A stretch of 64,000 nucleotides of DNA from an uncultured Pseudomonadales bacterium. GTDB taxonomy: Bacteria > Pseudomonadota > Gammaproteobacteria > Pseudomonadales > Azotimanducaceae. The stretch spans positions 1,364,001-1,428,000 of the forward strand of contig OY282455.1 in NCBI GenBank assembly GCA_958296195.1. The letters are read 5' to 3'. This document shows, in pieces, positions 1 through 64,000 of this stretch; position 1 is the stretch's first letter, and every line of letters begins with the position of its first letter. A program made the position numbers and the translations under genes. The notes under the pieces were generated by a model, which was not told the origin of the DNA, searched no databases, and worked only from the letters and a program-made list of their open reading frames with translations.

Positions 1-1
1 C

Positions 2-97
2 GCAACACTGGGCTGGTTATTGGAGAGCGGCTTCAAGCCTAGCGAGATACGCGCTGCTTGGAAGGATTTAATCAAGGAAAACGTCAATGCCAGATAG
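2..97 (+). CDS. C-terminal end of an unidentified protein, partial
   Basis: An open frame enters from the left edge and stops at a TAG at 95-97, encoding about 31 residues (ends ...KENVNAR). It overlaps the start codon of the NotI-like endonuclease gene by 11 bases, so the two are probably co-transcribed and translationally coupled. In restriction-modification operons the partner is often a DNA methyltransferase. That would fit, but the fragment carries no diagnostic motif, so the identity is a guess from position only. Confidence 0.45.
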   Translation, partial: ATLGWLLESGFKPSEIRAAWKDLIKENVNAR

Positions 98-944
98 CTC
101 AAGTAAACGGCCGGCCGAAATTTTTGGGTATCCGATTTGTAATCAAACCAATGCCGCGAGAACGTCCCGTGAACGGCATTGGTGCCCGTTTCAGAATGGT
201 AAATGCACCAAGAAAAGCCGATTGGTGGAGTTCCCTTTTGGAGTTTGTTCCGCGGAGTACGGCGGGGAAATTTACGCAATTTGCCCGCATCGCTTTGATG
301 AAAATGGTTCGCTTGAAGGCACATCTAAGGCTTTGGAAGATGTTGCGAGAGACTATTTCGGTGACCTCAAAAACGTTATGATATTCCCTGAAGTCAAACT
401 TCCAAGTGTTGGAATTATTGATTACGTCATTTTGCGGCATAAGCCCCTTAAACCCGAGGTTGAGGACTTTGTATCCGTGGAGTTTCAATCAAATTCCACG
501 ACCAAAACAGGCGCTTTGGTGGAGGGGATGCAAGAATTTCTTGGAGGCCATGATCTCGGGGGGCGATCATACCAATTCGGAATGAACACCTATGACTCCA
601 TCAAACGCACTGTGACGCAGCTAGTGAACAAAGGCGTTGTTTATGAGAGTTGGCATACAAAGTGCTACTGGGTCATACAAGAATATTTTTACAAGGATTT
701 AGTTCAAAGATATGGTTTCAAGTCAAGCGGATTTTCACACGCCGATTCCTCTCGGTTTGCGCTGTATAATCTTGTTCCGGGTGACGGTCGTTTGACGTTG
801 ACGTTCAAGCAGTTTATCTCCACCAGTGTCGATGAGGTATATCAAGCAATTAGAAGTAACCCCGCTATGCCCAAAAAAGACGACTTTGTGAGGCGCTTGG
901 ACGCTAAGCTCGCTAAGCTTCAAATTAAGTTAAAGACAAATTGA
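87..944 (+). CDS. NotI-like type II restriction endonuclease
   Basis: The 285-residue protein resembles the NotI family of rare-cutting restriction enzymes. Its N-terminus has the family's cysteine-rich metal-binding fold, with Cys18, Cys33 (in HWCPF), Cys40, Cys54 and Cys66 (in AICPHRF) in the first 70 residues. A PD-(D/E)XK-like core follows: Asp112 in GIIDYV and a Glu132-x-Gln134 pair in VEFQS, the D...ExQ arrangement I associate with NotI. It would cut foreign DNA lacking the cognate methylation. The gene is markedly richer in A/T than the housekeeping genes that follow, which suggests horizontal transfer. The start overlaps the upstream gene. The recognition site cannot be read from the sequence. 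Confidence 0.72.
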   Translation: MPDSSSKRPAEIFGYPICNQTNAARTSRERHWCPFQNGKCTKKSRLVEFPFGVCSAEYGGEIYAICPHRFDENGSLEGTSKALEDVARDYFGDLKNVMIFPEVKLPSVGIIDYVILRHKPLKPEVEDFVSVEFQSNSTTKTGALVEGMQEFLGGHDLGGRSYQFGMNTYDSIKRTVTQLVNKGVVYESWHTKCYWVIQEYFYKDLVQRYGFKSSGFSHADSSRFALYNLVPGDGRLTLTFKQFISTSVDEVYQAIRSNPAMPKKDDFVRRLDAKLAKLQIKLKTN

Positions 945-1118
945 GTTTGAGTGCGTACGCCGCAACAAAGTACGGAATAACCTACAGCGCAAGTCGCTCG
1001 TCGTGGATGGCGGTTGTGATCTAAACCTAGGGTGGCTAAGCAGCGTTGCCCAATGGCTGGCACACTGTCGGAGAACCGGCGGCGCGATTGTCTAACTTAG
1101 TCAGAAAGGGAGATCGAA

Positions 1119-1364
1119 ATGACAGGGCGAGCTAGGCAAAAAGAGGCGCATCCGCTTACGGGTTTCTCCACTTGGTTCAGGCGGCTGTTGCCGGCCCCGT
1201 CAACGCACATCCCTTCGGACGAGGAAATGGAGCGGAATGCCGACCTTACTGCCCGGTCAACCGTCATGCAGCACACTGAGGGGAGCGGTCCGCTTGCGGA
1301 GGGTAAGTTCGAGGTCACTGGAGACCTAGTGGAAAGCGATGCAGATAGCATTGAGGGCGCTTAA
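1119..1364 (+). CDS. small hypothetical protein
   Basis: This 81-residue frame starts with ATG behind a good ribosome-binding site (AAAGGGAGATCGAA). The product is hydrophilic and acidic towards its C-terminus, with no signal peptide, membrane segment or motif I recognise. It lies between the restriction gene and the lptM-lysA block, in a zone that looks accessory. It could be a real lineage-specific gene or a chance frame. Confidence 0.35.
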   Translation: MTGRARQKEAHPLTGFSTWFRRLLPAPSTHIPSDEEMERNADLTARSTVMQHTEGSGPLAEGKFEVTGDLVESDADSIEGA

Positions 1365-1547
1365 GCGGTGATCGCTGCTGATTTCCCGGATGAAATTGGA
1401 GAGGTCAGCGACCTCTACAACACCGCGGCAACCGATCGGGGGAAAGCGCCGAAAAACCCCGTGGTGCAAGTCCTGCAGCCCGGCAGTCACTTGCGCAAGA
1501 GGCGGGGGGCGATTACAGTCAGGCATCCATTGGATGCGGGCGGCCCT

Positions 1548-1703
1548 TTGTTGCGTTGGATTTTTTTTGCGTTGCTGGTCTCCTTGGTTGCCACTTGCGG
1601 GCAGAAGGGGCCGTTGCGGCTGCCGGAGGATGAGCCTGAAGGCGCTGTCGGTGGAAATGCGCCGGCGGTGAGCGGCGGCCTTGCGACCTTCCTTCAGCCG
1701 TGA
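1548..1703 (+). CDS. lptM: LptM-like small lipoprotein (YifL/LppL family)
   Basis: About 51 residues: a hydrophobic stretch (WIFFALLVSLVAT) followed by the signature CGQKGPLRLPED, the conserved start of the mature LptM lipoprotein that binds the LptDE outer-membrane LPS translocon. The lipobox here is V-A-T-C, with Thr rather than the usual Gly/Ala before the lipidated Cys. I chose the TTG at 1548 as start because no ATG lies near the signal peptide; TTG 1551 or a more upstream start is possible. Its place directly before lysA-dapF is the classic position of this gene (lppL in Pseudomonas), which supports the call strongly despite the short length. Confidence 0.75.
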   Translation: MLRWIFFALLVSLVATCGQKGPLRLPEDEPEGAVGGNAPAVSGGLATFLQP

Positions 1704-1792
1704 GCGGTATTGTGTTTTTAGATGGCGAACGTGCGCCGGCCGTGGAAGTCCGGCGCGGCCGTCAGCAACCGCGGTGACCTAGGCGGGCCGGC

Positions 1793-3055
1793 GTGACCTT
1801 CCATGTTAAGGGCGGCCAGCTTTGCGCTGGTGCCGTCCCGTTGGTCGATGTTGCGGAGTCCGTGGGCACCCCCACCTATGTTTATTGCGGCGACGCCATC
1901 GCCGACTGCTATCGGCAACTGCAGCGAGCTTTTGCGGAAGTTCCCGTGCGCATCTGCTATGCGGTCAAGGCCAACTCGAACTTGAGCGTTCTGCGCTTGA
2001 TGAAGGAACTGGGCGCCGGCTTTGACATCGTTTCAGGAGGGGAGCTGCAACGGGTCATCGCCGCTGGCGGCGCACCGGAATCCGTCGTCTTTTCGGGCGT
2101 TGGCAAATCCGTAGCGGAAATCGACTTGGCCTTGAAGTGCGGCGTCGGCTGCTTCAACGTGGAAAGCGAAGCGGAGCTTGAGCGGCTCGCCGACCAAGCG
2201 ACCCTGCTGGGGCGAACGGCGTCCTTGGCCGTGCGGGTGAATCCGCAGGTCGATGCGCAGACCCATCCCTACATCGCCACGGGTTTGCGGGAAAGCAAGT
2301 TTGGCGTGACCTTGGCGGAGGCCCGAACCCTGATGATCCGAGCCCACCAGCATCCACAGCTGGAGCCTCGGGGCCTCGCCTGCCACATCGGCTCGCAAAT
2401 CGAACGGGCAGCACCCTATTTGCAAGCCTTGGACGGTTTGCTCGGCTTGGCGGACGACCTAGGCGCCCAGGGCCTCGAACTGGAGCACTTCGACGTCGGC
2501 GGCGGCTTCGGCGTGACCTACAAGGACGAGGCGCCTTTTGACCCGGCGCAACTGGCGGCGGCGCTGCAGCGGCGAATGGGAACGAGGCCGCAGACCCTGG
2601 TCATCGAGCCGGGGCGCTTTCTGACCGCCAACGCCGGTGTCCTGCTGACCCGCGTCGAATACCTAAAGCCGAGCCGGGCAGCAGGGCAGCCGCACTTCGC
2701 GGTGGTCGATGCCGCCATGAACGATCTGCTCAGGCCGGCGCTCTACCAAGCCTGGCATCCTGTCGAATTGGTGCAGCCGGCCCAGAAGAACGCCTTGTCC
2801 GCCTCCTGGAACATCGTTGGCCCGATCTGCGAAAGCGGCGACTTTTTGGCGCTGCAGAGGCGGCTGGCGCTGTCTCCCGGAGACCTTCTGGCCATAGGCG
2901 CCGCCGGCGCTTACGGCATGGCGCAAAGCTCCAACTACAACTCCCGGGGGCGGCCGGCGGAAGTGTTGGTGCAGGGGGGCAGCTTTCGTTTGGTGCGTCG
3001 CCGGGAGCACGTCAACGACCAATTGGCGCTGGAGCGCCTTGAAGCCGATGGCTAA
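1793..3055 (+). CDS. lysA: Diaminopimelate decarboxylase
   Basis: A 420-residue PLP enzyme that decarboxylates meso-diaminopimelate to L-lysine, the last step of lysine synthesis. The PLP lysine is Lys59 in CYAVKAN. The HIGSQ motif is at 198-202, EPGR at 272-275, and the catalytic CESGD loop is at 346-350. Alanine-racemase-type barrel and C-terminal beta domains are full length. The start is GTG 1793, since no in-frame ATG fits the family N-terminus. The 3' end overlaps dapF, which makes its substrate, so the two are translationally coupled. Confidence 0.96.
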   Translation: MTFHVKGGQLCAGAVPLVDVAESVGTPTYVYCGDAIADCYRQLQRAFAEVPVRICYAVKANSNLSVLRLMKELGAGFDIVSGGELQRVIAAGGAPESVVFSGVGKSVAEIDLALKCGVGCFNVESEAELERLADQATLLGRTASLAVRVNPQVDAQTHPYIATGLRESKFGVTLAEARTLMIRAHQHPQLEPRGLACHIGSQIERAAPYLQALDGLLGLADDLGAQGLELEHFDVGGGFGVTYKDEAPFDPAQLAAALQRRMGTRPQTLVIEPGRFLTANAGVLLTRVEYLKPSRAAGQPHFAVVDAAMNDLLRPALYQAWHPVELVQPAQKNALSASWNIVGPICESGDFLALQRRLALSPGDLLAIGAAGAYGMAQSSNYNSRGRPAEVLVQGGSFRLVRRREHVNDQLALERLEADG

Positions 3056-3992
3056 GAACCGTCGGCGGCGTGGACGGCGTTACCGCCGCGATGGTTCCGG
3101 GGCGCAAGCGCCGGCGCGGTCCCGGGTGGGCGAACCCCGGCAAGCGAGAGGCTCTCGGCTGCGCTTCGCCAAGATGCACGGCCTTGGCAACGACTTCATG
3201 ATCATCGACTCGGTGACCCGGGAGTTGCGCATAACGCCCAGCCAAGTGCAGCGTTGGTCGGACCGCAGAACTGGCGTTGGCTTCGACCAAGCGCTGATCG
3301 TTGAGCCGCCAAGCGCACCGGAGGTGGATTTCGACTACCGCATATTCAACGCCGACGGCAGCTCGGCGGAGCAGTGCGGCAACGGCGTTCGCTGCATCGT
3401 TCGTTTTGTGCATCATCGGGAGTTGACCTTCAAGCCCCGTCTGCATCTTGCCACGGGGGCAAGGCGGGTGTACGCGACGCTGGCGGGGGACGACGTGGAG
3501 GTTGAATTCGAGCCGCCATCGACGCACTTTAGCGATGTGCCTTTCGTTCCCGCCGAAGCCGGCGGCGAGGCGCCGGCCGCCCAATCCGTGCGAACCAGCG
3601 TTGGCATGGTGGAGCTCACCCCGGTTTCCTTAGGCAACCCCCACGGCGTCATCTTTGTGGAGGATGTCGCCGCTGCGTCGGTGGGCGCCATCGGCGGCGA
3701 GCTTAGCCGTCATGCCTGCTTCCCCGAGGGTGCCAACGTCGGCTTCTGCCAAATCATCGACCCAGGCCAGATTCAGCTGCGGGTGCATGAACGCGGCGTG
3801 GGGGAGACGCGCGCCTGCGGCACGGGCGCCTGCGCCGCGGTGGTGGCTGGCCGCCTGCATGGCCGCCTGCACCCGTCTGTGCAGGTGTCGCTGCCGGGCG
3901 GTGAGGTGCGGGTGCAATGGCAAGGCCCCGGCGCCCCCGTTAAAATGACCGGCGCGGCCGCATTGGTCTACGAAGGCGAACTCGAAGTGTGA
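3048..3992 (+). CDS. dapF: Diaminopimelate epimerase
   Basis: Converts LL- to meso-diaminopimelate for lysine and peptidoglycan synthesis. The two catalytic cysteines are visible: Cys110 in SAEQCGNGVRC and the second in ETRACGTGAC. The typical opening KMHGLGNDF appears only at residue 42, because the ATG at 3048 (overlapping the lysA stop) adds a basic, arginine-rich N-terminal tail of about 38 residues. A GTG at 3126 would give a length nearer the family norm of about 276. The tail is therefore either real and unusual or an annotation artefact. The next gene starts within the stop region. Confidence 0.95.
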   Translation: MAKNRRRRGRRYRRDGSGAQAPARSRVGEPRQARGSRLRFAKMHGLGNDFMIIDSVTRELRITPSQVQRWSDRRTGVGFDQALIVEPPSAPEVDFDYRIFNADGSSAEQCGNGVRCIVRFVHHRELTFKPRLHLATGARRVYATLAGDDVEVEFEPPSTHFSDVPFVPAEAGGEAPAAQSVRTSVGMVELTPVSLGNPHGVIFVEDVAAASVGAIGGELSRHACFPEGANVGFCQIIDPGQIQLRVHERGVGETRACGTGACAAVVAGRLHGRLHPSVQVSLPGGEVRVQWQGPGAPVKMTGAAALVYEGELEV

Positions 3993-3994
3993 CC

Positions 3995-4663
3995 ATGCCA
4001 AAGCCTAAAAAGCCTAAGGAGATATCAGAACAGCAGGTCCTCGCCTACCTCAAGAGTCATCCGGAAATTCTCAAGGAGCATGTGGGACTGCTCTCCGAAC
4101 TGGCCCTGTCCCACGAATCCGGCGGCGCCGTCTCCCTCATCGAACGTCAGGTGCGGGTGCTGCGCGAACGCAACATCTTGCTGCGCCGCCAATTGAACGA
4201 CCTGCTGGGGAACGCCCGCACCAACGACGATCTGTTCGCCAAGGTGCGGGCGCTGACCTTGGCGCTGTTGGAGGTGTCCGGCTGGCATGAACTGAACGAG
4301 GTGCTGGCCACCCATCTGCTGGTGGACTTTGACGCGGACTTCGCCTGTTGCCACTTGCTGCGTGAGCACTTGCGCCTGGATCATTTGATGGGCCATGAGG
4401 AGTCCCTGCCGACGGCCGCGTTCACCCGAGGCGCCCGCTCCTTGTGCCTGCCTTTGCGCAGCGCCGAGCTGCAGCGCATTTTTCCAGCCGGCCAGCATGA
4501 ACAGGACGGCAGCGCCGTGCTGCTGCCATTGACCCTCGCCTCCAGCGAGGGTTGCCTAGCCGTTGGCAGCCGCGATCCGCAGCGCTTCGCCGCGGAGATG
4601 GACACTCTGTTCATCGGCTATGTCGGCGACGTGCTCGCACGCATCATCGACCGTCTCGACTGA
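3995..4663 (+). CDS. DUF484 family protein
   Basis: About 222 residues of the DUF484 family, a GAF-like domain protein conserved between dapF and xerC in many gammaproteobacteria. The N-terminus (SEQQVLAYLKSHPEIL) and the coiled segment (SLIERQVRVLRERN) are typical, followed by a GAF-like region with a conserved C-terminal block (VGSRDPQRF). Biochemical function is unknown. ATG 3995 is four codon positions inside the dapF junction; an overlapping GTG at 3989 is an alternative start. The conserved placement is the main support. Confidence 0.88.
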   Translation: MPKPKKPKEISEQQVLAYLKSHPEILKEHVGLLSELALSHESGGAVSLIERQVRVLRERNILLRRQLNDLLGNARTNDDLFAKVRALTLALLEVSGWHELNEVLATHLLVDFDADFACCHLLREHLRLDHLMGHEESLPTAAFTRGARSLCLPLRSAELQRIFPAGQHEQDGSAVLLPLTLASSEGCLAVGSRDPQRFAAEMDTLFIGYVGDVLARIIDRLD

Positions 4664-4678
4664 ATAAGGCAGCCTCCA

Positions 4679-5554
4679 ATGGATGATCGACTGAGGGATT
4701 TTCTCGACCATCTCAAGTTTGAGAAACGTTACTCCGCGCACACCCTGAAGGCTTACCAGCGGGACATTGAAGGCTTTGCCGAGGATGCGGGAACGCCTTG
4801 GGAGGCAGTGAGGCCGCATCATCTTTCCAACGCGGTGGCCCGGCGGCACGGCCGCGGCGCCAGCCCCCGCACCCTGCAGCGGCTGCTGTCCAGCCTGCGC
4901 AGCTTCTTCGCCTATTTGGAGAAGCAGGGGGTTGTGGAGGGCAACCCAGCGGCGGCGGCCAAGTCCCCCAAGCAGAAGAACCGCTTGCCCAACGCTCTGG
5001 ATGCGGACCTGGCCGCCAAGCTCTTTGACTTCAAGCCGCGCAACGCCCTGGAAAAGCGGGACTTGGCGATGCTGGAGGTCTTCTACGGCAGCGGCGTTCG
5101 CTTGAGCGAACTGGTGCAGACCAACATCGGCCATTTGGATTTGGCGGCCGGCATGGTTCGGGTGACGGGGAAGGGCGGCAAGACGCGCATCCTGCCCCTT
5201 ACGGAGAAGTCCGTCGCCGCCGTCAAGTCCTACTTGGCAACGCGCCCGGCGGCGGGGCCGGGGGATGCGCTGTTCGTCAGCCGTGACGGCAAGCGCATCA
5301 GCCAGCGCACCGTGCAGCAACGGCTGAAGCGCTGGAGCATGGCCCGGTTGGACAGCAACGTGCTGCATCCCCACCTGTTGCGCCACAGTTTCGCCAGCCA
5401 TCTGCTGGAGTCCTCCGGCGACCTCCGCGCCATTCAGGAGCTGCTGGGTCATGCGGACATCGCCACAACCCAGATCTACACCCATCTGGACTTCCAGCAT
5501 CTCGCCAAGGTGTATGACGCGGCCCATCCTCGGGCCGGAAAGCAGGCGGAGTGA
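4679..5554 (+). CDS. xerC: Tyrosine recombinase XerC
   Basis: With XerD, XerC resolves chromosome dimers at dif. The 291-residue protein has the SAM-like N-terminal core-binding domain and the full catalytic set: Arg141 (GSGVRLSEL), the lysine hairpin GKGGK near 164-168, His232 and Arg235 (HLLRHSF), His258 (LGHAD) and nucleophile Tyr267 (QIYTHL). Length and position behind DUF484 are as in Pseudomonas (sss). It is a chromosomal housekeeping recombinase, not an integron or phage integrase: there is no attachment site or cargo beside it. Confidence 0.95.
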   Translation: MDDRLRDFLDHLKFEKRYSAHTLKAYQRDIEGFAEDAGTPWEAVRPHHLSNAVARRHGRGASPRTLQRLLSSLRSFFAYLEKQGVVEGNPAAAAKSPKQKNRLPNALDADLAAKLFDFKPRNALEKRDLAMLEVFYGSGVRLSELVQTNIGHLDLAAGMVRVTGKGGKTRILPLTEKSVAAVKSYLATRPAAGPGDALFVSRDGKRISQRTVQQRLKRWSMARLDSNVLHPHLLRHSFASHLLESSGDLRAIQELLGHADIATTQIYTHLDFQHLAKVYDAAHPRAGKQAE

Positions 5555-5673
5555 GGCGGCCAGTACACTTGCCGCCCGAGGCGTTTCCCAAAAATGGCTG
5601 GGCAACTGGTTGTAGGAAAGGCGCCTTGTGGCTTGGGGCAAGCGGCTTGGGGCAATATGCGGGCTAGAGCGCC

Positions 5674-6396
5674 ATGCCGCGCATTCGGCTAGTCACCTTC
5701 GACTTGGACAACACGCTCTGGAACGTGCAGACGGTCATTGGGAATGCGGAGCGGCGCTTGGTCGGTTGGCTGGATGACCATGCCCCAGCCGCAGCCGCTC
5801 TCTACCGCAGAAGCGAGGACATCAACGCCATGCGCATCGACCTGATCGCCGCCCAGCCGCAGCTCGCCCATGACCTCTCCCGTCTGCGGGAGGAAATTCT
5901 CGGCTTATTGTTGCGCCGGGCCGGCTATGGGAGTGCGGAGGCTGAGCGGCTGGCGGCGCAGGCGTTCGCCGCGTTTCTTGAGGCCCGCCACGAAGTGGAG
6001 TTCTTCGACGGCGCCTTGGACGCGCTTGCAGCCCTGTCCCGCCGCTACGTTTTGGGCTCGCTCACCAACGGCAATGCGGATCCGAAGAAACTGAAGCTGG
6101 ACCGCTACCTGACTTTCAGCTTCTGCGCTGCCGATGTGGGCGCCATGAAGCCGGCGCCGGATCTGTTCCGCAGGGCGCTGGAGCACAGCGGCGTCCACCC
6201 GTACCAAGCCGTGCATGTGGGCGACCATCCCATCGACGACATCGCCGCCGCCGCCAAGCTGGGCATGCACACCCTTTGGGTCAACGGCCCCGCACAGCAG
6301 GCCCTGCGCCGGACGCCGGCCGAGGCCCAGGCGACCGTGGAGATAGAACGCCTTGATGAAGTGGTGGACGCCATTGAGCGAATTGAAGGGATGTAG
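5674..6396 (+). CDS. HAD-superfamily hydrolase, YigB-like
   Basis: A 240-residue haloacid-dehalogenase-type phosphatase. Motif I is FDLDNTLWN at residues 9-17, motif II is the SLTNGN block, and motifs III-IV appear as the lysine in MKPAPDLF and the acidic GDHPIDDIAAA. A helical cap lies between motifs I and II. The family includes E. coli YigB, an FMN phosphatase; the substrate here is inferred only from gene order after xerC. It ends the lptM-lysA-dapF-xerC block. Confidence 0.88.
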   Translation: MPRIRLVTFDLDNTLWNVQTVIGNAERRLVGWLDDHAPAAAALYRRSEDINAMRIDLIAAQPQLAHDLSRLREEILGLLLRRAGYGSAEAERLAAQAFAAFLEARHEVEFFDGALDALAALSRRYVLGSLTNGNADPKKLKLDRYLTFSFCAADVGAMKPAPDLFRRALEHSGVHPYQAVHVGDHPIDDIAAAAKLGMHTLWVNGPAQQALRRTPAEAQATVEIERLDEVVDAIERIEGM

Positions 6397-6402
6397 GGCC
6401 GG

Positions 6403-6786
6403 CTAGCCGTTCAGCCAGGTTTCGGCGATCAGCCCAGCGGCGACGGCGTGGCTGTCGTCCTGTGGCGACAGGCGCTTGGCTTCGATGGAGGTCAGCCGCT
6501 CGTCGATCATTTCGACCCGCCGGCCGTAGCGGTTGCCGAGGGTTTTAGCGAATAGCCGAGCACGTTGCGACATTTCGCTTTCACAGCCGTCCATGTGGGT
6601 GGGCAAGCCCACCAGCAGGCGCTCCGGCCGCCATTCCCGCACCGCCGCGTCGAAGGCCGCCCAATCCGGTCTGCCGTCCTTGGCGGCAATGACGCCGATG
6701 GGGCTGGCGGTGCGGGAAACCGTTTGCCCCACCGCCAAGCCGATGTGCTTCAGGCCGAAATCGACGGCCAGCACCGTTTCAGGCAT
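6403..6786 (-). CDS. ruvX: Putative pre-16S rRNA nuclease / RuvX (YqgF)
   Basis: A 127-residue RNase H-fold protein of the YqgF/RuvX family, implicated in trimming the 16S rRNA 5' end and formerly called a Holliday-junction resolvase. The acidic active-site residue opens VDFGLKHIGLA, and the family blocks GLPTHMDG and DERLTSIEA are intact. Its ATG overlaps the stop of yqgE by 8 bases, as in the conserved yqgE-ruvX pair. It is the last gene of the leftward gshB-tonB-yqgE-ruvX operon. Confidence 0.92.
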   Translation of the reverse strand: MPETVLAVDFGLKHIGLAVGQTVSRTASPIGVIAAKDGRPDWAAFDAAVREWRPERLLVGLPTHMDGCESEMSQRARLFAKTLGNRYGRRVEMIDERLTSIEAKRLSPQDDSHAVAAGLIAETWLNG

Positions 6787-7327
6787 GGCCCGTTTGGCCG
6801 GACATCAGGCGGAAGTCTATGCCGAGGGAGCGGGCCGCCTCATCCAAGCGGTCTTCAAAAGGCACGTCGAAGAGGATGTTGCTGCTGGCCGGGCAAGTCA
6901 GCCAGGCGTTTTCCGCCAGTTCCCGTTCCAGTTGGTTGGGTCCCCAGCCGGCGTAGCCGAGGGCGATGAGGTAGTGGTAGGGACCGCGCCCGTTGGCGAT
7001 GGCTTCGAGCACCTCCCGGCTGGTGGTGAGCTTGAGCCCTTCGCCCAGATCCCTGGACGCCGCGAAGTTGCCGTCGTCCGAATGCACCACAAAGCCCTGC
7101 TCCGGGGAGACCGGCCCGCCCTCCAAAACGGCCGCCTCGGACAGGGACGACGGCGCGGGAAACCCGAACTGCTTCATCAGCCGGTCAACGGAAAGTTTCG
7201 TGGGCCGGTTGATCATCAAGCCCATGGCGCCAGCGTCGCTGTGCTCGCAAAGGTAGGTTAGGGTGTTGCCGAAGTAGGTGCCGGCTTGGTTGGGCATGGC
7301 GATGAGAAAGTGTCTTGTCAAATCCAC
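6779..7327 (-). CDS. yqgE: YqgE/AlgH family protein
   Basis: 182 residues of the UPF0301 YqgE/AlgH family, an alpha/beta protein of uncertain function, first described as a regulator of alginate in Pseudomonas. Typical blocks are visible: HFLIAMP at the start, GLMINRP, the GGPV segment, and GYAGWGPNQLE. The start is GTG 7327. It overlaps ruvX downstream and is 24 bases from the tonB-like gene upstream, in the order known from Pseudomonas. Confidence 0.92.
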   Translation of the reverse strand: MDLTRHFLIAMPNQAGTYFGNTLTYLCEHSDAGAMGLMINRPTKLSVDRLMKQFGFPAPSSLSEAAVLEGGPVSPEQGFVVHSDDGNFAASRDLGEGLKLTTSREVLEAIANGRGPYHYLIALGYAGWGPNQLERELAENAWLTCPASSNILFDVPFEDRLDEAARSLGIDFRLMSGQTGHA

Positions 7328-7351
7328 AGGGTGCTCCGGGTTGTGGAAGGG

Positions 7352-8173
7352 TCACTTGACTAGCTGCGCTCCCGACCGGGAGAAGCGCCAACGGCGCGTG
7401 ATTTCCAATTGGTCATAGGATTTTCGCATATCCACGGAAAACTGGGCAAAGGGAGCGGCGAGGTGCAGGATGTCCAAGGCTGCTTGGTCCAGCTCGGCGA
7501 TGCCGGACGTCTCGACTACGCGGGCATTGAGCAGGGCGCCGTCATGACGAATGAGCAGCCGTAGCTTGAGGTCGCCATAAGCGGCTTTGGCGGGGTAGTT
7601 GGCTTTGCCGATGCGCTCGACCTTCTGCCGCCACATCTCCAGGTAGGCGGCCTCAGCCACGCTCTGGGCGGCGGGGGACAAGCGCCGGGTTCTTGGAGCG
7701 GCTGGCTCGGCTTGCTCCCGTGCGACGGCCGCAAGGCCGAAGGCGGCGATTTCATCACGCAAGGTCAGATAGTTAAAAGGACCCTCACGAAGGCTCGGCG
7801 CTTTGGCGTCCGCGCCCTTGGAGGGCGCATTCGTCCCTTGCGGCAGGGAGGGCGCTACCTTATTGAGGCTGGGTTGGGACGGGGCTGCCGCGGCGTCCGA
7901 CGCTGGGATTGCCGCTCCTTTGGAGTCCTCCGTTGCATTGGCTGGCGCCGCCGACTCCTTTGGCCGCGGTTGCGCTGTTGGCGGAATCAGGACGGCCTGA
8001 AGAATGGGGCTCGGCTGGATTTTGGGCGTCATCGGCAGGAAAGCCAGACCAAAGCCGATCGCTGCATGAAGTCCGAGGGACAGAAACAGGGCGACGGCGA
8101 AGCGCTTGGCGATCGCCGCGCCGATGTAGTCGCCGACGCCGACCATCAGCGCCACCGGATTCCGTTGCGCCAT
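7352..8173 (-). CDS. TonB family energy-transducing protein
   Basis: 273 residues. One transmembrane anchor lies at about residues 24-47 (SLGLHAAIGFGLAF), followed by a Pro/Ala/Ser-rich periplasmic linker and a C-terminal TonB domain. That domain has the YPAKAAYGDLKLRLLIRHDG and VVETSGIAELDQAAL blocks typical of TonB-fold proteins. It would couple proton-motive force from ExbBD to outer-membrane receptors. No exbB/exbD or receptor gene is nearby, so its partner is elsewhere. Position between gshB and yqgE matches the extra TonB gene found there in Pseudomonas. Confidence 0.85.
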   Translation of the reverse strand: MAQRNPVALMVGVGDYIGAAIAKRFAVALFLSLGLHAAIGFGLAFLPMTPKIQPSPILQAVLIPPTAQPRPKESAAPANATEDSKGAAIPASDAAAAPSQPSLNKVAPSLPQGTNAPSKGADAKAPSLREGPFNYLTLRDEIAAFGLAAVAREQAEPAAPRTRRLSPAAQSVAEAAYLEMWRQKVERIGKANYPAKAAYGDLKLRLLIRHDGALLNARVVETSGIAELDQAALDILHLAAPFAQFSVDMRKSYDQLEITRRWRFSRSGAQLVK

Positions 8174-8263
8174 TGCCGCTCTCTGTTGCGCTGCAAGTGG
8201 AGATTGGGCGTGTGGCGCACCCCTGTCAAGCCGTTGCGTTGGGGGAGCTTTTGGGGCGAGGTT

Positions 8264-9256
8264 TCAGGACAGCTTGCTGGCGACGGCGTTGAGCAGGTCG
8301 TCGGCGATGTTCAGCGAGCACTGCGCATCCAACTCCCGGATGCAGGTGGGGCAGGTGACGTTGATCTCCGTGAGATGGTCGCCGATGACGTCAATGCCGA
8401 CGAACATGAGGCCGAGCCGCTTCAGCGTCGGGCCGATTGCGTCGGCAATCCAGCGGTCCCGATCCGTCAAAGGGCGGGCCACGCCGGTGCCCCCGGCGGC
8501 CAAGTTGCCGCGGCTTTCACCGTGCGCGGGGACGCGCGCCAAGGCGTAGGGCGCCGGCTCGCCTTCGATCAACAGGATGCGCTTGTCGCCATCGACGATT
8601 TCCGGCAGATAGGCTTGGCCCATGATCTGCTCCCGACCGCCCAGGGTCAGGGTCTCCAGAATGACGTTCAAGTTCGGGTCGCCGTCCATGACGCGGAACA
8701 CGGACATGCCGCCCATGCCGTCAAGGCGCTTGAACACCACGTTGCCTTGGGCCTTCTGAAACTCGCGCAGCAGGTCGTGGCGGCGGCTGACGATCAGCGG
8801 CGGGCAGCATTCCGGGAAGGCGGTGGCGAAGAACTTCTCGTTGCAGTCGCGCAGCGCTTGGGGGCGGTTGACGACCAGGCAACCGGCCTGCTCGGCCCGT
8901 TCGAGCAGGTAGGTGGTGTAGATGTACTCCATGTCGAACGGGGGATCCTTGCGCATCATGATGACGTCAAAGTCCTGAGCCTGGCGGAGCTGGCCTTCGC
9001 CGAGGCAATGCCAATTGCCGCCGTCCGCTTGCAGGGCGGCCGCATCGGCCGGGTCAAGAGAGCTGGCGAATGGCTCGTTGAGCCGCAAGGGTTGGGCGAA
9101 CAGCCGAATTTCGGGGCCTTGCAGCAGAATGTCCCGCTGCTGCAAGCAATAAACCTCCCAGCGCCGCACTTGGGCGGCGCGGATCATGGCCAGCGTGGAG
9201 TCCTTCTGCAGCGACAGGCTGCCGAGGGGGTCCATCAGGAAGGCTATTTTTGTCAC
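8264..9256 (-). CDS. gshB: Glutathione synthetase
   Basis: 330-residue ATP-grasp enzyme that joins gamma-glutamylcysteine and glycine. The N-terminus KIAFLMDPLGSL, the PPFDMEYIYTTY block, VFKRLDGMGG (ATP-binding loop) and INVTCPTCIREL near the C-terminus (metal and substrate site) are all present. The start codon is GTG 9256. Length agrees with proteobacterial GshB. It heads the leftward gshB-tonB-yqgE-ruvX cluster and is 43 bases from the end of metK on the same strand. Confidence 0.95.
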   Translation of the reverse strand: MTKIAFLMDPLGSLSLQKDSTLAMIRAAQVRRWEVYCLQQRDILLQGPEIRLFAQPLRLNEPFASSLDPADAAALQADGGNWHCLGEGQLRQAQDFDVIMMRKDPPFDMEYIYTTYLLERAEQAGCLVVNRPQALRDCNEKFFATAFPECCPPLIVSRRHDLLREFQKAQGNVVFKRLDGMGGMSVFRVMDGDPNLNVILETLTLGGREQIMGQAYLPEIVDGDKRILLIEGEPAPYALARVPAHGESRGNLAAGGTGVARPLTDRDRWIADAIGPTLKRLGLMFVGIDVIGDHLTEINVTCPTCIRELDAQCSLNIADDLLNAVASKLS

Positions 9257-9299
9257 GAATGGTTCCGGTCCGCCAAACCAGGCATTGGGCTGCGCCGCG

Positions 9300-10454
<1,155 letters not shown>

Positions 10455-10571
10455 TGCATTCCTCTTGTTGGAAAGGGCGAAGACCCGCCATTTTAGCGGA
10501 ACTGTCGGCGCCATTGCTTCCGCCTGCACCCTTAAGGAAAATAGCCGCTCCTCCACCAAGGCCGCCACAAC

Positions 10572-12551
10572 ATGTCATCTCGCGCTGCTCGGGCCAACGC
10601 CATTCGCGCCCTGTCCATGGACGCGGTTCAACGGGCCAACTCCGGCCATCCGGGAGCGCCCATGGGTCTGGCGGATGTGGCGGAAGTGTTGTGGAGGGAC
10701 CTGCTGGCCCACAACCCCAAGGATCCCGCTTGGCCGAACCGGGATCGCTTCGTGCTGTCCAACGGGCACGGCTCCATGCTGCTCTACAGCCTGCTGCACC
10801 TGAGCGGCTACGATGTTTCCTTGGAAGATCTGAAGGCGTTTCGCCAACTGCACTCCAAGACCGCCGGCCACCCGGAATACGGCGAGTGCCCCGGCGTGGA
10901 AACCACCACCGGTCCCTTGGGCCAAGGGTTCGCCAACGCCGTGGGCATGGCTTTGGCGGAAGCGCGGCTGGCGGCTGAATTCAACCGTCCCGGTCATGAG
11001 GTCATCGATCACCGCACTTGGGCAGTGGTCGGCGATGGCTGCCTGATGGAGGGTGTCTCCCACGAAGCGGCGTCCTTGGCCGGCACCCTGCGCCTAGGCA
11101 AGCTGATCTGCCTCTACGACGACAACGGCATCTCCATTGACGGCGAGGTCGGCCCTTGGTTCACCGAAGACGTGGCGGCCCGCTTTGAAAGCTACGGCTG
11201 GCGGGTCATCCGCGGCGTCGATGGGCACGATGCGGAGGACGTCGAGGCGGCCCTGAAGAACGCCGTCCATAGCGATGGCCGCCCAACCTTGGTTTGCGTC
11301 AAAACCATCATCGGCTTTGGCGCTCCGAACATGCAGGGCAGCGCCGCGGTTCACGGCGCCGCCTTGGGGGAGGCGGAGGTGGCGGCGGCCCGCCAAGCCC
11401 TCGGCTGGGCGCACGATCCCTTTGCAGTGCCAGCGGAGGTTTACGAGGACTGGAGCTGCGTGCGGAAGGGGGAGGGCTTGCAGGCGAATTGGCAGGCCGG
11501 CTTCGACCGCTACCGAGCGGAGCATCCAACCTTGGCCGAAGAGCTGGAGCGGCGCATGGCCGGGCGCTTGCCGGAAGGTTGGGCCTCTGGGCTGCACCGC
11601 TTGGCCGGATCGGCCCAGGATCAGATGCCGGCGTTGGCCACCCGCAAGTCCTCGCAACTGTGCTTGGACGCCTTGGCCCCGGCCCTGCCGGAGTTGTTTG
11701 GCGGCTCGGCGGATCTGACCGGCTCCAACAACACTAGGTGGCGGGGCGCCGAAGACAGCCGCTACCTGAGCTTCGGTGTGCGCGAGTTCGGGATGACCGC
11801 CATCTGCAACGGCATGTTGCTGCACGGTGGCTTGAGGCCCTTCTCCGGCACCTTTTTGGTGTTCATGGAGTACGCCCGCAACGCGGTGCGCTTGGCGGCC
11901 CTCATGGGCATCCCCAACATTTTTGTATATACCCATGACTCCGTGGCCCTCGGCGAAGATGGGCCGACCCACCAGCCGGTTGAGCAACTCACCAATCTGC
12001 GCACCACGCCCAACCTCTCGATGTGGAGGCCGTGTGACACCGTGGAGGCCGCTTTCGCTTGGGAAGTGGCGGTCATGCGCCGGGATGGGCCAACCGCGCT
12101 GGTGTTTACGCGCCAGAAGGTCGAATGCCAGCTTCGTGACGAGCAGGCCTTCGCGGACATCGCCCGCGGCGGCTATGTGTTGCGACGAGAGTCCGGCCAA
12201 CTCGACGCCTTGTTGATCGCCACGGGTTCGGAAGTGCCTTTGGCCTTGGCGGCGCGGAGGGCGCTGGAAGGGCGGGGGCGGGGCGTTCGGGTAGTGTCCA
12301 TGCCATGCGTGGATGTCTTTTTGGGTCAGGAGCAGTCCTATCAGGACGCGGTGCTGCCCCCGGCGGTTCGGGTGCGCATTGCGGTCGAAGCCGGCCATCC
12401 CGACTATTGGCGGCGCTTCGTGGGCTTGGACGGCGCTGTGGTCGGCATCGATCGTTACGGCCTGTCGGCCCCCGGCGCCGAGGCCGCCACAGCCTTGGGC
12501 ATGACGGTGGAGAATGTGGTGGCCACCGTTGAAAGCGCCTTGGCCGCATAG
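10572..12551 (+). CDS. tkt: Transketolase
   Basis: 659-residue thiamine-diphosphate enzyme of the pentose phosphate or Calvin cycle, transferring two-carbon ketol units. The N-terminal block [14 protein letters not shown] carries the substrate His; the TPP motif runs from GDGCLMEG to the DDNGISID end; the pyrimidine domain has FGVREFGM and the [16 protein letters not shown] loop. Full length with no interruption. It is followed by pgk, but the gap (epd) gene that usually stands between them is absent here. Confidence 0.97.
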
Positions 12552-12619
12552 TTCTCCTGCGCCGACCGCTCTGCAATCGCGCCGCGCCAACCTCTGTTGG
12601 AGAGAAAACAAGGCGATTC

Positions 12620-13786
12620 ATGATGGCGGCGTTCAAGCGAATGGAGGAGCTGGATTTAGCCGGCAAGCGCCTGCTGATCCGCGAGGACCTGAATGTGCCG
12701 ATGCAGGATGGCCGCATCAGCAGTGACCTGCGCATTCGGGCTGCGTTGCCCACCCTTCGGAGTGCCTTGGCGCAAGGTGCCGGCACGATCGTCATGTCCC
12801 ATCTGGGGCGTCCCGTCGAAGGCCGGTTCGACCCGAATTTCTCCCTGTCTCCGGTGGCGGAGCGGCTCTCGCAGTTGCTTGGCCGTGCAGTACCCCTGCT
12901 GCCCGACATCGCCGGCGCGGCCGGCGTAACCGCTCCCATTGCGCTGCTGGAGAACACTCGATTTCTCGAGGGCGAAAAGTCGGGGGACGAGGGGCTGGCC
13001 AAGCGGTTGGCGGCGTTGGCGGATGTTTTTGTAATGGACGCCTTCGCCGCTGCCCACCGAGCCCATGCCTCCGTGTGCGGGGTGGCCCTGCACGCTCCCG
13101 TCGCCTGCGCCGGCCCCCTGCTGGCGGGAGAGTTGGATGCGCTCGCCCGCGCCTTGGAGGCCCCGACCCGGCCCTTGGTGGCCGTCGTCGGCGGCGCCAA
13201 GGTCTCCAGCAAACTTAAGGTGTTGGAGAGCCTGTCGGTTCTGGTGGATCGAATCATTGTCGGTGGCGGCATCGCCAACACCTTCGCCGCGGCTAGGGGC
13301 TTGCCGGTGGGCGCCTCCCTGCATGAGCCTGAACTGATGGGTGCCGCAGAGCGAATCGCCGACAAGACGGACATCCCTCAGCCTGTGGACTGGATGGTGG
13401 GGAAGCGGGCGGCGGCCGATGCGAGGGCCTTGCTGCGCCCTGTTCAAGAGGTTGAGGAGGATGATCTGATCCTCGACATCGGTCCGGAAACCGGCCGCCG
13501 CTACAGGGCCTTGCTGGCCGATGCCGGCACCATTCTCTGGAACGGCCCACTGGGGATGTTCGAGTTCGATCAGTTCGGCGAAGGCACTCGGCTGCTAGCC
13601 GAAGGCGTGGCCGCCAGTTCGGCCTTCTCCATTGTCGGGGGCGGCGACACCCTGGCCGCCATTGACAAGTATGGCGTGGCCCAAGGGGTTTCCTATAAGT
13701 CCACTGGCGGCGGTGCCTTCCTGGAATATGTGGAGGGCAAGACCTTGCCCGGCGTTGCGGCACTGAACGCCCGCGTGGAAGGCTAG
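12620..13786 (+). CDS. pgk: Phosphoglycerate kinase
   Basis: 388-residue glycolytic kinase interconverting 1,3-bisphosphoglycerate and 3-phosphoglycerate. Diagnostic segments are REDLNVPM (substrate-binding opening), SHLGRPVEG, ENTRFLEGE, GGAKVSSKLKVL (nucleotide site) and GGGDTLAAIDKYG at the C-terminus. Two adjacent in-frame ATGs (12620 and 12623) could start it. It is probably co-transcribed with tkt, 68 bases upstream. Confidence 0.97.
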   Translation: MMAAFKRMEELDLAGKRLLIREDLNVPMQDGRISSDLRIRAALPTLRSALAQGAGTIVMSHLGRPVEGRFDPNFSLSPVAERLSQLLGRAVPLLPDIAGAAGVTAPIALLENTRFLEGEKSGDEGLAKRLAALADVFVMDAFAAAHRAHASVCGVALHAPVACAGPLLAGELDALARALEAPTRPLVAVVGGAKVSSKLKVLESLSVLVDRIIVGGGIANTFAAARGLPVGASLHEPELMGAAERIADKTDIPQPVDWMVGKRAAADARALLRPVQEVEEDDLILDIGPETGRRYRALLADAGTILWNGPLGMFEFDQFGEGTRLLAEGVAASSAFSIVGGGDTLAAIDKYGVAQGVSYKSTGGGAFLEYVEGKTLPGVAALNARVEG

Positions 13787-13852
13787 CTAACCGGGGAGGC
13801 GTGGCAAATACAACTTCGCCGGCCAAGGGAGCAACGAGGCAACGCCTCGCAG

Positions 13853-14518
13853 CTACATTTGCGTGACGCCTCGCGGACTGGCGACAAAGACCACATCGGC
13901 GGCGTTGGCGGCGAACAGGCCGTTGCAGACGACGCCGACGATGTTGTTGATTTCCCGCTCCAGCGCCAGCGGGTCTTCGATTTGCAGGCCGTGGACATCG
14001 AGAATGATGTTGCCGTTGTCCGTGACGAAGCCCTGCCGCCACTCCGGAGCGCCGCCCAGTCGGACCAACGCTCTGGCCGCCAAGCCGCGGGCCATGGGAA
14101 TGACCTCCACCGGCAGCGGGAATGCGCCCAAGGCGGGTGCCAGCTTGGACTCATCGATGATGCAAACAAACTCATCCGCGGAGGCGGCGACGATTTTTTC
14201 CCGGGTCAAGGCGCCGCCGCCGCCCTTGATCAAGCGTCGGCGGGAATCCACTTCGTCCGCGCCATCGACATAGACCACCAGCGCCGGCGCCGCGTTCAGG
14301 TCCAAGACCGCAACGCCCCGCCGCCTGAGCCGCTCGGCGCTGGCTTCGCTGCTCGCCACGGCGGCGTCAAACTTGTGGCGAACCGCCGCCAAGGCGTCAA
14401 TGAAGCAGTTGGCCGTGCTGCCGGTGCCGACGCCGACTACGGCTTCCCGCGTTAGCCGGGGTTCAACATACGCCAACGCCGCTTCGGCAGCCAAGCGTTT
14501 CAATGCGTCTTGCGCCAT
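13853..14518 (-). CDS. rpiA: Ribose-5-phosphate isomerase A
   Basis: 221-residue enzyme interconverting ribose-5-phosphate and ribulose-5-phosphate. It shows [16 protein letters not shown] (phosphate loop), the YVDGADEVD motif with catalytic aspartates and [14 protein letters not shown] with the catalytic Lys. The ATG at 14518 is preceded by GGAAGAG and gives the normal family length; the open frame continues upstream through ilvA but only as an antisense shadow. It is divergent from ilvA, a common gammaproteobacterial pairing. Confidence 0.96.
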
Positions 14519-14557
14519 ACTACTCTTCCCACCCCGACACTTATCCGAGCACACCCC

Positions 14558-16087
14558 ATGCTGGAGCAATACGTCAAGAAAATCCTTGCCGCCCATGTTT
14601 ACGACGTCGCGGTAGAGACCCCGCTGCAATACGCTAGGGGAATATCGGAGCGTTTGGGCGACGGCTACGAGGTTATGCTCAAACGGGAGGATTTGCAGCC
14701 AATTTTTTCGTTCAAGCTGCGCGGCGCCTACCACAAGCTGAATCAGCTGTCCGCACGGCAGCGCGCCAAGGGCGTCGTTGCCGCCTCGGCCGGCAACCAC
14801 GCCCAAGGGGTTGCCTTGGCGGCACGGAAACTGGGGCTTCAGGCGCATATCGTCATGAGCCGCAACACGCCGGACATCAAGGTCAACTCCGTCAAGCGCT
14901 TGGACGCCGACGTCATCCTCCACGGGGACAGCTACGACGATGCAGCGGCGCAAGCCCGGGTGTTGGCCAAGGCGAAGGGTTACGTCCAGGTGCATCCCTA
15001 TGACGATGTGGACGTCATCGCCGGCCAAGGCACGGTGGGGATGGAGATCATGAATCAGCATCCCGGCCCGGACGCGGTGTTCGTGCCGGTGGGCGGTGGC
15101 GGCCTGATCGCCGGGATTGGCGCCTATGTGAAGTATTTGCGCCCGAGGACTCGGGTGCTGGGCGTCGAGGCCGAGGGCTCCGCCAGCTTGCAGGCCGCCT
15201 TGGCTGCCGGACGTCGAGTGCGGCTGCCCCTGCACAGCCTGGACCGCTTCGCGGACGGCGTCTCGGTGGCGCAGGTGGGCCGGTTGCCGTTCAAGATCGC
15301 CCAGAAATGCGTGGATGAGGTGGTGACCGTCTCCACCGATGAGATCTGCGGCGCCATCAAGGACGTCTTTGACGACACCCGCTCGGTGGCGGAGCCGTCC
15401 GGGGCCTTGGCGGTGGCCGGCCTCAAGAAGTACGTTCAAGCCCACGGAACCGCACGGCGGCACGGGCGCCGGTTCGTGGCGATCATCAGCGGCGCCAACG
15501 TGAACTTCGACCGGCTGCGGCATGTCGCCGAGCGGGCGGAGGTGGGTGAGCGCCGGGAGGTGATTCTCGGCGTCACCATAAAGGAAAGGCATGGCAGCTT
15601 CCGCCGCTTCTGCAGCGCCTTGGGCGACCATGCAGTCACCGAATTCAACTATCGCTTTGCGGACCCGCACGAAGCCCACGTCTATGTGGGCGTTCAGGTC
15701 GCCTCGGCGGATGGCCGCGAGGCGGTGGTGCAGCGTTTGCGCCGAGCCGGCTACCCGGTGGTGGACATGACGGACAACGAAACCGCCAAGCTGCATGTGC
15801 GGCACATGGTTGGCGGGCACGCGGTGCGCGTGGGGCCGGAGCTTCTATATCGGTTCGAGTTCCCGGAGCGCCCCGGCGCCCTGATGCAGTTCCTGGACGG
15901 CCTCGGCAGCCGCTGGAGCATCAGCTTGTTCCACTATCGCAACCACGGCTCCGCTTGGGGGCGGGTGCTGGCCGGATTCGACGCCGACGCCGCCCAGCGC
16001 AGCCAACTCTCCGCCTACCTGGACCGCATCGGCTACCGCTATTGGGAGGAGACGACCAACCCGGCCTACGAGCTGTTTCTGCGGTAG
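14558..16087 (+). CDS. ilvA: Threonine deaminase, biosynthetic
   Basis: 509-residue PLP enzyme converting threonine to 2-oxobutyrate, the first step to isoleucine. The PLP lysine lies in [21 protein letters not shown] and the glycine loop [11 protein letters not shown] follow. The C-terminal third holds two ACT-like regulatory repeats (from about residue 330), so it should be the isoleucine-inhibited long form. The start at ATG 14558 gives an E. coli-like length. The promoter region is the 39 bases shared with rpiA plus sequence inside rpiA. Confidence 0.95.
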
Positions 16088-16122
16088 GCGGATGCCGCCG
16101 CCTTTCGCTTGAAGTAAGCCAT

Positions 16123-17469
16123 TCAATCCCCAGCCTGACGCACCAGTCTTGGATACATCAACCCCAAGGCGACGCTGCGGGCGGCCATGAACGTCAGCAT
16201 GGACAGCCAGACGCCGTGATTGCCCAAGGGCGCGAAGGACAACCAAAGGGTCAGCAAATAGACGGCGGTGGCTATGAACATGGCGTTGCGCATCTCCGCC
16301 GTGCGGGTGGCGCCGATGAAAATGCCGTCCAGCATGAAGGCCCATACGCAGGCCAGCGGCAGGGCCGCCATCCAAGGCAGATAGGCGGCCGCCGCCGTGC
16401 GCACGTCCGGCAGAACCGTCACCAAGCCGATCAGCCATTCGCCCAGCAGCCAATAGCCGGCGCTGAACAGGCCGGCGAGCAATCCGGCCCACGCGGCGCT
16501 GTAGCTGCTGGCTTGGCGCAAACCCTTCGGGTCCCGCTTGCCGTAGGCGTAGCCGGCCAGGGTTTCGGCGGCGTGGGCGAAGCCGTCCAGCCCGTAGGCG
16601 GTCACCTGCAGGAACAGCAGCAGCACGGCGTTGGCGGCCAGCACCACATCCCCCAGGGACGCACCCAGGACGGCTACTAGAAGGAAGGGTAGTTGCACCA
16701 TGAAGGTGCGCACCACCAGGTTGGCGCTGATGTTGAACAGCTGCGTCAAGCGCCTGCGGTTGAATACCCGCGGCGCATCGGGCCATTGCCGGCCATGTTG
16801 CGTGAGGGCGCGGTTGGCGGCAATTAAGCCCACCGAAGCCGCCAGCCACTCGCTGATGACCGTGCCGGCCGCCACGCCGTTGACACCCCAGCCAAAGCCG
16901 ACCACAAACAGCAAGTCCAGCCCCGCATTGGTCAGGTTCAGCACCAAGCTGATGACCAAGGCGGCCCGCATCCGCTGCAAGCCGAACAACACCCCTAGCG
17001 CGACCAAGTAAAGCAGCAGAGCCGGCGCCCCCCAGATGCGGATGCCCAAGTAGCCGCCAGCCAGAACCTCCACCTCGTGGCTGGCTTGGAACAGCCACAA
17101 CACCAGCCGCAGCAGAGGGCCTTGGCCGATGACCAGCAAGACGCCTAGAACGACGGCCGCCGCTGCGCCCCGCACCGCCGCCGCTCCCAGTTCGGCGCGG
17201 TCCCCGGCGCCAAGCGCTTGGGCCGTCAGGCCGGTGGCGCTCATGCGCAGAAAGCCGGCCATCCAATACAGAGCGTTCATCACCGCCCCGCCCATCGCCA
17301 CCGCGCCCAAGTAGCGCGCGTCCGGCAGCCGCCCCATCACTGCCGTATCCACTGCGCTGACCAAGGGAATGGCCAAGTTCGCCAAGATCATCGGCCAAGA
17401 CAGGTACCAAACCCGAGCGTGCCACTGGCGCGACGCGGTCGGCAGGCTGATGTCGTTGCTTCGGATCAT
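16123..17469 (-). CDS. MATE family efflux transporter, DinF-like
   Basis: 448 residues with about twelve hydrophobic segments in two related halves, typical of MATE Na+/H+-coupled drug exporters. The N-terminus (WPMILANLAIPLVSAVDTAVMGRL) is the DinF-subfamily pattern. The protein sits in the inner membrane. It converges on ilvA with about 35 bases between stops. The substrate is unknown. Confidence 0.9.
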   Translation of the reverse strand: MIRSNDISLPTASRQWHARVWYLSWPMILANLAIPLVSAVDTAVMGRLPDARYLGAVAMGGAVMNALYWMAGFLRMSATGLTAQALGAGDRAELGAAAVRGAAAAVVLGVLLVIGQGPLLRLVLWLFQASHEVEVLAGGYLGIRIWGAPALLLYLVALGVLFGLQRMRAALVISLVLNLTNAGLDLLFVVGFGWGVNGVAAGTVISEWLAASVGLIAANRALTQHGRQWPDAPRVFNRRRLTQLFNISANLVVRTFMVQLPFLLVAVLGASLGDVVLAANAVLLLFLQVTAYGLDGFAHAAETLAGYAYGKRDPKGLRQASSYSAAWAGLLAGLFSAGYWLLGEWLIGLVTVLPDVRTAAAAYLPWMAALPLACVWAFMLDGIFIGATRTAEMRNAMFIATAVYLLTLWLSFAPLGNHGVWLSMLTFMAARSVALGLMYPRLVRQAGD

Positions 17470-17629
17470 GATGGGCTGGCGGAAACTCTGGGCGCTGGTG
17501 TTGCGATATTAAGCTCCACCGCCTCCGCTTTGACGCTCCCTAGGTGATGGCCTATCCTGCCGGCATGAACGCTCAAGACTTGGCTGGTCGAGGCTGGGGC
17601 CAATCGCGCTTGGAAAGCAGGGAGCGGTC

Positions 17630-18760
17630 GTGACTTTCCCGCCTAACTTGTTTCGCCCCGGGAATGGCCTGGCGCCGCCCTTTCTGGCCGGGCGGGACAA
17701 GACCCTTGATGCGATGCGCCAAATGACGGCTCTTTTGGCGGATGGAAGTGTGCCCGCCAGCGATGTTCTCCTGTTCGGCCCGCACGGCAACGGCAGGACC
17801 GTTTTGCTGCGCGAATGGGGGCGCTTGCTTCTTGAAGCAGGCGTCGACGTCGTTCACGCCACCCCTGAAAGCAAACTTTCCAGCCTCCAGGCGGCGAACC
17901 AAACACTCAGACCGGCACAGGGTTGGCGAAGGGCTTGGCGGACGTTGTTGGACAAACGCGGGCTCTCGCCCCAAAGCCTCTCCCTGTTTGGCGTTCGCCT
18001 CGACCTTCAGGAAGCGGACGCGCCCTCCTTGGCGCAAATGCTGGCTTCGCGCTGCGCCAACGGCCCCTTCGCGCTGCTGGTTGATGAGGCGCACATGTTG
18101 GAAGCCGTGTTCGGCAGGCAGTTGCTGGGGGCTTCTCAGGAGCTCCGCGTCGAAGGAGGGGCGTTCTTGCTGGTGCTGTCCGGCACTCCCGGCGTCAAGC
18201 AGACCTTGGATGCCACCAAAGCCTCTTTTTGGGAACGCTCTCGGCAGATGCCCATTGGTCGCTTGGACGAACGGGCCTCTGAAGAGGCTCTGTCCCGTCC
18301 GTTGGAGGCGTTGGGGGGTGAAGTCGCCCCCAAGGCTCTGGCCTTGCTGACGGCCGAGGCCTGGGGCTATCCCTACTTTCTGCAAGCCATCGGCAGCGCC
18401 TGTGTGACGGCGCTAAACGAGCAGGGGGTTCGGTGTGTCGATGCTGGCGTTGCAGAAAGCGCCCTGGAGAATTTCCGCCCCGTTCGAGAGGATTTCTATG
18501 AAAACAGGCGGCGCGAACTGGCGGGGGCTGGGCTCCTGCCGGCAGCGGTCGAGGCGGTGCGCATCTTTGGAGACCGCGAGTCGGTTGGCAAGATCGAGGT
18601 GGAAAACGCACTCTATCAATTCTGCGGAGAGGACTCCGCCGGGGAAGCCGCGCTACGGGGCCTGCTGGCCCGCAGCCTGCTCTGGCCCAGCGGAATGCAA
18701 TACGAAATCGGCATCCCGTCCTTCAAGTCCCACTTGCTTATGCAAGCCCCGGCGGAATGA
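17630..18760 (+). CDS. AAA ATPase-like protein with altered Walker A
   Basis: 376-residue P-loop protein starting at GTG 17630. The P-loop is GPHGNGRT (residues 50-57), so the usual lysine is replaced by arginine. Walker B is ALLVDEAHML and a sensor-like LVLSGTPGVKQ follows, so the fold is that of ORC/AAA_16-type ATPases. The C-terminal part (from about residue 250) looks like a winged-helix region. Function is unknown. A truncated copy of its C-terminal half lies just downstream, which points to a tandem duplication. Confidence 0.7.
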   Translation: MTFPPNLFRPGNGLAPPFLAGRDKTLDAMRQMTALLADGSVPASDVLLFGPHGNGRTVLLREWGRLLLEAGVDVVHATPESKLSSLQAANQTLRPAQGWRRAWRTLLDKRGLSPQSLSLFGVRLDLQEADAPSLAQMLASRCANGPFALLVDEAHMLEAVFGRQLLGASQELRVEGGAFLLVLSGTPGVKQTLDATKASFWERSRQMPIGRLDERASEEALSRPLEALGGEVAPKALALLTAEAWGYPYFLQAIGSACVTALNEQGVRCVDAGVAESALENFRPVREDFYENRRRELAGAGLLPAAVEAVRIFGDRESVGKIEVENALYQFCGEDSAGEAALRGLLARSLLWPSGMQYEIGIPSFKSHLLMQAPAE

Positions 18761-18795
18761 TTGGGATGGCAAGCTGCTGTGGACGCGCACCCTGA

Positions 18796-19281
18796 TTGGA
18801 CACCATGGTGCGCGACGCGCAGGGCTATCCGCACTTTCTGCAGGCTTGGGGACATGCCGCCTGCAACGAGCTGCTCAAGGAGTGGCCGTCAGGCCGGCGC
18901 AAAGTCATGTGCGCCCATATGGAAGCCACCAAACCGGCCATGGACTTGGAGCGGGCGGAGCTCTACGCCGCTAGGCGCAATGAACTGCAGGCCGCCGAAG
19001 GATCGCCCCTGCGCAGGCCTCTGTGTGCCTACGCGGGCATTGCCGCAGCCATTCTCTCGGCGGACGGCCAACGCCTGCACCTAGCCGATGAGATGGGGAA
19101 GGCCAAGTTCAACGCCGACCATGTGGATGCCATTATCCAACGAGGCGAACACAGGGGATTCATCCGCAGGGACCCATTGACGGATGAGTTCCACCCCGGC
19201 ATTCCTAGCCTGCTTTCGCACATAGCGAAGGTGGGCGCCAAGCGCCCCGCGCAGCGGCCAACGAAGGCGTTTTCGGGTTGA
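18796..19281 (+). pseudogene. Truncated paralogue of the upstream AAA ATPase
   Basis: About 160 residues that align to the C-terminal half of the preceding gene product: GYPHFLQAWGHAACNEL against GYPYFLQAIGSACVTAL, then ERAELYAARRNEL against REDFYENRRREL, and a shared ending (FHPGIPSLLSH against YEIGIPSFKSH). The whole ATPase half with Walker A and B is missing. The short gap of 35 bases and the shared frame direction suggest a tandem duplicate that lost its 5' part. It could still be translated from ATG 18805 or TTG 18796. Confidence 0.68.
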
Positions 19282-19427
19282 AGATCCCGCCGACGGTGCC
19301 AGAACGAGCATCCAAAGCTGTTTCAGTAGATCCAGAAATCCAATCATAAGTATTACGCCGCCAACCAAGCGCAGCCGCTGCAGAATGGTTCAGATATGCC
19401 CGGTGCGTTGAATTATGGGCGGAGATC

Positions 19428-19466
19428 ACCATGAAATTTCGTCGGTAGCCGCAGAGATTTCATGGT
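19428..19466. repeat. Perfect inverted repeat, 10-bp arms
   Basis: ACCATGAAAT at 19428-19437 is mirrored by ATTTCATGGT at 19457-19466 with a 19-base loop. It lies in the intergenic stretch between the truncated ATPase copy and the MFS gene and is not followed by a T-run, so it is not a standard terminator. Confidence 0.6.
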
Positions 19467-19473
19467 TACTGAT

Positions 19474-19511
19474 CTAGGCCGCTGCCGAATTGGGGCTTCG
19501 CCGCGGCCTAG
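19474..19511. repeat. Perfect inverted repeat, 9-bp arms
   Basis: CTAGGCCGC at 19474-19482 is mirrored by GCGGCCTAG at 19503-19511. It starts eight bases after the previous inverted repeat, and the pair ends about 55 bases before the MFS start codon. It might be part of a small mobile palindromic element or an RNA structure in the leader of the MFS gene. Confidence 0.55.
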
Positions 19512-19566
19512 CTGATGGCAATTTAGTGGTTGCAGTTCCGCTGCATTGGCCATATACCTAGTCGGA

Positions 19567-20892
19567 ATGCGACATCTCTTCACCAATCGTCCCGTCTTTG
19601 CTTGGGCGCTTTACGACTGGGCGAACTCCGTGTTCGCCACCACCGTTATGGCCGGGTTCTTTCCCGTGTTTTTCAAGCAGTACTGGAGCGTCGGGGCGGA
19701 TGCGGTGGTCAGCACGGCGCGGCTGGGGTTCGCCAACTCTCTGGGCAGCGCCTTCCTGCTGCTTGCCGCGCCCGTGCTTGGCGCAATCGCCGATGGCAGC
19801 GGCGCCCGCAAGCGGTTTCTCGGCGCGTTCACCCTGCTGGGCGTGGTCATGGCGGCGGGGCTGTGGTTCGTCGGGGAGGGGGACTGGGCCACGGCCTCCT
19901 TGGTGTACGTTCTGGCCGCGGCGGGGTTCTCCGGGGCCATCGTCTTCTATGACGCGCTGATCGTATCCGTCAGTGCGCCGGACAAATACGACGAGGTGTC
20001 GGCCTTCGGCTTTTCCCTCGGCTACATTGGCGGCGGGTTGCTGTTTGCGCTGAACGTGGCGATGACGCTCTGGCCGGAGGCGTTCGGCCTGTCCGGGTCG
20101 GCGGAGGCGGTGCGCCTTTCCTTCGTCACCGTGGCGGTCTGGTGGCTTGCCTTCTCCATTCCGCTGTTCCGTTTGGTGCCGGAGCCACCGAGCCTAGGCG
20201 CCGCAGCCATGTCAAACGCCGCGGCACGGTGCTCCGCGGAAGCCGGCGGGCGGCACGTCAAGAGTGCTGGCGCGGCCATGTTGGGCACCGTCGTTGGGCT
20301 GCGCTCCCTAGTGCAGACCATACGGGACTACCGCGCCCATCGCATGGCCGGCCTGTTCCTGCTGGCCTACTTCTTCTATATCGACGGCGTCCACACCATC
20401 ATGCGCATGGCGGTGGACTACGGCCTGTCCCTCGGCCTGCCCTCCGAAAGCCTCATCATCGCCCTGCTCATCACGCAGTTCGTGGGCTTTCCCGCCGCCC
20501 TCGCATTCGGCATGGCGGCCAACCGCTTCGGCCCGAAGCCCGTGCTCTACTTCGGTGTGGCGATCTATGTCGGCGTCACCGTTTACGCCTACTTTCTGTC
20601 CTCAGCATTGGAGTTCTACATCCTAGCCGCAGTGGTGGGGTTGGTGCAGGGCGGCGTGCAGGCCATCTCCCGCTCCCTTTACGCACGCTTCGTGCCCCCC
20701 GCCCAAAGCGGCGAGTTCTTCGGTTTTTTCAATATGCTGGGCCGCTTCGCCGCCATCATCGGCCCCTCCTTGGTGGCGATCACCGGTCTGCTCACGGGCA
20801 GCTCGCGGCTGGGGATTCTGTCCGTGGCGGTGGTGTTGATTATCGGGATGGTGCTGCTGGGCTTTGTGCGCGAGCAGGAGAGTGGGCGGTGA
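19567..20892 (+). CDS. MFS transporter, UMF1/Atg22-like
   Basis: 441 residues from ATG 19567 with about twelve transmembrane segments. The opening FAWALYDWANSVFATTVMAGFFPVFF and the SAPDKYDEVSAFGFSLGYIGGG block are hallmarks of the UMF1/Atg22-like branch of the major facilitator superfamily, named after the yeast vacuolar amino-acid effluxer. The bacterial substrate is unknown. A TTG at 19546 would add seven residues. It faces the AAA/DUF4143 gene convergently. Confidence 0.88.
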   Translation: MRHLFTNRPVFAWALYDWANSVFATTVMAGFFPVFFKQYWSVGADAVVSTARLGFANSLGSAFLLLAAPVLGAIADGSGARKRFLGAFTLLGVVMAAGLWFVGEGDWATASLVYVLAAAGFSGAIVFYDALIVSVSAPDKYDEVSAFGFSLGYIGGGLLFALNVAMTLWPEAFGLSGSAEAVRLSFVTVAVWWLAFSIPLFRLVPEPPSLGAAAMSNAAARCSAEAGGRHVKSAGAAMLGTVVGLRSLVQTIRDYRAHRMAGLFLLAYFFYIDGVHTIMRMAVDYGLSLGLPSESLIIALLITQFVGFPAALAFGMAANRFGPKPVLYFGVAIYVGVTVYAYFLSSALEFYILAAVVGLVQGGVQAISRSLYARFVPPAQSGEFFGFFNMLGRFAAIIGPSLVAITGLLTGSSRLGILSVAVVLIIGMVLLGFVREQESGR

Positions 20893-20981
20893 ATTTGCGC
20901 ACTTCCATCCTTGGTTCCTTTTTGAACCGAAAGCAGCGGCTTACTCCTCAAGCGGGTTCTTACGCTGCTCCGGGAGCGTCC

Positions 20982-22229
20982 TCAACGCTCCCACAACGCA
21001 CTCAGAGGCACGGCGAGCATTCGCTTGTCGGGCAACGGCAGCGAGTCCGTGCCGGCGTGTAGCAGGATGCCTTGCTGAAAGTCCTTGCCGCAAATCCTAG
21101 CGAGGCGGGCTAGCCCCTTGTCGTCGCTTGGTGCGGGAGACATCGCAGACTTGACTTCAATGCCCCAGACCTTGTTGGCCTTGGTTATCACCAGATCCAC
21201 TTCCATTTGGTCCTTGTCCCGGTAGTGCCAGAAGCGGAGATCGGGATCCGTCCAAGCGGCTTGGGCGATGAGTTGCTGAACCACGAAGGACTCCAGAAGG
21301 AAACCCATGCGGTGCCGGGTGTGCAACCAGTCATCGACGTTCAGGCCAGCCAAGGTTGCCGCTAGGCCCGTGTCCAGCAAATGCACCTTCGGGGACTTGA
21401 TGAGGCGCTTGGCCGCGTTGCGATGCCACGGCCGCAGCCGGCTCACCAGGAACAGCCTTTCAAGCACGGCGAGGTAGCGCTCCACGGACTCGCGGTGCAG
21501 GCCCAGTTCATTGGCCAGTACACTAACGCTGAGCAAGCGACCGCTGCGCAGGGCAAGCAACTCCAACAGTCTTGCCACTTGGTCGGCGTCCTTGATTTGC
21601 GCCACGTCCACCACATCGCGCTCGATGATGCTGCGCAAATACTGTCGATGCCACTGCCGGGCGCGAGCCGGCGAGCGCGTCAGCGGTTCGGGATAACCGC
21701 CGGCCACCAGTCGTTCCGGCAACGTTGGTCCGGCCTTGCTTTGCCTCGCCGCCATCTGCGGCCTAAGGGCCCCGGCCAACAGGGCCGCGACGAATTGGCC
21801 GGGGTTGCGCTCCTTCTCCGCTTCCGTTAACGGATGCAGTTGGGCGATTTCCATGCGTCCGGCCAAGGATTCGGTGACGCTCGGCAGCAGCAGGAGATTG
21901 GCCGAACCGGTGAGAAGAAAGCGTCCTGGCCGGCGGTCCCGATCCACTGCGAGCTTGATGGCGGGCAGCAAGCCCGGCACACGCTGAACCTCGTCCAAGG
22001 TCACCTCACCCGGCAGGCTTGCAACAAAGCCGGTGGGGTCCGAGGCCGCCGTTCGCTGGTAGCCGGAGTCGTCAAAGCTGAAGAAAGCTCGGTCCGGAGC
22101 GAGTTGCTGGGCCAGCGTCGTCTTGCCGCTCTGCCGGGGGCCGAGCAGGCAGACCACCGGCGTGTCCGCCAAAGCCGTCTTGATCACCGGCGCCAAGCGG
22201 CGGGGAAACAGGTTTTCAGGCGCGTCCAT
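20982..22229 (-). CDS. AAA_14/DUF4143 ATPase
   Basis: 415 residues with the architecture of the widespread AAA_14-DUF4143 proteins. Walker A is LLGPRQSGKTTL (about 29-40), Walker B is VTLDEVQRVP, and FLLTGSANLL is the sensor. A winged-helix-like region (LANELGLHRESVERYLAVLERLF) follows. The C-terminal DUF4143 part has E...DLVI...EVKSA elements reminiscent of a PD-(D/E)XK nuclease fold (LESFVVQQL, MEVDLVI, GIEVKSA). The biological role is not established; they are common in mobile or accessory DNA. Tandem 23-bp repeats sit directly upstream of its ATG. Confidence 0.88.
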   Translation of the reverse strand: MDAPENLFPRRLAPVIKTALADTPVVCLLGPRQSGKTTLAQQLAPDRAFFSFDDSGYQRTAASDPTGFVASLPGEVTLDEVQRVPGLLPAIKLAVDRDRRPGRFLLTGSANLLLLPSVTESLAGRMEIAQLHPLTEAEKERNPGQFVAALLAGALRPQMAARQSKAGPTLPERLVAGGYPEPLTRSPARARQWHRQYLRSIIERDVVDVAQIKDADQVARLLELLALRSGRLLSVSVLANELGLHRESVERYLAVLERLFLVSRLRPWHRNAAKRLIKSPKVHLLDTGLAATLAGLNVDDWLHTRHRMGFLLESFVVQQLIAQAAWTDPDLRFWHYRDKDQMEVDLVITKANKVWGIEVKSAMSPAPSDDKGLARLARICGKDFQQGILLHAGTDSLPLPDKRMLAVPLSALWER

Positions 22230-22243
22230 TTGCCGCTTAGCGT

Positions 22244-22306
22244 AGCGTCCAATTTACGGTTAGGCAAGCGTCCAATTTACGGTTAGGCAAGCGTCCAATT
22301 TACGGT
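22244..22306. repeat. 23-bp direct repeat, 2.7 copies, upstream of the AAA_14/DUF4143 gene
   Basis: The unit AGCGTCCAATTTACGGTTAGGCA occurs at 22244-22266 and 22267-22289 without a mismatch, and its first 17 bases again at 22290-22306. The array lies 15 to 77 bases upstream of the ATPase start codon on the minus strand. Such iterated sites in a promoter are typical of operator arrays, so autoregulation is a reasonable guess. Confidence 0.7.
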
Positions 22307-22487
22307 CGGGTGCCTCGCGCATCCCATCAAAGCACATGCGGGTTGGCTTTTCGGCTGCGCATCAGGGCTGTTGGCGGGCTGTCGAATCGGTTGGCGACAG
22401 GCGGGCAGCCTCCTGGTTGCGTCGGTTTTGGTTTCGGGTTTAACTGCGGTCGGTGTTCTGGGCTAATTTGCAGCGAAGGAGCGGAGC

Positions 22488-22622
22488 GTGACGGAGCAAC
22501 AGCTATTGCTGATAACGGAGGTCGTGGAGTGGATCGTGGTGGGCGGCCTCGTTGCGCTGGCGGTGTACGGTGCCGTGCAGGAGTTCATGGACAAGCGCAA
22601 GAAGGGCAAAGAAACCGCATGA
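22488..22622 (+). CDS. Small single-pass membrane protein
   Basis: A 44-residue frame starting at GTG 22488 behind GAAGGAGCG. Residues 11-28 (VVEWIVVGGLVALAVYGA) form a plausible transmembrane helix, followed by a charged lysine-rich tail (DKRKKGKE). The ribosome-binding site and topology make it a credible real gene. I do not recognise a family. It stands alone between the ATPase repeats and ygfZ. Confidence 0.45.
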   Translation: MTEQQLLLITEVVEWIVVGGLVALAVYGAVQEFMDKRKKGKETA

Positions 22623-22730
22623 GAAAGTGTACTTCGGTCCATTTGGCCGCTCGGTGCGCAAGGGCTTGGTGCGCTGTCACGCAAATCAGTATGACTGTTC
22701 GCTGCCCTTTCGCTCCCCGGCTGCGTTTAT

Positions 22731-23591
22731 TTACGCCGTAGCACACTTGTTGAATTTGGTTGCCCCGTTTGGGGCGGCGAGCGGCGGGTTGGCGCCCTCG
22801 GCGACGATGGCGAGCGCTGCCCCGGCATGGCCTTCCGCCGCTGCCGCCGCAACGCCTTGACCAGCCACCGCTACGACGACGCCGGCTCCCCGGCCATTCG
22901 CGTCTTGAACTTCAGCGCCGACCATAACTGGTGCGCCCGACCACTCGAGGCGCGTTAGGCGGCGTTTGACCTGGCCGCGGTGCTGCGCCCGGGCGACCAC
23001 TTCCTGGCCCAAGTAGCAACCCTTGGTGAAACTGACTGCGCCGAGTTCGTCAAGGGCTAGCATCTGCGGCAGGAAAGCCCCGGAGGTGGCCGCCTCCAGC
23101 CAGACTTCGCGGCGGTCGATGGCGGCTTGGCGCCACTCGTCAAGGGGCAGCGGCGGAGCGTTTTCAAGGAGGTTTGCCGACTTGCCGAAGCCGGAAGCGG
23201 GACCGTCGCTAGGCTCCAGGATCAGCACCTGCCGTTCGTCATCGAGATTCAAGGCCGGGAAACCAAGGTTCAGGCCGATGGCGCCGATGACGCCGCCGCC
23301 CATAACGGCGGCGCGGGTTTTCGAGAACGCTAGGTAAGGCCGCAGGAAGTCCAGCGCAACGGCGCACAGCGTTTGGTGCAGCAACAGCATGATGCGCTGC
23401 TCCTGCCGCCAAGCGTAGCCGGTCAGCACCGCCCGTCCCTTGATGTTGCACATGGCGGTGAGGGCCGGCGTTGCGTCCAAGGCGTTCGCGTCCGTGGTTA
23501 GGTAGCCCTGCAGAAACGCCGCCGAATCTTGGCCGTCGAAGCACAGCAGCCCAAGGTCATGCAGTTGCAGGGCACCCTTAGCGTCAGCCAT
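22731..23591 (-). CDS. ygfZ: Folate-binding protein YgfZ
   Basis: 286 residues of the YgfZ family, a GcvT-like tetrahydrofolate-binding protein needed for activity or repair of certain Fe-S enzymes such as MiaB. The signature KGCYLGQEVVARAQHRGQVKRRL contains the essential Cys. ATG 23591 is preferred; a GTG three bases upstream is possible. It is divergent from sdhE-ygfX, reproducing the conserved ygfX-sdhE-ygfZ neighbourhood. Confidence 0.92.
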   Translation of the reverse strand: MADAKGALQLHDLGLLCFDGQDSAAFLQGYLTTDANALDATPALTAMCNIKGRAVLTGYAWRQEQRIMLLLHQTLCAVALDFLRPYLAFSKTRAAVMGGGVIGAIGLNLGFPALNLDDERQVLILEPSDGPASGFGKSANLLENAPPLPLDEWRQAAIDRREVWLEAATSGAFLPQMLALDELGAVSFTKGCYLGQEVVARAQHRGQVKRRLTRLEWSGAPVMVGAEVQDANGRGAGVVVAVAGQGVAAAAAEGHAGAALAIVAEGANPPLAAPNGATKFNKCATA

Positions 23592-23930
23592 CACGGCGTC
23601 CGCGGAGGGCGTATGTCTGCTTGGAAGTGCGGATTATGCCCATTGCCGGCTCTCTCTCTGTTGGCCCAAGATTGTTGCCTGCTTTTGCGTTGCTGTCGAG
23701 TCAGCGCATTCCCCACGAGCACGGAAGTGAGCATGGAGCTAGTGCAACTCGCCCCCTGGACAGCCCAAGGCAGTTGCCGGCAAGCTCATGAAAGGCGAAA
23801 ACACTTTGTTGTGGAAGGAGCGGGTTTGTTGCGACATGGCGGCTAACTTCGGACAATGGCGAAGTCCAGACGGGCTTGGGCGGCCAAATGGCGGGAAGGG
23901 CGCGGGCGCCCTTGCCGGCGGGGCGGCCTG

Positions 23931-24200
23931 ATGCGTCGTGGCAAGCAGCGGGAAGCTGCGCTCCAGCTTGGCCGTCTTCGGTGGCGCAGCCGCCGGGGGA
24001 TGGCGGAGGTGGAACTGCGGCTCATCCCGTTTTTTGACCACCGCTTCCGGCATCTTTCCCCAAAGGATCAGGAAGCCTACGCTCGCTTGCTGGAGGCTGA
24101 CGATTGGGAGATTCAGGACTGGCTGCAGGGCCGCTCCGAACCCGTGGCGCCGTCCTTGGCCCGCATCGTCGGCCTGATTCGACGCTTTGAGCCGGTGTGA
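23931..24200 (+). CDS. sdhE: FAD assembly factor SdhE
   Basis: 89 residues from ATG 23931. The family's RGM motif is at residues 22-24 (RWRSRRGMAEVELRL), followed by LIPFFDHRF and DQEAYARLL, the SdhE/YgfY pattern. SdhE promotes covalent FAD attachment to succinate dehydrogenase. An upstream in-frame ATG (23856) would add an arginine-rich leader not seen in the family. It precedes ygfX and the flavoprotein gene nadB. Confidence 0.88.
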   Translation: MRRGKQREAALQLGRLRWRSRRGMAEVELRLIPFFDHRFRHLSPKDQEAYARLLEADDWEIQDWLQGRSEPVAPSLARIVGLIRRFEPV

Positions 24201-24203
24201 GGC

Positions 24204-24617
24204 ATGGTTCCCTTCTTCCCTTACCCAAGGCAGGAAGTCAGTCAAACAGGCGTGGTTTGTTTGTGGGAGGGCGCATTGGCGCCCCGCCGTCTGCGTTGGC
24301 TGGCTTGGCTGCTGCAGTTTGCGGTGGCCGTCGCCGGCGGTTGGATCTGGTTCGGCAACGCCGGTGCCGCGTTGATGGCGCTCTGGGCCTACCTCTGGCG
24401 TCCTGCAGCGCAACTGCAGGTGGAGATTCGGCCGCCGGTGCGCTGGGTGCGGCTGTCTCCCTACGCCATCACTTGCTCGTGCAGCCCCGGATGGCTTGGG
24501 GGGCGAAGGGTGCGCATCTATCGGGACGAAATGGCGCCGGAAGCCTTCGCCCGCTTGCGGCGTACGCTCAAAGACGCCGGCGCTCGACAAGGGCAAGCCA
24601 TCCAGTCAAACCCGTAG
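24204..24617 (+). CDS. YgfX-like membrane protein
   Basis: 137 residues with two adjacent hydrophobic segments (about 30-65), then a soluble C-terminus ending RRVRIYRDEMAPEAFARLRRTL. The latter resembles the YgfX end (W/YRD...FRRLRR.L). E. coli YgfX (CptA) is a small membrane protein encoded with SdhE. Sequence similarity is weak, so the call relies partly on the sdhE-ygfX-nadB order known in Pseudomonas. It starts three bases after the sdhE stop. Confidence 0.68.
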   Translation: MVPFFPYPRQEVSQTGVVCLWEGALAPRRLRWLAWLLQFAVAVAGGWIWFGNAGAALMALWAYLWRPAAQLQVEIRPPVRWVRLSPYAITCSCSPGWLGGRRVRIYRDEMAPEAFARLRRTLKDAGARQGQAIQSNP

Positions 24618-24671
24618 CTTGCGCCCCGTAGCGTCAGCAGCCGGAAAAAGCCTGTTTTTCACGGCGCCGGC

Positions 24672-26306
24672 TCAGTGCGCCGCCGACCGCTCCAAGTAGG
24701 GGCGCATCAAGTCCAGATGCTCCACCGAACCGGGAAAGAGAATGGTGTCCTTGGCCAGCTCCGCCGCTTCGGGTTGGTCCAAGTTGAAGTGCAGGCCCCG
24801 GCTCTCGCGGCGCAGCAGGGCGGAGCGGATGATGAGGTCGGCCACCTCTATGAGGTTGCGCAGTTCGATCAGATCGTTGCCCACCCGGTAGTGGCTGTAG
24901 TATTCGTGAACTTCCTGCTTGAGCAACTGCACTCGGTGCATGGCCCGCTGCAGGCGCTTGTCGGTGCGCACGATGCCCACATAGTCCCACATGAAGCGGC
25001 GCAGCTCCTCCCAGTTGTGGGCGATCACCACGTCCTCGTCGGAATCCGTGACCTGGCTTTCATCCCAGTGGGGCGCCTGCAATTGCTGATGGGGTTTGTC
25101 AAGCTGGGCGCGAATCGCCTCCGCCGCCACATCGGCGAAGACTAGGCATTCGAGCAGGGAGTTGCTGGCCAAGCGATTGGCGCCGTGCAGGCCGGTGCAA
25201 CTGACCTCGCCAATGGCGTACAGGCCGGGGATGTCTGTGCAGCCGTTCTGGTCCACGACCACGCCGCCGCAGGTGTAGTGCGCGGCCGGCACCACTGGAA
25301 TGGGCTGGCTGGCCAGGTCGAAGCCCAGATCCCGGCAGCGCCGGGCGATGGTGGGGAAGCGTTCCTCAATGAAGCCCTTGGGCCGGTGGCTGATGTCGAG
25401 ATAAACGTTGTCCAGCCCCAACCGCTTCATTTCGTGGTCGATGGCGCGGGCCACGATGTCCCGGGGCGCCAGTTCCGCTCTAGGGTCAAACTTGGGCATG
25501 AAGCGGTTGCCGTCGTCCAAGGTGAGCACGCCGCCCTCGCCGCGCACCGCCTCGGAAATCAGGAAGGACTTGGCCTGTGGGTGGTACAGGCAGGTGGGAT
25601 GAAACTGGATGAACTCCATGTTGGCGATGCGGCAGCCGGCCCGCCAAGCCATGGCGATGCCGTCGCCGGTGGAGCCGTCCGGGTTGCTGGTGTAGAGATA
25701 GACCTTGCTGGCGCCGCCAGTGGCGAGAATGACGAAGCGGGCTTGGAAAACCTCCACATGGCCGGTGCTGCGGTTCAGCACATAGGCGCCGGCGCAGCGG
25801 TTGCCGTGCCGCCCCAGCTTGCTCAGGTTGATGAGGTCGATGGCGATGCGGTCGTTGAAGATCTCTATTTGCGGATGGTCCAACGCTTTCTGGGTCAACT
25901 TGGCGACCACCGCCTTGCCGGTGGCGTCCGCCACATGCAGGATGCGGCGAAAGGAATGGCCGCCCTCTTGGGTGAGGTCGAATTCGTTGCCAACGCTGTC
26001 AAAGACGACGCCGCGGCGGTCTAGCTGCGCGATGGCCCGGCGCGCTCTGGATACGGTGAAATTGACGATCTCTTCGTCGCAGAGCCCGGCCCCGGCGGCG
26101 ATGGTGTCCTTGGCGTGGGCGTCAATGCTGTCGTCCGGGTCCGTCACCGCAGCCACCCCGCCTTGCGCCCATTGGGAGGAACTGGCTTCGACGCGGTCCT
26201 TGCACAGCAAGGTCACGCGGGCGTGCGGCGCCAAATTCAGGGCCGCCGACAGCCCCGCGGCGCCCCCGCCGATGATGAGCACGTCCGTGGCGAAACGCTG
26301 AGTCAT
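24672..26306 (-). CDS. nadB: L-aspartate oxidase
   Basis: 544-residue FAD enzyme oxidising aspartate to iminoaspartate, the first step of NAD synthesis. Features: the FAD loop IIGGGAAGLSAALNL, SSSQWAQGGVAAV, EFIQFHPTCLY, the PAAHYTCGGVVVD substrate loop and GEVSCTGLHGANRLASNSLLE. The C-terminal helical domain ends with the DLMRPYLERSAAH tail. It converges with ygfX. The nadA and nadC partners are not in the window. Confidence 0.96.
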   Translation of the reverse strand: MTQRFATDVLIIGGGAAGLSAALNLAPHARVTLLCKDRVEASSSQWAQGGVAAVTDPDDSIDAHAKDTIAAGAGLCDEEIVNFTVSRARRAIAQLDRRGVVFDSVGNEFDLTQEGGHSFRRILHVADATGKAVVAKLTQKALDHPQIEIFNDRIAIDLINLSKLGRHGNRCAGAYVLNRSTGHVEVFQARFVILATGGASKVYLYTSNPDGSTGDGIAMAWRAGCRIANMEFIQFHPTCLYHPQAKSFLISEAVRGEGGVLTLDDGNRFMPKFDPRAELAPRDIVARAIDHEMKRLGLDNVYLDISHRPKGFIEERFPTIARRCRDLGFDLASQPIPVVPAAHYTCGGVVVDQNGCTDIPGLYAIGEVSCTGLHGANRLASNSLLECLVFADVAAEAIRAQLDKPHQQLQAPHWDESQVTDSDEDVVIAHNWEELRRFMWDYVGIVRTDKRLQRAMHRVQLLKQEVHEYYSHYRVGNDLIELRNLIEVADLIIRSALLRRESRGLHFNLDQPEAAELAKDTILFPGSVEHLDLMRPYLERSAAH

Positions 26307-26503
26307 GCCGGCGCATCCTCAAGCAAGCTAACGACCAAGCCAACTTTAGCAAATACCCCGCAATCCGACAGTGCGGCGCATTCCAGCCGACGGCCCCAAA
26401 GCGCCGCGGATGCTCAATACGCCCTTCGTTTGCACAGCGGTGGTTTGGCTGTCCCGCCGGGGAGTCTGCCGACCGAAGTCGCCAACAGGAGTACACTTAA
26501 CCC

Positions 26504-27247
26504 ATGGAAAAGGCGGGTGAAAGGGCTAGCTTCGGGTTTCGCAGCGTCCCGCCGGAGGAGAAGACGCGCCTTGTGGGCGAGGTGTTCACTTCGGTGGCGC
26601 AGCGCTATGACCTGATGAACGACCTGATGTCCTTGGGGTCGCATAGGTTGATGAAGCGAATGCTGGTGGAGATGTCCGGCGCTCGTCCCGGGCACTGCCT
26701 GCTGGATCTTGCCGGCGGCACCGGGGACATCGCCCGCTTGCTGGCGCCGGTGGTGGGCGGGGCGGGGCGGGTGGTGCTGGCGGACCTCAATCCGTCCATG
26801 CTGGCCCTTGGCCGGGACAAGACCTTGGATGCCGGTTTGGCGCAAGTGCGGTGTTGCTGCCTCAAGGCGGAGGCCCTGCCCTTTGCGGAAGGGGAGTTTG
26901 ACGGCGCTGCCATCGGTTTCGGGCTGCGCAACTTCACGGACAAGCGCCGAGCGCTGGCGGAGTTGAAGCGGGTTCTCAAGCCCGGCGGCGTGTTGCTGGT
27001 TCTGGACTTCTCCAAGCCGTCCAGCCCTTGGCTGAGCGCCGCCTTCCGCGGCTTCCAAAGCGCTTGGCCGACCTTGGGCAAGCTGGTCGTTGGGGATTCT
27101 GAGAGCTACCGCTACCTCATCGAATCCATTAGCGTCCATCCGGACCAGCAGGCTCTCAAGGTGTTGTTGAGCGATGCCGCCTTCGCCGCCGTGGAGCACC
27201 ATGACCTGCTCGGCGGCATCGCCGCCATTCATCGGGCCGTAGCGTGA
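26504..27247 (+). CDS. ubiE: Ubiquinone/menaquinone C-methyltransferase UbiE
   Basis: 247-residue SAM-dependent methyltransferase acting on the quinone ring. It has the family opening FTSVAQRYDLMNDLMSLG, the SAM loop LLDLAGGTGDIA, GFGLRNFTDK and the VLKPGGVLLVLDFSKP post-motif. It leads ubiE-ubiJ-ubiB-hisE-tatABC. Its stop overlaps the GTG start of ubiJ, so translation is coupled. Confidence 0.96.
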   Translation: MEKAGERASFGFRSVPPEEKTRLVGEVFTSVAQRYDLMNDLMSLGSHRLMKRMLVEMSGARPGHCLLDLAGGTGDIARLLAPVVGGAGRVVLADLNPSMLALGRDKTLDAGLAQVRCCCLKAEALPFAEGEFDGAAIGFGLRNFTDKRRALAELKRVLKPGGVLLVLDFSKPSSPWLSAAFRGFQSAWPTLGKLVVGDSESYRYLIESISVHPDQQALKVLLSDAAFAAVEHHDLLGGIAAIHRAVA

Positions 27248-27759
27248 ACTCGGCTTTTCCTTCGTCTGAGGCAGTCGCCTCGCTGGACGCTCTGTTTGCC
27301 GACTTCGTGGAGACCTTGGCCAATGCCGCCCTTAAGCTTGACGACGCCGCGGCGGACCGTTTGACCGCACTTGAGGGGCGGCGGCTGCGGATTCTATGCA
27401 GAGCACCGGCGAAGACGGTTACGCTGGGTGTGCAGCGCCGTCGCCTTAGCGTGTCGGCGGAAGCCATCGGCGAGGCGGACGTCAGCGTTTGCGGGTCGGC
27501 GTCGGAGCTGTTCGCTTGGGCGTTCGCCGGCCTTGGCAAAGCCAGCGGCCAACTGGAAATTGCTGGGGATGAGGCGCTCCTCGCAGAGTTTGCCGTCGCC
27601 CTTCGTCCCACTGGCCTGGAGGCCATCACCGCGCGGCTGCCCGACAACCTCGGCGACGATCTGTTCGGTGCGCTGGAGTTGGGCGCCGCCATGCTGGGCT
27701 CCGCCGCACAGAGCGGTGCCGAGGCGCTTAGGCGCGGCTTCGTGAAAAACGGCCCATGA
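27244..27759 (+). CDS. ubiJ: Ubiquinone biosynthesis accessory factor UbiJ
   Basis: 171 residues with an SCP2-like sterol-binding domain (about 35-115) and a predicted C-terminal helix. UbiJ, with UbiK, supports the soluble ubiquinone metabolon and binds the hydrophobic intermediates. Sequence conservation is low, as usual for UbiJ. The call is secured by its place between ubiE and ubiB with 4-base overlaps on both sides (GTGA and ATGA junctions). Confidence 0.88.
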   Translation: MNSAFPSSEAVASLDALFADFVETLANAALKLDDAAADRLTALEGRRLRILCRAPAKTVTLGVQRRRLSVSAEAIGEADVSVCGSASELFAWAFAGLGKASGQLEIAGDEALLAEFAVALRPTGLEAITARLPDNLGDDLFGALELGAAMLGSAAQSGAEALRRGFVKNGP

Positions 27760-29411
27760 CCAGCCGGCTCCTGCAGATTGCCCGCATCGCCGCCCGCCAT
27801 CGGTTGGATGCGCTGGCGTCGGCGGAGGCGCTGGCGGCTGGCGACATCCCTCGCGGCGTCCGCTGGGCGTTGCGGGCTTGGCCGGGGCGTTGGTTGCCGA
27901 CGCCGCACCGCCCGCCCGCCGTGCGCCTTCGGCTCGCATTGGAAGCGCTTGGGCCGGTGTTCATCAAGTTCGGCCAACTGCTCTCCACCCGGCGGGACAT
28001 GCTGCCGCCGGATTATGCGGAGGAGCTGGCCAAGCTGCAGGACCATGTGCCGCCCTTCCCCGGCGAGGAGGCGCTGGCGCTTGTCGAGGAAGCCCTGGGT
28101 GCGGACTTCCGGGCGCGGATCCGACGCTTTGACGTCGAGCCCCTAGCCTCGGCCTCAATCGCCCAAGTGCATGGCGCGGTGCTGACCGATGGCTCCGAGG
28201 TGGTGGCCAAGGTGGTGCGCCCGGACATCGAAGGCACCATGCGGGCGGACCTGGAGGTGCTCGCCCGGCTGGCTGGTTGGATCGATCGGCACATCGCCGC
28301 CAGCCGTCGCCTGCGCCTGCCGGAGGTGGCGGCGGACTACGCCGGCACCGTCCTGAAGGAATTGGACATGCTGCAGGAGGCGGCCAACACCCAACGGCTG
28401 CGGGAGAACTTCGCCGGCTCGAACCTGCTCTATGTGCCCCAGGTGCATCAGGATCTGACTCGACCGAATCTCTTGGTGCTCGAGCGCATCAAGGGCCTGC
28501 CGGTTAGCCAGGTGGAGGCCCTAAAAGCACAGGGAACCGATCTGGCGCTCTTGGCCCGGAGGGGTGTGGAGACCTTCTTCACCCAAGTGTTCGTGCATAA
28601 CTTCTTCCACGCGGACATGCATCCGGGCAACATCTTTGTCGATGTGCAGGACCCGCAGGATCCACACTACATCGCCTTGGATTGCGCCATCATCGGCCAG
28701 CTTTCCAAACGGGATCAGGACTACCTCGCCCGCAACCTGTTGGCCTTCTTCAACCGGGACTACCGCCAGGTGGCCCGTTTGCACCTGGAGTCCGGCTGGG
28801 TGCCGCAGCGCACCGACGAGGCGGAGTTCGAGCGGGTGATTCGGGAGGTCTGCGATCCCATCTTCGCCAAGCCGCTGACGGAAATCTCCTTCGGCAACTT
28901 CCTGATCGACCTGTTCCGCACCGCCGCCGAATTCGACATGGAGATTCAGCCGCAACTGGTGCTGCTGCAGAAGACGCTGCTCTATGTGGAGGGCGTCGGC
29001 CGCCAGCTTTACCCGCAGCTTGACCTCTGGGAGACCGCCAAGCCCTTCATGGAGCGCTGGATGCGGGAGCGGGTTGGCCCCTTGGCGGCCATGCGCAGGT
29101 TCGCGGAGCGGGCGCCGGATGTTTTCGAGCAGTTGCCCCGCCTGCCGGAACTGATCGCGGACACCGGGCGCACCCTTAGAAGGTTGGAGTCCGGCCTGAA
29201 GGAGCAGCAGGCCGACACTCGCAAGCTGGAGGACGCATTCGCCCGCAGCCAACGCCGGCGGCGTGGCCAGCGAGCCGTTGGCGCCGCGTTGGCGTGCCTG
29301 GCGGCGGTTCTGCTTTGGGGGCCGGTCAGCCAAGCGTTCAGCGACAACCTGGCCGTCTTCGCAGGGCTGCTTAGCGCTCTTGCCAGTTCCTACTTGCTGG
29401 TGCGGGCGTAA
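27756..29411 (+). CDS. ubiB: UbiB protein kinase-like ATPase
   Basis: 551 residues of the ABC1/ADCK/UbiB atypical kinase family needed for ubiquinone synthesis. It contains the invariant KxGQ block (FIKFGQLLSTRRDMLP), the Ala-rich loop (ASASIAQVH) replacing a glycine-rich loop, MHPGNIFV and a DCAIIG metal-binding motif. Two hydrophobic segments at the extreme C-terminus (about 505-550) anchor it in the membrane, as in E. coli UbiB. Confidence 0.95.
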   Translation: MTSRLLQIARIAARHRLDALASAEALAAGDIPRGVRWALRAWPGRWLPTPHRPPAVRLRLALEALGPVFIKFGQLLSTRRDMLPPDYAEELAKLQDHVPPFPGEEALALVEEALGADFRARIRRFDVEPLASASIAQVHGAVLTDGSEVVAKVVRPDIEGTMRADLEVLARLAGWIDRHIAASRRLRLPEVAADYAGTVLKELDMLQEAANTQRLRENFAGSNLLYVPQVHQDLTRPNLLVLERIKGLPVSQVEALKAQGTDLALLARRGVETFFTQVFVHNFFHADMHPGNIFVDVQDPQDPHYIALDCAIIGQLSKRDQDYLARNLLAFFNRDYRQVARLHLESGWVPQRTDEAEFERVIREVCDPIFAKPLTEISFGNFLIDLFRTAAEFDMEIQPQLVLLQKTLLYVEGVGRQLYPQLDLWETAKPFMERWMRERVGPLAAMRRFAERAPDVFEQLPRLPELIADTGRTLRRLESGLKEQQADTRKLEDAFARSQRRRRGQRAVGAALACLAAVLLWGPVSQAFSDNLAVFAGLLSALASSYLLVRA

Positions 29412-29514
29412 CTCGGCATTTTCTGCTTATGGCCTCCGTCGATCTTTTAACCCATTGAAAAAAAATGCATTTTGCCGAAGGATATGGGTCTTGCCGAAAC
29501 GAGCGGGTTGATCC

Positions 29515-29910
29515 ATGAGCGGAGCGGTCATCCAAGAATTGACGGACATTCTGCGCAGCCGCAGAAACGCATCGCCTGAGGCGTCCTATACGGCTTCCTT
29601 GTTTGCCGGAGGCGTCAACGGGATTTTGCAAAAAGTGGGCGAGGAGGCCACCGAGGTCCTGTTGGCCGCCAAGGACGCCGCTGCTGCGGGCGGGAGTGCC
29701 GGTGTTGCCCCGGGACGGGACGCGGCGCTGATCCACGAGATGGCCGATCTCTGGTTTCACTGCTTGGTGCTGCTGATCCAGCAAAACCAAGACCCGCAGT
29801 GGGTGCTTGATGAGCTGGAGCGCCGCTTGGGTGTCTCCGGCCACGAGGAAAAAGCCCAACGCGCCGGCAACCCACCTATAATGCAGGCCGACAGTCAACC
29901 GGGAGAATAA
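29515..29910 (+). CDS. hisE: Phosphoribosyl-ATP pyrophosphatase
   Basis: 131 residues of the MazG-like HisE family, hydrolysing PR-ATP to PR-AMP in histidine synthesis. The acidic motifs are KVGEEATEVLLAAK and HEMADLWFHCLVLL. It lies between ubiB and tatA as in Pseudomonas, but the hisI gene that normally precedes it there is missing; 103 bases separate it from ubiB. The C-terminal 25 residues look like a poorly conserved extension. Confidence 0.93.
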   Translation: MSGAVIQELTDILRSRRNASPEASYTASLFAGGVNGILQKVGEEATEVLLAAKDAAAAGGSAGVAPGRDAALIHEMADLWFHCLVLLIQQNQDPQWVLDELERRLGVSGHEEKAQRAGNPPIMQADSQPGE

Positions 29911-29912
29911 CC

Positions 29913-30149
29913 ATGCCGGGTGGATTTGGGCTTACCGAACTGCTGGTCGTTCTGGCCATCGTGCTGCTCATATTTGGGCCGAGGCGGCTGAAGAGCATCG
30001 GCGCGGATTTGGGAACCGCCATCAAGGGCTTCCGCAAGGCGGTCACGGACGACGAGGCCAAGGCGGCGCGGGCTGAGGCGGATCCGGACGTCATAGAGGG
30101 CGAGGTCACCTCCGGCAAGGCGGAGGCCAAACAGGAGACCCATGTTTGA
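29913..30149 (+). CDS. tatA: Sec-independent translocase subunit TatA
   Basis: 78 residues: an N-terminal transmembrane helix ([20 protein letters not shown]) with the FGP hinge, an amphipathic helix ([15 protein letters not shown]) and a charged tail. TatA oligomers form the passage for folded twin-arginine substrates. It begins two bases after hisE and overlaps tatB by eight bases. Confidence 0.94.
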
Positions 30150-30474
30150 CATCGGCTTTCCGGAGTTGGTGCTGGTGGCCATCGTCGGCCTGCTGGTCAT
30201 CGGCCCGGAGCGCCTGCCGGAGGCGTTGCGCACTCTGGGTCTTTGGCTGGGCCGAATGCGCCGCAGCTTCACCACCGTCAAAACCGAGATCGAGAAGGAA
30301 ATCGGCATGGACGAAGTGCGGCGGCAGTTGCACAACGAAGCGGTCATGGACGAAATGAAGCGCATAGAGCGAGAAGTGAAGGAAACCGGCAAGGCGGCAG
30401 CCATCAAGCCGGCGGCGCAGGATCAATCCGGGGTGAAGCAACAGCCCGAAACGCGGAACCCGGACGCGGACTGA
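30142..30474 (+). CDS. tatB: Tat translocase subunit TatB
   Basis: 110 residues opening [25 protein letters not shown], with the conserved Glu in the membrane helix and the GPERLP hinge characteristic of TatB rather than TatA. A long amphipathic helix and a hydrophilic tail follow. TatB and TatC form the receptor for twin-arginine signal peptides. It overlaps tatA by eight bases. Confidence 0.94.
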
Positions 30475-30589
30475 CCGCACATGGAGCTTGCACTGAGGCG
30501 CCGCTTGGCCTTCGAGCAGGGTGGAGACGCCGCCCACCGCCGACGGGTCGTCAGTTGGCCGATGGCCGCATCGCCACGCCCCCAGCCCG

Positions 30590-31486
30590 ATGCCGAAAAT
30601 GGCTGACGACGGCCCCGCATCCTCCGGCGGCGAGGCGGCGCCTCCTGGAGAGCACTCCCGCAAGGAGTCCTCAAACAACAACCCGCCGCCGAATGACGCC
30701 GCTGCCGCATCCGGGGAAGCAGCCAAGGACGCCACCGCCAAGACTCACGATGAGCTGGTCGATAGCGCAGAGATGCCGTTCATGGCCCATGTGGTGGAAC
30801 TGCGTCAACGCCTGCTGCGCAGCCTGGGCGCCGTGGGCCTGCTGTTTTTGCCGATCTACTACTTCGCCAACGACCTCTACACCTTGGTGGCCGCGCCGCT
30901 GCTGGCGCATCTGCCGGGCGAGGGCACCATGATCGCCACCGAAGTGGCCTCGCCGTTCCTGACGCCGTTCAAGCTGGCGGTCTATGCGGCCATCTTCGTG
31001 GGCATGCCGGTGCTGCTGCACCAAGCCTGGTCCTTCGTGGCGCCTGGGCTGTACAAGCACGAAAAGCGCTTCGCCTTGCCGGTGCTCTTTTCCAGCATTT
31101 GCCTGTTCTACATGGGCATGGCGTTCGCCTACTTCGCGGTCTTCCCGCTGGTGTTTCAGTTCATGGCCGGCGTCACCCCCGTCGGCGTGACCATGATGAC
31201 GGACATCAACCGCTATCTGGACTTCGTGCTCACCCTGTTCTTCGCCTTCGGCTTCGCCTTTGAAATTCCCGTCGCCACGCTGCTGCTGGTCTGGTCCGGC
31301 ATCAGCACCGCCGCCAGCATCGCCCACAAACGCCCCTACGTCATCGTCGGCTGCTTCATCGCCGGCATGTTGCTGACGCCGCCGGACGTGATCTCCCAAC
31401 TGCTGCTGGCGCTGCCGACCTGGGTGCTGTTTGAAGTCGGCGTCCTGTTCGCCCGCATCGCTGAGAAACGCCGTGACAGGGACTAG
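30590..31486 (+). CDS. tatC: Tat translocase subunit TatC
   Basis: 298 residues from ATG 30590. Six membrane helices begin with MPFMAHVVELRQRLLRSL, the TatC cytoplasmic opening, and include MTDINRYLDFVLTLFFAFGFAFEIPV. The family-like part starts only near residue 62. Before it lies a Pro/Ser/Asn/Ala-rich hydrophilic extension of about 60 residues. ATG 30599 or a GTG upstream are other start options, and none removes the extension. It ends the conserved block; the accessory ubiquitin-like operon follows after 67 bases. Confidence 0.94.
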   Translation: MPKMADDGPASSGGEAAPPGEHSRKESSNNNPPPNDAAAASGEAAKDATAKTHDELVDSAEMPFMAHVVELRQRLLRSLGAVGLLFLPIYYFANDLYTLVAAPLLAHLPGEGTMIATEVASPFLTPFKLAVYAAIFVGMPVLLHQAWSFVAPGLYKHEKRFALPVLFSSICLFYMGMAFAYFAVFPLVFQFMAGVTPVGVTMMTDINRYLDFVLTLFFAFGFAFEIPVATLLLVWSGISTAASIAHKRPYVIVGCFIAGMLLTPPDVISQLLLALPTWVLFEVGVLFARIAEKRRDRD

Positions 31487-31553
31487 CATCAGCTTGCCTG
31501 TTCAGGGTGTGGTAGGCTTCCGATTAGCTGGTTGAGGTACTGAGGAGCACCCG

Positions 31554-32186
31554 ATGAAGCTGGAGCAGCGCATCTACTGCATTGAAGGCCAATGGAACTG
31601 GGGCAAGAAGGAAGTCGAGCCGTCGGTGGAGCCCATCCTGCAGCTACTGCAAAAGATGGGGCAGTGGAATTACGCACGGCGTGATTGTGCGACCTTACCG
31701 GAATTGCAATTTTGGTTAAAGCATGAGTGGAACACACGGTGTACTGAAGGCTCAATTTTGTACATCGCCTCGCACGGATCCGAAGGTCGTATTTGGCTGA
31801 CTTATGAAAATAGGGACAACGAGTCGGCTAGTCTTCATCAGCTCGCGGATGGTATGCTGGATTGCACGAACTGCTTGGTACACTTCAGTGGGTGCAACAT
31901 TATTGCCGCCGGAGCGGAAGACATTGTCCGGAAGTTCATGGACGACACTGGGGCTACTTGTGTAACAGGCTATGGTGCCGAAGTCGGCTGGGCGGACACG
32001 ACGTGGCCCCCGGCCTTGGCGCTTGATTTGATGTTATTCAGCTCAATCTCCGCGCAGGGGATTAGTTTTGACGATCGTCGAAAGGATGGCAAAAATATAA
32101 AGGCGTTGAGGAAATTGATCAAACGTTTCAACAGTAACGAGATATTTAAGAAATGCGGATTGGGGTTATGCACCAAGTGGGATTGA
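31554..32186 (+). CDS. DUF6642 protein, predicted caspase-like peptidase fold
   Basis: 210 residues resembling DUF6642: opening RIYCIEGQWN, the RDCATLPEL block, then His74 in LYIASHG and Cys114 in VHFSGCNI. The His-Gly and hydrophobic-x-Cys spacing is that of the caspase/CHAT protease dyad, so proteolytic activity is predicted but not shown. It starts at ATG 31554 behind GAGGAG. Base composition is clearly more A/T-rich than tatC and more than the following genes, which suggests separate acquisition. The ubiquitin-like gene starts 24 bases after its stop in the same direction, so it probably belongs to that operon. Confidence 0.68.
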   Translation: MKLEQRIYCIEGQWNWGKKEVEPSVEPILQLLQKMGQWNYARRDCATLPELQFWLKHEWNTRCTEGSILYIASHGSEGRIWLTYENRDNESASLHQLADGMLDCTNCLVHFSGCNIIAAGAEDIVRKFMDDTGATCVTGYGAEVGWADTTWPPALALDLMLFSSISAQGISFDDRRKDGKNIKALRKLIKRFNSNEIFKKCGLGLCTKWD

Positions 32187-32210
32187 TGCGTGTGCGCGTA
32201 GGAGGCTGCA

Positions 32211-32942
32211 ATGGACGGCGAAGTCAAAGTCGATGATCAGCCGGTGCCCGTTCGCTTGGGCTTGCGCCGCGTAGAGGAGCTTCTCGCCCTTGCCGACCGC
32301 GACGACCAGCAACTTTTCCTCGAACGTTCCGATCAAGTGGCCACGCCGCTCTTGCCTTCCGATCACATCCTGGTCCGCGGCGGGGAGCGTCTTACACGCG
32401 GTAGCGTAGCGCCGGACCCCAATCCCCGTCTGCCGCACCCAGTTCGCCCAACGCTCAATGGCGAGGCCATCGCGTTGCAAACAGCGAAGGTCACGGGTGG
32501 AGCGTTGAAGGAGAACGACAGCGAGTTTCCGAACGGCCGTCTCTTCGTGGAATCGGTGGGTGACACCGATTTGGAGGTGCCGGACGAGGCAACGCTTGTC
32601 GTACAAGACGCGGATGCATACTTCGTCGTGCCAGCGTCGCCGGAAAGCGGCGATGCGGTGGACGTGGAGGAATGCAGGAAGCACGGACGCCGTCCGCCGC
32701 GCGGCAACCACACTTACCGCATTCGCATTGACACCAGCAAATACTCGTTGGAGTCCCGAATCATCACGGGAACGGAGTTGCTTGCCTTGGTGGATAAGAA
32801 CTACCACGATTGGTCGCTGAACAAAAAGCTGCACGGCGGCCGCCGGCTGCGTGTGCAGCCGGCCGACGTGATCGATCTCTGCGTCCTTGACGTGGAACGT
32901 TTCGAGACGGTTCGACGGCAAGCGCAGCAGGGCCATGGATGA
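32211..32942 (+). CDS. Multi-ubiquitin-like protein, three beta-grasp repeats
   Basis: 243 residues, with a strong AGGAGG site before ATG 32211. Three successive ubiquitin-like segments can be drawn. Residues about 1-65 are the most divergent (VEELLALAD...DHILVRGGERL). About 75-145 contain LNGEAIALQTAKVTG and VVQDADAYFVVP. About 165-240 contain YRIRIDTSKYSL, ITGTELLALVDK and VERFETV. The last is the classic multiubiquitin pattern. The protein ends QQGHG, so its final residue is an exposed glycine, as needed for E1 adenylation. It would be the modifier of the conjugation system encoded by the next genes. Confidence 0.82.
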   Translation: MDGEVKVDDQPVPVRLGLRRVEELLALADRDDQQLFLERSDQVATPLLPSDHILVRGGERLTRGSVAPDPNPRLPHPVRPTLNGEAIALQTAKVTGGALKENDSEFPNGRLFVESVGDTDLEVPDEATLVVQDADAYFVVPASPESGDAVDVEECRKHGRRPPRGNHTYRIRIDTSKYSLESRIITGTELLALVDKNYHDWSLNKKLHGGRRLRVQPADVIDLCVLDVERFETVRRQAQQGHG

Positions 32943-33324
32943 ACCGTACCAGTTGCTTCCGGAGGACGCGGAGTATCTTGATGCGCATTACGCGAACAGA
33001 TGGCGGAAGGTGTCCGAAGGCGTGGGCAAGTGGGGCTTGGTGATAGAGCCATTCCCGCTTCCGGACGCCTATTTGCCGGGGCAAGCAACCTTGATGCTGC
33101 TAATCCCCAGCGGCTATCCGGGCGTTCCCATCGACATGTTCTATTTGCATCCTCCGGTCGCCAAGCGGAGCGGTGGCGCCATCGGCGCGTTGGCCGATGA
33201 GATGCACTTCGGAACCGTTTGGCAGCGCTGGTCGCGGCACTACGACTGGAATCCCGGCGAGGACAACGTAACGACGCACATCGAATACGTCAAAAACGAA
33301 CTCGAAACCGAGGCGCAACGGTGA
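32935..33324 (+). CDS. E2-like protein, prokaryotic E2 family E, cysteine-free
   Basis: 129 residues from ATG 32935, overlapping the ubiquitin-like gene by eight bases. The body matches prokaryotic E2 family E: the hydrophobic strand TLMLLIPSGYPGVPIDMFYLHPP (an E2 core signature), then FGTVWQRWSRHYDWNPGEDN. The translation contains no cysteine at all, so it cannot carry ubiquitin as a canonical thioester. It may act as a scaffold, use another nucleophile, or pass the modifier directly from E1 to target. Its stop overlaps the GTG start of the E1 gene. Confidence 0.8.
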   Translation: MDEPYQLLPEDAEYLDAHYANRWRKVSEGVGKWGLVIEPFPLPDAYLPGQATLMLLIPSGYPGVPIDMFYLHPPVAKRSGGAIGALADEMHFGTVWQRWSRHYDWNPGEDNVTTHIEYVKNELETEAQR

Positions 33325-34718
33325 AGTCGCTGGCCTTGGCGATGACCGGCCGGCAGCATGCGGAGCTGCACGGCTTTCTGTTCCCTGGGGATGGTTTGGA
33401 GGCGGCCGCCGTCCTGCTCTGCAATCGCGGCACCGGCCTGCGTTCCCAACGCCTGTTGGTGGCTGATTTCCTGCGTCTGCCGTATGAACGGTCGCGTCGC
33501 AAGTCCACTGAAGTCAATTGGCCGTTTGGTGACCATCTGCCGCCGGAGAGAATCACGGAGATTGACCGCAAAGGGCAGTCGATATTCACCATTCACTCCC
33601 ACCCCAAGGGTCCAGGTGCCTATTCCGCAATCGACGACCAGAACGACCGGATGCTGTTTCCCTCCGTTTGCGGTTGGTTTGATGACGGACGGGCCAACGG
33701 TTCCGCCATCATGTTGGCGGACGGGCGGATCGTCGCCCGCACGGTGGATGAGCATGGTGGCTTCAGGGACATCGAAACCGTGGCGGCGGTAGGTGAGGAC
33801 ATCCGCCTGTGGAAACATGGGAGCGGCAACGGCGTTGGTGGCGATGCGTTTGAACAGAAGCTCGAACAGACCTTCGGCCGCGGTACGCTATCCCTCCTAC
33901 GGTCCATGCGCGTCGGCGTGGTCGGATGCTCCGGCACTGGCAGTGTCGTCGTCGAATTGCTAGTGCGCAACGGTGTGGGCGAACTGGTCTTGGTGGACGA
34001 CGACGTTGTGGAGCGAAAAAACCTAAACCGAATTGTCAACGCATCCGAGCAAGATGTGAGCCAGGGCCGAGCGAAGGTGGCCGCGATGAAGGAGGCGGTG
34101 GAGCGCCTGGGAACAGGGTGTCGCGTCATCGCCCATCGGGCGCGAACTGACGCCCCGGCGGCAGTAGCCGCGTTGGTGGACTGCGATCTGATCTTCGGCT
34201 GTGTGGACACCGCGTTCGGGCGGTACCACTTGGACTGCCTTGCCAGCGCCTATCTCATGCCGTACTTCGACGTGGGGGTGTACTTGGAGGCGGATGGCGG
34301 CGGCGGCATCCAAGCGGCGGACGCCGTGTCCCACTATGTGCATCCGGAAGGCGCCAGTCTGCTCTCCAGAGGTGCCTACACCATGGCCCAGGTGGCCGCC
34401 GAAAACGCCCGGCGTTACGACCCGGCACACTATCGCCGACAGCAGGCGGCGGGGTACCTCGCCGCCGTGGGCGAGGAGCAGCCGGCTGTTCTTTCCGTCA
34501 ACATGCAGGGCGCTTGCATGGCGTTCAATGACTTTCTCGCACGCATTCACGCTTACCGGCTGGACGACAATCGCGAGTTCGCCACGCAACGGTTTCGTTT
34601 GGTGCATGGGTGTTACGAAACCACCGCTGACGCATCTTGCGCACATCCACTGTTAAAGCCGCATGTGGGCGCTGGCGACCGCAGCTTGCTGGTGCGGAAC
34701 AACATCGTCCATGATTAA
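33321..34718 (+). CDS. JAMM peptidase-E1 fusion (JAB-ThiF)
   Basis: 465 residues from GTG 33321 (ATG 33342 is an alternative). Residues about 85-110 carry a perfect JAMM metalloprotease motif, His92-x-His94-Pro-x6-Ser102-x2-Asp105, predicting a deubiquitinase or processing peptidase. From about 195 an E1/ThiF adenylating domain follows: GVVGCSGTGSVV, then ELVLVDDDVVERKNLNR and FGCVDTAFGRYHLD. The combination should adenylate the glycine of the ubiquitin-like protein and also remove it. The usual E1 cross-over cysteine region reads GASLLSRGAYT here, with Ser rather than Cys, so the transfer residue is unclear. Overlaps with both neighbours indicate one transcript. Confidence 0.86.
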   Translation: MKSLALAMTGRQHAELHGFLFPGDGLEAAAVLLCNRGTGLRSQRLLVADFLRLPYERSRRKSTEVNWPFGDHLPPERITEIDRKGQSIFTIHSHPKGPGAYSAIDDQNDRMLFPSVCGWFDDGRANGSAIMLADGRIVARTVDEHGGFRDIETVAAVGEDIRLWKHGSGNGVGGDAFEQKLEQTFGRGTLSLLRSMRVGVVGCSGTGSVVVELLVRNGVGELVLVDDDVVERKNLNRIVNASEQDVSQGRAKVAAMKEAVERLGTGCRVIAHRARTDAPAAVAALVDCDLIFGCVDTAFGRYHLDCLASAYLMPYFDVGVYLEADGGGGIQAADAVSHYVHPEGASLLSRGAYTMAQVAAENARRYDPAHYRRQQAAGYLAAVGEEQPAVLSVNMQGACMAFNDFLARIHAYRLDDNREFATQRFRLVHGCYETTADASCAHPLLKPHVGAGDRSLLVRNNIVHD

Positions 34719-35079
34719 GCGCATCTTCAACCTCGTCGCAAGATGCCGCCGGTACCGGACCCTGTGGGTGGAGGATCTGCCGGAGAACGTCGCGCCGCAA
34801 ACGGTGTACATCCTCGGCGGGCGCGACCATCCTTTCTACGCCGCCGTGGTGTGCCCGCGCCGCGCCTGCCGACAGGTAATCCACTTGGAGCTATCGCCGC
34901 AAGTGGAGAAGCCTTGGCGTCTGATCGAGCACAGCGATGGCAGCATATCCCTTGCGCCGTCCGTCCATGTCACAGCCATGCCGTGCCGCTGCCACTATTG
35001 GTTCAGGAGTGGTCGCATTGTTTGGGCCGAAAGGCCGCCCTTTTTGGTGCCGAAGGAGAACAAATGCTACGCAAGGTAG
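34711..35079 (+). CDS. DUF6527 family protein of ubiquitin-like operons
   Basis: 122 residues from ATG 34711, overlapping the E1 gene by eight bases and the ATPase gene by sixteen. Cys48-x4-Cys53 (CPRRAC) and the late block ISLAPSV...PCRCHYWFRSGRIVWA are the DUF6527 pattern. From memory the family usually has Ser where this protein has Cys94 (CRSHY against CRCHY), possibly an altered active site. Proteins of this family recur next to multi-ubiquitin, E2 and E1-JAB genes. Their precise role here is unknown; a peptidase role has been suggested for relatives. Confidence 0.7.
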   Translation: MIKRIFNLVARCRRYRTLWVEDLPENVAPQTVYILGGRDHPFYAAVVCPRRACRQVIHLELSPQVEKPWRLIEHSDGSISLAPSVHVTAMPCRCHYWFRSGRIVWAERPPFLVPKENKCYAR

Positions 35080-36680
35080 AGATCAAGAATTTCAAGGTGT
35101 TCCAAGACGAGGCCTTCAACATCCCGCAGCATATGGTGGTGGTTGGGCCTAACAATGGAGGCAAGACTTCACTGTTGCAGGCCGTAGCCACTTGGGCCGA
35201 GATAGCCAACCACTGGTTCGAGACGAACGCCGATTTTGCTCGCATTGAAGACGGCAATTACGCTGCAACCAGTCTCAATATGCTTCGATTCAACGCGGTG
35301 CCTTTGCCGGACTTCCGGCACCTGTGGTCCAACAAGGTGGTGACAACGCCCGTTTCTCTTCGGGTGCATGGGGACAACTGGTGTGTTGGGTTCGAGATCA
35401 TCCATTCGGCGACCGAATTGGCGGGTGTGCGCCCAATGAAAGACGTTACCGAGACGCATTTGGAAAGATGTAGGGAAAACCTGCCGACGGTCGCTTACAT
35501 TCCTCCTGTCTGGCGACTGGCGGTTAGGGAGGATCCTCTTACCGAAGATGGCGTTCGAGCGAAGCTCCGCCGCGGCCAAATGGCGGATGTGCTAAGGAAC
35601 GTATTGCGCTTCGTTTCCGGTGACGAAACCAAATGGAAACGCCTTCAAGAGGCGGCTTCTTCCTTTTTTGGCTACGAACTGCTGGTGCCGAGTGCCGGGG
35701 CGTATGTGATCGCGAACTACCGCCACGGCACCGAGGGTAGAGAGTATGATCTGTGCAGCGCCGCCAGCGGTTTCCTACAAGTTCTGGCGGTGTACGCTGG
35801 CCTTCTGTTCGACGACGCTTCGGTAATCTTGGTCGATGAACCAGACGCCCATCTACATTTCTTTCTGCAAGAAAAGATCTACCGCGATCTCCAGAGGTTC
35901 TCTATGGTGGCGAATTCGCAGATCGTTATGGCCACCCACTCGGAAGTGATCGTCAGAACGGCGGAGTTGAAGGACCTGCGTCTGTTGTGGGGCGGGCTTC
36001 GTGAAATGCCCAAGAATAAGCGGGTGGATGACGTGATGCGCCTAGACAACGCAAAGTTGATGCTGGCGGAGACGACACTTGGCGTTCTCTATGTTGAGGA
36101 CGAGTCGGACCTCCACAACATGCGCGAGTGGGCGTGCGTCCTGTCTCATCCGGCGTTTGGATTTCTCGACAAACCGTTCTGGGAGGCGACGGCGCCGGGA
36201 CGCGGTCGTGATTTTGCGGCCAAGAACTTTGGCGCGATGCGGCAACTTGTGCCGACGTTGAAGGCAATCGAAATCCGTGACGGGGACAAGACGCTGCCTA
36301 AGAAAACATCAGCGGGGTTGTTGCGTTTGCAATGGAATTGGACCGAGATTGAGAACTATCTGATCCATCCATCGGCGTTGGAGCGCTTCGTGCGGGAAGT
36401 CTGTGGAGAAGATGCAGCCCGGCGGGTGGTTAATTACATGAGGAAAGAGTTGCCGGCACCGATCTTTGAAGCACCGTTCGAGCGGCCCTTGATCGCCGAG
36501 ACAAAAGGATCGACAGTGCTAGACCACATCCTGCAAGAAGCGGGGTTGCGGTTAGAGAAGACCAAGTACTGGCGCATAGCGGCACAGATGCGGCCGGAGG
36601 AAGTTCATCCGGAAGTGCGGGACAAACTCGACGCTATAGCCACCCACTTCGGGATCGGTGGCGGGACCGGTGCAGATTGA
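35064..36680 (+). CDS. OLD-like ATPase with TOPRIM nuclease domain
   Basis: 538 residues from ATG 35064 with GAAGGAG eight bases upstream. ABC/SMC-like ATPase: IKNFKVF opening, Walker A GPNNGGKTS (28-36), signature-like SAASGFLQVLAVYAGLL, Walker B VILVDEPDAHLH (254-265) and THSEVIV. A TOPRIM domain follows: VLYVEDESD with Glu345, and RDGD at 405-408. This is the overlapping-lysogenization-defect layout, in which the ATPase controls a DNA nuclease. It is the last gene of the ubiquitin-like operon and overlaps DUF6527, so it is almost certainly co-expressed. It is the plausible effector or the target of modification. Confidence 0.82.
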   Translation: MLRKVEIKNFKVFQDEAFNIPQHMVVVGPNNGGKTSLLQAVATWAEIANHWFETNADFARIEDGNYAATSLNMLRFNAVPLPDFRHLWSNKVVTTPVSLRVHGDNWCVGFEIIHSATELAGVRPMKDVTETHLERCRENLPTVAYIPPVWRLAVREDPLTEDGVRAKLRRGQMADVLRNVLRFVSGDETKWKRLQEAASSFFGYELLVPSAGAYVIANYRHGTEGREYDLCSAASGFLQVLAVYAGLLFDDASVILVDEPDAHLHFFLQEKIYRDLQRFSMVANSQIVMATHSEVIVRTAELKDLRLLWGGLREMPKNKRVDDVMRLDNAKLMLAETTLGVLYVEDESDLHNMREWACVLSHPAFGFLDKPFWEATAPGRGRDFAAKNFGAMRQLVPTLKAIEIRDGDKTLPKKTSAGLLRLQWNWTEIENYLIHPSALERFVREVCGEDAARRVVNYMRKELPAPIFEAPFERPLIAETKGSTVLDHILQEAGLRLEKTKYWRIAAQMRPEEVHPEVRDKLDAIATHFGIGGGTGAD

Positions 36681-36889
36681 AGGTTACACAGCCGTCGTGC
36701 CCGCATCACGGCGGAAGGTCGGCACCGGTGCCGCCAGAAGCGAGGGCTGCGCCAAGCCGCCGACATCGTGACCGCCCGCCGGCCGGGAAGTCCATCAGCG
36801 GCTGCTGACGCCGGAGCGGTCGAAGCCTGGGAGGCCGCTTGAGTGCATGGACGAATTGCTGGGCCGTCGCCTTGCCTCCTAGGTTGCTT

Positions 36890-37327
36890 TCATCTCTCCA
36901 GCAAAAAGGTCACCGGGCCGTCGTTGACTAGGGCCACCTGCATGTTGGCGCCGAAGCGGCCGGTCTGAACCTCCACGCCGCCCGCCTTCAGGCCCGACAC
37001 ATAGCGCTCGTAAAGCTGCTCCGCCTGCTCCGGCGGCGCTGCGCTGGTGAAGCTGGGCCTTTTGCCCTTGCGCACGTCGCCCGCCAAGGTGAACTGGGAC
37101 ACCACCAAAATGGCGCCGTCCACCTCAACGACGGAGCGGTTCATGGGCTTTTGCCTGTCCGGGAAGATGCGCAGTCCAAGGGTTTTGTCGGCCAGCCATT
37201 GGGCTTGCGCCTCGTCGTCGGCGGGAAAGACCCCCACGAACGCCAGCAGCCCGGGGCCGATTGCGGCTATGGTTTGCGAATCAACGCTGACCGAAGCCTG
37301 CGCCGCCCGCTGCAGCAAAACCCTCAT
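36890..37327 (-). CDS. dtd: D-aminoacyl-tRNA deacylase
   Basis: 145 residues, the exact family length, from ATG 37327 (MRVLLQRAAQASVSV). SQFTLAGDVRKGKRPSF and the NDGPVTFLLE end are the DTD signatures that form the chiral proofreading site. It removes D-amino acids and glycine mischarged on tRNA. It is convergent with the ubiquitin-like operon; the 209 bases between them show no gene or clear terminator. Confidence 0.95.
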   Translation of the reverse strand: MRVLLQRAAQASVSVDSQTIAAIGPGLLAFVGVFPADDEAQAQWLADKTLGLRIFPDRQKPMNRSVVEVDGAILVVSQFTLAGDVRKGKRPSFTSAAPPEQAEQLYERYVSGLKAGGVEVQTGRFGANMQVALVNDGPVTFLLER

Positions 37328-37630
37328 GGGCGTTGGCTTGGATGGTGCGGGAAGGTGTGAAGGGTGCTGTTTGGCATGTCGGACAGGGCAACCGATCGAG
37401 TGCAATAGATATGCGTCTAACAGATTGGTGTGTGATTAGGCAAGCCACATCTTGAAATGTTTGCGATCGCCGTGGTGTTGTCGCGGACGGACACGATTAT
37501 TCTGTCGCCCAATGCGTCAACTTGCACAGGCGCAGGGATGAATTGAGGCAGCTCCAATCCGCCCTTAGCCTACGCGAATGGGAGAGATCCGCCGTATCCA
37601 AGTGCTGTGCATGGGGCCAAGCTGGGCAGC

Positions 37631-38779
37631 ATGGACCAGCGGTCACCCCAAGGAAATCCCAGCGCTGAGGCGAAAGGGGATGCTTTCCGTCCTAAGCAGG
37701 ACCTCGGCCAAAAGCGCCTGTTCTCGCACCAGCGCATGGTCGCCGACCTGCTGCGCCTGCTGCCGAAGGGCTTGACTGGGGGTTTTGACCTCAACACCCT
37801 GCGCCGCCCGCCGGCCGAGCATGTCGCCGACGCTCTGCGCAGCCGCCGCAGTGACATGCCTTGGCGCATCGACTTCCTGCCGTCCACCGAGCGCCCGTCT
37901 GATGGAAGCGGCGCGACGCGGCTCGGTGACGAAGGCTCCTCGGCGAAAGGGACGTCCCCGCCGGCCCAATTTTCGCCAAGCCCCCCGGCGGTGGAGCGTC
38001 CGGGAACCTGCTTGCTGCTGATCGAGTTTCAGTCCACGGTGGATTTGCGCATGGCGGACAGGATGCTGGAGTACATGGTCCTGCTGCGCGGTGACTTGGC
38101 TCGGGAGGGCAGGGTGCGGGGACCCGGCGGCGGTCCGCCGCCCCTGCTGCCGTTGGTGGTTTACAACGGCCGGCGGCCTTGGACCGCACCAGTCGAATTG
38201 GGCGGTGGGTTGAGGGGCTTGCCGGCGAGGTTGGCGGACATTCAGCCGAAGTTTGAGTATGAGCTGCTGGAGGTGCGCCGCTTCAACCAGGACGTCTTGG
38301 CGTTGGGGTTGCAGGAGGGCGCCTTCGGCGTAAACTTCGCCTTGGCGCTGTTCGCTTTGGAGAACGCCTCGGCGGAGAACCTGTCGTCGGGTATATCCGC
38401 TGTCGCTCGGCTGCTGAAGGCGGAGGGCGAGTTGGATTTGGCGGAGTCGTTCGGAATGTGGGTCGAGGGTGTGCTGGAGCCCCGCTTGGGCGTTCGGCTG
38501 CCGTCCCTGAAGGAAATGATGGAGGAGCCACCGATGCTGGCGGAGACGTTGGATGAATGGGCCGAGGAGAAGTATCGGCTGGGCTGGGCTGAGGGCATGG
38601 AGCGGGAGCGGGCGTTGCTGCTGCGTCAGGCGAACCGGCGTTTCGGCGCGGACGTTTCTGAGGCGTTGGCGAAGCTGATCAAGGGCGTGGACGATCCCGA
38701 CCGTCTCGCCGAGGTGGGGGACTTGATCGTGGATTGCACCACAGGTCGAGAAATGCTCGACCACGCCAGCCGCGCTTGA
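37631..38779 (+). CDS. Rpn/YhgA-like PD-(D/E)XK nuclease
   Basis: About 382 residues from ATG 37631 (GTG 37607 upstream is possible). The central LLLIEFQSTVDLRMADRMLEYM contains the IEFQS variant of the PD-(D/E)XK motif, with DFLPS upstream, as in the Rpn/YhgA-like recombination-promoting nucleases (Transposase_31). A Ser/Pro/Gly-rich insertion lies between the two parts (about 95-130). The C-terminus (RERALLLRQANRRFG, LAKLIKGV) resembles the DUF4351-type tail of many relatives. The family is associated with accessory DNA and, in some cases, defence. No terminal repeats are visible. Confidence 0.82.
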   Translation: MDQRSPQGNPSAEAKGDAFRPKQDLGQKRLFSHQRMVADLLRLLPKGLTGGFDLNTLRRPPAEHVADALRSRRSDMPWRIDFLPSTERPSDGSGATRLGDEGSSAKGTSPPAQFSPSPPAVERPGTCLLLIEFQSTVDLRMADRMLEYMVLLRGDLAREGRVRGPGGGPPPLLPLVVYNGRRPWTAPVELGGGLRGLPARLADIQPKFEYELLEVRRFNQDVLALGLQEGAFGVNFALALFALENASAENLSSGISAVARLLKAEGELDLAESFGMWVEGVLEPRLGVRLPSLKEMMEEPPMLAETLDEWAEEKYRLGWAEGMERERALLLRQANRRFGADVSEALAKLIKGVDDPDRLAEVGDLIVDCTTGREMLDHASRA

Positions 38780-38948
38780 GCGTCTGGGCGTCAAAGGATG
38801 AATAGCGCTTGGCGCTGGCGTCCAACCTCTGACCAGTTCCCAACGCCTTCCGGCGCCGTAGCAGGTCAAACTTGACTTTTTGTGCAGGAGATTGCGCCGG
38901 CCCCGTTGACGCCCTAAACTTCGCGGCCCCGCCCGAAGAGCAGATGCC

Positions 38949-39998
38949 GTGGCCACTCAAGTCAAAGCCGTTGCCCTCATTTCCGGCGGGCTGGACTCCA
39001 TGCTCGCCGCCAAGGTGGTCATGGAGCAGGGCGTTCATGTGGAAGGCGTCAACTTCTTCACCGGCTTCTGCGTGGAGGGCCACACCCATGCCATCCGCAA
39101 GCGCCGCGGCGCCAAGCCGAAGCGCAACAATGCCCTTTGGGTGGCCGAGCAGTTGGGCGTCAAGCTGCACATCATCGATGTGGTGGAGGAGTACAAGAAG
39201 GTGCTGCTTCAACCTAAGCACGGTTATGGCCAACATCTAAATCCCTGCTTGGACTGCAAGATATTCATGGTCAACAAGGCGCTGGCTTGGGGCTTCATGC
39301 AGGATGGAGGGTTTGACTTCATCATCACTGGGGAGGTCATCGGCCAACGCCCCAAGAGCCAGCGCAAGGCCACCATGCCGGTCATCGCCCGGGAGTCCGG
39401 GGCGGAGGACCGGCTGCTGCGCCCGCTGTGCGCCCTCAACCTGGAGCCCACCCTGCCGGAGCGGGAGGGCTGGGTGCGCCGGGATGAGCTGTTCGGCTTT
39501 GAGGGCCGCAGCCGCAAGCCGCAAATGGAACTGGCCAAGCGCTTCGGCTTCACCGAATGGTCGCAGCCGGCCGGTGGTTGCTGCTTCCTCACGGACGCCC
39601 AGTACAGCCGCAAGCTGACGGATCTGTGGCGGGCGCACGGCCATCGGAACTACGAACTGGACGACATCATGCTGCTGAAGGTGGGCCGCCACATCCGCCC
39701 GGCGCCCCACTTCAAGTTGATCGTCAGCCGGGAGGAGGGCGAGAACCGTTATCTGGAGGGCTACCGCAAGCGGTTCACGACGCTCAAGTCCATCAGCCAT
39801 GAGGGGCCGCTGTGCTTGGTTGACGGCCAGCCCGGTCCGGGGGACATCGCCCTTGCCGCCCGGGTGGTGGCCCGCTACGGCCAAGGCCGCAACGCTCCTG
39901 TGGTGACGGTGGCCGCTGAGGAGGCGGACGGTCGCCGCCGAGAATTGCGCGTGGCCCCCTTGACGCCGCCGGAAATTCCCGTCGCCTGGCATGTCTGA
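38949..39998 (+). CDS. PP-loop tRNA sulfurtransferase-like protein
   Basis: 349 residues starting at GTG 38949. The ATP-pyrophosphatase loop LISGGLDSMLAAKVV opens the protein, followed by LNPCLDCKIFM, VIGQRP and AGGCCFLTDAQYS, with paired cysteines in positions compatible with thiolation chemistry. Relatives are often labelled MnmA-like or tRNA thiouridylase, but this is a distinct family found with a TusA-type gene. It overlaps that tusA-like gene by eight bases, so it probably receives sulfur from it. The exact tRNA or other substrate is unknown. Confidence 0.75.
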   Translation: MATQVKAVALISGGLDSMLAAKVVMEQGVHVEGVNFFTGFCVEGHTHAIRKRRGAKPKRNNALWVAEQLGVKLHIIDVVEEYKKVLLQPKHGYGQHLNPCLDCKIFMVNKALAWGFMQDGGFDFIITGEVIGQRPKSQRKATMPVIARESGAEDRLLRPLCALNLEPTLPEREGWVRRDELFGFEGRSRKPQMELAKRFGFTEWSQPAGGCCFLTDAQYSRKLTDLWRAHGHRNYELDDIMLLKVGRHIRPAPHFKLIVSREEGENRYLEGYRKRFTTLKSISHEGPLCLVDGQPGPGDIALAARVVARYGQGRNAPVVTVAAEEADGRRRELRVAPLTPPEIPVAWHV

Positions 39999-40221
39999 GG
40001 CTGCGGAAGTTCTGGACGTGCGCGGCCTGCTCTGCCCGCTGCCGGTCATCAGGGCCCAGGACAGGATCGCCGGCTTGGTGCCGGGTGCGCTGCTTGATGT
40101 ATTGGCCACCGATCCGGGAACCCTGCAGGACGTGCCGGCTTGGTGCCGGGTGCATGGACATCAGTTGGTCGAAACCCAGAGTTGCGGCGGCGAGATCCGC
40201 ATTCGCATCAAGGTTCAATGA
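39991..40221 (+). CDS. TusA-family sulfur carrier protein
   Basis: 76 residues with the TusA signature DVRGLLCPLPVIRAQD, whose Cys in CPLPV carries a persulfide, and a typical LATDPGTLQDVPAWC block. It relays sulfur, presumably to the overlapping PP-loop enzyme, for tRNA thiolation or cofactor synthesis. Start ATG 39991 lies within the end of the preceding gene. Confidence 0.88.
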   Translation: MSEAAEVLDVRGLLCPLPVIRAQDRIAGLVPGALLDVLATDPGTLQDVPAWCRVHGHQLVETQSCGGEIRIRIKVQ

Positions 40222-40259
40222 ACGCCGCAAGCTCCCGTGGCCAGATTGGCCTCAGTCAC

Positions 40260-40300
40260 TTTTGGTGCAGATGGACTCGGCAGCGCACCAAAAAGGGGCA
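40260..40300. promoter_or_regulatory. Possible NtrC sites upstream of glnA
   Basis: A 9-bp perfect inverted repeat (TTTTGGTGC at 40260-40268, GCACCAAAA at 40285-40293) contains NtrC-type half-sites GGTGC and GCACC. CGCACCAAAAAGGGGCA at 40284-40300 matches the enhancer consensus TGCACCA-N3-TGGTGCA at most positions. It lies about 150 bases upstream of the sigma-54 element, the usual enhancer distance. ntrBC are encoded downstream. Confidence 0.45.
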
Positions 40301-40451
40301 TGGTGGCGGCCTAGCTTTCGCCCGACTAGGGCTTAGGCCCTCAGATTGGCGTAGCCATTTGCTTGAATGGGGTTTAGTATTCGCACCGCGGGTGGGGTCC
40401 AAACGCCAATCCGTTTTTGTGCGCCGCTCGGTTGGATGAGCTGGCGGCGGT

Positions 40452-40468
40452 TTGGCATATTTGTTGCC
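40452..40468 (+). promoter_or_regulatory. Sigma-54 promoter of glnA
   Basis: TTGGCATATTTGTTGCC has the -24 GG and -12 GC elements with the correct spacing of the sigma-54 consensus (TTGGCAC-N5-TTGC). The site is 91 bases upstream of the glnA start codon, giving a leader of roughly 80 bases. Nitrogen control of glnA through NtrC fits the neighbouring genes. Confidence 0.65.
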
Positions 40469-40558
40469 TTGGTTTGAGTTTGGCCATCAGCGGGGGATCC
40501 TGCGTCGGGTTTGATTTGCAGGGTTGAGTGTGAGTGCGAACTGTTAATTGAGGGAAAA

Positions 40559-41971
40559 ATGTCTGACAAAACATTGCAGATGATTAAGGACAACGACGTG
40601 AAGTGGGTCGATATGCGCTTCACGGACCCACGCGGGAAGGAGCAGCACACCACCCTTCCGGCGGAACGCATCGATGCGGATTCTTTGGCCGACGGCGTGA
40701 TGTTTGACGGCTCCTCCATTTCCGGCTGGAAGTCCATCAACGAATCGGACATGATCCTGATGCCGGATGACGACACCGCGGTGATGGACCCGTTCCGGGA
40801 CGAGCCTACGCTCAACCTGCGCTGTGACATCGTCGAGCCCTCCACCATGCAGCCATACGAGCGGGACCCGCGCTCGGTGGCCAAGAAGGCCGAAGCCTAC
40901 TTGGCCTCCACCGGGGTCGGCGACACCGCCTATTTTGGCCCGGAATCCGAATTCTTCGTCTTTGATGACGTCAAGTTCAAGGTGGACATCAGCGGCGCCT
41001 CCTACTCCATCAGTTCGGAGGAGGCCGCTTGGGAGTCCGGGTCGGACTTCGAGGGCGGCAACCTCGGCCACCGGCCGCGCGTCAAAGGCGGCTACTTCCC
41101 GGTTCCGCCGGTCGATTCGGCGGCGGACCTGCGCTCCGCCATGTGCGCGGCCCTGCAGTCCATGGGCCTGCATGTGGAGGTGCATCACCACGAAGTGGGC
41201 ACCGCCTGCCAAAACGAAATCGGGGTGCGCTTCAACACCTTGGTGCGCAAGGCGGACGAGACCCAGATCTACAAGTATTGCGTCCACAACGTGGCGGACG
41301 CCTACGGCAAGACGGCCACCTTCATGCCCAAGCCCATCGTGGGGGACAACGGCAACGGCATGCATGTGCATCAGTCCATCTTCGCCGATGGCGTCAACGT
41401 CTTCCACGGGGACGGCTACGCCGGTCTTTCGGAGACGGCCCTGTTCTACATCGGCGGCGTCATCAAGCACGCCCGGGCCATCAACGCCTTCGCCAACGCC
41501 AGCACCAACTCCTACAAGCGGCTGGTGCCGGGCTTTGAGGCGCCGGTGCTGCTGGCCTACTCGGCCCGCAACCGCTCCGCCTCGGTGCGCATCCCCTACG
41601 TTCAGGGTGGTGACCCCAATGCCTACCGAGTGGAGGTGCGCTTTCCGGACAGCACCGGCAATCCCTATCTGACGTTCGCCGCCATGCTGATGGCCGGTCT
41701 GGATGGCATCACCAACGAAATCCACCCTGGGGACTCCTTTGACAAGGACCTGTACGACCTGCCCCCGGAGGAGCTCGAAGGTGTGCCCACCGTGGCCAGT
41801 TCCCTGGAGCAAGCCCTGGCCGCCTTGGACGCGGACCGGAGCTTCCTGACCGCCGGCGGCGTCTTCAGCAACGCCATGATCGATGGCTATCTGGAGCTCA
41901 AGCAGGAGGAAGTGGCCTACCTGAACGCGTCCACCCACCCGGTGGAGTTCGAGATGTACTACTCCATCTAG
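40559..41971 (+). CDS. glnA: Glutamine synthetase, type I
   Basis: 470 residues, making glutamine from glutamate and ammonia. The start ATG 40559 follows [36 protein letters not shown], the [17 protein letters not shown] block and the adenylylation region with Tyr in DLYDLPPEE (about residue 400) are intact, so this is the GlnE-regulated beta subtype. It sits behind a sigma-54 promoter and ends in a strong terminator before ntrBC. Confidence 0.97.
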
Positions 41972-42086
41972 GCGGTGCGTTCGGGAGACGCCGCTGCCAT
42001 GCCATCGCCGATTGTCTTGATTGGGCGGTTGCCATCGGCAAAGGCGGAAAATTAGCGGCATTTTCCTACAGACAACGCTAGGAAAG

Positions 42087-42118
42087 GCCCCAGAATGGCA
42101 ACGTTCTGGGGCTTTTTT
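42087..42118 (+). terminator. Rho-independent terminator after glnA
   Basis: A 9-bp perfect stem (GCCCCAGAA at 42087-42095 with TTCTGGGGC at 42104-42112) and an 8-base loop are followed at once by six T residues. It lies 115 bases after the glnA stop, so glnA is largely uncoupled from the following ntrBC genes. Confidence 0.9.
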
Positions 42119-42133
42119 GTGGGGGCAGGCGGC

Positions 42134-42574
42134 ATGAAGCGCAAATCCAGCTTACCAACCCGCCGGGTGGCAGGCTCTCGGCACCCGTTTGGCCCGCCCA
42201 ACTGTGTCGGCCGCCGGCTGCTCATCCCAGCGTTCCTGCTGGCGGCTTTGTTGGCCCCATCGGCCAACGCCGATAAACCTTACCGCAGCGCCGCCATCGT
42301 TTACCCAGCCAACGACGCGGCCGTGCGCGCCAACGGCGGCCAATTGACCGTCACCGCCCGCATCGCACCGGCCCTGCGTCCCGACCACCGCGTGCAGCTT
42401 GTGTTCGACGGCGCACCTCATGGACAGCCCCAAGCCGTGCCGCAGTTCCACCTGACTGATCTTGACCGAGGTGCGCATCAACTGCGCATTCACATCTTGG
42501 ATTCCGCCGGCGGCATCGTCTTCATCGGCCAGTCCAGCGAGTTCCACCTCCTGCGTCACTCCGTCTTGCGCTAG
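42134..42574 (+). CDS. Exported hypothetical protein between glnA and ntrB
   Basis: 146 residues from ATG 42134: a basic N-terminus, a hydrophobic signal segment (LLIPAFLLAALLAPSANA) with an Ala-x-Ala cleavage site, then a beta-rich periplasmic domain (VYPANDAAVRANGGQLTV, LVFDGAP, LTDLDRGAHQLRIHILDSAG). Exported proteins of this kind are found between glnA and ntrB in other gammaproteobacteria. Their role is unknown. Confidence 0.75.
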   Translation: MKRKSSLPTRRVAGSRHPFGPPNCVGRRLLIPAFLLAALLAPSANADKPYRSAAIVYPANDAAVRANGGQLTVTARIAPALRPDHRVQLVFDGAPHGQPQAVPQFHLTDLDRGAHQLRIHILDSAGGIVFIGQSSEFHLLRHSVLR

Positions 42575-42747
42575 CCCAGCTTTGTTCTGCCTGTGGCCAG
42601 TAAACAAATCCACTCCAAACCCGATGGTGGGCCGGCAGGGAACCCTCCATGACGCCTCCTGTCATGCACCATTTAGGTGCATAATTGGGTGGCAATCGCT
42701 CTCTTTCCTAGGCAAAAAGCGGTCCGAATGTTGCCAGTGGTTTTCCC

Positions 42748-43845
42748 ATGCACCCAACCGTCACCGAATCCGCCACCGCGCAAGCGGAGCTTGCGCAGCA
42801 GGCCCTCGAGCATCAGCCTAGCGCCGTCTTGGTGATATCACCGTCTTGGACGCTCAAGCTGATGAACCCGGCTGCGGAGGCGCTGTTCGGGGTCAGCGGC
42901 AGCCGGGCGCTTGGCGAACCGCTGGACGCTCTCTTCCACTGCTCCGAAGCCGTGGTCGCCAAGCTCAAGGAGGCGGCGGCCGGGCAGTCCTTTACCTTGC
43001 GCCGGGAAAGCCTGCGCCTGCGCAGTGGCGCGTTCTTGGTGGTTGATCTGACCTGTGCGGCCATTGACGGGAGCGAGGACCTGCTGCTCGAGGCGCAGCC
43101 CCTCGACCGTCTGCAGCGCATCAATCAGGACGACCGGCTCATCAACATTCAGGAAACCACGGTCAGCCTAGTGCGCAGCCTTGCCCACGAGGTGAAGAAC
43201 CCCTTGGGTGGCATCCGCGGCGCGGCGCAACTGCTGGCCCATGAACTCGAACAGCCGGAGTTGACTGAATACACCAGCGTCATCATCCGCGAATGTGACC
43301 GTTTGACGCAGCTAGTGGACAACATGCTCGGTCCCAGCAAGCCGCTGAACATCGCTCAGATCAACGTGCATCGGCTGCTGGAGCATGTTGCTAGGGTGGC
43401 GATGGACAACTTGGCGGCGGCGGAGGCGCACCTGGTGCGGGACTATGATCCCAGCCTGCCGCGCATTGAAGCGGACGAGGATCTGCTGATTCAGGCTCTG
43501 CTCAATGTCGTCGGCAACGCCTGCACCGCTTTGCAGGGCGTCGCCGACGCCCAGATCACCTTGCGCACCAGGCCGTTGCGCCGCTTCACCATCCACGGGC
43601 GGCAGCATCGGCTGGTGGCGAGTGTGGAGGTGGAGGACAACGGGCCGGGCATACCGGAGCAGCTCTTTGACCGCATCTTCTACCCGATGATCAGCGGCAC
43701 CGCCAACGGCACGGGGCTGGGGCTGGCCATCACCCAGACCATCGTGCGCCGCCATCAGGGCATGATCGAGTGCGCCAGCCGCCCTGGGCGGACGGCCTTT
43801 TCCATCATTCTGCCGCTGACCCATGCAAGGGAGGAGGGCAAATGA
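42748..43845 (+). CDS. glnL: Nitrogen regulation sensor kinase NtrB
   Basis: 365-residue histidine kinase/phosphatase that controls NtrC in response to PII. N-terminal PAS domain (about 25-75), phosphoacceptor His147 in LAHEVKNPLGGIRGAAQL, and an ATPase domain with NVVGNACTAL (N box) and EDNGPGIPEQLF plus GTANGTGLGLAI (G boxes). There is no membrane segment, as expected for cytoplasmic NtrB. The stop overlaps the ntrC start. Confidence 0.95.
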   Translation: MHPTVTESATAQAELAQQALEHQPSAVLVISPSWTLKLMNPAAEALFGVSGSRALGEPLDALFHCSEAVVAKLKEAAAGQSFTLRRESLRLRSGAFLVVDLTCAAIDGSEDLLLEAQPLDRLQRINQDDRLINIQETTVSLVRSLAHEVKNPLGGIRGAAQLLAHELEQPELTEYTSVIIRECDRLTQLVDNMLGPSKPLNIAQINVHRLLEHVARVAMDNLAAAEAHLVRDYDPSLPRIEADEDLLIQALLNVVGNACTALQGVADAQITLRTRPLRRFTIHGRQHRLVASVEVEDNGPGIPEQLFDRIFYPMISGTANGTGLGLAITQTIVRRHQGMIECASRPGRTAFSIILPLTHAREEGK

Positions 43846-45254
43846 CGCCAAGCAAGGATTCGCCAGTGTGGATTGTCGATGACGATCGATCCATCCGCTG
43901 GGTGTTGGAGAAAGCCATGCAGCGAGCGGGAATCGCCAGCCACGCCTTCGCCAACGCCAACGAGGCTCTTGCTCGCCTGTTGCAACAGCCGCCGACCGCG
44001 GTTGTCACCGACATCCGCATGCCAGGCATGGACGGCTTCAGCTTTCTGGAGAGACTGCGCCAGAGCAACCCGGACCTTCCAGTCATCATCATGACGGCGC
44101 ACTCGGACCTCGACAGCGCCGTGTCGGCCTACCACAAGGGCGCCTTTGAGTACCTGCCCAAACCCTTCGACATCGACGAAGCAGTGGCCGTGGTGCAGCG
44201 CGCCCTTGCCCGTGCCCAACAAACCAGCGCCGACGGACTGGCGCCGCCGCCGACGCCGCAGGAGATCTTGGGCAAGGCGCCGGCCATGCAGGAGGTGTTC
44301 CGCGCCATCGGCCGGCTTTCCGGCTCCAGCGTCACCGTCCTCATCAACGGCCCTTCCGGCTCCGGCAAGGAGTTGGTGGCTAGCGCCCTGCACCGCCACA
44401 GCCCTAGGGCCAAGCAGCCGTTCGTGGCCCTGAATGTGGCCGCCATTCCGGGAGAACTGATCGAATCGGAGCTTTTCGGGCATGAGAAGGGCGCGTTCAC
44501 CGGCGCCGCCAACCGCCGCACCGGCCGGTTTGAGCAGGCCGACCGCGGCACCCTGTTTCTTGACGAAATCGGCGACATGCCGGCCGACATGCAGACCCGC
44601 CTGCTGCGGGTGCTGGGCGAAGGGGAGTTCTATCGGGTGGGCGGCCACGAACCAGTCAAGGTGGATGTCCGCATCATCGCCGCCACGCATCAGAATTTGG
44701 AGCAGCGCGTCACCGAACGCACCTTTAGGGAGGATCTGTTTCACCGCCTCAACGTCATCCGCGTGCATGTGCCGGCCTTGGCCGACCGGCGGGAGGACAT
44801 TCCAATGTTGGCCGCCCACTTCCTAGGGCGGGCCGTCTTGGAGCTTGGCGGCGAGCCCAAGCAATTCGATCAAGCCGCCTTGGACTACTTGGCCAGCCTG
44901 CCGTGGCCGGGTAACGTGCGGCAGTTGGAGAACGTTTGTCGTTGGCTCGCGGTGATGGTCTCCGGCCCGCAGGTGTTGATCGGCGACTTGCCGCCGGAGT
45001 TGCGGAATGGGCCATCGCGCACCGGCCCGGCCGATTGGGAGCAGGCGCTCGGCGCTTGGGCCGGCGAGGCGTTGGCGGGCGAGGGCGGACAGCCTTTGTT
45101 GGAGAGGGCCCAGCCGGCCTTTGAGCGCACCCTGATTTTAGCTGCCCTCGGCCGCACCGGGGGGCGACGTGTCGAAGCGGCGGCCCGCCTGGGCTGGGGC
45201 CGCAACACCCTGACTAGGAAAATCGCCGAACTAGGCTTGGATGATCGAAACTAG
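43842..45254 (+). CDS. glnG: Nitrogen regulation response regulator NtrC
   Basis: 470 residues from ATG 43842 (GGAGGG ahead). Receiver domain with phospho-acceptor Asp57 in VVTDIRMPGMDG; sigma-54 AAA+ domain with GPSGSGKELVA, the sigma-54 contact loop GAFTGA and ADRGTLFLDEIGDM; and a Fis-type helix-turn-helix at the C-terminus (RVEAAARLGWGRNTLTRKI). It would activate glnA from the sigma-54 promoter upstream. Translationally coupled to ntrB. Confidence 0.96.
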   Translation: MTPSKDSPVWIVDDDRSIRWVLEKAMQRAGIASHAFANANEALARLLQQPPTAVVTDIRMPGMDGFSFLERLRQSNPDLPVIIMTAHSDLDSAVSAYHKGAFEYLPKPFDIDEAVAVVQRALARAQQTSADGLAPPPTPQEILGKAPAMQEVFRAIGRLSGSSVTVLINGPSGSGKELVASALHRHSPRAKQPFVALNVAAIPGELIESELFGHEKGAFTGAANRRTGRFEQADRGTLFLDEIGDMPADMQTRLLRVLGEGEFYRVGGHEPVKVDVRIIAATHQNLEQRVTERTFREDLFHRLNVIRVHVPALADRREDIPMLAAHFLGRAVLELGGEPKQFDQAALDYLASLPWPGNVRQLENVCRWLAVMVSGPQVLIGDLPPELRNGPSRTGPADWEQALGAWAGEALAGEGGQPLLERAQPAFERTLILAALGRTGGRRVEAAARLGWGRNTLTRKIAELGLDDRN

Positions 45255-45320
45255 CTTGGACATTGCCCCAAGGCTATTGACGAGTACAGGGTTGCACCCG
45301 TGTTGGCGCCAATCCAGACG

Positions 45321-45818
45321 CTAGTGGATCGTTTCCTGCGCTTGCTGCTGGCGGAGCGCCTCGGCGTAGAGGGCATCGAAGTTAACCGGCGCCAATTGCA
45401 GCGCTGGGAACCCCCCCTTGAGCGTTAGATTGTCCACCGCTTCCCGGACGTATGGGTACAGAGTGGTGGGGCAGACGGTGCCAAGCACCTGCCGCAGCAC
45501 CTCGTCCTCAACGCCCTCGATCTTGAACAGCCCCGCCTGCTGCACCTCGACGATGAACGCGGTCTTGCCTTTCAGTTTGGCGGTCAGCCCCACGGTGAGA
45601 ACGATCTCGAAGTGGGTTTCATCGACCCGGTTTGACTTGGTGTTGATGTCCGCCTGAACATCCGGCCCCCAGTCCTCGGAGAAGACTTGCGGACTCTTGG
45701 GCGATTCCCAAGAAGCGTCTTTCAGATAGATGCGCTCCAAGCGAACTTGGGGCGGGGCGGGCGGCGTTTGGTCGTTCAAAATTTCACCAATGGCATGTTT
45801 GGATTGCGCCCGCTGCAC
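45321..45818 (-). CDS. secB: Protein-export chaperone SecB
   Basis: 165 residues. It shows the SecB core RIYLKDASWESP, then the beta strands ETHFEIVLTVGLTAKL and EVQQAGLFKIEGV, and the CPTTLYPYVREAVDNLTLKGGFP block. It holds precursors unfolded and hands them to SecA. The start is GTG 45818, since no ATG lies at the expected place. It is convergent with ntrC; the usual grxC or gpsA neighbours are absent. Confidence 0.95.
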   Translation of the reverse strand: MQRAQSKHAIGEILNDQTPPAPPQVRLERIYLKDASWESPKSPQVFSEDWGPDVQADINTKSNRVDETHFEIVLTVGLTAKLKGKTAFIVEVQQAGLFKIEGVEDEVLRQVLGTVCPTTLYPYVREAVDNLTLKGGFPALQLAPVNFDALYAEALRQQQAQETIH

Positions 45819-45928
45819 AGCGGACGCCGATCATTATAGCAATGCGTTGCAGCGAAAAAATTATTCGCCTCATCGGCGTCCGCGAGGATGTCCAACGCAG
45901 GGGCACCGAGACCGGAACCGCTGCAAGG

Positions 45929-46852
45929 TCAGTCGAAATCGAACCTCAAACCCAGCGATATGGCCCAGAAGCCAAGCCGCGTCGCGGCGATGTCATAGTG
46001 AACCGGCGCACCGCCAGGGCCAACGGTGGATTCATGCCCGCGCAACGGCTTCCAAGGATTGTCTGAATCCTTGAAGTCGCCCAAGGCGTTGCCGTAGCGC
46101 ACCTTCAGGTTTAGCGAACGCTTCTCGTTCAGCGCGTAGCGTACGCCGCCGATGAACTGGTAGCCAAATACGGTGTCCGACAGCGATTCATCGGCTCGCG
46201 ACACGGTGCCAGCGGCATTTGGGTTGCGGTTCAGTTGCCGCAAGGCGTCGCGGTCGCTGTTTCGTCTCGAAGTGCCGGAATAATCGATGCCGAGCCGCAT
46301 GGCGCCTATGCCGATGCCGACGTAGGGCGTGATCTTGTTCGACCGACGCGCTGCGAAGTCGTAGAAGACGTTGGCGAAGAGGCTGTCGCCTTGCACATCG
46401 TCAATCTCTTCGCTGCGTTCAACGAACTCCGCTTGCTTGTCGTCGCCCGGCACGACCAACGGTTGCTGTTCGCCTCCCTGTGAGCGGTGGAAATACTCCA
46501 TCTCGAAACGCATGTTGGCACGTTGATAGCCGACTGCGAAGCCCACAAACAAGCCAGCATCCAAGTTGAAATCCACCGCCCTCGCCGGCAACGCCCGAGG
46601 CCCGCCGCCACAGTAGGGGTCGCTGAGCGGCAACGGCACGGTGCGGCCGTCAGGCAGTGTGGTGCTAGGCGTAAGCCATTGGTCGCAGTTGGTCGGTATC
46701 CCGACATTCGTTCGCGTGGACGACAGATCACTTGCCAGAGAGGTGCCCAAGTCCACGCTCCAATACAGACCATCCTCGCCGGCGGCAGGTAGCGCGATGA
46801 CGGCCGAGGCAGCGCCGAGCACGAAGGCGAAAACGGTTTGGCGCATGGACAT
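45929..46852 (-). CDS. Outer-membrane beta-barrel protein
   Basis: 307 residues with a signal peptide (MRQTVFAFVLGAASAVIALPAAG) and alternating hydrophobic strands: GLFVGFAVGYQRANMRFEMEYF, NVFYDFAARRSNKITPYVGIG, IGGVRYALNEKRSLNLKVRYG and a final strand GFWAISLGLRFDFD. This matches opacity/OmpW-like 8-stranded barrels. A second ATG (46846) is also possible. Function is unknown; porin, adhesin or surface structure are all open. Confidence 0.78.
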   Translation of the reverse strand: MSMRQTVFAFVLGAASAVIALPAAGEDGLYWSVDLGTSLASDLSSTRTNVGIPTNCDQWLTPSTTLPDGRTVPLPLSDPYCGGGPRALPARAVDFNLDAGLFVGFAVGYQRANMRFEMEYFHRSQGGEQQPLVVPGDDKQAEFVERSEEIDDVQGDSLFANVFYDFAARRSNKITPYVGIGIGAMRLGIDYSGTSRRNSDRDALRQLNRNPNAAGTVSRADESLSDTVFGYQFIGGVRYALNEKRSLNLKVRYGNALGDFKDSDNPWKPLRGHESTVGPGGAPVHYDIAATRLGFWAISLGLRFDFD

Positions 46853-47096
46853 TCCTTGGCAGTGTCAGCAATTCCGTAGGGGGCGCACCGGACAGCGCCA
46901 CGGCTATCCATCACCATGAGAGTCTACACCCTCCAAGGAGGGTTTCAACCGAAAAACTGGACAGTTGAGGCACTTGCGCGGTTGATTTTCAGTGCCAAAA
47001 ACACCCGTTTTTGACCGTGAACCCCCACTTATCAGGCCGTTATAGGCGAAATGCAGCAACCGATTCCCGCATTTCAGCCGAAATTCGGGTCAATTG
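46853..47096. other. Non-coding stretch upstream of the outer-membrane gene
   Basis: This part of the nearly 400-base gap holds the promoter region of the outer-membrane gene (minus strand) and A/T-rich sequence with no credible gene. Nothing else is recognised, apart from its closeness to a decayed insertion sequence. Confidence 0.5.
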
Positions 47097-47197
47097 AGTG
47101 GGTTGGAAACACGGGGATTCGGCTGATGGATGCCCTGAAAGCCGCATTCCTTCGTTGGAAAGTGGGTTGAAAAATAATTCGGGACGCCCTGAAAGCC
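47097..47197. repeat. Imperfect direct repeat next to insertion-sequence remnant
   Basis: Two related segments, 47097-47143 and 47161-47197, share AGTGGGTTG, ATTCGG and a perfect 12-base GCCCTGAAAGCC. The first copy has an extra insertion of about ten bases. The pair borders the transposase remnant and may be a product of its insertion or decay. Confidence 0.45.
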
Positions 47198-47248
47198 TTA
47201 TGGGGTGCGGCTTTCCTTACAGCGCAAGTCCCTCTTGATGCCGCGCCT

Positions 47249-47801
47249 TTGTCTCCCTGGGCGCAAAAGCGCTTGGACGCCCTTGAGTCGGTGGCCTTGC
47301 TAGTGGACAGCGGCTGCGCCAAGGACGCGGCCGTCAGGAGCCGGCGCGTTCGCCGGCGCAAAGCCAAGCGGCGCAGGGACTTCGGCGATGCGTACGCCAA
47401 GCGCTGGCGCTACGGCATGAAGGCCCAGTCACCGGGCGATCCCGTGCGGATCGACCACATGACAGTGCGGCGCGACGGACAGGCGCTCAAGGAGTTCCGG
47501 GCGGTGGACCCGGTGAGCCGCGTCATGGTGCGCCGGGTGTTCTTGCGGGCCACGGCGCTGAACGCCAAGCGCTTCCTGGACGCGGCTCACCGACATGCCG
47601 TTCCCGGTGCGGTCGGTGCAGATCGATGGCGGATCGGAGTTCCGGTCCCTGTGGACGGGTGCCCTCACCGTGTCGGCCGTGTCCGACGCCCTCGCCAAGC
47701 ACCAACGCTGGCACAACGCGGAAAGACCACCCTCAGCTCTTGACTATGACAGCCCATTGGAGCATCTTGCCAAGCTCCAAAACACACCAATGGCCGCCTG
47801 A
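47249..47801 (+). pseudogene. Decayed DDE transposase (IS481/IS3-like)
   Basis: An integrase-core transposase broken into two frames. The first (47249 to about 47590) encodes RWRYGMKAQSPGDPVRIDHM and FLRATALNAKRFLDAA. The second (47595-47801) gives VQIDGGSEFRSL and then HQRWHNAERPPSALDYDSPLEHL, typical of IS481/IS3 C-termini. The D-x-G-SEF motif remains, but a frameshift near 47590 and a missing internal piece after SEF make it nonfunctional. It marks the left side of the ATPase/TPR module. Confidence 0.75.
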
Positions 47802-47893
47802 ACACCAGTGCCATAAGTGATGATGCTGGACAGCTAGTTGCGCCACAGGCACATAGGTGCAGGACTTCCGGAAAAGGCGAGTTAGGCACACAC

Positions 47894-49240
47894 ATGACAG
47901 ATTACGAGCCGCCAAGGGACATTTGGGAGGTCAACGCCACACTGCGATTTGACGAGCCATTGAACGGTGACCAAGATCCGCGCTGGGTGGATACGCACGC
48001 CGCCCGGGGAGGTGCCATCCTCAAGAAACTGACGAGGGTGCTCGGCGTCGACATAGCCGCTGGCCGGCTGCGGAAGCCACCGAGACGCGGCTACTACCTT
48101 TTCTGCGGCCATCGCGGCAGCGGCAAGAGTACTGAACTTCGACACATCGGCAATCAGTTGAATAAGCCCAACATCTACCATGTGCTACTCGCCGACGCCG
48201 CTTTGGAGTTGGACGTACACAACCTACGCTATCAAGACATCCTGTTGCACTTGGCGGGGAAACTCGCGGAGAGTCTTAAAGGAGAAGACGTTCATATCGA
48301 ACCCGTGCATCTGCGGAAACTCGATGAATGGTTTACGGAGCATGTAGAGAAATCGGAAACAACGCGCAACTTCGCGACTGAGGCCAAGGCCGGTGTAGAT
48401 GCGAATCTAACCATTCCAGTCTTGGCCAAAATGTTCGCCCGCATCAGCACGGCGTTGAGTACCAATGCGACGCACAAGGAAGAGCTTCGACGTACATTGC
48501 GGAACTATTTCTCGGACTTCGCCGACGCGTTCAACCATCTAATCGAAGTTGCACAGAAAAAACTTGGCAAACCCATCCTCTTTGTAGTGGACGGTACAGA
48601 TCGTCTTGGAGAAGACGATGCACGCGCATTCTTCACTACAGACATCTACCAGCTACAACAAGTATGCGGTTTATTCATCTATTGTGCCCCCATTCGCCTA
48701 GCCTATCAGAGCAATGCGCCAGGCAGCGACTTTGATGAAGTCTTCCACTTGCCTATGGTCCGAGTAGAGGGAGAGGACGGCTCGCCGAATCACGGTGGCC
48801 GAGACGCGATGCGACAGATGCTGCTGCGCCGTGCCCATGAGAACCTATTCGAACCTGGCGTTGTGGATTACTTGGTGCAGCATTGTGGCGGGCACCCCCG
48901 TGATCTACTACGCCTCCTGCAAGGCGCGTTCTCTCACGCAGAAGGCCAGCGTTTCGATATGGACGGTGCGCGCAAAGCCGTTGGGGATCTAGGCAGCGAC
49001 TTCCACCGCATTCTGCGGCTGGACGACTACAGACATCTCGCCCGCGTGGATATTGGCGAGGAGTCGGGCAATGCGGATCGAAGCCAATGGCTTCTCTACA
49101 ACTTGGCGTTGTTGGAGTACAACGACTTCTACTGGCGCAGCCACCCGGCTATCCGAGAGACGAGTGCCTACCTGTCGGCCAAGAAGTCGCTGCTAGGCGG
49201 CGGCAGTGGCCGGCCAGCGCACAGACCGAGCAAAAGATGA
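47894..49240 (+). CDS. P-loop ATPase of a two-gene ATPase/TPR module
   Basis: 448 residues. Walker A is GHRGSGKST (72-80) and Walker B is ILFVVDGTDRLGEDD (about 228-242). The VVDYLVQHCGGHPRDLLRLL block near residue 330 is like the lid of STAND/AAA ATPases. Composition is more A/T-rich than the housekeeping genes. The stop overlaps the ATG of the TPR gene by four bases (ATGA), so the two proteins are made together. A STAND-like sensor with the repeat domain on a separate chain is a plausible reading. Confidence 0.75.
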   Translation: MTDYEPPRDIWEVNATLRFDEPLNGDQDPRWVDTHAARGGAILKKLTRVLGVDIAAGRLRKPPRRGYYLFCGHRGSGKSTELRHIGNQLNKPNIYHVLLADAALELDVHNLRYQDILLHLAGKLAESLKGEDVHIEPVHLRKLDEWFTEHVEKSETTRNFATEAKAGVDANLTIPVLAKMFARISTALSTNATHKEELRRTLRNYFSDFADAFNHLIEVAQKKLGKPILFVVDGTDRLGEDDARAFFTTDIYQLQQVCGLFIYCAPIRLAYQSNAPGSDFDEVFHLPMVRVEGEDGSPNHGGRDAMRQMLLRRAHENLFEPGVVDYLVQHCGGHPRDLLRLLQGAFSHAEGQRFDMDGARKAVGDLGSDFHRILRLDDYRHLARVDIGEESGNADRSQWLLYNLALLEYNDFYWRSHPAIRETSAYLSAKKSLLGGGSGRPAHRPSKR

Positions 49241-51477
49241 TCGAGGCTGGGAGCGGTTGGCCGCTTCTCTCGGAGCACTCAGGCGCTTACCTACGTTTAC
49301 AGCGCCTTCTATCGCGAAAAGAGGGCTTTAGCCTATGCATTTTAACCTTCTCCGATAGCGCCTATCGCGATAGGGCGGCCACATACTTTGCGGAACATCT
49401 ACGGGCGAGTACATGGGTGAAGATCGATCCCGAAGAGGTGATCGGTACCGAGCGGCTGTTCGACCGGCTGAATGAAGGGGCACCGAGTGCGCCAGCGCAG
49501 CTTTCTGGCTTAGAGCATTGGAAAGAAGGGCTCGACAACCTGCTGGCACGACTTAACCACCGGCGAGAGGCATTGGCGGCACGCTGCCAGCGTCCGCTGC
49601 TGTTCTGGGTGCTGACCCAAGACGCGGAGGCGGTAGCTACTCGCGCAGCAGATCTCTGGGCTTGGCGTTCAGGCTTGTTCGCGTTCTCTCTACCGACAGG
49701 TACGGCGGCACCACGTTTGGCGCCATCGGATAATCCCTTTGTGTCCGACGCTGACGAGAAGAGACGCCAAGCTAGGGTGTGCGAACTACAGGATCACCTT
49801 GGAGAAGATACGCCGAGGCACGCTTATGACGTGTCCCTACTGATAGAACTGGGAGACCTACAAAGATACCTCGGTGACTGGAACGCCGCGGAACGTGCCT
49901 ACCAACGTGCCGAATGCACTTCGTCGAACCTAGACGACCGGCGACAGAGCGCCTTGGTTCGAAGCCGCATAGCGGGCCTGTTCGTGCGTCAGGGACGGCA
50001 AGACGATGCTCTGCACATCTTGGCTAAGGAAGCTCTGCCGGTATTCGAGCAGCTTGGAGATGTGCGCTCTGCGGCGGTCACGAGGGGCCAGATCGCCGAC
50101 ATCCTCCATGCCCGCGGGGAGCTTGACGAGGCGCTGCGCATACGAACCGAGGAAGCTCTGCCGGTGTTCGAGCAGCTTGGAGATGTGCGCTCTGCGGCGG
50201 TCGCGAAAGGCAAGATCGCCGACGTCCTCGAAGCCCGCGGGGAGCTTGACGAGGCGCTGCGCATACGAACCGAGGACGAACTGCTGGTGTTCGAGCAGCT
50301 TGGAGATGTGCGCTCTGCGGCGGTCACGAGGGGCCAGATCGCCGACATCCTCCATGCCCGCGGGGAGCTTGACGAGGCGCTGCGCATACGAACCGAGGAA
50401 CAGTTGCCGGTGTTCGAGCAGCTTGGAGATGTGCGCTCTGCGGCGGTCGCGAAGGGCAAGATCGCCGACATCCTCCATGCCCGCGGGGAGCTTGACGAGG
50501 CGCTGCGCATACGAACCGAGGACGAACTGCCGGTGTACGAGCGCCTCGGCGACGTGCGCTCTGCGGCGGTCGCGAAGGGCAAGATCGCCGACGTCCTCCA
50601 TGCCCGCGGGGAGCTTGACGAGGCGCTGCGCATACGAACCGAGGAACAGTTGCCGGTGTTCGAGCAGCTTGGAGATGTGCGCTCTGCGGCGGTCGCGAAG
50701 GGCAAGATCGCCGACGTCCTCCATGCCCGCGGGGAGCTTGACGAGGCTCTGCGCATACGAACCGAGGAACAGCTGCCGGTGTTCGAGCAGCTTGGAGATG
50801 TGCGCGAAGTGGCGATCACGAAGGGCCAGATCGCCGATATCCTCCATGCCCGCGGCCAGTTCGACGAGGTGCTGCGCATACGAACCGAGGACGAACTGCC
50901 GGTGTACGAGCGCCTCGGCGACGTGCGCTCGGCGGCGGTCGCGAAGGGCCAGATCGCCGACATCCTTGAAGCCCGCGGGGAGCTTGACGAGGCGCTGCGC
51001 ATACGAACCGAGGAACAGCTGCCGGTGTTCGAGCAGCTTGGAGATGTGCGCTCTGCGGCGGTCGCGAAAGGCAAGATCGCCGACGTCCTCCATGCCCGCG
51101 GGGAGCTTGACGAGGCGCTGCGCATACGAACCGAGGAACAGCTGCCGGTGTACGAGCGCCTCGGCGACGTGCGCTCGGCGGCGGTCGCGAAGGGCCAGAT
51201 CGCCGACGTTCTCGAAGCCCGCGGGGAGCTTGACGAGGCGCTGCGCATACGAACCGAGGAAGCTCTGCCGGTGTTCGAGCAGCTTGGAGATGTGCGCGAA
51301 GTGGCGATCACGAAGGGCCGGATCGCCGACATCCTTGAAGCCCGAGGGGAGCTTGACGAGGCGTTACACCTTTATGAACAGCAAGTCTTGCCGGCAGTCG
51401 AAGCGCTGGGAAATCCGTCCGAAATTGACATCGTTCGGGGGCGAATTGAGGGTCTGCGGCGACAGCAACGCCGGTAG
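49237..51477 (+). CDS. TPR-repeat protein with near-identical repeats
   Basis: 746 residues from ATG 49237. An N-terminal region of about 260 residues is unassigned (SLCILTFSDSAYRDRAATYF, then a short TPR-like stretch LIELGDLQRYLGDWNAAERAYQRA). It is followed by eleven 41-residue TPR-like units, each of the form LPVFEQLGDVRSAAV...GELDEALRIRTE, and a last partial unit. Unit variants differ at few sites (FEQ or YER, HARG or EARG). It presumably forms a long superhelix for ligand or partner binding. It is coupled to the upstream ATPase gene. Because the repeats are so alike, assembly collapse or expansion is possible. Confidence 0.8.
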   Translation: MIEAGSGWPLLSEHSGAYLRLQRLLSRKEGFSLCILTFSDSAYRDRAATYFAEHLRASTWVKIDPEEVIGTERLFDRLNEGAPSAPAQLSGLEHWKEGLDNLLARLNHRREALAARCQRPLLFWVLTQDAEAVATRAADLWAWRSGLFAFSLPTGTAAPRLAPSDNPFVSDADEKRRQARVCELQDHLGEDTPRHAYDVSLLIELGDLQRYLGDWNAAERAYQRAECTSSNLDDRRQSALVRSRIAGLFVRQGRQDDALHILAKEALPVFEQLGDVRSAAVTRGQIADILHARGELDEALRIRTEEALPVFEQLGDVRSAAVAKGKIADVLEARGELDEALRIRTEDELLVFEQLGDVRSAAVTRGQIADILHARGELDEALRIRTEEQLPVFEQLGDVRSAAVAKGKIADILHARGELDEALRIRTEDELPVYERLGDVRSAAVAKGKIADVLHARGELDEALRIRTEEQLPVFEQLGDVRSAAVAKGKIADVLHARGELDEALRIRTEEQLPVFEQLGDVREVAITKGQIADILHARGQFDEVLRIRTEDELPVYERLGDVRSAAVAKGQIADILEARGELDEALRIRTEEQLPVFEQLGDVRSAAVAKGKIADVLHARGELDEALRIRTEEQLPVYERLGDVRSAAVAKGQIADVLEARGELDEALRIRTEEALPVFEQLGDVREVAITKGRIADILEARGELDEALHLYEQQVLPAVEALGNPSEIDIVRGRIEGLRRQQRR
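50029..51381. repeat. Eleven tandem 123-bp coding repeats
   Basis: The period is exactly 123 bases (for example GTATTCGAG at 50041, GTGTTCGAG at 50164 and 50287), each repeat encoding 41 residues. Units are nearly identical at DNA level. Two alternating cassette types (FEQLGDV and YERLGDV) and two others (HARG and EARG) are shuffled along the array, the pattern left by recombination between units. Confidence 0.92.
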
Positions 51478-51607
51478 CTCCAACACCTCGTGATTTCCTG
51501 CGCTCCATTCACTTGCTTGTCTGTTTGAGAGTCGTGCTTGCCATCGTGCGCGTTTGCCTCCACAACGGTTTGCCGCATGCGGTGCTGGGTATCATTCCGG
51601 CTCGCCC

Positions 51608-51682
51608 GGCCCGGTAGTTCAATGGATAGAACGACTGCCTCCTAAGCGGTAGGTGCAGGTTCGATTCCTGCCGGGGCTGCCA
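51608..51682 (+). tRNA. tRNA-Arg (CCT)
   Basis: A cloverleaf is readable: D arm GTTC/GAAC, anticodon loop CTCCTAA (anticodon CCT) closed by a 5-bp stem, T arm GCAGG-TTCGATT-CCTGC and an encoded CCA at 51680-51682. The acceptor stem (GGCCCGG against CGGGGCT) has a G-G mismatch at position 6-67 and a terminal G-U pair. It follows the ATPase/TPR module directly, a common border of integrated DNA. Confidence 0.9.
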
Positions 51683-51692
51683 GGAGACGACA

Positions 51693-51950
51693 GTGGCGCG
51701 ACAAGCGAGGCCGGTCGATGTGTTGGTGAGCGCCATCGTGCAGGTGCTGAATGACGCCGCGCCACTCGTTGCCCTGCTTGAAGGTTTGGCTGGGTGCCGA
51801 GGGCTTGAGGTCATCGTCGTGAATGGCGGCAGCCGCGACGATCCAGCTAGCGTGTGTCGGCGTTTCGGAGTGCGCTGCGTGGCGGCCCTGCAGGGGCGAG
51901 CGGCGCAGATGCGAGCCGGCATCGCTTGCGCGGGCGGAATGCATCATTGA
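51693..51950 (+). pseudogene. Truncated family-2 glycosyltransferase (TIGR04283-like)
   Basis: 85 residues matching only the N-terminus of the TIGR04283-type glycosyltransferases: VSAIVQVLNDAAPLVALLEGL, EVIVVNGGSRDDPA and GRAAQMRAG, after which a stop arrives just before the expected catalytic part. The usual DGGS is NGGS. It begins at a GTG 10 bases after the tRNA-Arg. It is most likely a remnant of a gene cut when the neighbouring DNA was rearranged. Confidence 0.65.
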
Positions 51951-52109
51951 TGCCTACGGCGCGGCGGGCTCGTTCGATGCTGCCGATGCGCTCGCTGCGG
52001 CCAAGCGCTTCAGCATCCCCCACCAAGGCGGGCGGGGCCTTGAAATGGCCCCGCCTGAGCGAGATCAGCGGCGTTGACAGGCGCACTTTGATTTGGCTAG
52101 GCTGGCGAC

Positions 52110-52523
52110 ATGGACGCAAATTTTTGGGCCATCATTGGCGTGGGCGCGGTTCTGTTGGGGGCAATCCTGACGGGGCAGCGCAGCCTTCGCAACGAGATGT
52201 CCGAGCAGCGGAGGCAACTGCACGACGGATTGGCCGCCGTGCGCAAGGAAATGAGCGATGGGTTCATCGCCGTGCGCCAGGAAATGAACGACGGATTGGC
52301 CGCTGTGCGCAAGGAAATGAACGACGGGTTCACCGCCATTCGCAAGGAAATGAACGACGGGTTCACCGATGTGCGGGAGAAACTGGCCGATGTGCGCGAG
52401 CGCCTAGGAACAGTGGAGGGCGTTTTGGGCATTCGGCAAGCCGCCGCCCGCTCCGAAGAGAAGCCGCGCCAGCCGCGTCAGCCAACTGGTGAAGACCGGC
52501 CGACCCCCACCGCGCAACCCTGA
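52110..52523 (+). CDS. Membrane-anchored coiled-coil protein with 11-residue repeats
   Basis: 137 residues. An N-terminal hydrophobic segment (FWAIIGVGAVLLGAIL) is followed by a coiled coil built of a repeated DGxxAVRKEMN unit, five copies with an 11-residue period (33 bp), and then a Pro/Arg/Glu-rich tail. An eleven-residue periodicity suggests a right-handed or hendecad coiled coil. No enzymatic motif. Many bacteria carry such small repeat proteins of unknown role. Confidence 0.65.
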   Translation: MDANFWAIIGVGAVLLGAILTGQRSLRNEMSEQRRQLHDGLAAVRKEMSDGFIAVRQEMNDGLAAVRKEMNDGFTAIRKEMNDGFTDVREKLADVRERLGTVEGVLGIRQAAARSEEKPRQPRQPTGEDRPTPTAQP

Positions 52524-52710
52524 GTCCCCTTCTTCTCGCCGCCAGCGGTTTCCAAGAGCTGGGCGAGATCAGCGTCTTGATGCCCGCGCCGCCGAACACT
52601 AAGATGCCGCCATGCGCACGACGCTGGCCGCGGTTGCCGCCGCGCCTCAATGACAGCGACTTTGCCTGATTCTCGGGCTTGGCTTGGCGCAGACCAGTGG
52701 CTGGATTGGC

Positions 52711-54306
52711 ATGAACTCGAAATTGCTGCTCGTGGTTTTGGACGGCTTCGGCCATCGGCAAGCCGCGCCGGACAACGCCGTCGCCTTGGCGCACACGCCC
52801 AATTGGGATGGGTTTCTTGCCGCCGGCCCGCACACCCTGCTCTCCGGCTCTGGGGCGGACGTCGGCTTGCCGGAGGGGCAAATGGGCAATTCCGAGGTCG
52901 GGCACATGGTCATCGGCGCCGGCCGGGTGGTCCCGCAGGACTTGGTGCGGGTGGACCAGGCCATGGCCCAAGGCGAACTGCAGCGCAACGTCCATTTGAC
53001 TGCCGCTTTCGAGGGGCTGCGGAAAGCCGGCGGCGTCCTGCATGTTCTGGGCCTGTTGTCGCCGGGCGGCGTCCATTCCCATGAGCGCCAGATATTGGAG
53101 CTGATCCGCAGCGCCGCCGCCCAAGGCGTGGCGCGAATCCATCTGCATGCCTTCTTGGATGGCCGGGACACGCCTCCGGTCAGCGCCGGCCCGTCCCTGC
53201 ACCGGGCCGATGCCCTGCTGGGGGAACTCGGCGTCGGCCGCATCGCTTCGGTCTGCGGGCGCTATTTCGCCATGGACCGAGACCAGCGCTGGGATAGAAC
53301 CAAACGGGCCTATGACCTGATCGCTTTAGGAGAGGCACCCTTCACCGCGGCCAGCGCCGGCACCGCCTTGGAGCTAGCCTACAGCCGCGGCGAAACCGAT
53401 GAATTCGTTCAACCCACCGCCATCCGCGCCGCCCATGATCCAACGCAAGGGCTCGGCCCGGAGGACGCCGTGGTGTTCATGAACTTCCGCGCCGACCGGG
53501 CGCGGCAGTTGACTCGCGCCTTGCTGCAGGACAGCTCTAACGGCTTCGCCCGCCGGTCGTTCGTCCGCGTCGGCCACTTCGTCACCCTCGCCGAGTACGC
53601 CGCTGACATAGACGCCGCCTGCATTCTGGAGCCGCTGGTTCTCCACAACACCCTGGGCGAGCATCTCTCCCGGCTGGGCCGGCGGCAACTGCGCGCCGCG
53701 GAAACGGAGAAGTACGCTCATGTCACCTTCTTTTTCTCCGGTGGGCGGGAAGCGCCTTTCGTCGGTGAGGAGCGGCTTTTAGTGCCTAGCCCCGCTGTGG
53801 CCACCTACGACCTCAAGCCGGAAATGAGCGCCCATGAGTTGACGGACGGCTTGTTGGACGCCATTCGCTCTGAGCGTTTCGACGTCATCGTCTGCAACTA
53901 CGCCAACGGGGACATGGTGGGGCATACGGGCAACTTAAGCGCCGCGGTGGCCGCGGTTGAAACCTTGGATAGTTGCCTCGGGCGTCTGGCGGCGGCCGTT
54001 CGGGGCACGGATTGGCGTCTGCTCATCACCGCCGACCACGGCAACGTGGAGCAAATGCACGATGTGGAGACTGGTCAGGCGCATAGCGCCCACACCACTA
54101 GGCCGGTCCCCTTGGTCTATGTGGGTCCTGGCGCAGCCGCCTTTGCAGCCGGAGGCACCTTGGCCGATGTGGCGCCCACGGCTCTGGCGTTGCTGGGCCT
54201 TCCGGCGCCGCCCGAAATGACGGGCCGCTGCCTGCTTCGTTGGGGCGATGCATCCGTTGGCGAACGGCTGCGCCCTGCCAAAACCGCGGCGGCGGCCGCT
54301 TCCTGA
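52711..54306 (+). CDS. gpmI: Cofactor-independent phosphoglycerate mutase
   Basis: 531 residues from ATG 52711, interconverting 3- and 2-phosphoglycerate. LLVVLDGFGHR (metal Asp), GQMGNSEVGHM (phosphoserine), FLDGRDTPP, and ADHGNVEQM plus the GQAHSAHTTRPVP end are all present. About 20 residues longer than usual, with a poorly conserved C-terminal tail (LRPAKTAAAAAS). It precedes envC and ctpA, as in Pseudomonas. Confidence 0.96.
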   Translation: MNSKLLLVVLDGFGHRQAAPDNAVALAHTPNWDGFLAAGPHTLLSGSGADVGLPEGQMGNSEVGHMVIGAGRVVPQDLVRVDQAMAQGELQRNVHLTAAFEGLRKAGGVLHVLGLLSPGGVHSHERQILELIRSAAAQGVARIHLHAFLDGRDTPPVSAGPSLHRADALLGELGVGRIASVCGRYFAMDRDQRWDRTKRAYDLIALGEAPFTAASAGTALELAYSRGETDEFVQPTAIRAAHDPTQGLGPEDAVVFMNFRADRARQLTRALLQDSSNGFARRSFVRVGHFVTLAEYAADIDAACILEPLVLHNTLGEHLSRLGRRQLRAAETEKYAHVTFFFSGGREAPFVGEERLLVPSPAVATYDLKPEMSAHELTDGLLDAIRSERFDVIVCNYANGDMVGHTGNLSAAVAAVETLDSCLGRLAAAVRGTDWRLLITADHGNVEQMHDVETGQAHSAHTTRPVPLVYVGPGAAAFAAGGTLADVAPTALALLGLPAPPEMTGRCLLRWGDASVGERLRPAKTAAAAAS

Positions 54307-54334
54307 TGGCGCACCGCTCCGCCCTCCGCAGCGG

Positions 54335-55492
54335 GTGTTCAAGTTTTGGTTGGTGGTTGTGAAAAGCCTCGTCCTGACGTTGGCTTGGGCGGCGCTCGTT
54401 GGCGCTGCGACCAGCGGCGCCGCCGCCGCGCCAAGCCGCGCTGGGGCCGAAGCCGAATTGCGGTCGGTGCTGAGCGAAATCAACGACCTTGACTCCTGGC
54501 TATCGGACGCGGAGCGCCGCCGGCTCAACTTGGTCAAAGAAGCGCGGGCCAAGGATTTGGCCGTGGCCGAAATGAACGCTGCGGCGAGCGCCGGGGAAGA
54601 GGCCCTTGAGGACCATCGCGCAATGCTGGCGCAATTGCGCCACCGGCGGGAGCAGTTGGATTTGCGCCGCGCCGTCCAGGCGCAGCGCGTCGCTAGGCAC
54701 ATGGCCGTCGCCCATCGTTTCACGAACTTGGAGTTCATCAAGCTGCTGGTCGGTCAGGAGTCGATGGAGGCGGCGGAGCGGATGACCGTCTATCACCGGT
54801 TTGTCACGCAGGGCCGCATTCGGGCGGTGGAGGAGTTTCGCCGGCTGGCCGTTGCAATCGAAAGCAGCGCCGCCCAACTGGAGCAGCGGCAGGAGGCGGA
54901 ACAAGCCCAGTTGCAGACCTTGAGCGCCAAGCGCGAGCAGCTTGAAAGCCAGCGTCAAGCCCGCCAGTCCTTGATTGCCAGCTTGGAGAAGGAGTTTGCA
55001 GACCAGGAGAACCGCCGTCGCCGTTTGCAGAACGACCGACAGCGGCTACGCAAGCTCATGGATGAAATCAGGCGCCGTGAGCTGGGCGGCGGAGGGGATT
55101 TCGCCTCCCGCAAGGGGCGCCTGCCTTGGCCTTTGCGCGGCGATCTCATCGGCCGCTTCGGTCAGTTGCGGGAGGACAGCGGCATAAAGCGACAGGGTCT
55201 TTTGCTGCGGGCCGCAGTCGGCAACCCCGTGGTCGCCGTGCATGGCGGCCGAGTGGTCTTCGCCGACTGGCTGCGCGGTTTCGGCCTGCTGCTCATATTG
55301 GATCATGGGGGCGGCTACATGACCCTCTATGGTCATGCGGATCAATTGACGAAGAAATTGGACGATGCGGTGGAGGCGGGGGAGGTGGTTGCCCATGCTG
55401 GGCAAAGCGGCGGCTTAGCCTCCGCTGGCCTGTACTTCGAGCTTCGTGCGAAGGGCGAGCCCCAGGATCCGTTGCCTTGGCTGAGTGGCTAG
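54335..55492 (+). CDS. envC: Murein hydrolase activator EnvC-like
   Basis: About 385 residues from GTG 54335 (GTG 54353 and 54359 are alternatives). A signal peptide is followed by a long coiled coil (about 45-270) and a C-terminal LytM/M23 domain. The domain lacks the zinc ligands: the family's first His and the final HxH are replaced (GIKRQGLLLRAA, GLYFELR), as in EnvC, which activates amidases rather than cutting peptidoglycan. Conserved VVAHAGQSGG remains. Order gpmI-envC-ctpA is conserved. Confidence 0.88.
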   Translation: MFKFWLVVVKSLVLTLAWAALVGAATSGAAAAPSRAGAEAELRSVLSEINDLDSWLSDAERRRLNLVKEARAKDLAVAEMNAAASAGEEALEDHRAMLAQLRHRREQLDLRRAVQAQRVARHMAVAHRFTNLEFIKLLVGQESMEAAERMTVYHRFVTQGRIRAVEEFRRLAVAIESSAAQLEQRQEAEQAQLQTLSAKREQLESQRQARQSLIASLEKEFADQENRRRRLQNDRQRLRKLMDEIRRRELGGGGDFASRKGRLPWPLRGDLIGRFGQLREDSGIKRQGLLLRAAVGNPVVAVHGGRVVFADWLRGFGLLLILDHGGGYMTLYGHADQLTKKLDDAVEAGEVVAHAGQSGGLASAGLYFELRAKGEPQDPLPWLSG

Positions 55493-55552
55493 TGTGCGGT
55501 TATTTGCGGGACAGGACACCACCTTTGCGATTTTAGGGAAGGGGTTCGGCTG

Positions 55553-56689
55553 ATGACTCTGCGCCCGCTTACACTCGTAGCCATCATCGGCAGCATGGTG
55601 GCGGGAGTGGCGTTCGGCGTCCTCGTCCATCAGCTCCGCACGTTGACGGTGGTGGAGGCCAGCCCGTTCAGGGTGGTGACGCAGACCGTCCGCCGCATCA
55701 AGGCCCACTACGTCGAATCGGTTTCGGACGAGCAGTTGATTGATGATGCGCTGCGGGGCATGGTGCGCGGCCTCGACCGCCATTCCCGCTTTCTTGACGA
55801 AGCGGCCTTGGCCAGCCTGCAGGCGGACTTGGATGGCGCTTTCGGCGGCATCGGCGTCAGGCTGGCGTTTGTCGATGGCCACTTCACCGTCATTTCGGTC
55901 ACGGATGGCTTGCCGGCCGCCGAGGGGGGTGTGCTGCCCGGGGACCGGATCACGGCCATCGACAGGGCATCCTTGCAGGACCAGCGCTTGAGCGATGTGA
56001 TCGGACGTTTGCGCGGCGCCACCGGGGACGCGGTGCATCTACGGCTATGGCGGGAGGACGGAGACTTTGACGCCGATTTGGTTCGGGTGCGCATCGCCCC
56101 GCCCAGCGTTGTCTCCGACTGGCTCGAACCGGGCTATGCCCATATTCGGATTCGCAGCTTCAACAAGGCCACGGGAGAGGACTTCGTCAAGGCCCTTGAG
56201 ACCCTGGCCGGCGAACGCGCCCTGGCCGGCTTGGCGCTCGACCTGCGCGGCAACACCGGCGGCATGTTCCCGGCTGCCATTGACGTCGCCGGCGCCCTGC
56301 TGGACGGTGGCGTGGTGGCCTATACGGAAGGCCGGACGCCTCCCCAAAGGCAGGAGCACCTAGCGCCGCCGGGAGACCTGCTCGATGGCGCTCCGACCGC
56401 GGTGTTGATCGATCGCCAATCCGCTTCCGCTTCGGAAATTGTCGCCGGGGCGCTTAAGGAGCGGGGCCGCGCCCTTCTGTTGGGGGAAAGGAGCTTCGGC
56501 AAGGGCGCCGTGCAGTCGGTGGTTCCTCTTCTGGGCGAGCGCGGCCTCAAGTTGACCACGGCCTATTACTTCACGGCCAACGGCAGCGCCATCCAGAACC
56601 GCGGCATTGAACCCGATGTGGCGGTTGACGCGGAGGATAGCGAGGCGATTCTGGCGGCGGCCTTGGTTGTGCTGAAAGGCTCGGAGTAA
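55553..56689 (+). CDS. ctpA: Carboxy-terminal processing protease (S41)
   Basis: 378 residues: a signal or anchor segment (residues 7-27), the S41 leader GMVRGLDRHSRFLD, a PDZ domain (about 105-190: GIGVRLAFVDGHFTVISV) and the catalytic core. Ser is in RQSASASEIVAGALKE and Lys in GERSFGKGAVQSV. It cleaves periplasmic proteins at the C-terminus. It follows envC in the usual order. The core glycine loop is LDLRGNTGGMF where LDLRNNPGG is the norm. Confidence 0.92.
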   Translation: MTLRPLTLVAIIGSMVAGVAFGVLVHQLRTLTVVEASPFRVVTQTVRRIKAHYVESVSDEQLIDDALRGMVRGLDRHSRFLDEAALASLQADLDGAFGGIGVRLAFVDGHFTVISVTDGLPAAEGGVLPGDRITAIDRASLQDQRLSDVIGRLRGATGDAVHLRLWREDGDFDADLVRVRIAPPSVVSDWLEPGYAHIRIRSFNKATGEDFVKALETLAGERALAGLALDLRGNTGGMFPAAIDVAGALLDGGVVAYTEGRTPPQRQEHLAPPGDLLDGAPTAVLIDRQSASASEIVAGALKERGRALLLGERSFGKGAVQSVVPLLGERGLKLTTAYYFTANGSAIQNRGIEPDVAVDAEDSEAILAAALVVLKGSE

Positions 56690-56745
56690 GGCGTTCATGG
56701 GCGGCGGCCCGCCAGCCGCCCTAGCAGCCCAAGCCCGCTAGGCTG

Positions 56746-57483
56746 CTAGCCATCGAGCAGCGCTTGGCCCTCACGAAAGTTGAGCGTTCCGGCGTAAACC
56801 GCCCGCCCGGTGATGGCGCCCAGAAGCAGCCGCCCGGCCTTTTCATCGGCCGCCTTTAGAGCGGCGAGGTCGGCTAGGTCGTGCAGCCCGCCGGAGGCGA
56901 TCACCGGCGTGGTCACCGCCTTGGCGAGGGCCAAGGTCGAGGCCGCGTTGATGCCGCTCAACATGCCGTCCCGCTCGATGTCGGTATGAACGATGCCGGC
57001 TAGGGGGAGGGTGTCGGCGGCTTGGGCCAATTCCACGGCGTCGCTTTCCGTGGCGACCGCCCAGCCTTCGGTGGCCACTTGGCCGGCCCGGGCGTCCAAG
57101 CCGAGCAGCACACGGCGGGGAAAGCGCTCGGTCAGTCGCTGCAGGAAGCCAAAGTCCCGCACCGCCGCCGTACCAACGATGACGGCCTCCACTCCGGCAT
57201 CAAGATATCGGGCGGCGTCAGCTAGGGAACGAATGCCGCCGCCGACCTGAACCGGCACACCTTGGCTGCGCTTGACGATTTCCGCAATCGCCGCGTGGTT
57301 GCGCGGAGCGCCGGCGAAGGCCGCATCCAAGTCAACGACGTGCAGCCGTCGGCAGCCTTCCTCCAGCCAGCGTTCGGCCATGGCTGCCGGGTCGTTGGAA
57401 AACAGGGTGGCGTCGTCCATGCGCCCCTGCTTGAGGCGCACGCACTGCCCGTCCTTAAGATCAATGGCCGGAATCAGCAGCAC
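56746..57483 (-). CDS. hisA: ProFAR isomerase HisA
   Basis: 245-residue TIM-barrel isomerase of histidine synthesis. The catalytic Asp8 lies in IPAIDLKDGQCVRL and the second Asp in VHTDIERDGMLSG; GGGIRS and IASGGLHDLADL are the phosphate-binding loops. It starts with GTG 57483, six bases behind hisB. hisH, which normally stands between hisB and hisA, is missing, as is hisF after it. Confidence 0.96.
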   Translation of the reverse strand: MLLIPAIDLKDGQCVRLKQGRMDDATLFSNDPAAMAERWLEEGCRRLHVVDLDAAFAGAPRNHAAIAEIVKRSQGVPVQVGGGIRSLADAARYLDAGVEAVIVGTAAVRDFGFLQRLTERFPRRVLLGLDARAGQVATEGWAVATESDAVELAQAADTLPLAGIVHTDIERDGMLSGINAASTLALAKAVTTPVIASGGLHDLADLAALKAADEKAGRLLLGAITGRAVYAGTLNFREGQALLDG

Positions 57484-57489
57484 GGGCCG

Positions 57490-58086
57490 TTAGAGCACAC
57501 CTTTGCTGGAAGGCGCCCAATTGCCGACGCGGGGGTCGTGCGCCGCCGCCATCCGCAGCGCTCGCCCGAACGCCTTGAACAGGGTTTCCGCCTGATGGTG
57601 GGCGTTGCCGCCGCGCAAATTGTCCAGATGCAAAGTTACCTGGGCGTGATTGACGAAGCCTTGAAAGAACTCCCGTAGCAGGTCCACGTCGAAATCGCCG
57701 ATGCGGGGGCGAACAAAGGCGCATTCGTAGATCAGCCCCGGCCGTCCGGACAGGTCGAGCACCGCCCGGGACAGCGCCTCGTCCAAGGGCACATAGGCGT
57801 GGCCGAAGCGAACGACGCCCTCCTTGCCGCCAATGGCCTTGGCGAAGGCTTGGCCGAAGACGATGCCGATGTCCTCCACGGTGTGGTGGGCGTCCACCTC
57901 CAAGTCCCCCTTGGCTTGGATGCGGAGGTCGATCAGCCCGTGGTGGGCCACTTGGGTGAGCATGTGCTCAAAAAACGGCAGCCCGGTAGCGAAACTGGCT
58001 TGGCCCTGCCCGTCTAGGTTGAGCGCCAGCTTGATGCGGGTTTCCTTGGTGTTGCGGGTGACTTCGGCGGTGCGAACGGCGTCCAT
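57490..58086 (-). CDS. hisB: Imidazoleglycerol-phosphate dehydratase HisB
   Basis: 198 residues from ATG 58086, the standard size of the monofunctional enzyme. The metal-binding clusters are [24 protein letters not shown] and [18 protein letters not shown]. The frame upstream of this ATG is not conserved. First gene of the short hisBA unit. Confidence 0.96.
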
Positions 58087-58257
58087 AGCGGCGGCGGGCC
58101 TAGCGGAGTGGCGGCGCAAGTATATGCCGAAAAGGGCGCTGCTGAAGGCGGATTGAGCAAATCGGCGGGGGTTGCGCCCTGTCGTTTGGGGGCTGTTGCA
58201 GGATGCGGGCGACGCTGGGCGACGGCCATGCCCCAATGCGTTCTTGGCCGCCGGCCG

Positions 58258-58761
58258 TCAAAGACGGTCCGCCAAGCTGCCGTAGGGCAGAAACCTGTTG
58301 TCGCTGTTGGCCTTGATCCAAGCGGTCAGGTCGGCCGGCCAAGCGCCGCGGCGGCGCAGCATGCGGCACAGCGCAATGACCGGAGACTTCGCCCCCGCTT
58401 TCCAGCCCGCGCCGCGGCCTTCCGCCAAGGTGTATAGACGCACGAGGTGGACCAAGTCCTCGTCCGCCAGCACCTCCGCCGCCCGCCAAGCCTCGGGTGC
58501 CAAGCGCACAGTGGCCGCCAGCCGGCCGGCCGCGGCGGCGGACAAACCAAAGTCATCCAGATGCAGGCGCTTTGCCGCATCGACCAATTCCGCCAGTATG
58601 GGCGCATCCAAAACCCTGCTCTGTTCCGACGGGTCCCAAGCGCCGACGGACTGCACTTGGCGATCATTGGGCGCCTCGTGCGAGTCCCCCAACGCGCCTT
58701 GGCTGGCCGCTAAGCGGTCTTGGTCCAGCGTTTGCGCACGATGGTTCTCGATTTTGCTCAT
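58258..58761 (-). CDS. Conserved hypothetical protein upstream of hisB
   Basis: 167 residues from ATG 58761. The C-terminal half (LVHLVRLYTLAEGRGAGWKAG, KSPVIALCRMLRRRG, WIKANSDNRFLPYGSLADRL) looks structured and has an arrangement I associate with small conserved proteins near hisB-mutY in gammaproteobacteria, but I cannot name a family. The N-terminal 50 residues are hydrophilic and probably disordered. The gap to hisB is 171 bases. Confidence 0.6.
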   Translation of the reverse strand: MSKIENHRAQTLDQDRLAASQGALGDSHEAPNDRQVQSVGAWDPSEQSRVLDAPILAELVDAAKRLHLDDFGLSAAAAGRLAATVRLAPEAWRAAEVLADEDLVHLVRLYTLAEGRGAGWKAGAKSPVIALCRMLRRRGAWPADLTAWIKANSDNRFLPYGSLADRL

Positions 58762-59093
58762 GCATGGCCTCGCGGTGCTTCGCTACAGTTCGCTGCAAGT
58801 GGGTCCATCTGGTCCAAATTGTCTGCAGGAGCGGCAACGCGATTATACGTCCGCATTCGGTTCACAAACGCGGACGGTGCGCTGGTGTTCAATGCCGCCT
58901 GTCTGCGTGCGGCAGTGGGCCGGCTTCGGGAAGAGGCTAGGCTGCGCCGCGGCGGAGGTGGTGGGATGGCCTATACTGCCATCCACTTTCCGCTGGAGTG
59001 AGTTTCAGGGCGGCGGTTTCCCTGTGCAAGTTTCTGGCCAACGGCCACGAAGACGATGGTTGACTCCTTCCCTAGCCCCATAAGGGGGTGAGC
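58762..59093. other. Intergenic region before mutY
   Basis: About 330 bases between the divergent hypothetical gene and mutY. It must hold promoters for both. An open frame (ends 59001, ...FTNADGALVFNAAC...FPLE) runs through it but has no ribosome-binding site or recognisable motif, so I do not call a gene. A glycine codon run lies near its end. Confidence 0.4.
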
Positions 59094-60167
59094 ATGGCGC
59101 CCGCTGAACCTTCCGATTGGCTGGCCGCCAAGCTGCTCGCTTGGCACGAACGCCACGGACGCAAGGACCTGCCTTGGCAGCGCAACCCCAGTCCCTACCG
59201 GGTGTGGGTTTCGGAAATCATGCTGCAGCAGACCCAGGTGCAGGCCGTCGTTCCCTACTTTGAGCGGTTCGTGGCCCGCTTTCCTGAGGTGCAGGCATTG
59301 GCCGAAGCGGAGCTTGATGAGGTGCTGCATCTGTGGTCCGGCCTCGGCTACTACGCCCGCGCCCGCAACCTGCACAAGGCCGCTGGGCTGGTCGCCGCCG
59401 GCGGCGGGGCGCTCCCAACCACCCAAGCTGGTCTGGAGGCGCTGCCGGGCGTAGGCCGCTCCACCGCCGGGGCCATTCTCGCCCTTGCAATGGGCCGGGC
59501 GGCCCCCATTCTGGACGGCAACGTCAAACGGGTGTTGGCGCGGTTTCACGGCGTTGGCGGGGTGCCCAACGCGCCGGAGACGCTGCGCGCCCTGTGGGGC
59601 CACGCCAAGGCCCACACTCCTCAAACCCGCACCGCCGAGTACACCCAAGCCATCATGGACCTTGGCGCCACCCTCTGCACCCGCCACGCGCCGGGCTGCC
59701 CAGCCTGCCCGTTGGCGAAACGCTGCGCCGCCCTGGCCACCGGCCGGGTGGCCGAAATTCCGCCAACCGCGAAGCGCGGCGCCAAGCCGGTGCGCAAGGC
59801 GCGCATGTACCTCATCAGTGTGCCAACGGGGGCTTGCCTGCTGGAGCGGCGGCCCAACTTTGGGGTTTGGGGCGGGCTTTGGTCGCCGCCGCAGCGGGAT
59901 CCAAGCTGCTCGCCGGAGGCGGTTTGCGCGGATTTCGGCATCCGCGCCGCAGCCATCGCCGAGCATCGGGCGGCGTCGGTCTTCCGCCACAGCTTCACCC
60001 ACTTCCACTTGGACATCGAGCCCCACTACCTGCGCCTTGCGGAACAGCCGAACCGGGTCGGCGACGGCGGCGGACTCCTTTGGTATGACCCAACCCATCC
60101 TCCAGCGGTGGGGCTTCCCGCACCCGTTGCAGCCTTGCTCGCGTCCTTGCGGGAGGTCTTCCCATAG
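59094..60167 (+). CDS. mutY: Adenine DNA glycosylase MutY
   Basis: 357 residues from ATG 59094, removing adenine opposite 8-oxoguanine. Catalytic Glu41 (WVSEIMLQQTQV) and Asp141 (ILDGNVKRVL), the helix-hairpin-helix LPGVGRSTAGAI, and the 4Fe-4S ligands Cys195, 202, 205 and 211 (CTRHAPGCPACPLAKRC) are present. The C-terminal NUDIX-like domain recognises 8-oxoguanine. GTG 59088 is an alternative start. Followed by yggX, as in Pseudomonas; the asmA gene found before it there is absent. Confidence 0.96.
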   Translation: MAPAEPSDWLAAKLLAWHERHGRKDLPWQRNPSPYRVWVSEIMLQQTQVQAVVPYFERFVARFPEVQALAEAELDEVLHLWSGLGYYARARNLHKAAGLVAAGGGALPTTQAGLEALPGVGRSTAGAILALAMGRAAPILDGNVKRVLARFHGVGGVPNAPETLRALWGHAKAHTPQTRTAEYTQAIMDLGATLCTRHAPGCPACPLAKRCAALATGRVAEIPPTAKRGAKPVRKARMYLISVPTGACLLERRPNFGVWGGLWSPPQRDPSCSPEAVCADFGIRAAAIAEHRAASVFRHSFTHFHLDIEPHYLRLAEQPNRVGDGGGLLWYDPTHPPAVGLPAPVAALLASLREVFP

Positions 60168-60198
60168 CCCAAGGCGATTTTGCGGCTAAACTACCGCC

Positions 60199-60471
60199 AT
60201 GCCGCGCACCGTGTTTTGCCGCAAGTATCGGAAGGAGCTCGAAGGGCTGCCGCAGCCGCCGCTGCCCGGTGCCAAGGGCGAACTGATCTTCGAAACGGTC
60301 TCCCGCAGGGCTTGGGAGGAGTGGCAAGCCCTGCAGACCATGCTCATCAACGAAAGGAACCTGCGCCTCATCGACCCGGAGGCACGGCAATACCTGTCCG
60401 AGCAGATGGAGAAGTTCCTCAGCAACGAACCCATCGACCGCATCGAGGGCTACCGCCCACCGGAGAACTGA
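60199..60471 (+). CDS. yggX: Probable Fe(2+)-trafficking protein YggX
   Basis: 90 residues, the exact family size. The start RTVFCRKYRKELEGL with the conserved Cys, the WEEWQALQTMLINERNLRL block and YLSEQMEKFLSN are diagnostic. It protects Fe-S clusters from oxidation and is the usual neighbour of mutY, itself an Fe-S enzyme. 31 bases separate them, so they are likely co-transcribed. Confidence 0.95.
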   Translation: MPRTVFCRKYRKELEGLPQPPLPGAKGELIFETVSRRAWEEWQALQTMLINERNLRLIDPEARQYLSEQMEKFLSNEPIDRIEGYRPPEN

Positions 60472-60664
60472 TTTGCCGGAGGCGTTAACGTGGCCTCATT
60501 AGGCAGCCAAGAAGTCGCAGCGTCTTGGGGATGGCGGTGCGAACTCGAACCCCTTGCGGACCGGCCTTGCGCCTTGGACGGATTAAGTGGCAAAGGGTAG
60601 GATAGCACTCAGGGCAACAAAGCCCCGTCGGGGGCGAAGCCAGCATCAGCAAGGAGACGGGTTG

Positions 60665-60916
60665 ATGAACATGGAAGAGGTCCAAAAGGAGGTTGACCGG
60701 AACTACGTCGCCTTCCAACGAATGCTGCCAAGCATTCTGTCGCAGCGCGGCGGCCAGTTTGCCTTGATGAAAGGGGGGGATTGCATCGCTTTTTTCGACA
60801 CCGGGAGGGACGCTCAAATAGCGGGGCAAACGCTCTACGGGGAAGGGAAGTTCTCCGTTCAAGAAGTAACCCAAAGAGTGGTGGACTTGGGGTGGTACTC
60901 TCGTGCCCTGTCTTAG
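60665..60916 (+). CDS. Small conserved hypothetical protein
   Basis: 83 residues from ATG 60665 with AAGGAGA ahead. The pattern YVAFQRMLPSIL...GQFALMKGGDCIAFFDTGRDAQIAG...FSVQEVTQRVVDLGWYS looks like a compact alpha/beta domain that I have seen as a recurrent small hypothetical protein in proteobacteria, but without function. It is well formed and so likely real. It stands alone between yggX and tRNA-Phe. Confidence 0.65.
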   Translation: MNMEEVQKEVDRNYVAFQRMLPSILSQRGGQFALMKGGDCIAFFDTGRDAQIAGQTLYGEGKFSVQEVTQRVVDLGWYSRALS

Positions 60917-61180
60917 TGGGCATAGCACTGGTGGCGCGATCATCATGCAAGTCGCCCTATGCTCTCCGGGAAAACTTGCGGAACCCCAGGTTCTGCTGGG
61001 CATGGACGTAATCGAGCGGGGATGCCTGACGATCGATTTTCAGGGAAAGTGGACGTTTTCGCTGTAGAGATGCATGGGGAAAACACAAACCTTGTATGTA
61101 TCTGAGCGGTTTCTTGACCTCCATTAAGCAGGTCGTTTTAATACGCATCCTCCGTGGCCCGTCTGTGAGGGCGTTTCCTT

Positions 61181-61256
61181 GGCCAGGTAGCTCAGTCGGT
61201 AGAGCAGTGGACTGAAAATCCTCGTGTCGGCAGTTCGATTCTGCCCCTGGCCACCA
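61181..61256 (+). tRNA. tRNA-Phe (GAA)
   Basis: Acceptor stem GGCCAGG/CCTGGCC pairs perfectly; D arm GCTC/GAGC; anticodon loop CTGAAAA gives GAA; T arm GGCAG-TTCGATT-CTGCC; CCA encoded at 61254-61256. The anticodon stem GTGGA/TCCTC has a T-T pair at 28-42, otherwise regular. Confidence 0.95.
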
Positions 61257-61330
61257 AGTTGGTGAGGTCGCTGCAGGGCGGGACTGGCTTGCGCCGGCAA
61301 CCGCGACGCATTTGCCGCTGCTTTGCCGGG

Positions 61331-62539
61331 CTAGCCCGCAAGCAGCGATTTTAGGTCCGTTTCCGGGTTGGCTAAGGCGGTGGCGTCCACCTTTTGGCCG
61401 ATGAGGCGGCGGCAGAGCATGAACTCCTTGGGGCTGTTCACCGCATCGGCGGCCACCACCGCGCCGTCTTTCAGGTAAAACACGGCAAATCGGTTGGCGG
61501 CCATGTCGCCGCGCAGCACTTCCTCCTCGCCGTCGGCGGAGAAGCCCGCCATTTGCAGCTTCAGTTCGTATTGGTCGGACCAGAACCAAGGCACCGCGGC
61601 GTAGTCCCGTTTCTTGCCGCACAAGTTGGCCGCCGCCACCCGAGCCTGCTCCATGGCGTTCGGCACGGACTCCAGCCGAAGCCTCCGGCCCAGCAGCGGA
61701 TTGGGATGGTTGGTGCAGTCCCCTGCGGCGTAGATGTTGGGGTCCGACGTGCGGCAGCGTTCATCGACCAGAATGCCGTCATCGCAGTCCAGCCCGGCCG
61801 CCTCGGCCAGCGCGGCATTCGGCAGGATGCCGATGCCGACCACGGCCAAGTCCGCCGGAAAGGAGCGCTCGCCGCACTGCACGGCGGTTACTCGGCTGTC
61901 GCCAAGGAAGCCCGTAACCTGGGCGGAAGTGTGGATTTGCACCCCCCGGCCCTCATGCAGGCCCCGATAGAAGGCGGACATGGCCGGAGTGGTGACCCTT
62001 TGCAGCACCCGCTGCTCCATTTCCAGAACATGCACCTCCAAACCCGCCGCCACGCAGACTGCAGCGACTTCAAGGCCAATGTAGCCGCCGCCGACCACCA
62101 CCGCGGTCTTGCCCGACGCCATGTCCGCCTGGATGGCGTCGGCATCGGCGATGGTTCTTAGGTAGTGGACGCCGTCGAGTTCGCCACCGGGCAGGTTCAA
62201 CCGCCGCACCAGGCTGCCCGTGGCCAGCAGCAGGCCGTCATAGGCGAGGGCCTGCCCCTCCGAAGTGGTCACAGTGCGGGCCGCGCAGTCGATCGCTTCG
62301 ACCCGGACGCCGGACTGCACGGCAACGCCCTTGTCCGCATAAAACTTGTCTGGACGCAGATAAACCCGATCCAGCCCTTGCTCCCCAGCCAGATACTGCT
62401 TCGACAGCGGCGGACGTTGATAGGGGATGTGCGGCTCGTCGCCGATGACGGTGATCTGGCCCTCAAACCCTTCTTGGCGCAAGCTGGCCGCCGCCTGCCC
62501 CGCGGCGTGGCCGCCGCCCACAATGATGATCGCGGACAA
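61331..62539 (-). CDS. FAD-dependent ferredoxin-type reductase
   Basis: 402 residues, starting at TTG 62539 (MSAIIIVGGGHAAGQAAASL), the FAD-binding loop of the rhodocoxin/putidaredoxin reductase branch. The NAD(P) loop AVVVGGGYIGLEVAA (about 145-160), the family motif IGILPNAALAEAAG and the FAD-end ATG/IYAAGDCTNH follow, with a C-terminal reductase domain (WFWSDQYELKLQMAG). It would pass electrons from NAD(P)H to a ferredoxin or similar. No ferredoxin or monooxygenase gene is adjacent. Confidence 0.9.
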   Translation of the reverse strand: MSAIIIVGGGHAAGQAAASLRQEGFEGQITVIGDEPHIPYQRPPLSKQYLAGEQGLDRVYLRPDKFYADKGVAVQSGVRVEAIDCAARTVTTSEGQALAYDGLLLATGSLVRRLNLPGGELDGVHYLRTIADADAIQADMASGKTAVVVGGGYIGLEVAAVCVAAGLEVHVLEMEQRVLQRVTTPAMSAFYRGLHEGRGVQIHTSAQVTGFLGDSRVTAVQCGERSFPADLAVVGIGILPNAALAEAAGLDCDDGILVDERCRTSDPNIYAAGDCTNHPNPLLGRRLRLESVPNAMEQARVAAANLCGKKRDYAAVPWFWSDQYELKLQMAGFSADGEEEVLRGDMAANRFAVFYLKDGAVVAADAVNSPKEFMLCRRLIGQKVDATALANPETDLKSLLAG

Positions 62540-62665
62540 TCAAGCTCTCCCGTTGCCGAAATGGGCATTGTAGCCAAGAGCGGACAAAGTTCTTCCTTTA
62601 TATAGGGGGGGTTGTATATGGGGGAGTTGCCCGTCGCGAACCGCGGCCTGATCCGTTTCTTAACG

Positions 62666-62685
62666 CCCACTTATATATAGGTGGG
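62666..62685. promoter_or_regulatory. Near-perfect 20-bp palindrome
   Basis: CCCACTTATATATAGGTGGG reads as a palindrome with 10-base arms and one T-G mismatch. It lies in the A/T- and G-run-rich region between the reductase start (62539) and the end of the DUF1820 gene. It could be an operator for the reductase gene or a hairpin terminating the DUF1820 transcript. Confidence 0.4.
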
Positions 62686-62724
62686 TCGGCGGCGGTAAGC
62701 CACTGAGCCTGATCAACAGGCCGG

Positions 62725-63063
62725 TTAGGGCCTTTTGCCCCGGTCGCCGGGCACCGGCATGGGGAAAGGCGTGACGTTGCCGGTGGAGGATTCGGTTACC
62801 TTGGCCACGCCCTCTTTTTCCACCTCGTCTATGCGGACCACCGTATGCATGGGGATGAAGCTGCGCTGCACCCCCTCGAATTCGGTGCGCAGCTTGTCTT
62901 CCCCCGGGTCGATGACCACCTTGGAGCGCTTGCCGAAGATGTAGTCCTCCACCTCGATGAAGCCGTACAGCTCGCTGCTGTAGATGTTGTGGGCGTACAC
63001 CTCGTAGATCTGGCCCATGTTGTGGAACAGAACCTTATAGATGTGGGATTGATCGTCGCTCAT
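62725..63063 (-). CDS. DUF1820 family protein
   Basis: 112 residues: IYKVLFHNMGQIYEVYAHNIYSSELYGFIEVEDY, GKRSKVVIDPGEDKLRTEFEGV and SFIPMHTVVRIDEVEKEG are the DUF1820 hallmarks, a cytoplasmic beta-rich family restricted mostly to gammaproteobacteria. No known function. Start ATG 63063. Confidence 0.9.
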   Translation of the reverse strand: MSDDQSHIYKVLFHNMGQIYEVYAHNIYSSELYGFIEVEDYIFGKRSKVVIDPGEDKLRTEFEGVQRSFIPMHTVVRIDEVEKEGVAKVTESSTGNVTPFPMPVPGDRGKRP

Positions 63064-63344
63064 GGGGGTTCCGGCGGGTTCAACTCAGGGGCAATGCCGA
63101 TTCGCCCCGCCACCATAGGTTCAAGCGCCCAGGCTTGCAACTTTTATCGGTTTTTTTGTCGATGAGCCGGATTTTTCCGCATTTTCCGCTTGCTTTCCTG
63201 TTTTTGGGGCTATACGCTCAAACCAATGCTCGCTTTCGGGTGCTCATGCGCTTGTTGGGTGGGCAGTTGGGGTCTGCGCCATAGCAGTTGCGGCTCTTTG
63301 CGCACAGGCTCTTTTTGCGAGGGGAAAAAATTTTGAAAAAAACC
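63064..63344. other. Intergenic region upstream of exported protein
   Basis: Between DUF1820 and the next gene there is no credible coding frame. It contains long T-runs (GGTTTTTTTGTCG near 63150) and, at its right end, an A/T-rich tract (AAAAAATTTTGAAAAAAA). The tract precedes a good promoter and may be an UP element. Confidence 0.5.
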
Positions 63345-63372
63345 TTGCAGTATTGTTTTTTGTGGCTATTAT
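63345..63372 (+). promoter_or_regulatory. Sigma-70 type promoter
   Basis: TTGCAG (63345-63350) and TATTAT (63367-63372) are spaced by 16 bases and preceded by an A-rich UP-like tract. It should drive the exported protein gene starting at 63419, which has a 40-base leader with AAGGAGG. Confidence 0.6.
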
Positions 63373-63418
63373 TCGCCCAACCTCCATTAAGGAGGCAACC
63401 AGAGATGGAGAATTTGAG

Positions 63419-64000
63419 ATGATTGAGCAGAAGATGCGTTCGGCCCTGCCGCTGTTGGCGGGTTTGCTGCTTTCGGCGGGCGCTTGGGGGCAATCGGTGA
63501 AGCTGGAGCAGTCGGTCAGCTACCAGCTGTTTGTGGCCCAGGAGTTCTTCGGGGCGGCGGACGGCCGGACGGTGGTGATCGACGACGGCGCCCAGGCGGC
63601 GGTCAACATCAACATTGTCGGGGCGGCCGAGGGCACCCCCAATGTTGGCACGCTGGACGCGGGGAACAAGGCCACCCTGACCTTCACGCTGGCCGGCGCG
63701 ACCTTCGCCGGGCCGGTCACCCCCAACGTGCTGAAGCTGTTTCGCGGAGGCACTGAGCTTCCGAACGTCGTGAGGACCATTGATGACGGCGGCGGCCGGG
63801 GCGACCGGAGCGTCTCCTTCGAGCTGGACGTGCGGGCGACGGTTGACCTTGCGACCGCCGGCCAAGAGTTCTTTTTCTTCGCGGTGCCGAGCCTGGTGGT
63901 GGACCCGGTGGTTCTGAACCCGACCGCGATGCCGGATGATCGGGTGCAGGGCGTGACGGTGGTTGCGACCATTACCCAAGGTGCAAGCGTCTCCAACCCC
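63419..64000 (+). CDS. Exported hypothetical protein, N-terminal part
   Basis: At least 194 residues from ATG 63419, running off the right edge. The signal peptide is MRSALPLLAGLLLSAGAWGQS. The following region has repeated beta-rich stretches (GRTVVIDDGAQAAVNINIVG, NKATLTFTLAGATFAG, SVSFELDVRATVDLA), which suggests a surface or fimbria/adhesin-like protein. No domain is assigned. A five-codon leader frame (ATG 63405, MENLR) directly follows the AAGGAGG site and overlaps the start as ATGA. Confidence 0.6.
   Translation, partial: MIEQKMRSALPLLAGLLLSAGAWGQSVKLEQSVSYQLFVAQEFFGAADGRTVVIDDGAQAAVNINIVGAAEGTPNVGTLDAGNKATLTFTLAGATFAGPVTPNVLKLFRGGTELPNVVRTIDDGGGRGDRSVSFELDVRATVDLATAGQEFFFFAVPSLVVDPVVLNPTAMPDDRVQGVTVVATITQGASVSNP

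What the first reader, a model, noticed from the sequence alone, without database searches (positions are those of the whole stretch)
31554..36680. Ubiquitin-like conjugation operon coupled to an OLD-type nuclease and a caspase-like protein
Six genes run in one direction: DUF6642, three-fold ubiquitin-like protein, E2 family E, JAMM-E1 fusion, DUF6527 and OLD-like ATPase/TOPRIM. The last five overlap by 4-16 bases. Multi-ubiquitin, E2, E1-JAB and DUF6527 operons are known from comparative genomics, and related bacterial ubiquitin-like systems act against phage. Linkage of that core to an OLD/TOPRIM nuclease and a DUF6642 protein is, as far as I know, not described. Inference: conjugation regulates the nuclease or protease, giving an abortive or defensive response.
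Basis: partly seen in the sequence, partly recalled or inferred. Interest (0 to 1): 0.95.

Follow-up and report, generated by a model that had tools for sequence, protein, structure and literature searches.

The report
Ubiquitin-like operon linked to OLD nuclease
A horizontally acquired bacterial gene cluster joins a known ubiquitin-like protein-tagging pathway, whose purpose is unproven, to an enzyme of a DNA-cutting family used against viruses, and this pairing recurs in related clusters from several bacterial phyla.

Summary
The core (threefold ubiquitin-like protein, E2-like, JAB-E1, DUF6527) is not new: it is the polyUbl operon type of Iyer 2006, now called Bub; profiles match solved BubCD (E 1e-155) and BubB (8e-40). 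The new part is the OLD gene. Among 80 related loci, an OLD-type ABC-ATPase/TOPRIM gene follows the core in 11 of 11 of the closest relatives (four named phyla) and 0 of 69 others. The OLD-bearing E1s form one clade, their OLDs form one clade, and OLD and E1 identities correlate (r 0.90). Outside OLD relatives had no Bub operon beside them. DUF6642 is different: 0 of 80 loci, lower GC, three further copies in this genome; it looks like a passenger. The block is a ~5.4 kb insertion; the nearest relative has an almost empty tatC-dtd site. Most likely this is a Bub subtype with an OLD effector, perhaps controlled by conjugation (inferred). Defence genes and CapH/CapP-type regulators flank several relatives, but none was found in the window's own flanks. 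Two other Bub loci carry a Mre11/Rad50-like pair instead. The two main Bub papers could not be read, so priority is unchecked.

The parts
31554..32186 (+). DUF6642 protein, 210 aa; HG (74-75) and C114 dyad as in caspase-like peptidases (motif recalled); inside the same insertion but not conserved with the operon
   Evidence: Pfam PF20347 4e-8; alignment of 4 copies; absent from 80 loci; GC 0.507
32211..32942 (+). BubA-like protein, three ubiquitin-like domains, last one ending at a conserved Gly (QAQQG) with a two-residue tail
   Evidence: Pfam PF14452; solved multi-ubiquitin proteins 9cd2 2e-7, 9d59 4e-6, BubA C-terminal domain 9ea8 0.016
32935..33324 (+). BubB-like E2 (Prok-E2_E); the window's protein has no cysteine
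   Evidence: Pfam PF14462 2e-29; solved BubB 9eae 8e-40
33321..34718 (+). BubCD-like JAB-E1 fusion, GTG start, 465 aa; JAMM-type residues E27, H92, H94, S102, D105 and the adenylation motif present
   Evidence: Pfam ThiF/Prok-JAB; solved BubCD 9ea4 1e-155
34711..35079 (+). DUF6527, 122 aa, Zn-finger-like (C48, C53, C92, H95); clade-specific R50 and C94 and a C-terminal extension
   Evidence: Pfam PF20137 3e-14; AF2 pLDDT 86, no fold match under E 0.001
35064..36680 (+). OLD-type ABC ATPase with C-terminal TOPRIM, 538 aa
   Evidence: Pfam AAA_21 4e-19; profile hits OLD 6p74 9e-13, PtuA, GajA; best fold match OLD 6p74 E 1e-10, TM 0.33; invariant residues
31487..36889 (.). insertion between tatC and dtd; the nearest same-genus relative has about 40 bases between the aligned ends of the two genes
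   Evidence: E1 absent from 18 of 18 relatives

Best explanation
This is a Bub (bacterial ubiquitination-like) conjugation operon of a subtype that has acquired an OLD-family ATPase/TOPRIM gene and keeps it, spread as a cassette between distant bacteria; it most likely works as an inducible defence or DNA-damage-response system. Proposed working: (1) the JAB half trims the tri-ubiquitin-like protein after its conserved C-terminal Gly (inferred from sequence); (2) the E1 half adenylates that Gly and, with the cysteine-less E2-like protein, attaches the tri-Ubl to a target (chemistry known only for relatives, recalled); (3) the OLD protein, an ABC-ATPase with an intact TOPRIM-type site, is the nuclease effector, and conjugation or the Bub complex licenses or restrains it, much as conjugation enhances cGAS in CBASS (title and abstract start of PMC10097602 seen in listings); the JAB half reverses it (inferred). 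DUF6642, a possible HG/C peptidase, is a passenger in the same insertion. My odds: Bub-OLD cassette as described 0.9; function in defence or DNA-damage response 0.7; OLD as effector controlled by conjugation 0.4.
For: Bub membership by sequence to solved BubCD, BubB and multi-ubiquitin/BubA chains. OLD follows the core in 11 of 11 closest loci and 0 of 69 others, 66 of the 69 having at least 500 bases beyond the core. One change on the E1 tree (quick method, SH-aLRT 100), 0 of 500 shuffles as low. Bub-linked OLDs one clade against 10 outside rows, 100/100. Identities congruent, OLD-E1 r 0.896, 0 of 5000 permutations, 9 taxa (the three with partial OLDs left out). dN/dS 0.08-0.26 for four genes between L015 and L033. 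OLD is kept where DUF6527 is missing (L022, L023). HTH + M78 peptidase regulators within 0.8 kb upstream in L016, L017, L018, L033, L016's matching capP 5e-37; such pairs switch on adjacent immune operons upon DNA damage (PMC13373217, passages). Defence-type genes by relatives: HsdM (L016, L017, L018), PsyrT 3e-275 and SIR2 (L018), HmaB-type methylase and SNF2/PLD helicase (L015, L033). The last Ubl ends in a Gly-closing motif in 78 of 78 (permissive pattern), and 58 of 78 are fused to the E2, so a processing step is plausible.
Against: No direct evidence that the OLD is conjugated, or that it cuts DNA. The 11 loci are one clade, so the linkage is one evolutionary event, not repeated gain. Two of 11 OLDs are interrupted (L016, L020) and one E1 carries a stop (L024), so the cassette also decays. 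The window has no HTH/M78 pair upstream, and five of its flanking genes gave no PADLOC match at 1e-10. Bub operons have not been shown to protect against phage (PMC13373217). L019's one scanned neighbour and L024's upstream gene gave no defence match. DUF6527's role stays unknown.
Confidence: 0.5

Rival explanations
1. OLD is an independent second weapon: two defence modules share one operon but never touch each other biochemically.
For: OLD proteins act alone or with varied partners (PMC10568477, passages); cassettes lie beside other defence-type genes in several relatives; OLD homologues elsewhere stand without Bub.
Against: 16-base gene overlap and retention in 11 of 11 loci across four named phyla; congruent identities; DUF6527 altered in exactly this clade.
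Confidence: 0.3
2. The system is a DNA-damage or housekeeping stress response, in which OLD processes DNA ends and Bub regulates repair proteins; phage defence is incidental.
For: DNA-damage-responsive regulator types near relatives (PMC13373217); an archaeal OLD acts in the cell cycle (PMC12796447, search listing); Mre11/Rad50-like pair follows Bub in L058 and L084.
Against: Absence from 18 of 18 relatives and company of restriction-modification and other defence-type genes fit defence better.
Confidence: 0.2
3. DUF6642 is a working sixth component, a caspase-like protease released or controlled by the conjugation system.
For: It ends 24 bases before the Ubl gene, same strand, inside the same insertion; HG/C dyad in 4 of 4 copies.
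Against: 0 of 80 loci; different GC; its closest copy (55%) sits beside a C5 methylase elsewhere in this genome; no caspase match.
Confidence: 0.07

Closest known systems
Bub operons (Citrobacter BubCD/BubB/BubA structures 9ea4, 9eae, 9eav; polyUbl operon row 6e of Iyer 2006, PMC1779556)
   Same: Multi-domain Ubl, cysteine-less E2-like, JAB-E1 fusion, Zn-finger-like DUF6527
   Different: Fifth gene is an OLD ATPase/TOPRIM; DUF6527 has R50/C94 in place of the usual C50/S94 and a longer C-terminus
OLD proteins of Gabija (GajA), Septu (PtuA), retrons and PARIS; T. scotoductus OLD 6p74
   Same: ABC ATPase head and TOPRIM-type E..D, D.[DN], E.E residues; best fold match 6p74
   Different: Partner genes are a ubiquitin-like conjugation system; the contexts of classes 1-4 in the passages seen of PMC10568477 do not include it
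Bil, type II CBASS (Cap2/Cap3), 6A-MBL
   Same: E1, E2, JAB logic of bacterial Ubl conjugation in immunity (recalled, and passages of PMC11354881)
   Different: E2s of operon types 6a-6d carry a conserved cysteine (PMC1779556, section 14), here none; 6A-MBL cap2_3 model 38.1 bits against a cut-off of 320

Membership tests
Bub / polyUbl operon | JAB-E1 fusion homologous to BubCD | tested here: met
   E 1.3e-155 over profile 2-431 of 440
Bub / polyUbl operon | E2-like protein lacking the catalytic cysteine | tested here: met
   BubB E 7.7e-40; no column with Cys in more than 16 of 81 rows, 35 rows with no Cys
Bub / polyUbl operon | Ubl protein of one to three domains ending in a Gly | tested here: met
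   Gly-closing motif in 78 of 78 relatives
Bub / polyUbl operon | Zn-finger protein (DUF6527) | tested here: met
   77 of 80 loci; C48, C53, C92, H95 present, C50 and C106 of most others not
Bub / polyUbl operon | protein conjugation without thioester intermediates | not testable with these tools
   mechanism recalled from Ye 2026; paper not held
OLD family | ABC ATPase plus C-terminal TOPRIM in one chain | tested here: met
   TOPRIM from residues and predicted fold only, no Pfam TOPRIM hit
OLD classes 1-4 | alone, or beside GajB, in a retron, or as ariA/ariB | tested here: not met
   the preceding genes are Bub genes in the window and 11 of 11 clade loci; class definitions from passages of PMC10568477
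OLD family | DNA cleavage | not testable with these tools
   no assay
Bil / CBASS II / 6A-MBL | E2 with catalytic cysteine | tested here: not met
   window E2 has no Cys
caspase/CHAT peptidases (DUF6642) | His-Gly and Cys dyad | tested here: met
   4 of 4 copies, all of this genome; motif recalled
caspase/CHAT peptidases (DUF6642) | homology to a known caspase-fold family | tested here: inconclusive
   no caspase match in PDB or Pfam; structure not predicted

The most novel reading that the evidence does not exclude
Bub conjugation is a control layer for DNA-processing ABC-ATPase nucleases: in one clade it governs an OLD ATPase-TOPRIM, in other Bub operons (L058, L084) a Mre11/Rad50-like pair, so that tri-Ubl tagging arms or restrains a nuclease. 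This would be a further OLD class and would give the Bub pathway, so far without a proven job, an effector.
Probability: 0.33. Interest if true: 0.85.

Novelty: new variant of a known kind. Interest (0 to 1): 0.62.

Why it matters
Bub pathways are numerous (544 operons cited in PMC13373217, passages) but protection against phage had not been shown and no effector is named in what I could read. A conserved, co-inherited nuclease-family gene supplies a candidate effector and makes the question testable by ordinary genetics. It would also show ubiquitin-like tagging controlling a nuclease in bacteria.

Tried and rejected
DUF6642 as a component: rejected on 0 of 80 loci and GC. TOPRIM by Pfam: no hit; taken from residues and fold. 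DUF6527 fold: model pLDDT 86, no structural relative with E under 0.001. DUF6642 structure not predicted: both jobs went to OLD and DUF6527. Phage records: no E1 match. Plasmids: 111 records with an E1 match, all under 60% identity, 10 with OLD-like matches at 25-30%; only the best 15 of the 111 were listed, so the two lists were not fully compared; the best plasmid hit (44.5%) has the four core genes and no OLD after them. Promoter/terminator scan: near chance. Insertion ends: one 30-base repeat at 70% identity lies near both ends (31451-31480, 36699-36728), too weak to tell from chance. The 80 loci are the best 80 of 96 confirmed; 16 were not seen. Near-copies inside the 69 without OLD: L035/L038 and L036/L037, so about 67 distinct. 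The C-terminal extension of DUF6527 overlaps the likely OLD ribosome-binding site (read by eye), so part of its conservation may be translational coupling.
Full report
Observation. The six genes, families and overlaps are as reported. The insertion lies between tatC and dtd (Pfam TatC 6e-66, Tyr_Deacylase 4e-55). In the nearest same-genus genome the aligned ends of these two genes are about 40 bases apart, while the window has about 5.4 kb there. In five other same-genus genomes the interval is 0.5 kb (L178) or 3.2-3.9 kb of other genes; six of eight same-genus relatives were looked at. The JAB-E1 gene is found in none of 18 relatives (8 same genus, 4 same family, 6 same order). The island genes' third-position GC is 0.62-0.78, against 0.84-0.86 for tatC and ubiB. 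I infer that this lineage gained the block recently. Five flanking genes gave no PADLOC match at 1e-10.

What the core is. Iyer 2006 (PMC1779556, section 14 read in full; table passage) described operons of polyUbl, an inactive E2-like protein, JAB-E1 and a Zn-finger protein. A 2026 paper (PMC13373217, passages) names the family Bub, cites 544 operons and states that protection against phage has not been demonstrated. Profiles match solved Citrobacter BubCD (1e-155), BubB (8e-40) and multi-ubiquitin proteins (2e-7). No E2 column holds Cys in more than 16 of 81 rows. JAMM-type and adenylation residues of JAB-E1 are kept in 80-81 of 81 rows. C294, in the FxCVD motif, is the only cysteine of the E1 half kept in most rows (79 of 81). 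The last Ubl domain ends in a motif closing with Gly in 78 of 78 relatives (permissive pattern): 20 are separate genes with tails of 0-7 residues after it, and 58 are fused to the E2. So trimming by the JAB half is the obvious maturation step (inference).

The OLD gene. A scan of species genomes with a three-row E1 alignment gave 96 confirmed places, of which the best 80 were kept. E2 and E1 are in 80, MultiUb in 78, DUF6527 in 77. OLD follows the core on the same strand in 11 (in L022 after a gap of about 0.3 kb, in L022 and L023 without DUF6527). These are exactly the 11 loci with 57% or more E1 identity to the window. By record title they come from Pseudomonadota, Latescibacterota, Chloroflexota and Bacteroidota; L015, L017, L020 and L033 are records titled 'chromosome: 1' of 3.6-6.0 Mb. 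None of the 69 others has it; 66 of them extend at least 500 bases past the core, and about 67 are distinct. The sister locus L025 has 1461 bases beyond its core and no OLD.

Trees. The OLD label needs one change on the E1 tree, SH-aLRT 100 (quick method), 0 of 500 shuffles as low. Bub-linked OLDs form one clade against 10 outside rows, 100/100. The outside relatives (14 of 397 other genomes at E under 1e-20) show no MultiUb, E2 or DUF6527 hit in the fetched surroundings, some of which are cut by contig ends; one shows a weak E1-domain hit 5 kb away. Seven viral OLD-like loci tested had no Bub hit either (7 of the 33). Pairwise identities of OLD and E1 correlate at 0.896 over 9 taxa. Of the 11, eight OLDs are full length, one is cut by a contig end (L019) and two are interrupted (L016, L020); one E1 has a stop (L024).

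OLD as a protein. The profile hits OLD 6p74, PtuA and GajA by its ATPase part. The AF2 model (pLDDT 81.7, pTM 0.59, 9 rows) has OLD 6p74 as best fold match at E 1e-10, but TM is 0.33 and rmsd 16.8, so the domain arrangement is unsure. K34 (Walker A), D258/E259 (Walker B), and E345, D349, D406, E428 and E430 (TOPRIM type) are invariant in 9 of 9, and position 408 is D or N; the motif names are my reading.

Co-change in DUF6527. In the clade R50 and C94 are present in 10 of 10 rows; elsewhere position 50 is C in 67 of 68 and position 94 is C in 1 of 68. Clade proteins run 9-20 residues past the profile end (9 loci), against 0-3 in 56 of 68 others (3 have 21). Part of that stretch encodes the likely OLD ribosome-binding site, a caution.

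Surroundings of relatives. HTH plus M78-peptidase genes (CapH/CapP type) lie upstream in L016, L017 and L018, and fused in one gene in L033. HsdM is in L016, L017, L018; PsyrT and SIR2 in L018. A DUF1156/HmaB-type methylase lies before, and an SNF2/PLD helicase after, the cassette in L015 and L033. L019's one scanned neighbour and L024's upstream gene gave no match; L024 has a DprA-family gene downstream. L020-L023 were not scanned.

Recurring theme. In the 69 others, upstream genes recur (largest family in 20 loci) but no downstream family is in more than 3 loci. Two loci that are not sisters on the tree (L058, L084) have a metallophosphatase plus SbcC/Rad50-like pair downstream on the same strand, 135 and 28 bases after the core. 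The OLD profile does not match it. This is a second linkage of Bub to an ATPase-nuclease-type pair, on two loci only.

DUF6642. No match in 80 loci, also with a four-copy profile at E up to 10. In a sample of 398 genomes of the phylum only the window's genome has the family, in four copies. One copy sits 63 bases after a C5 methylase gene. It travels within the same insertion here but is not part of the conserved system.

Mechanism and novelty. Shown: homology, order, conservation, co-inheritance. Inferred: processing, conjugation, effector role, defence. The OLD review (PMC10568477, passages) sorts OLDs by genetic context; its main text holds the word ubiquitin nowhere. I found no paper on a Bub-OLD pairing in searches, but the primary Bub papers were not held. 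I file it as a new variant of a known kind.

Noticed in passing
L058:11844-15565, L084:11719-15509: Bub operons followed on the same strand by a metallophosphatase and an SbcC/Rad50-like gene; a second ATPase-nuclease-type linkage.
   Followed up: partly
L015:5790-16567, L033:4910-16542: The Bub-OLD cassette sits between a DUF1156/HmaB-type methylase and an SNF2/PLD helicase, as if nested in another defence system.
   Followed up: partly
window 31487-36889: The tatC-dtd interval is a variable site in this genus: about 40 bases in one genome, 0.5 to 3.9 kb of unrelated genes in five others.
   Followed up: partly
L161, L162, L163 (own genome): Three further DUF6642 genes: one next to a C5 methylase (L163), one about 2 kb from an AAA ATPase plus DUF3226 pair (L161), one about 3 kb from an AAA_21 ATPase (L162).
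   Followed up: partly
L053:9659-11122: E2 and most of JAB-E1 read in one open frame, with no MultiUb hit in the locus.
   Followed up: no
L016:12380-12480: The OLD gene is interrupted by a short stretch that looks like a dispersed repeat (judged by eye).
   Followed up: no
window 37607-38779: A 390 aa protein of the Transposase_31 (YhgA-like) family, 1e-11, lies near the insertion beyond dtd.
   Followed up: no
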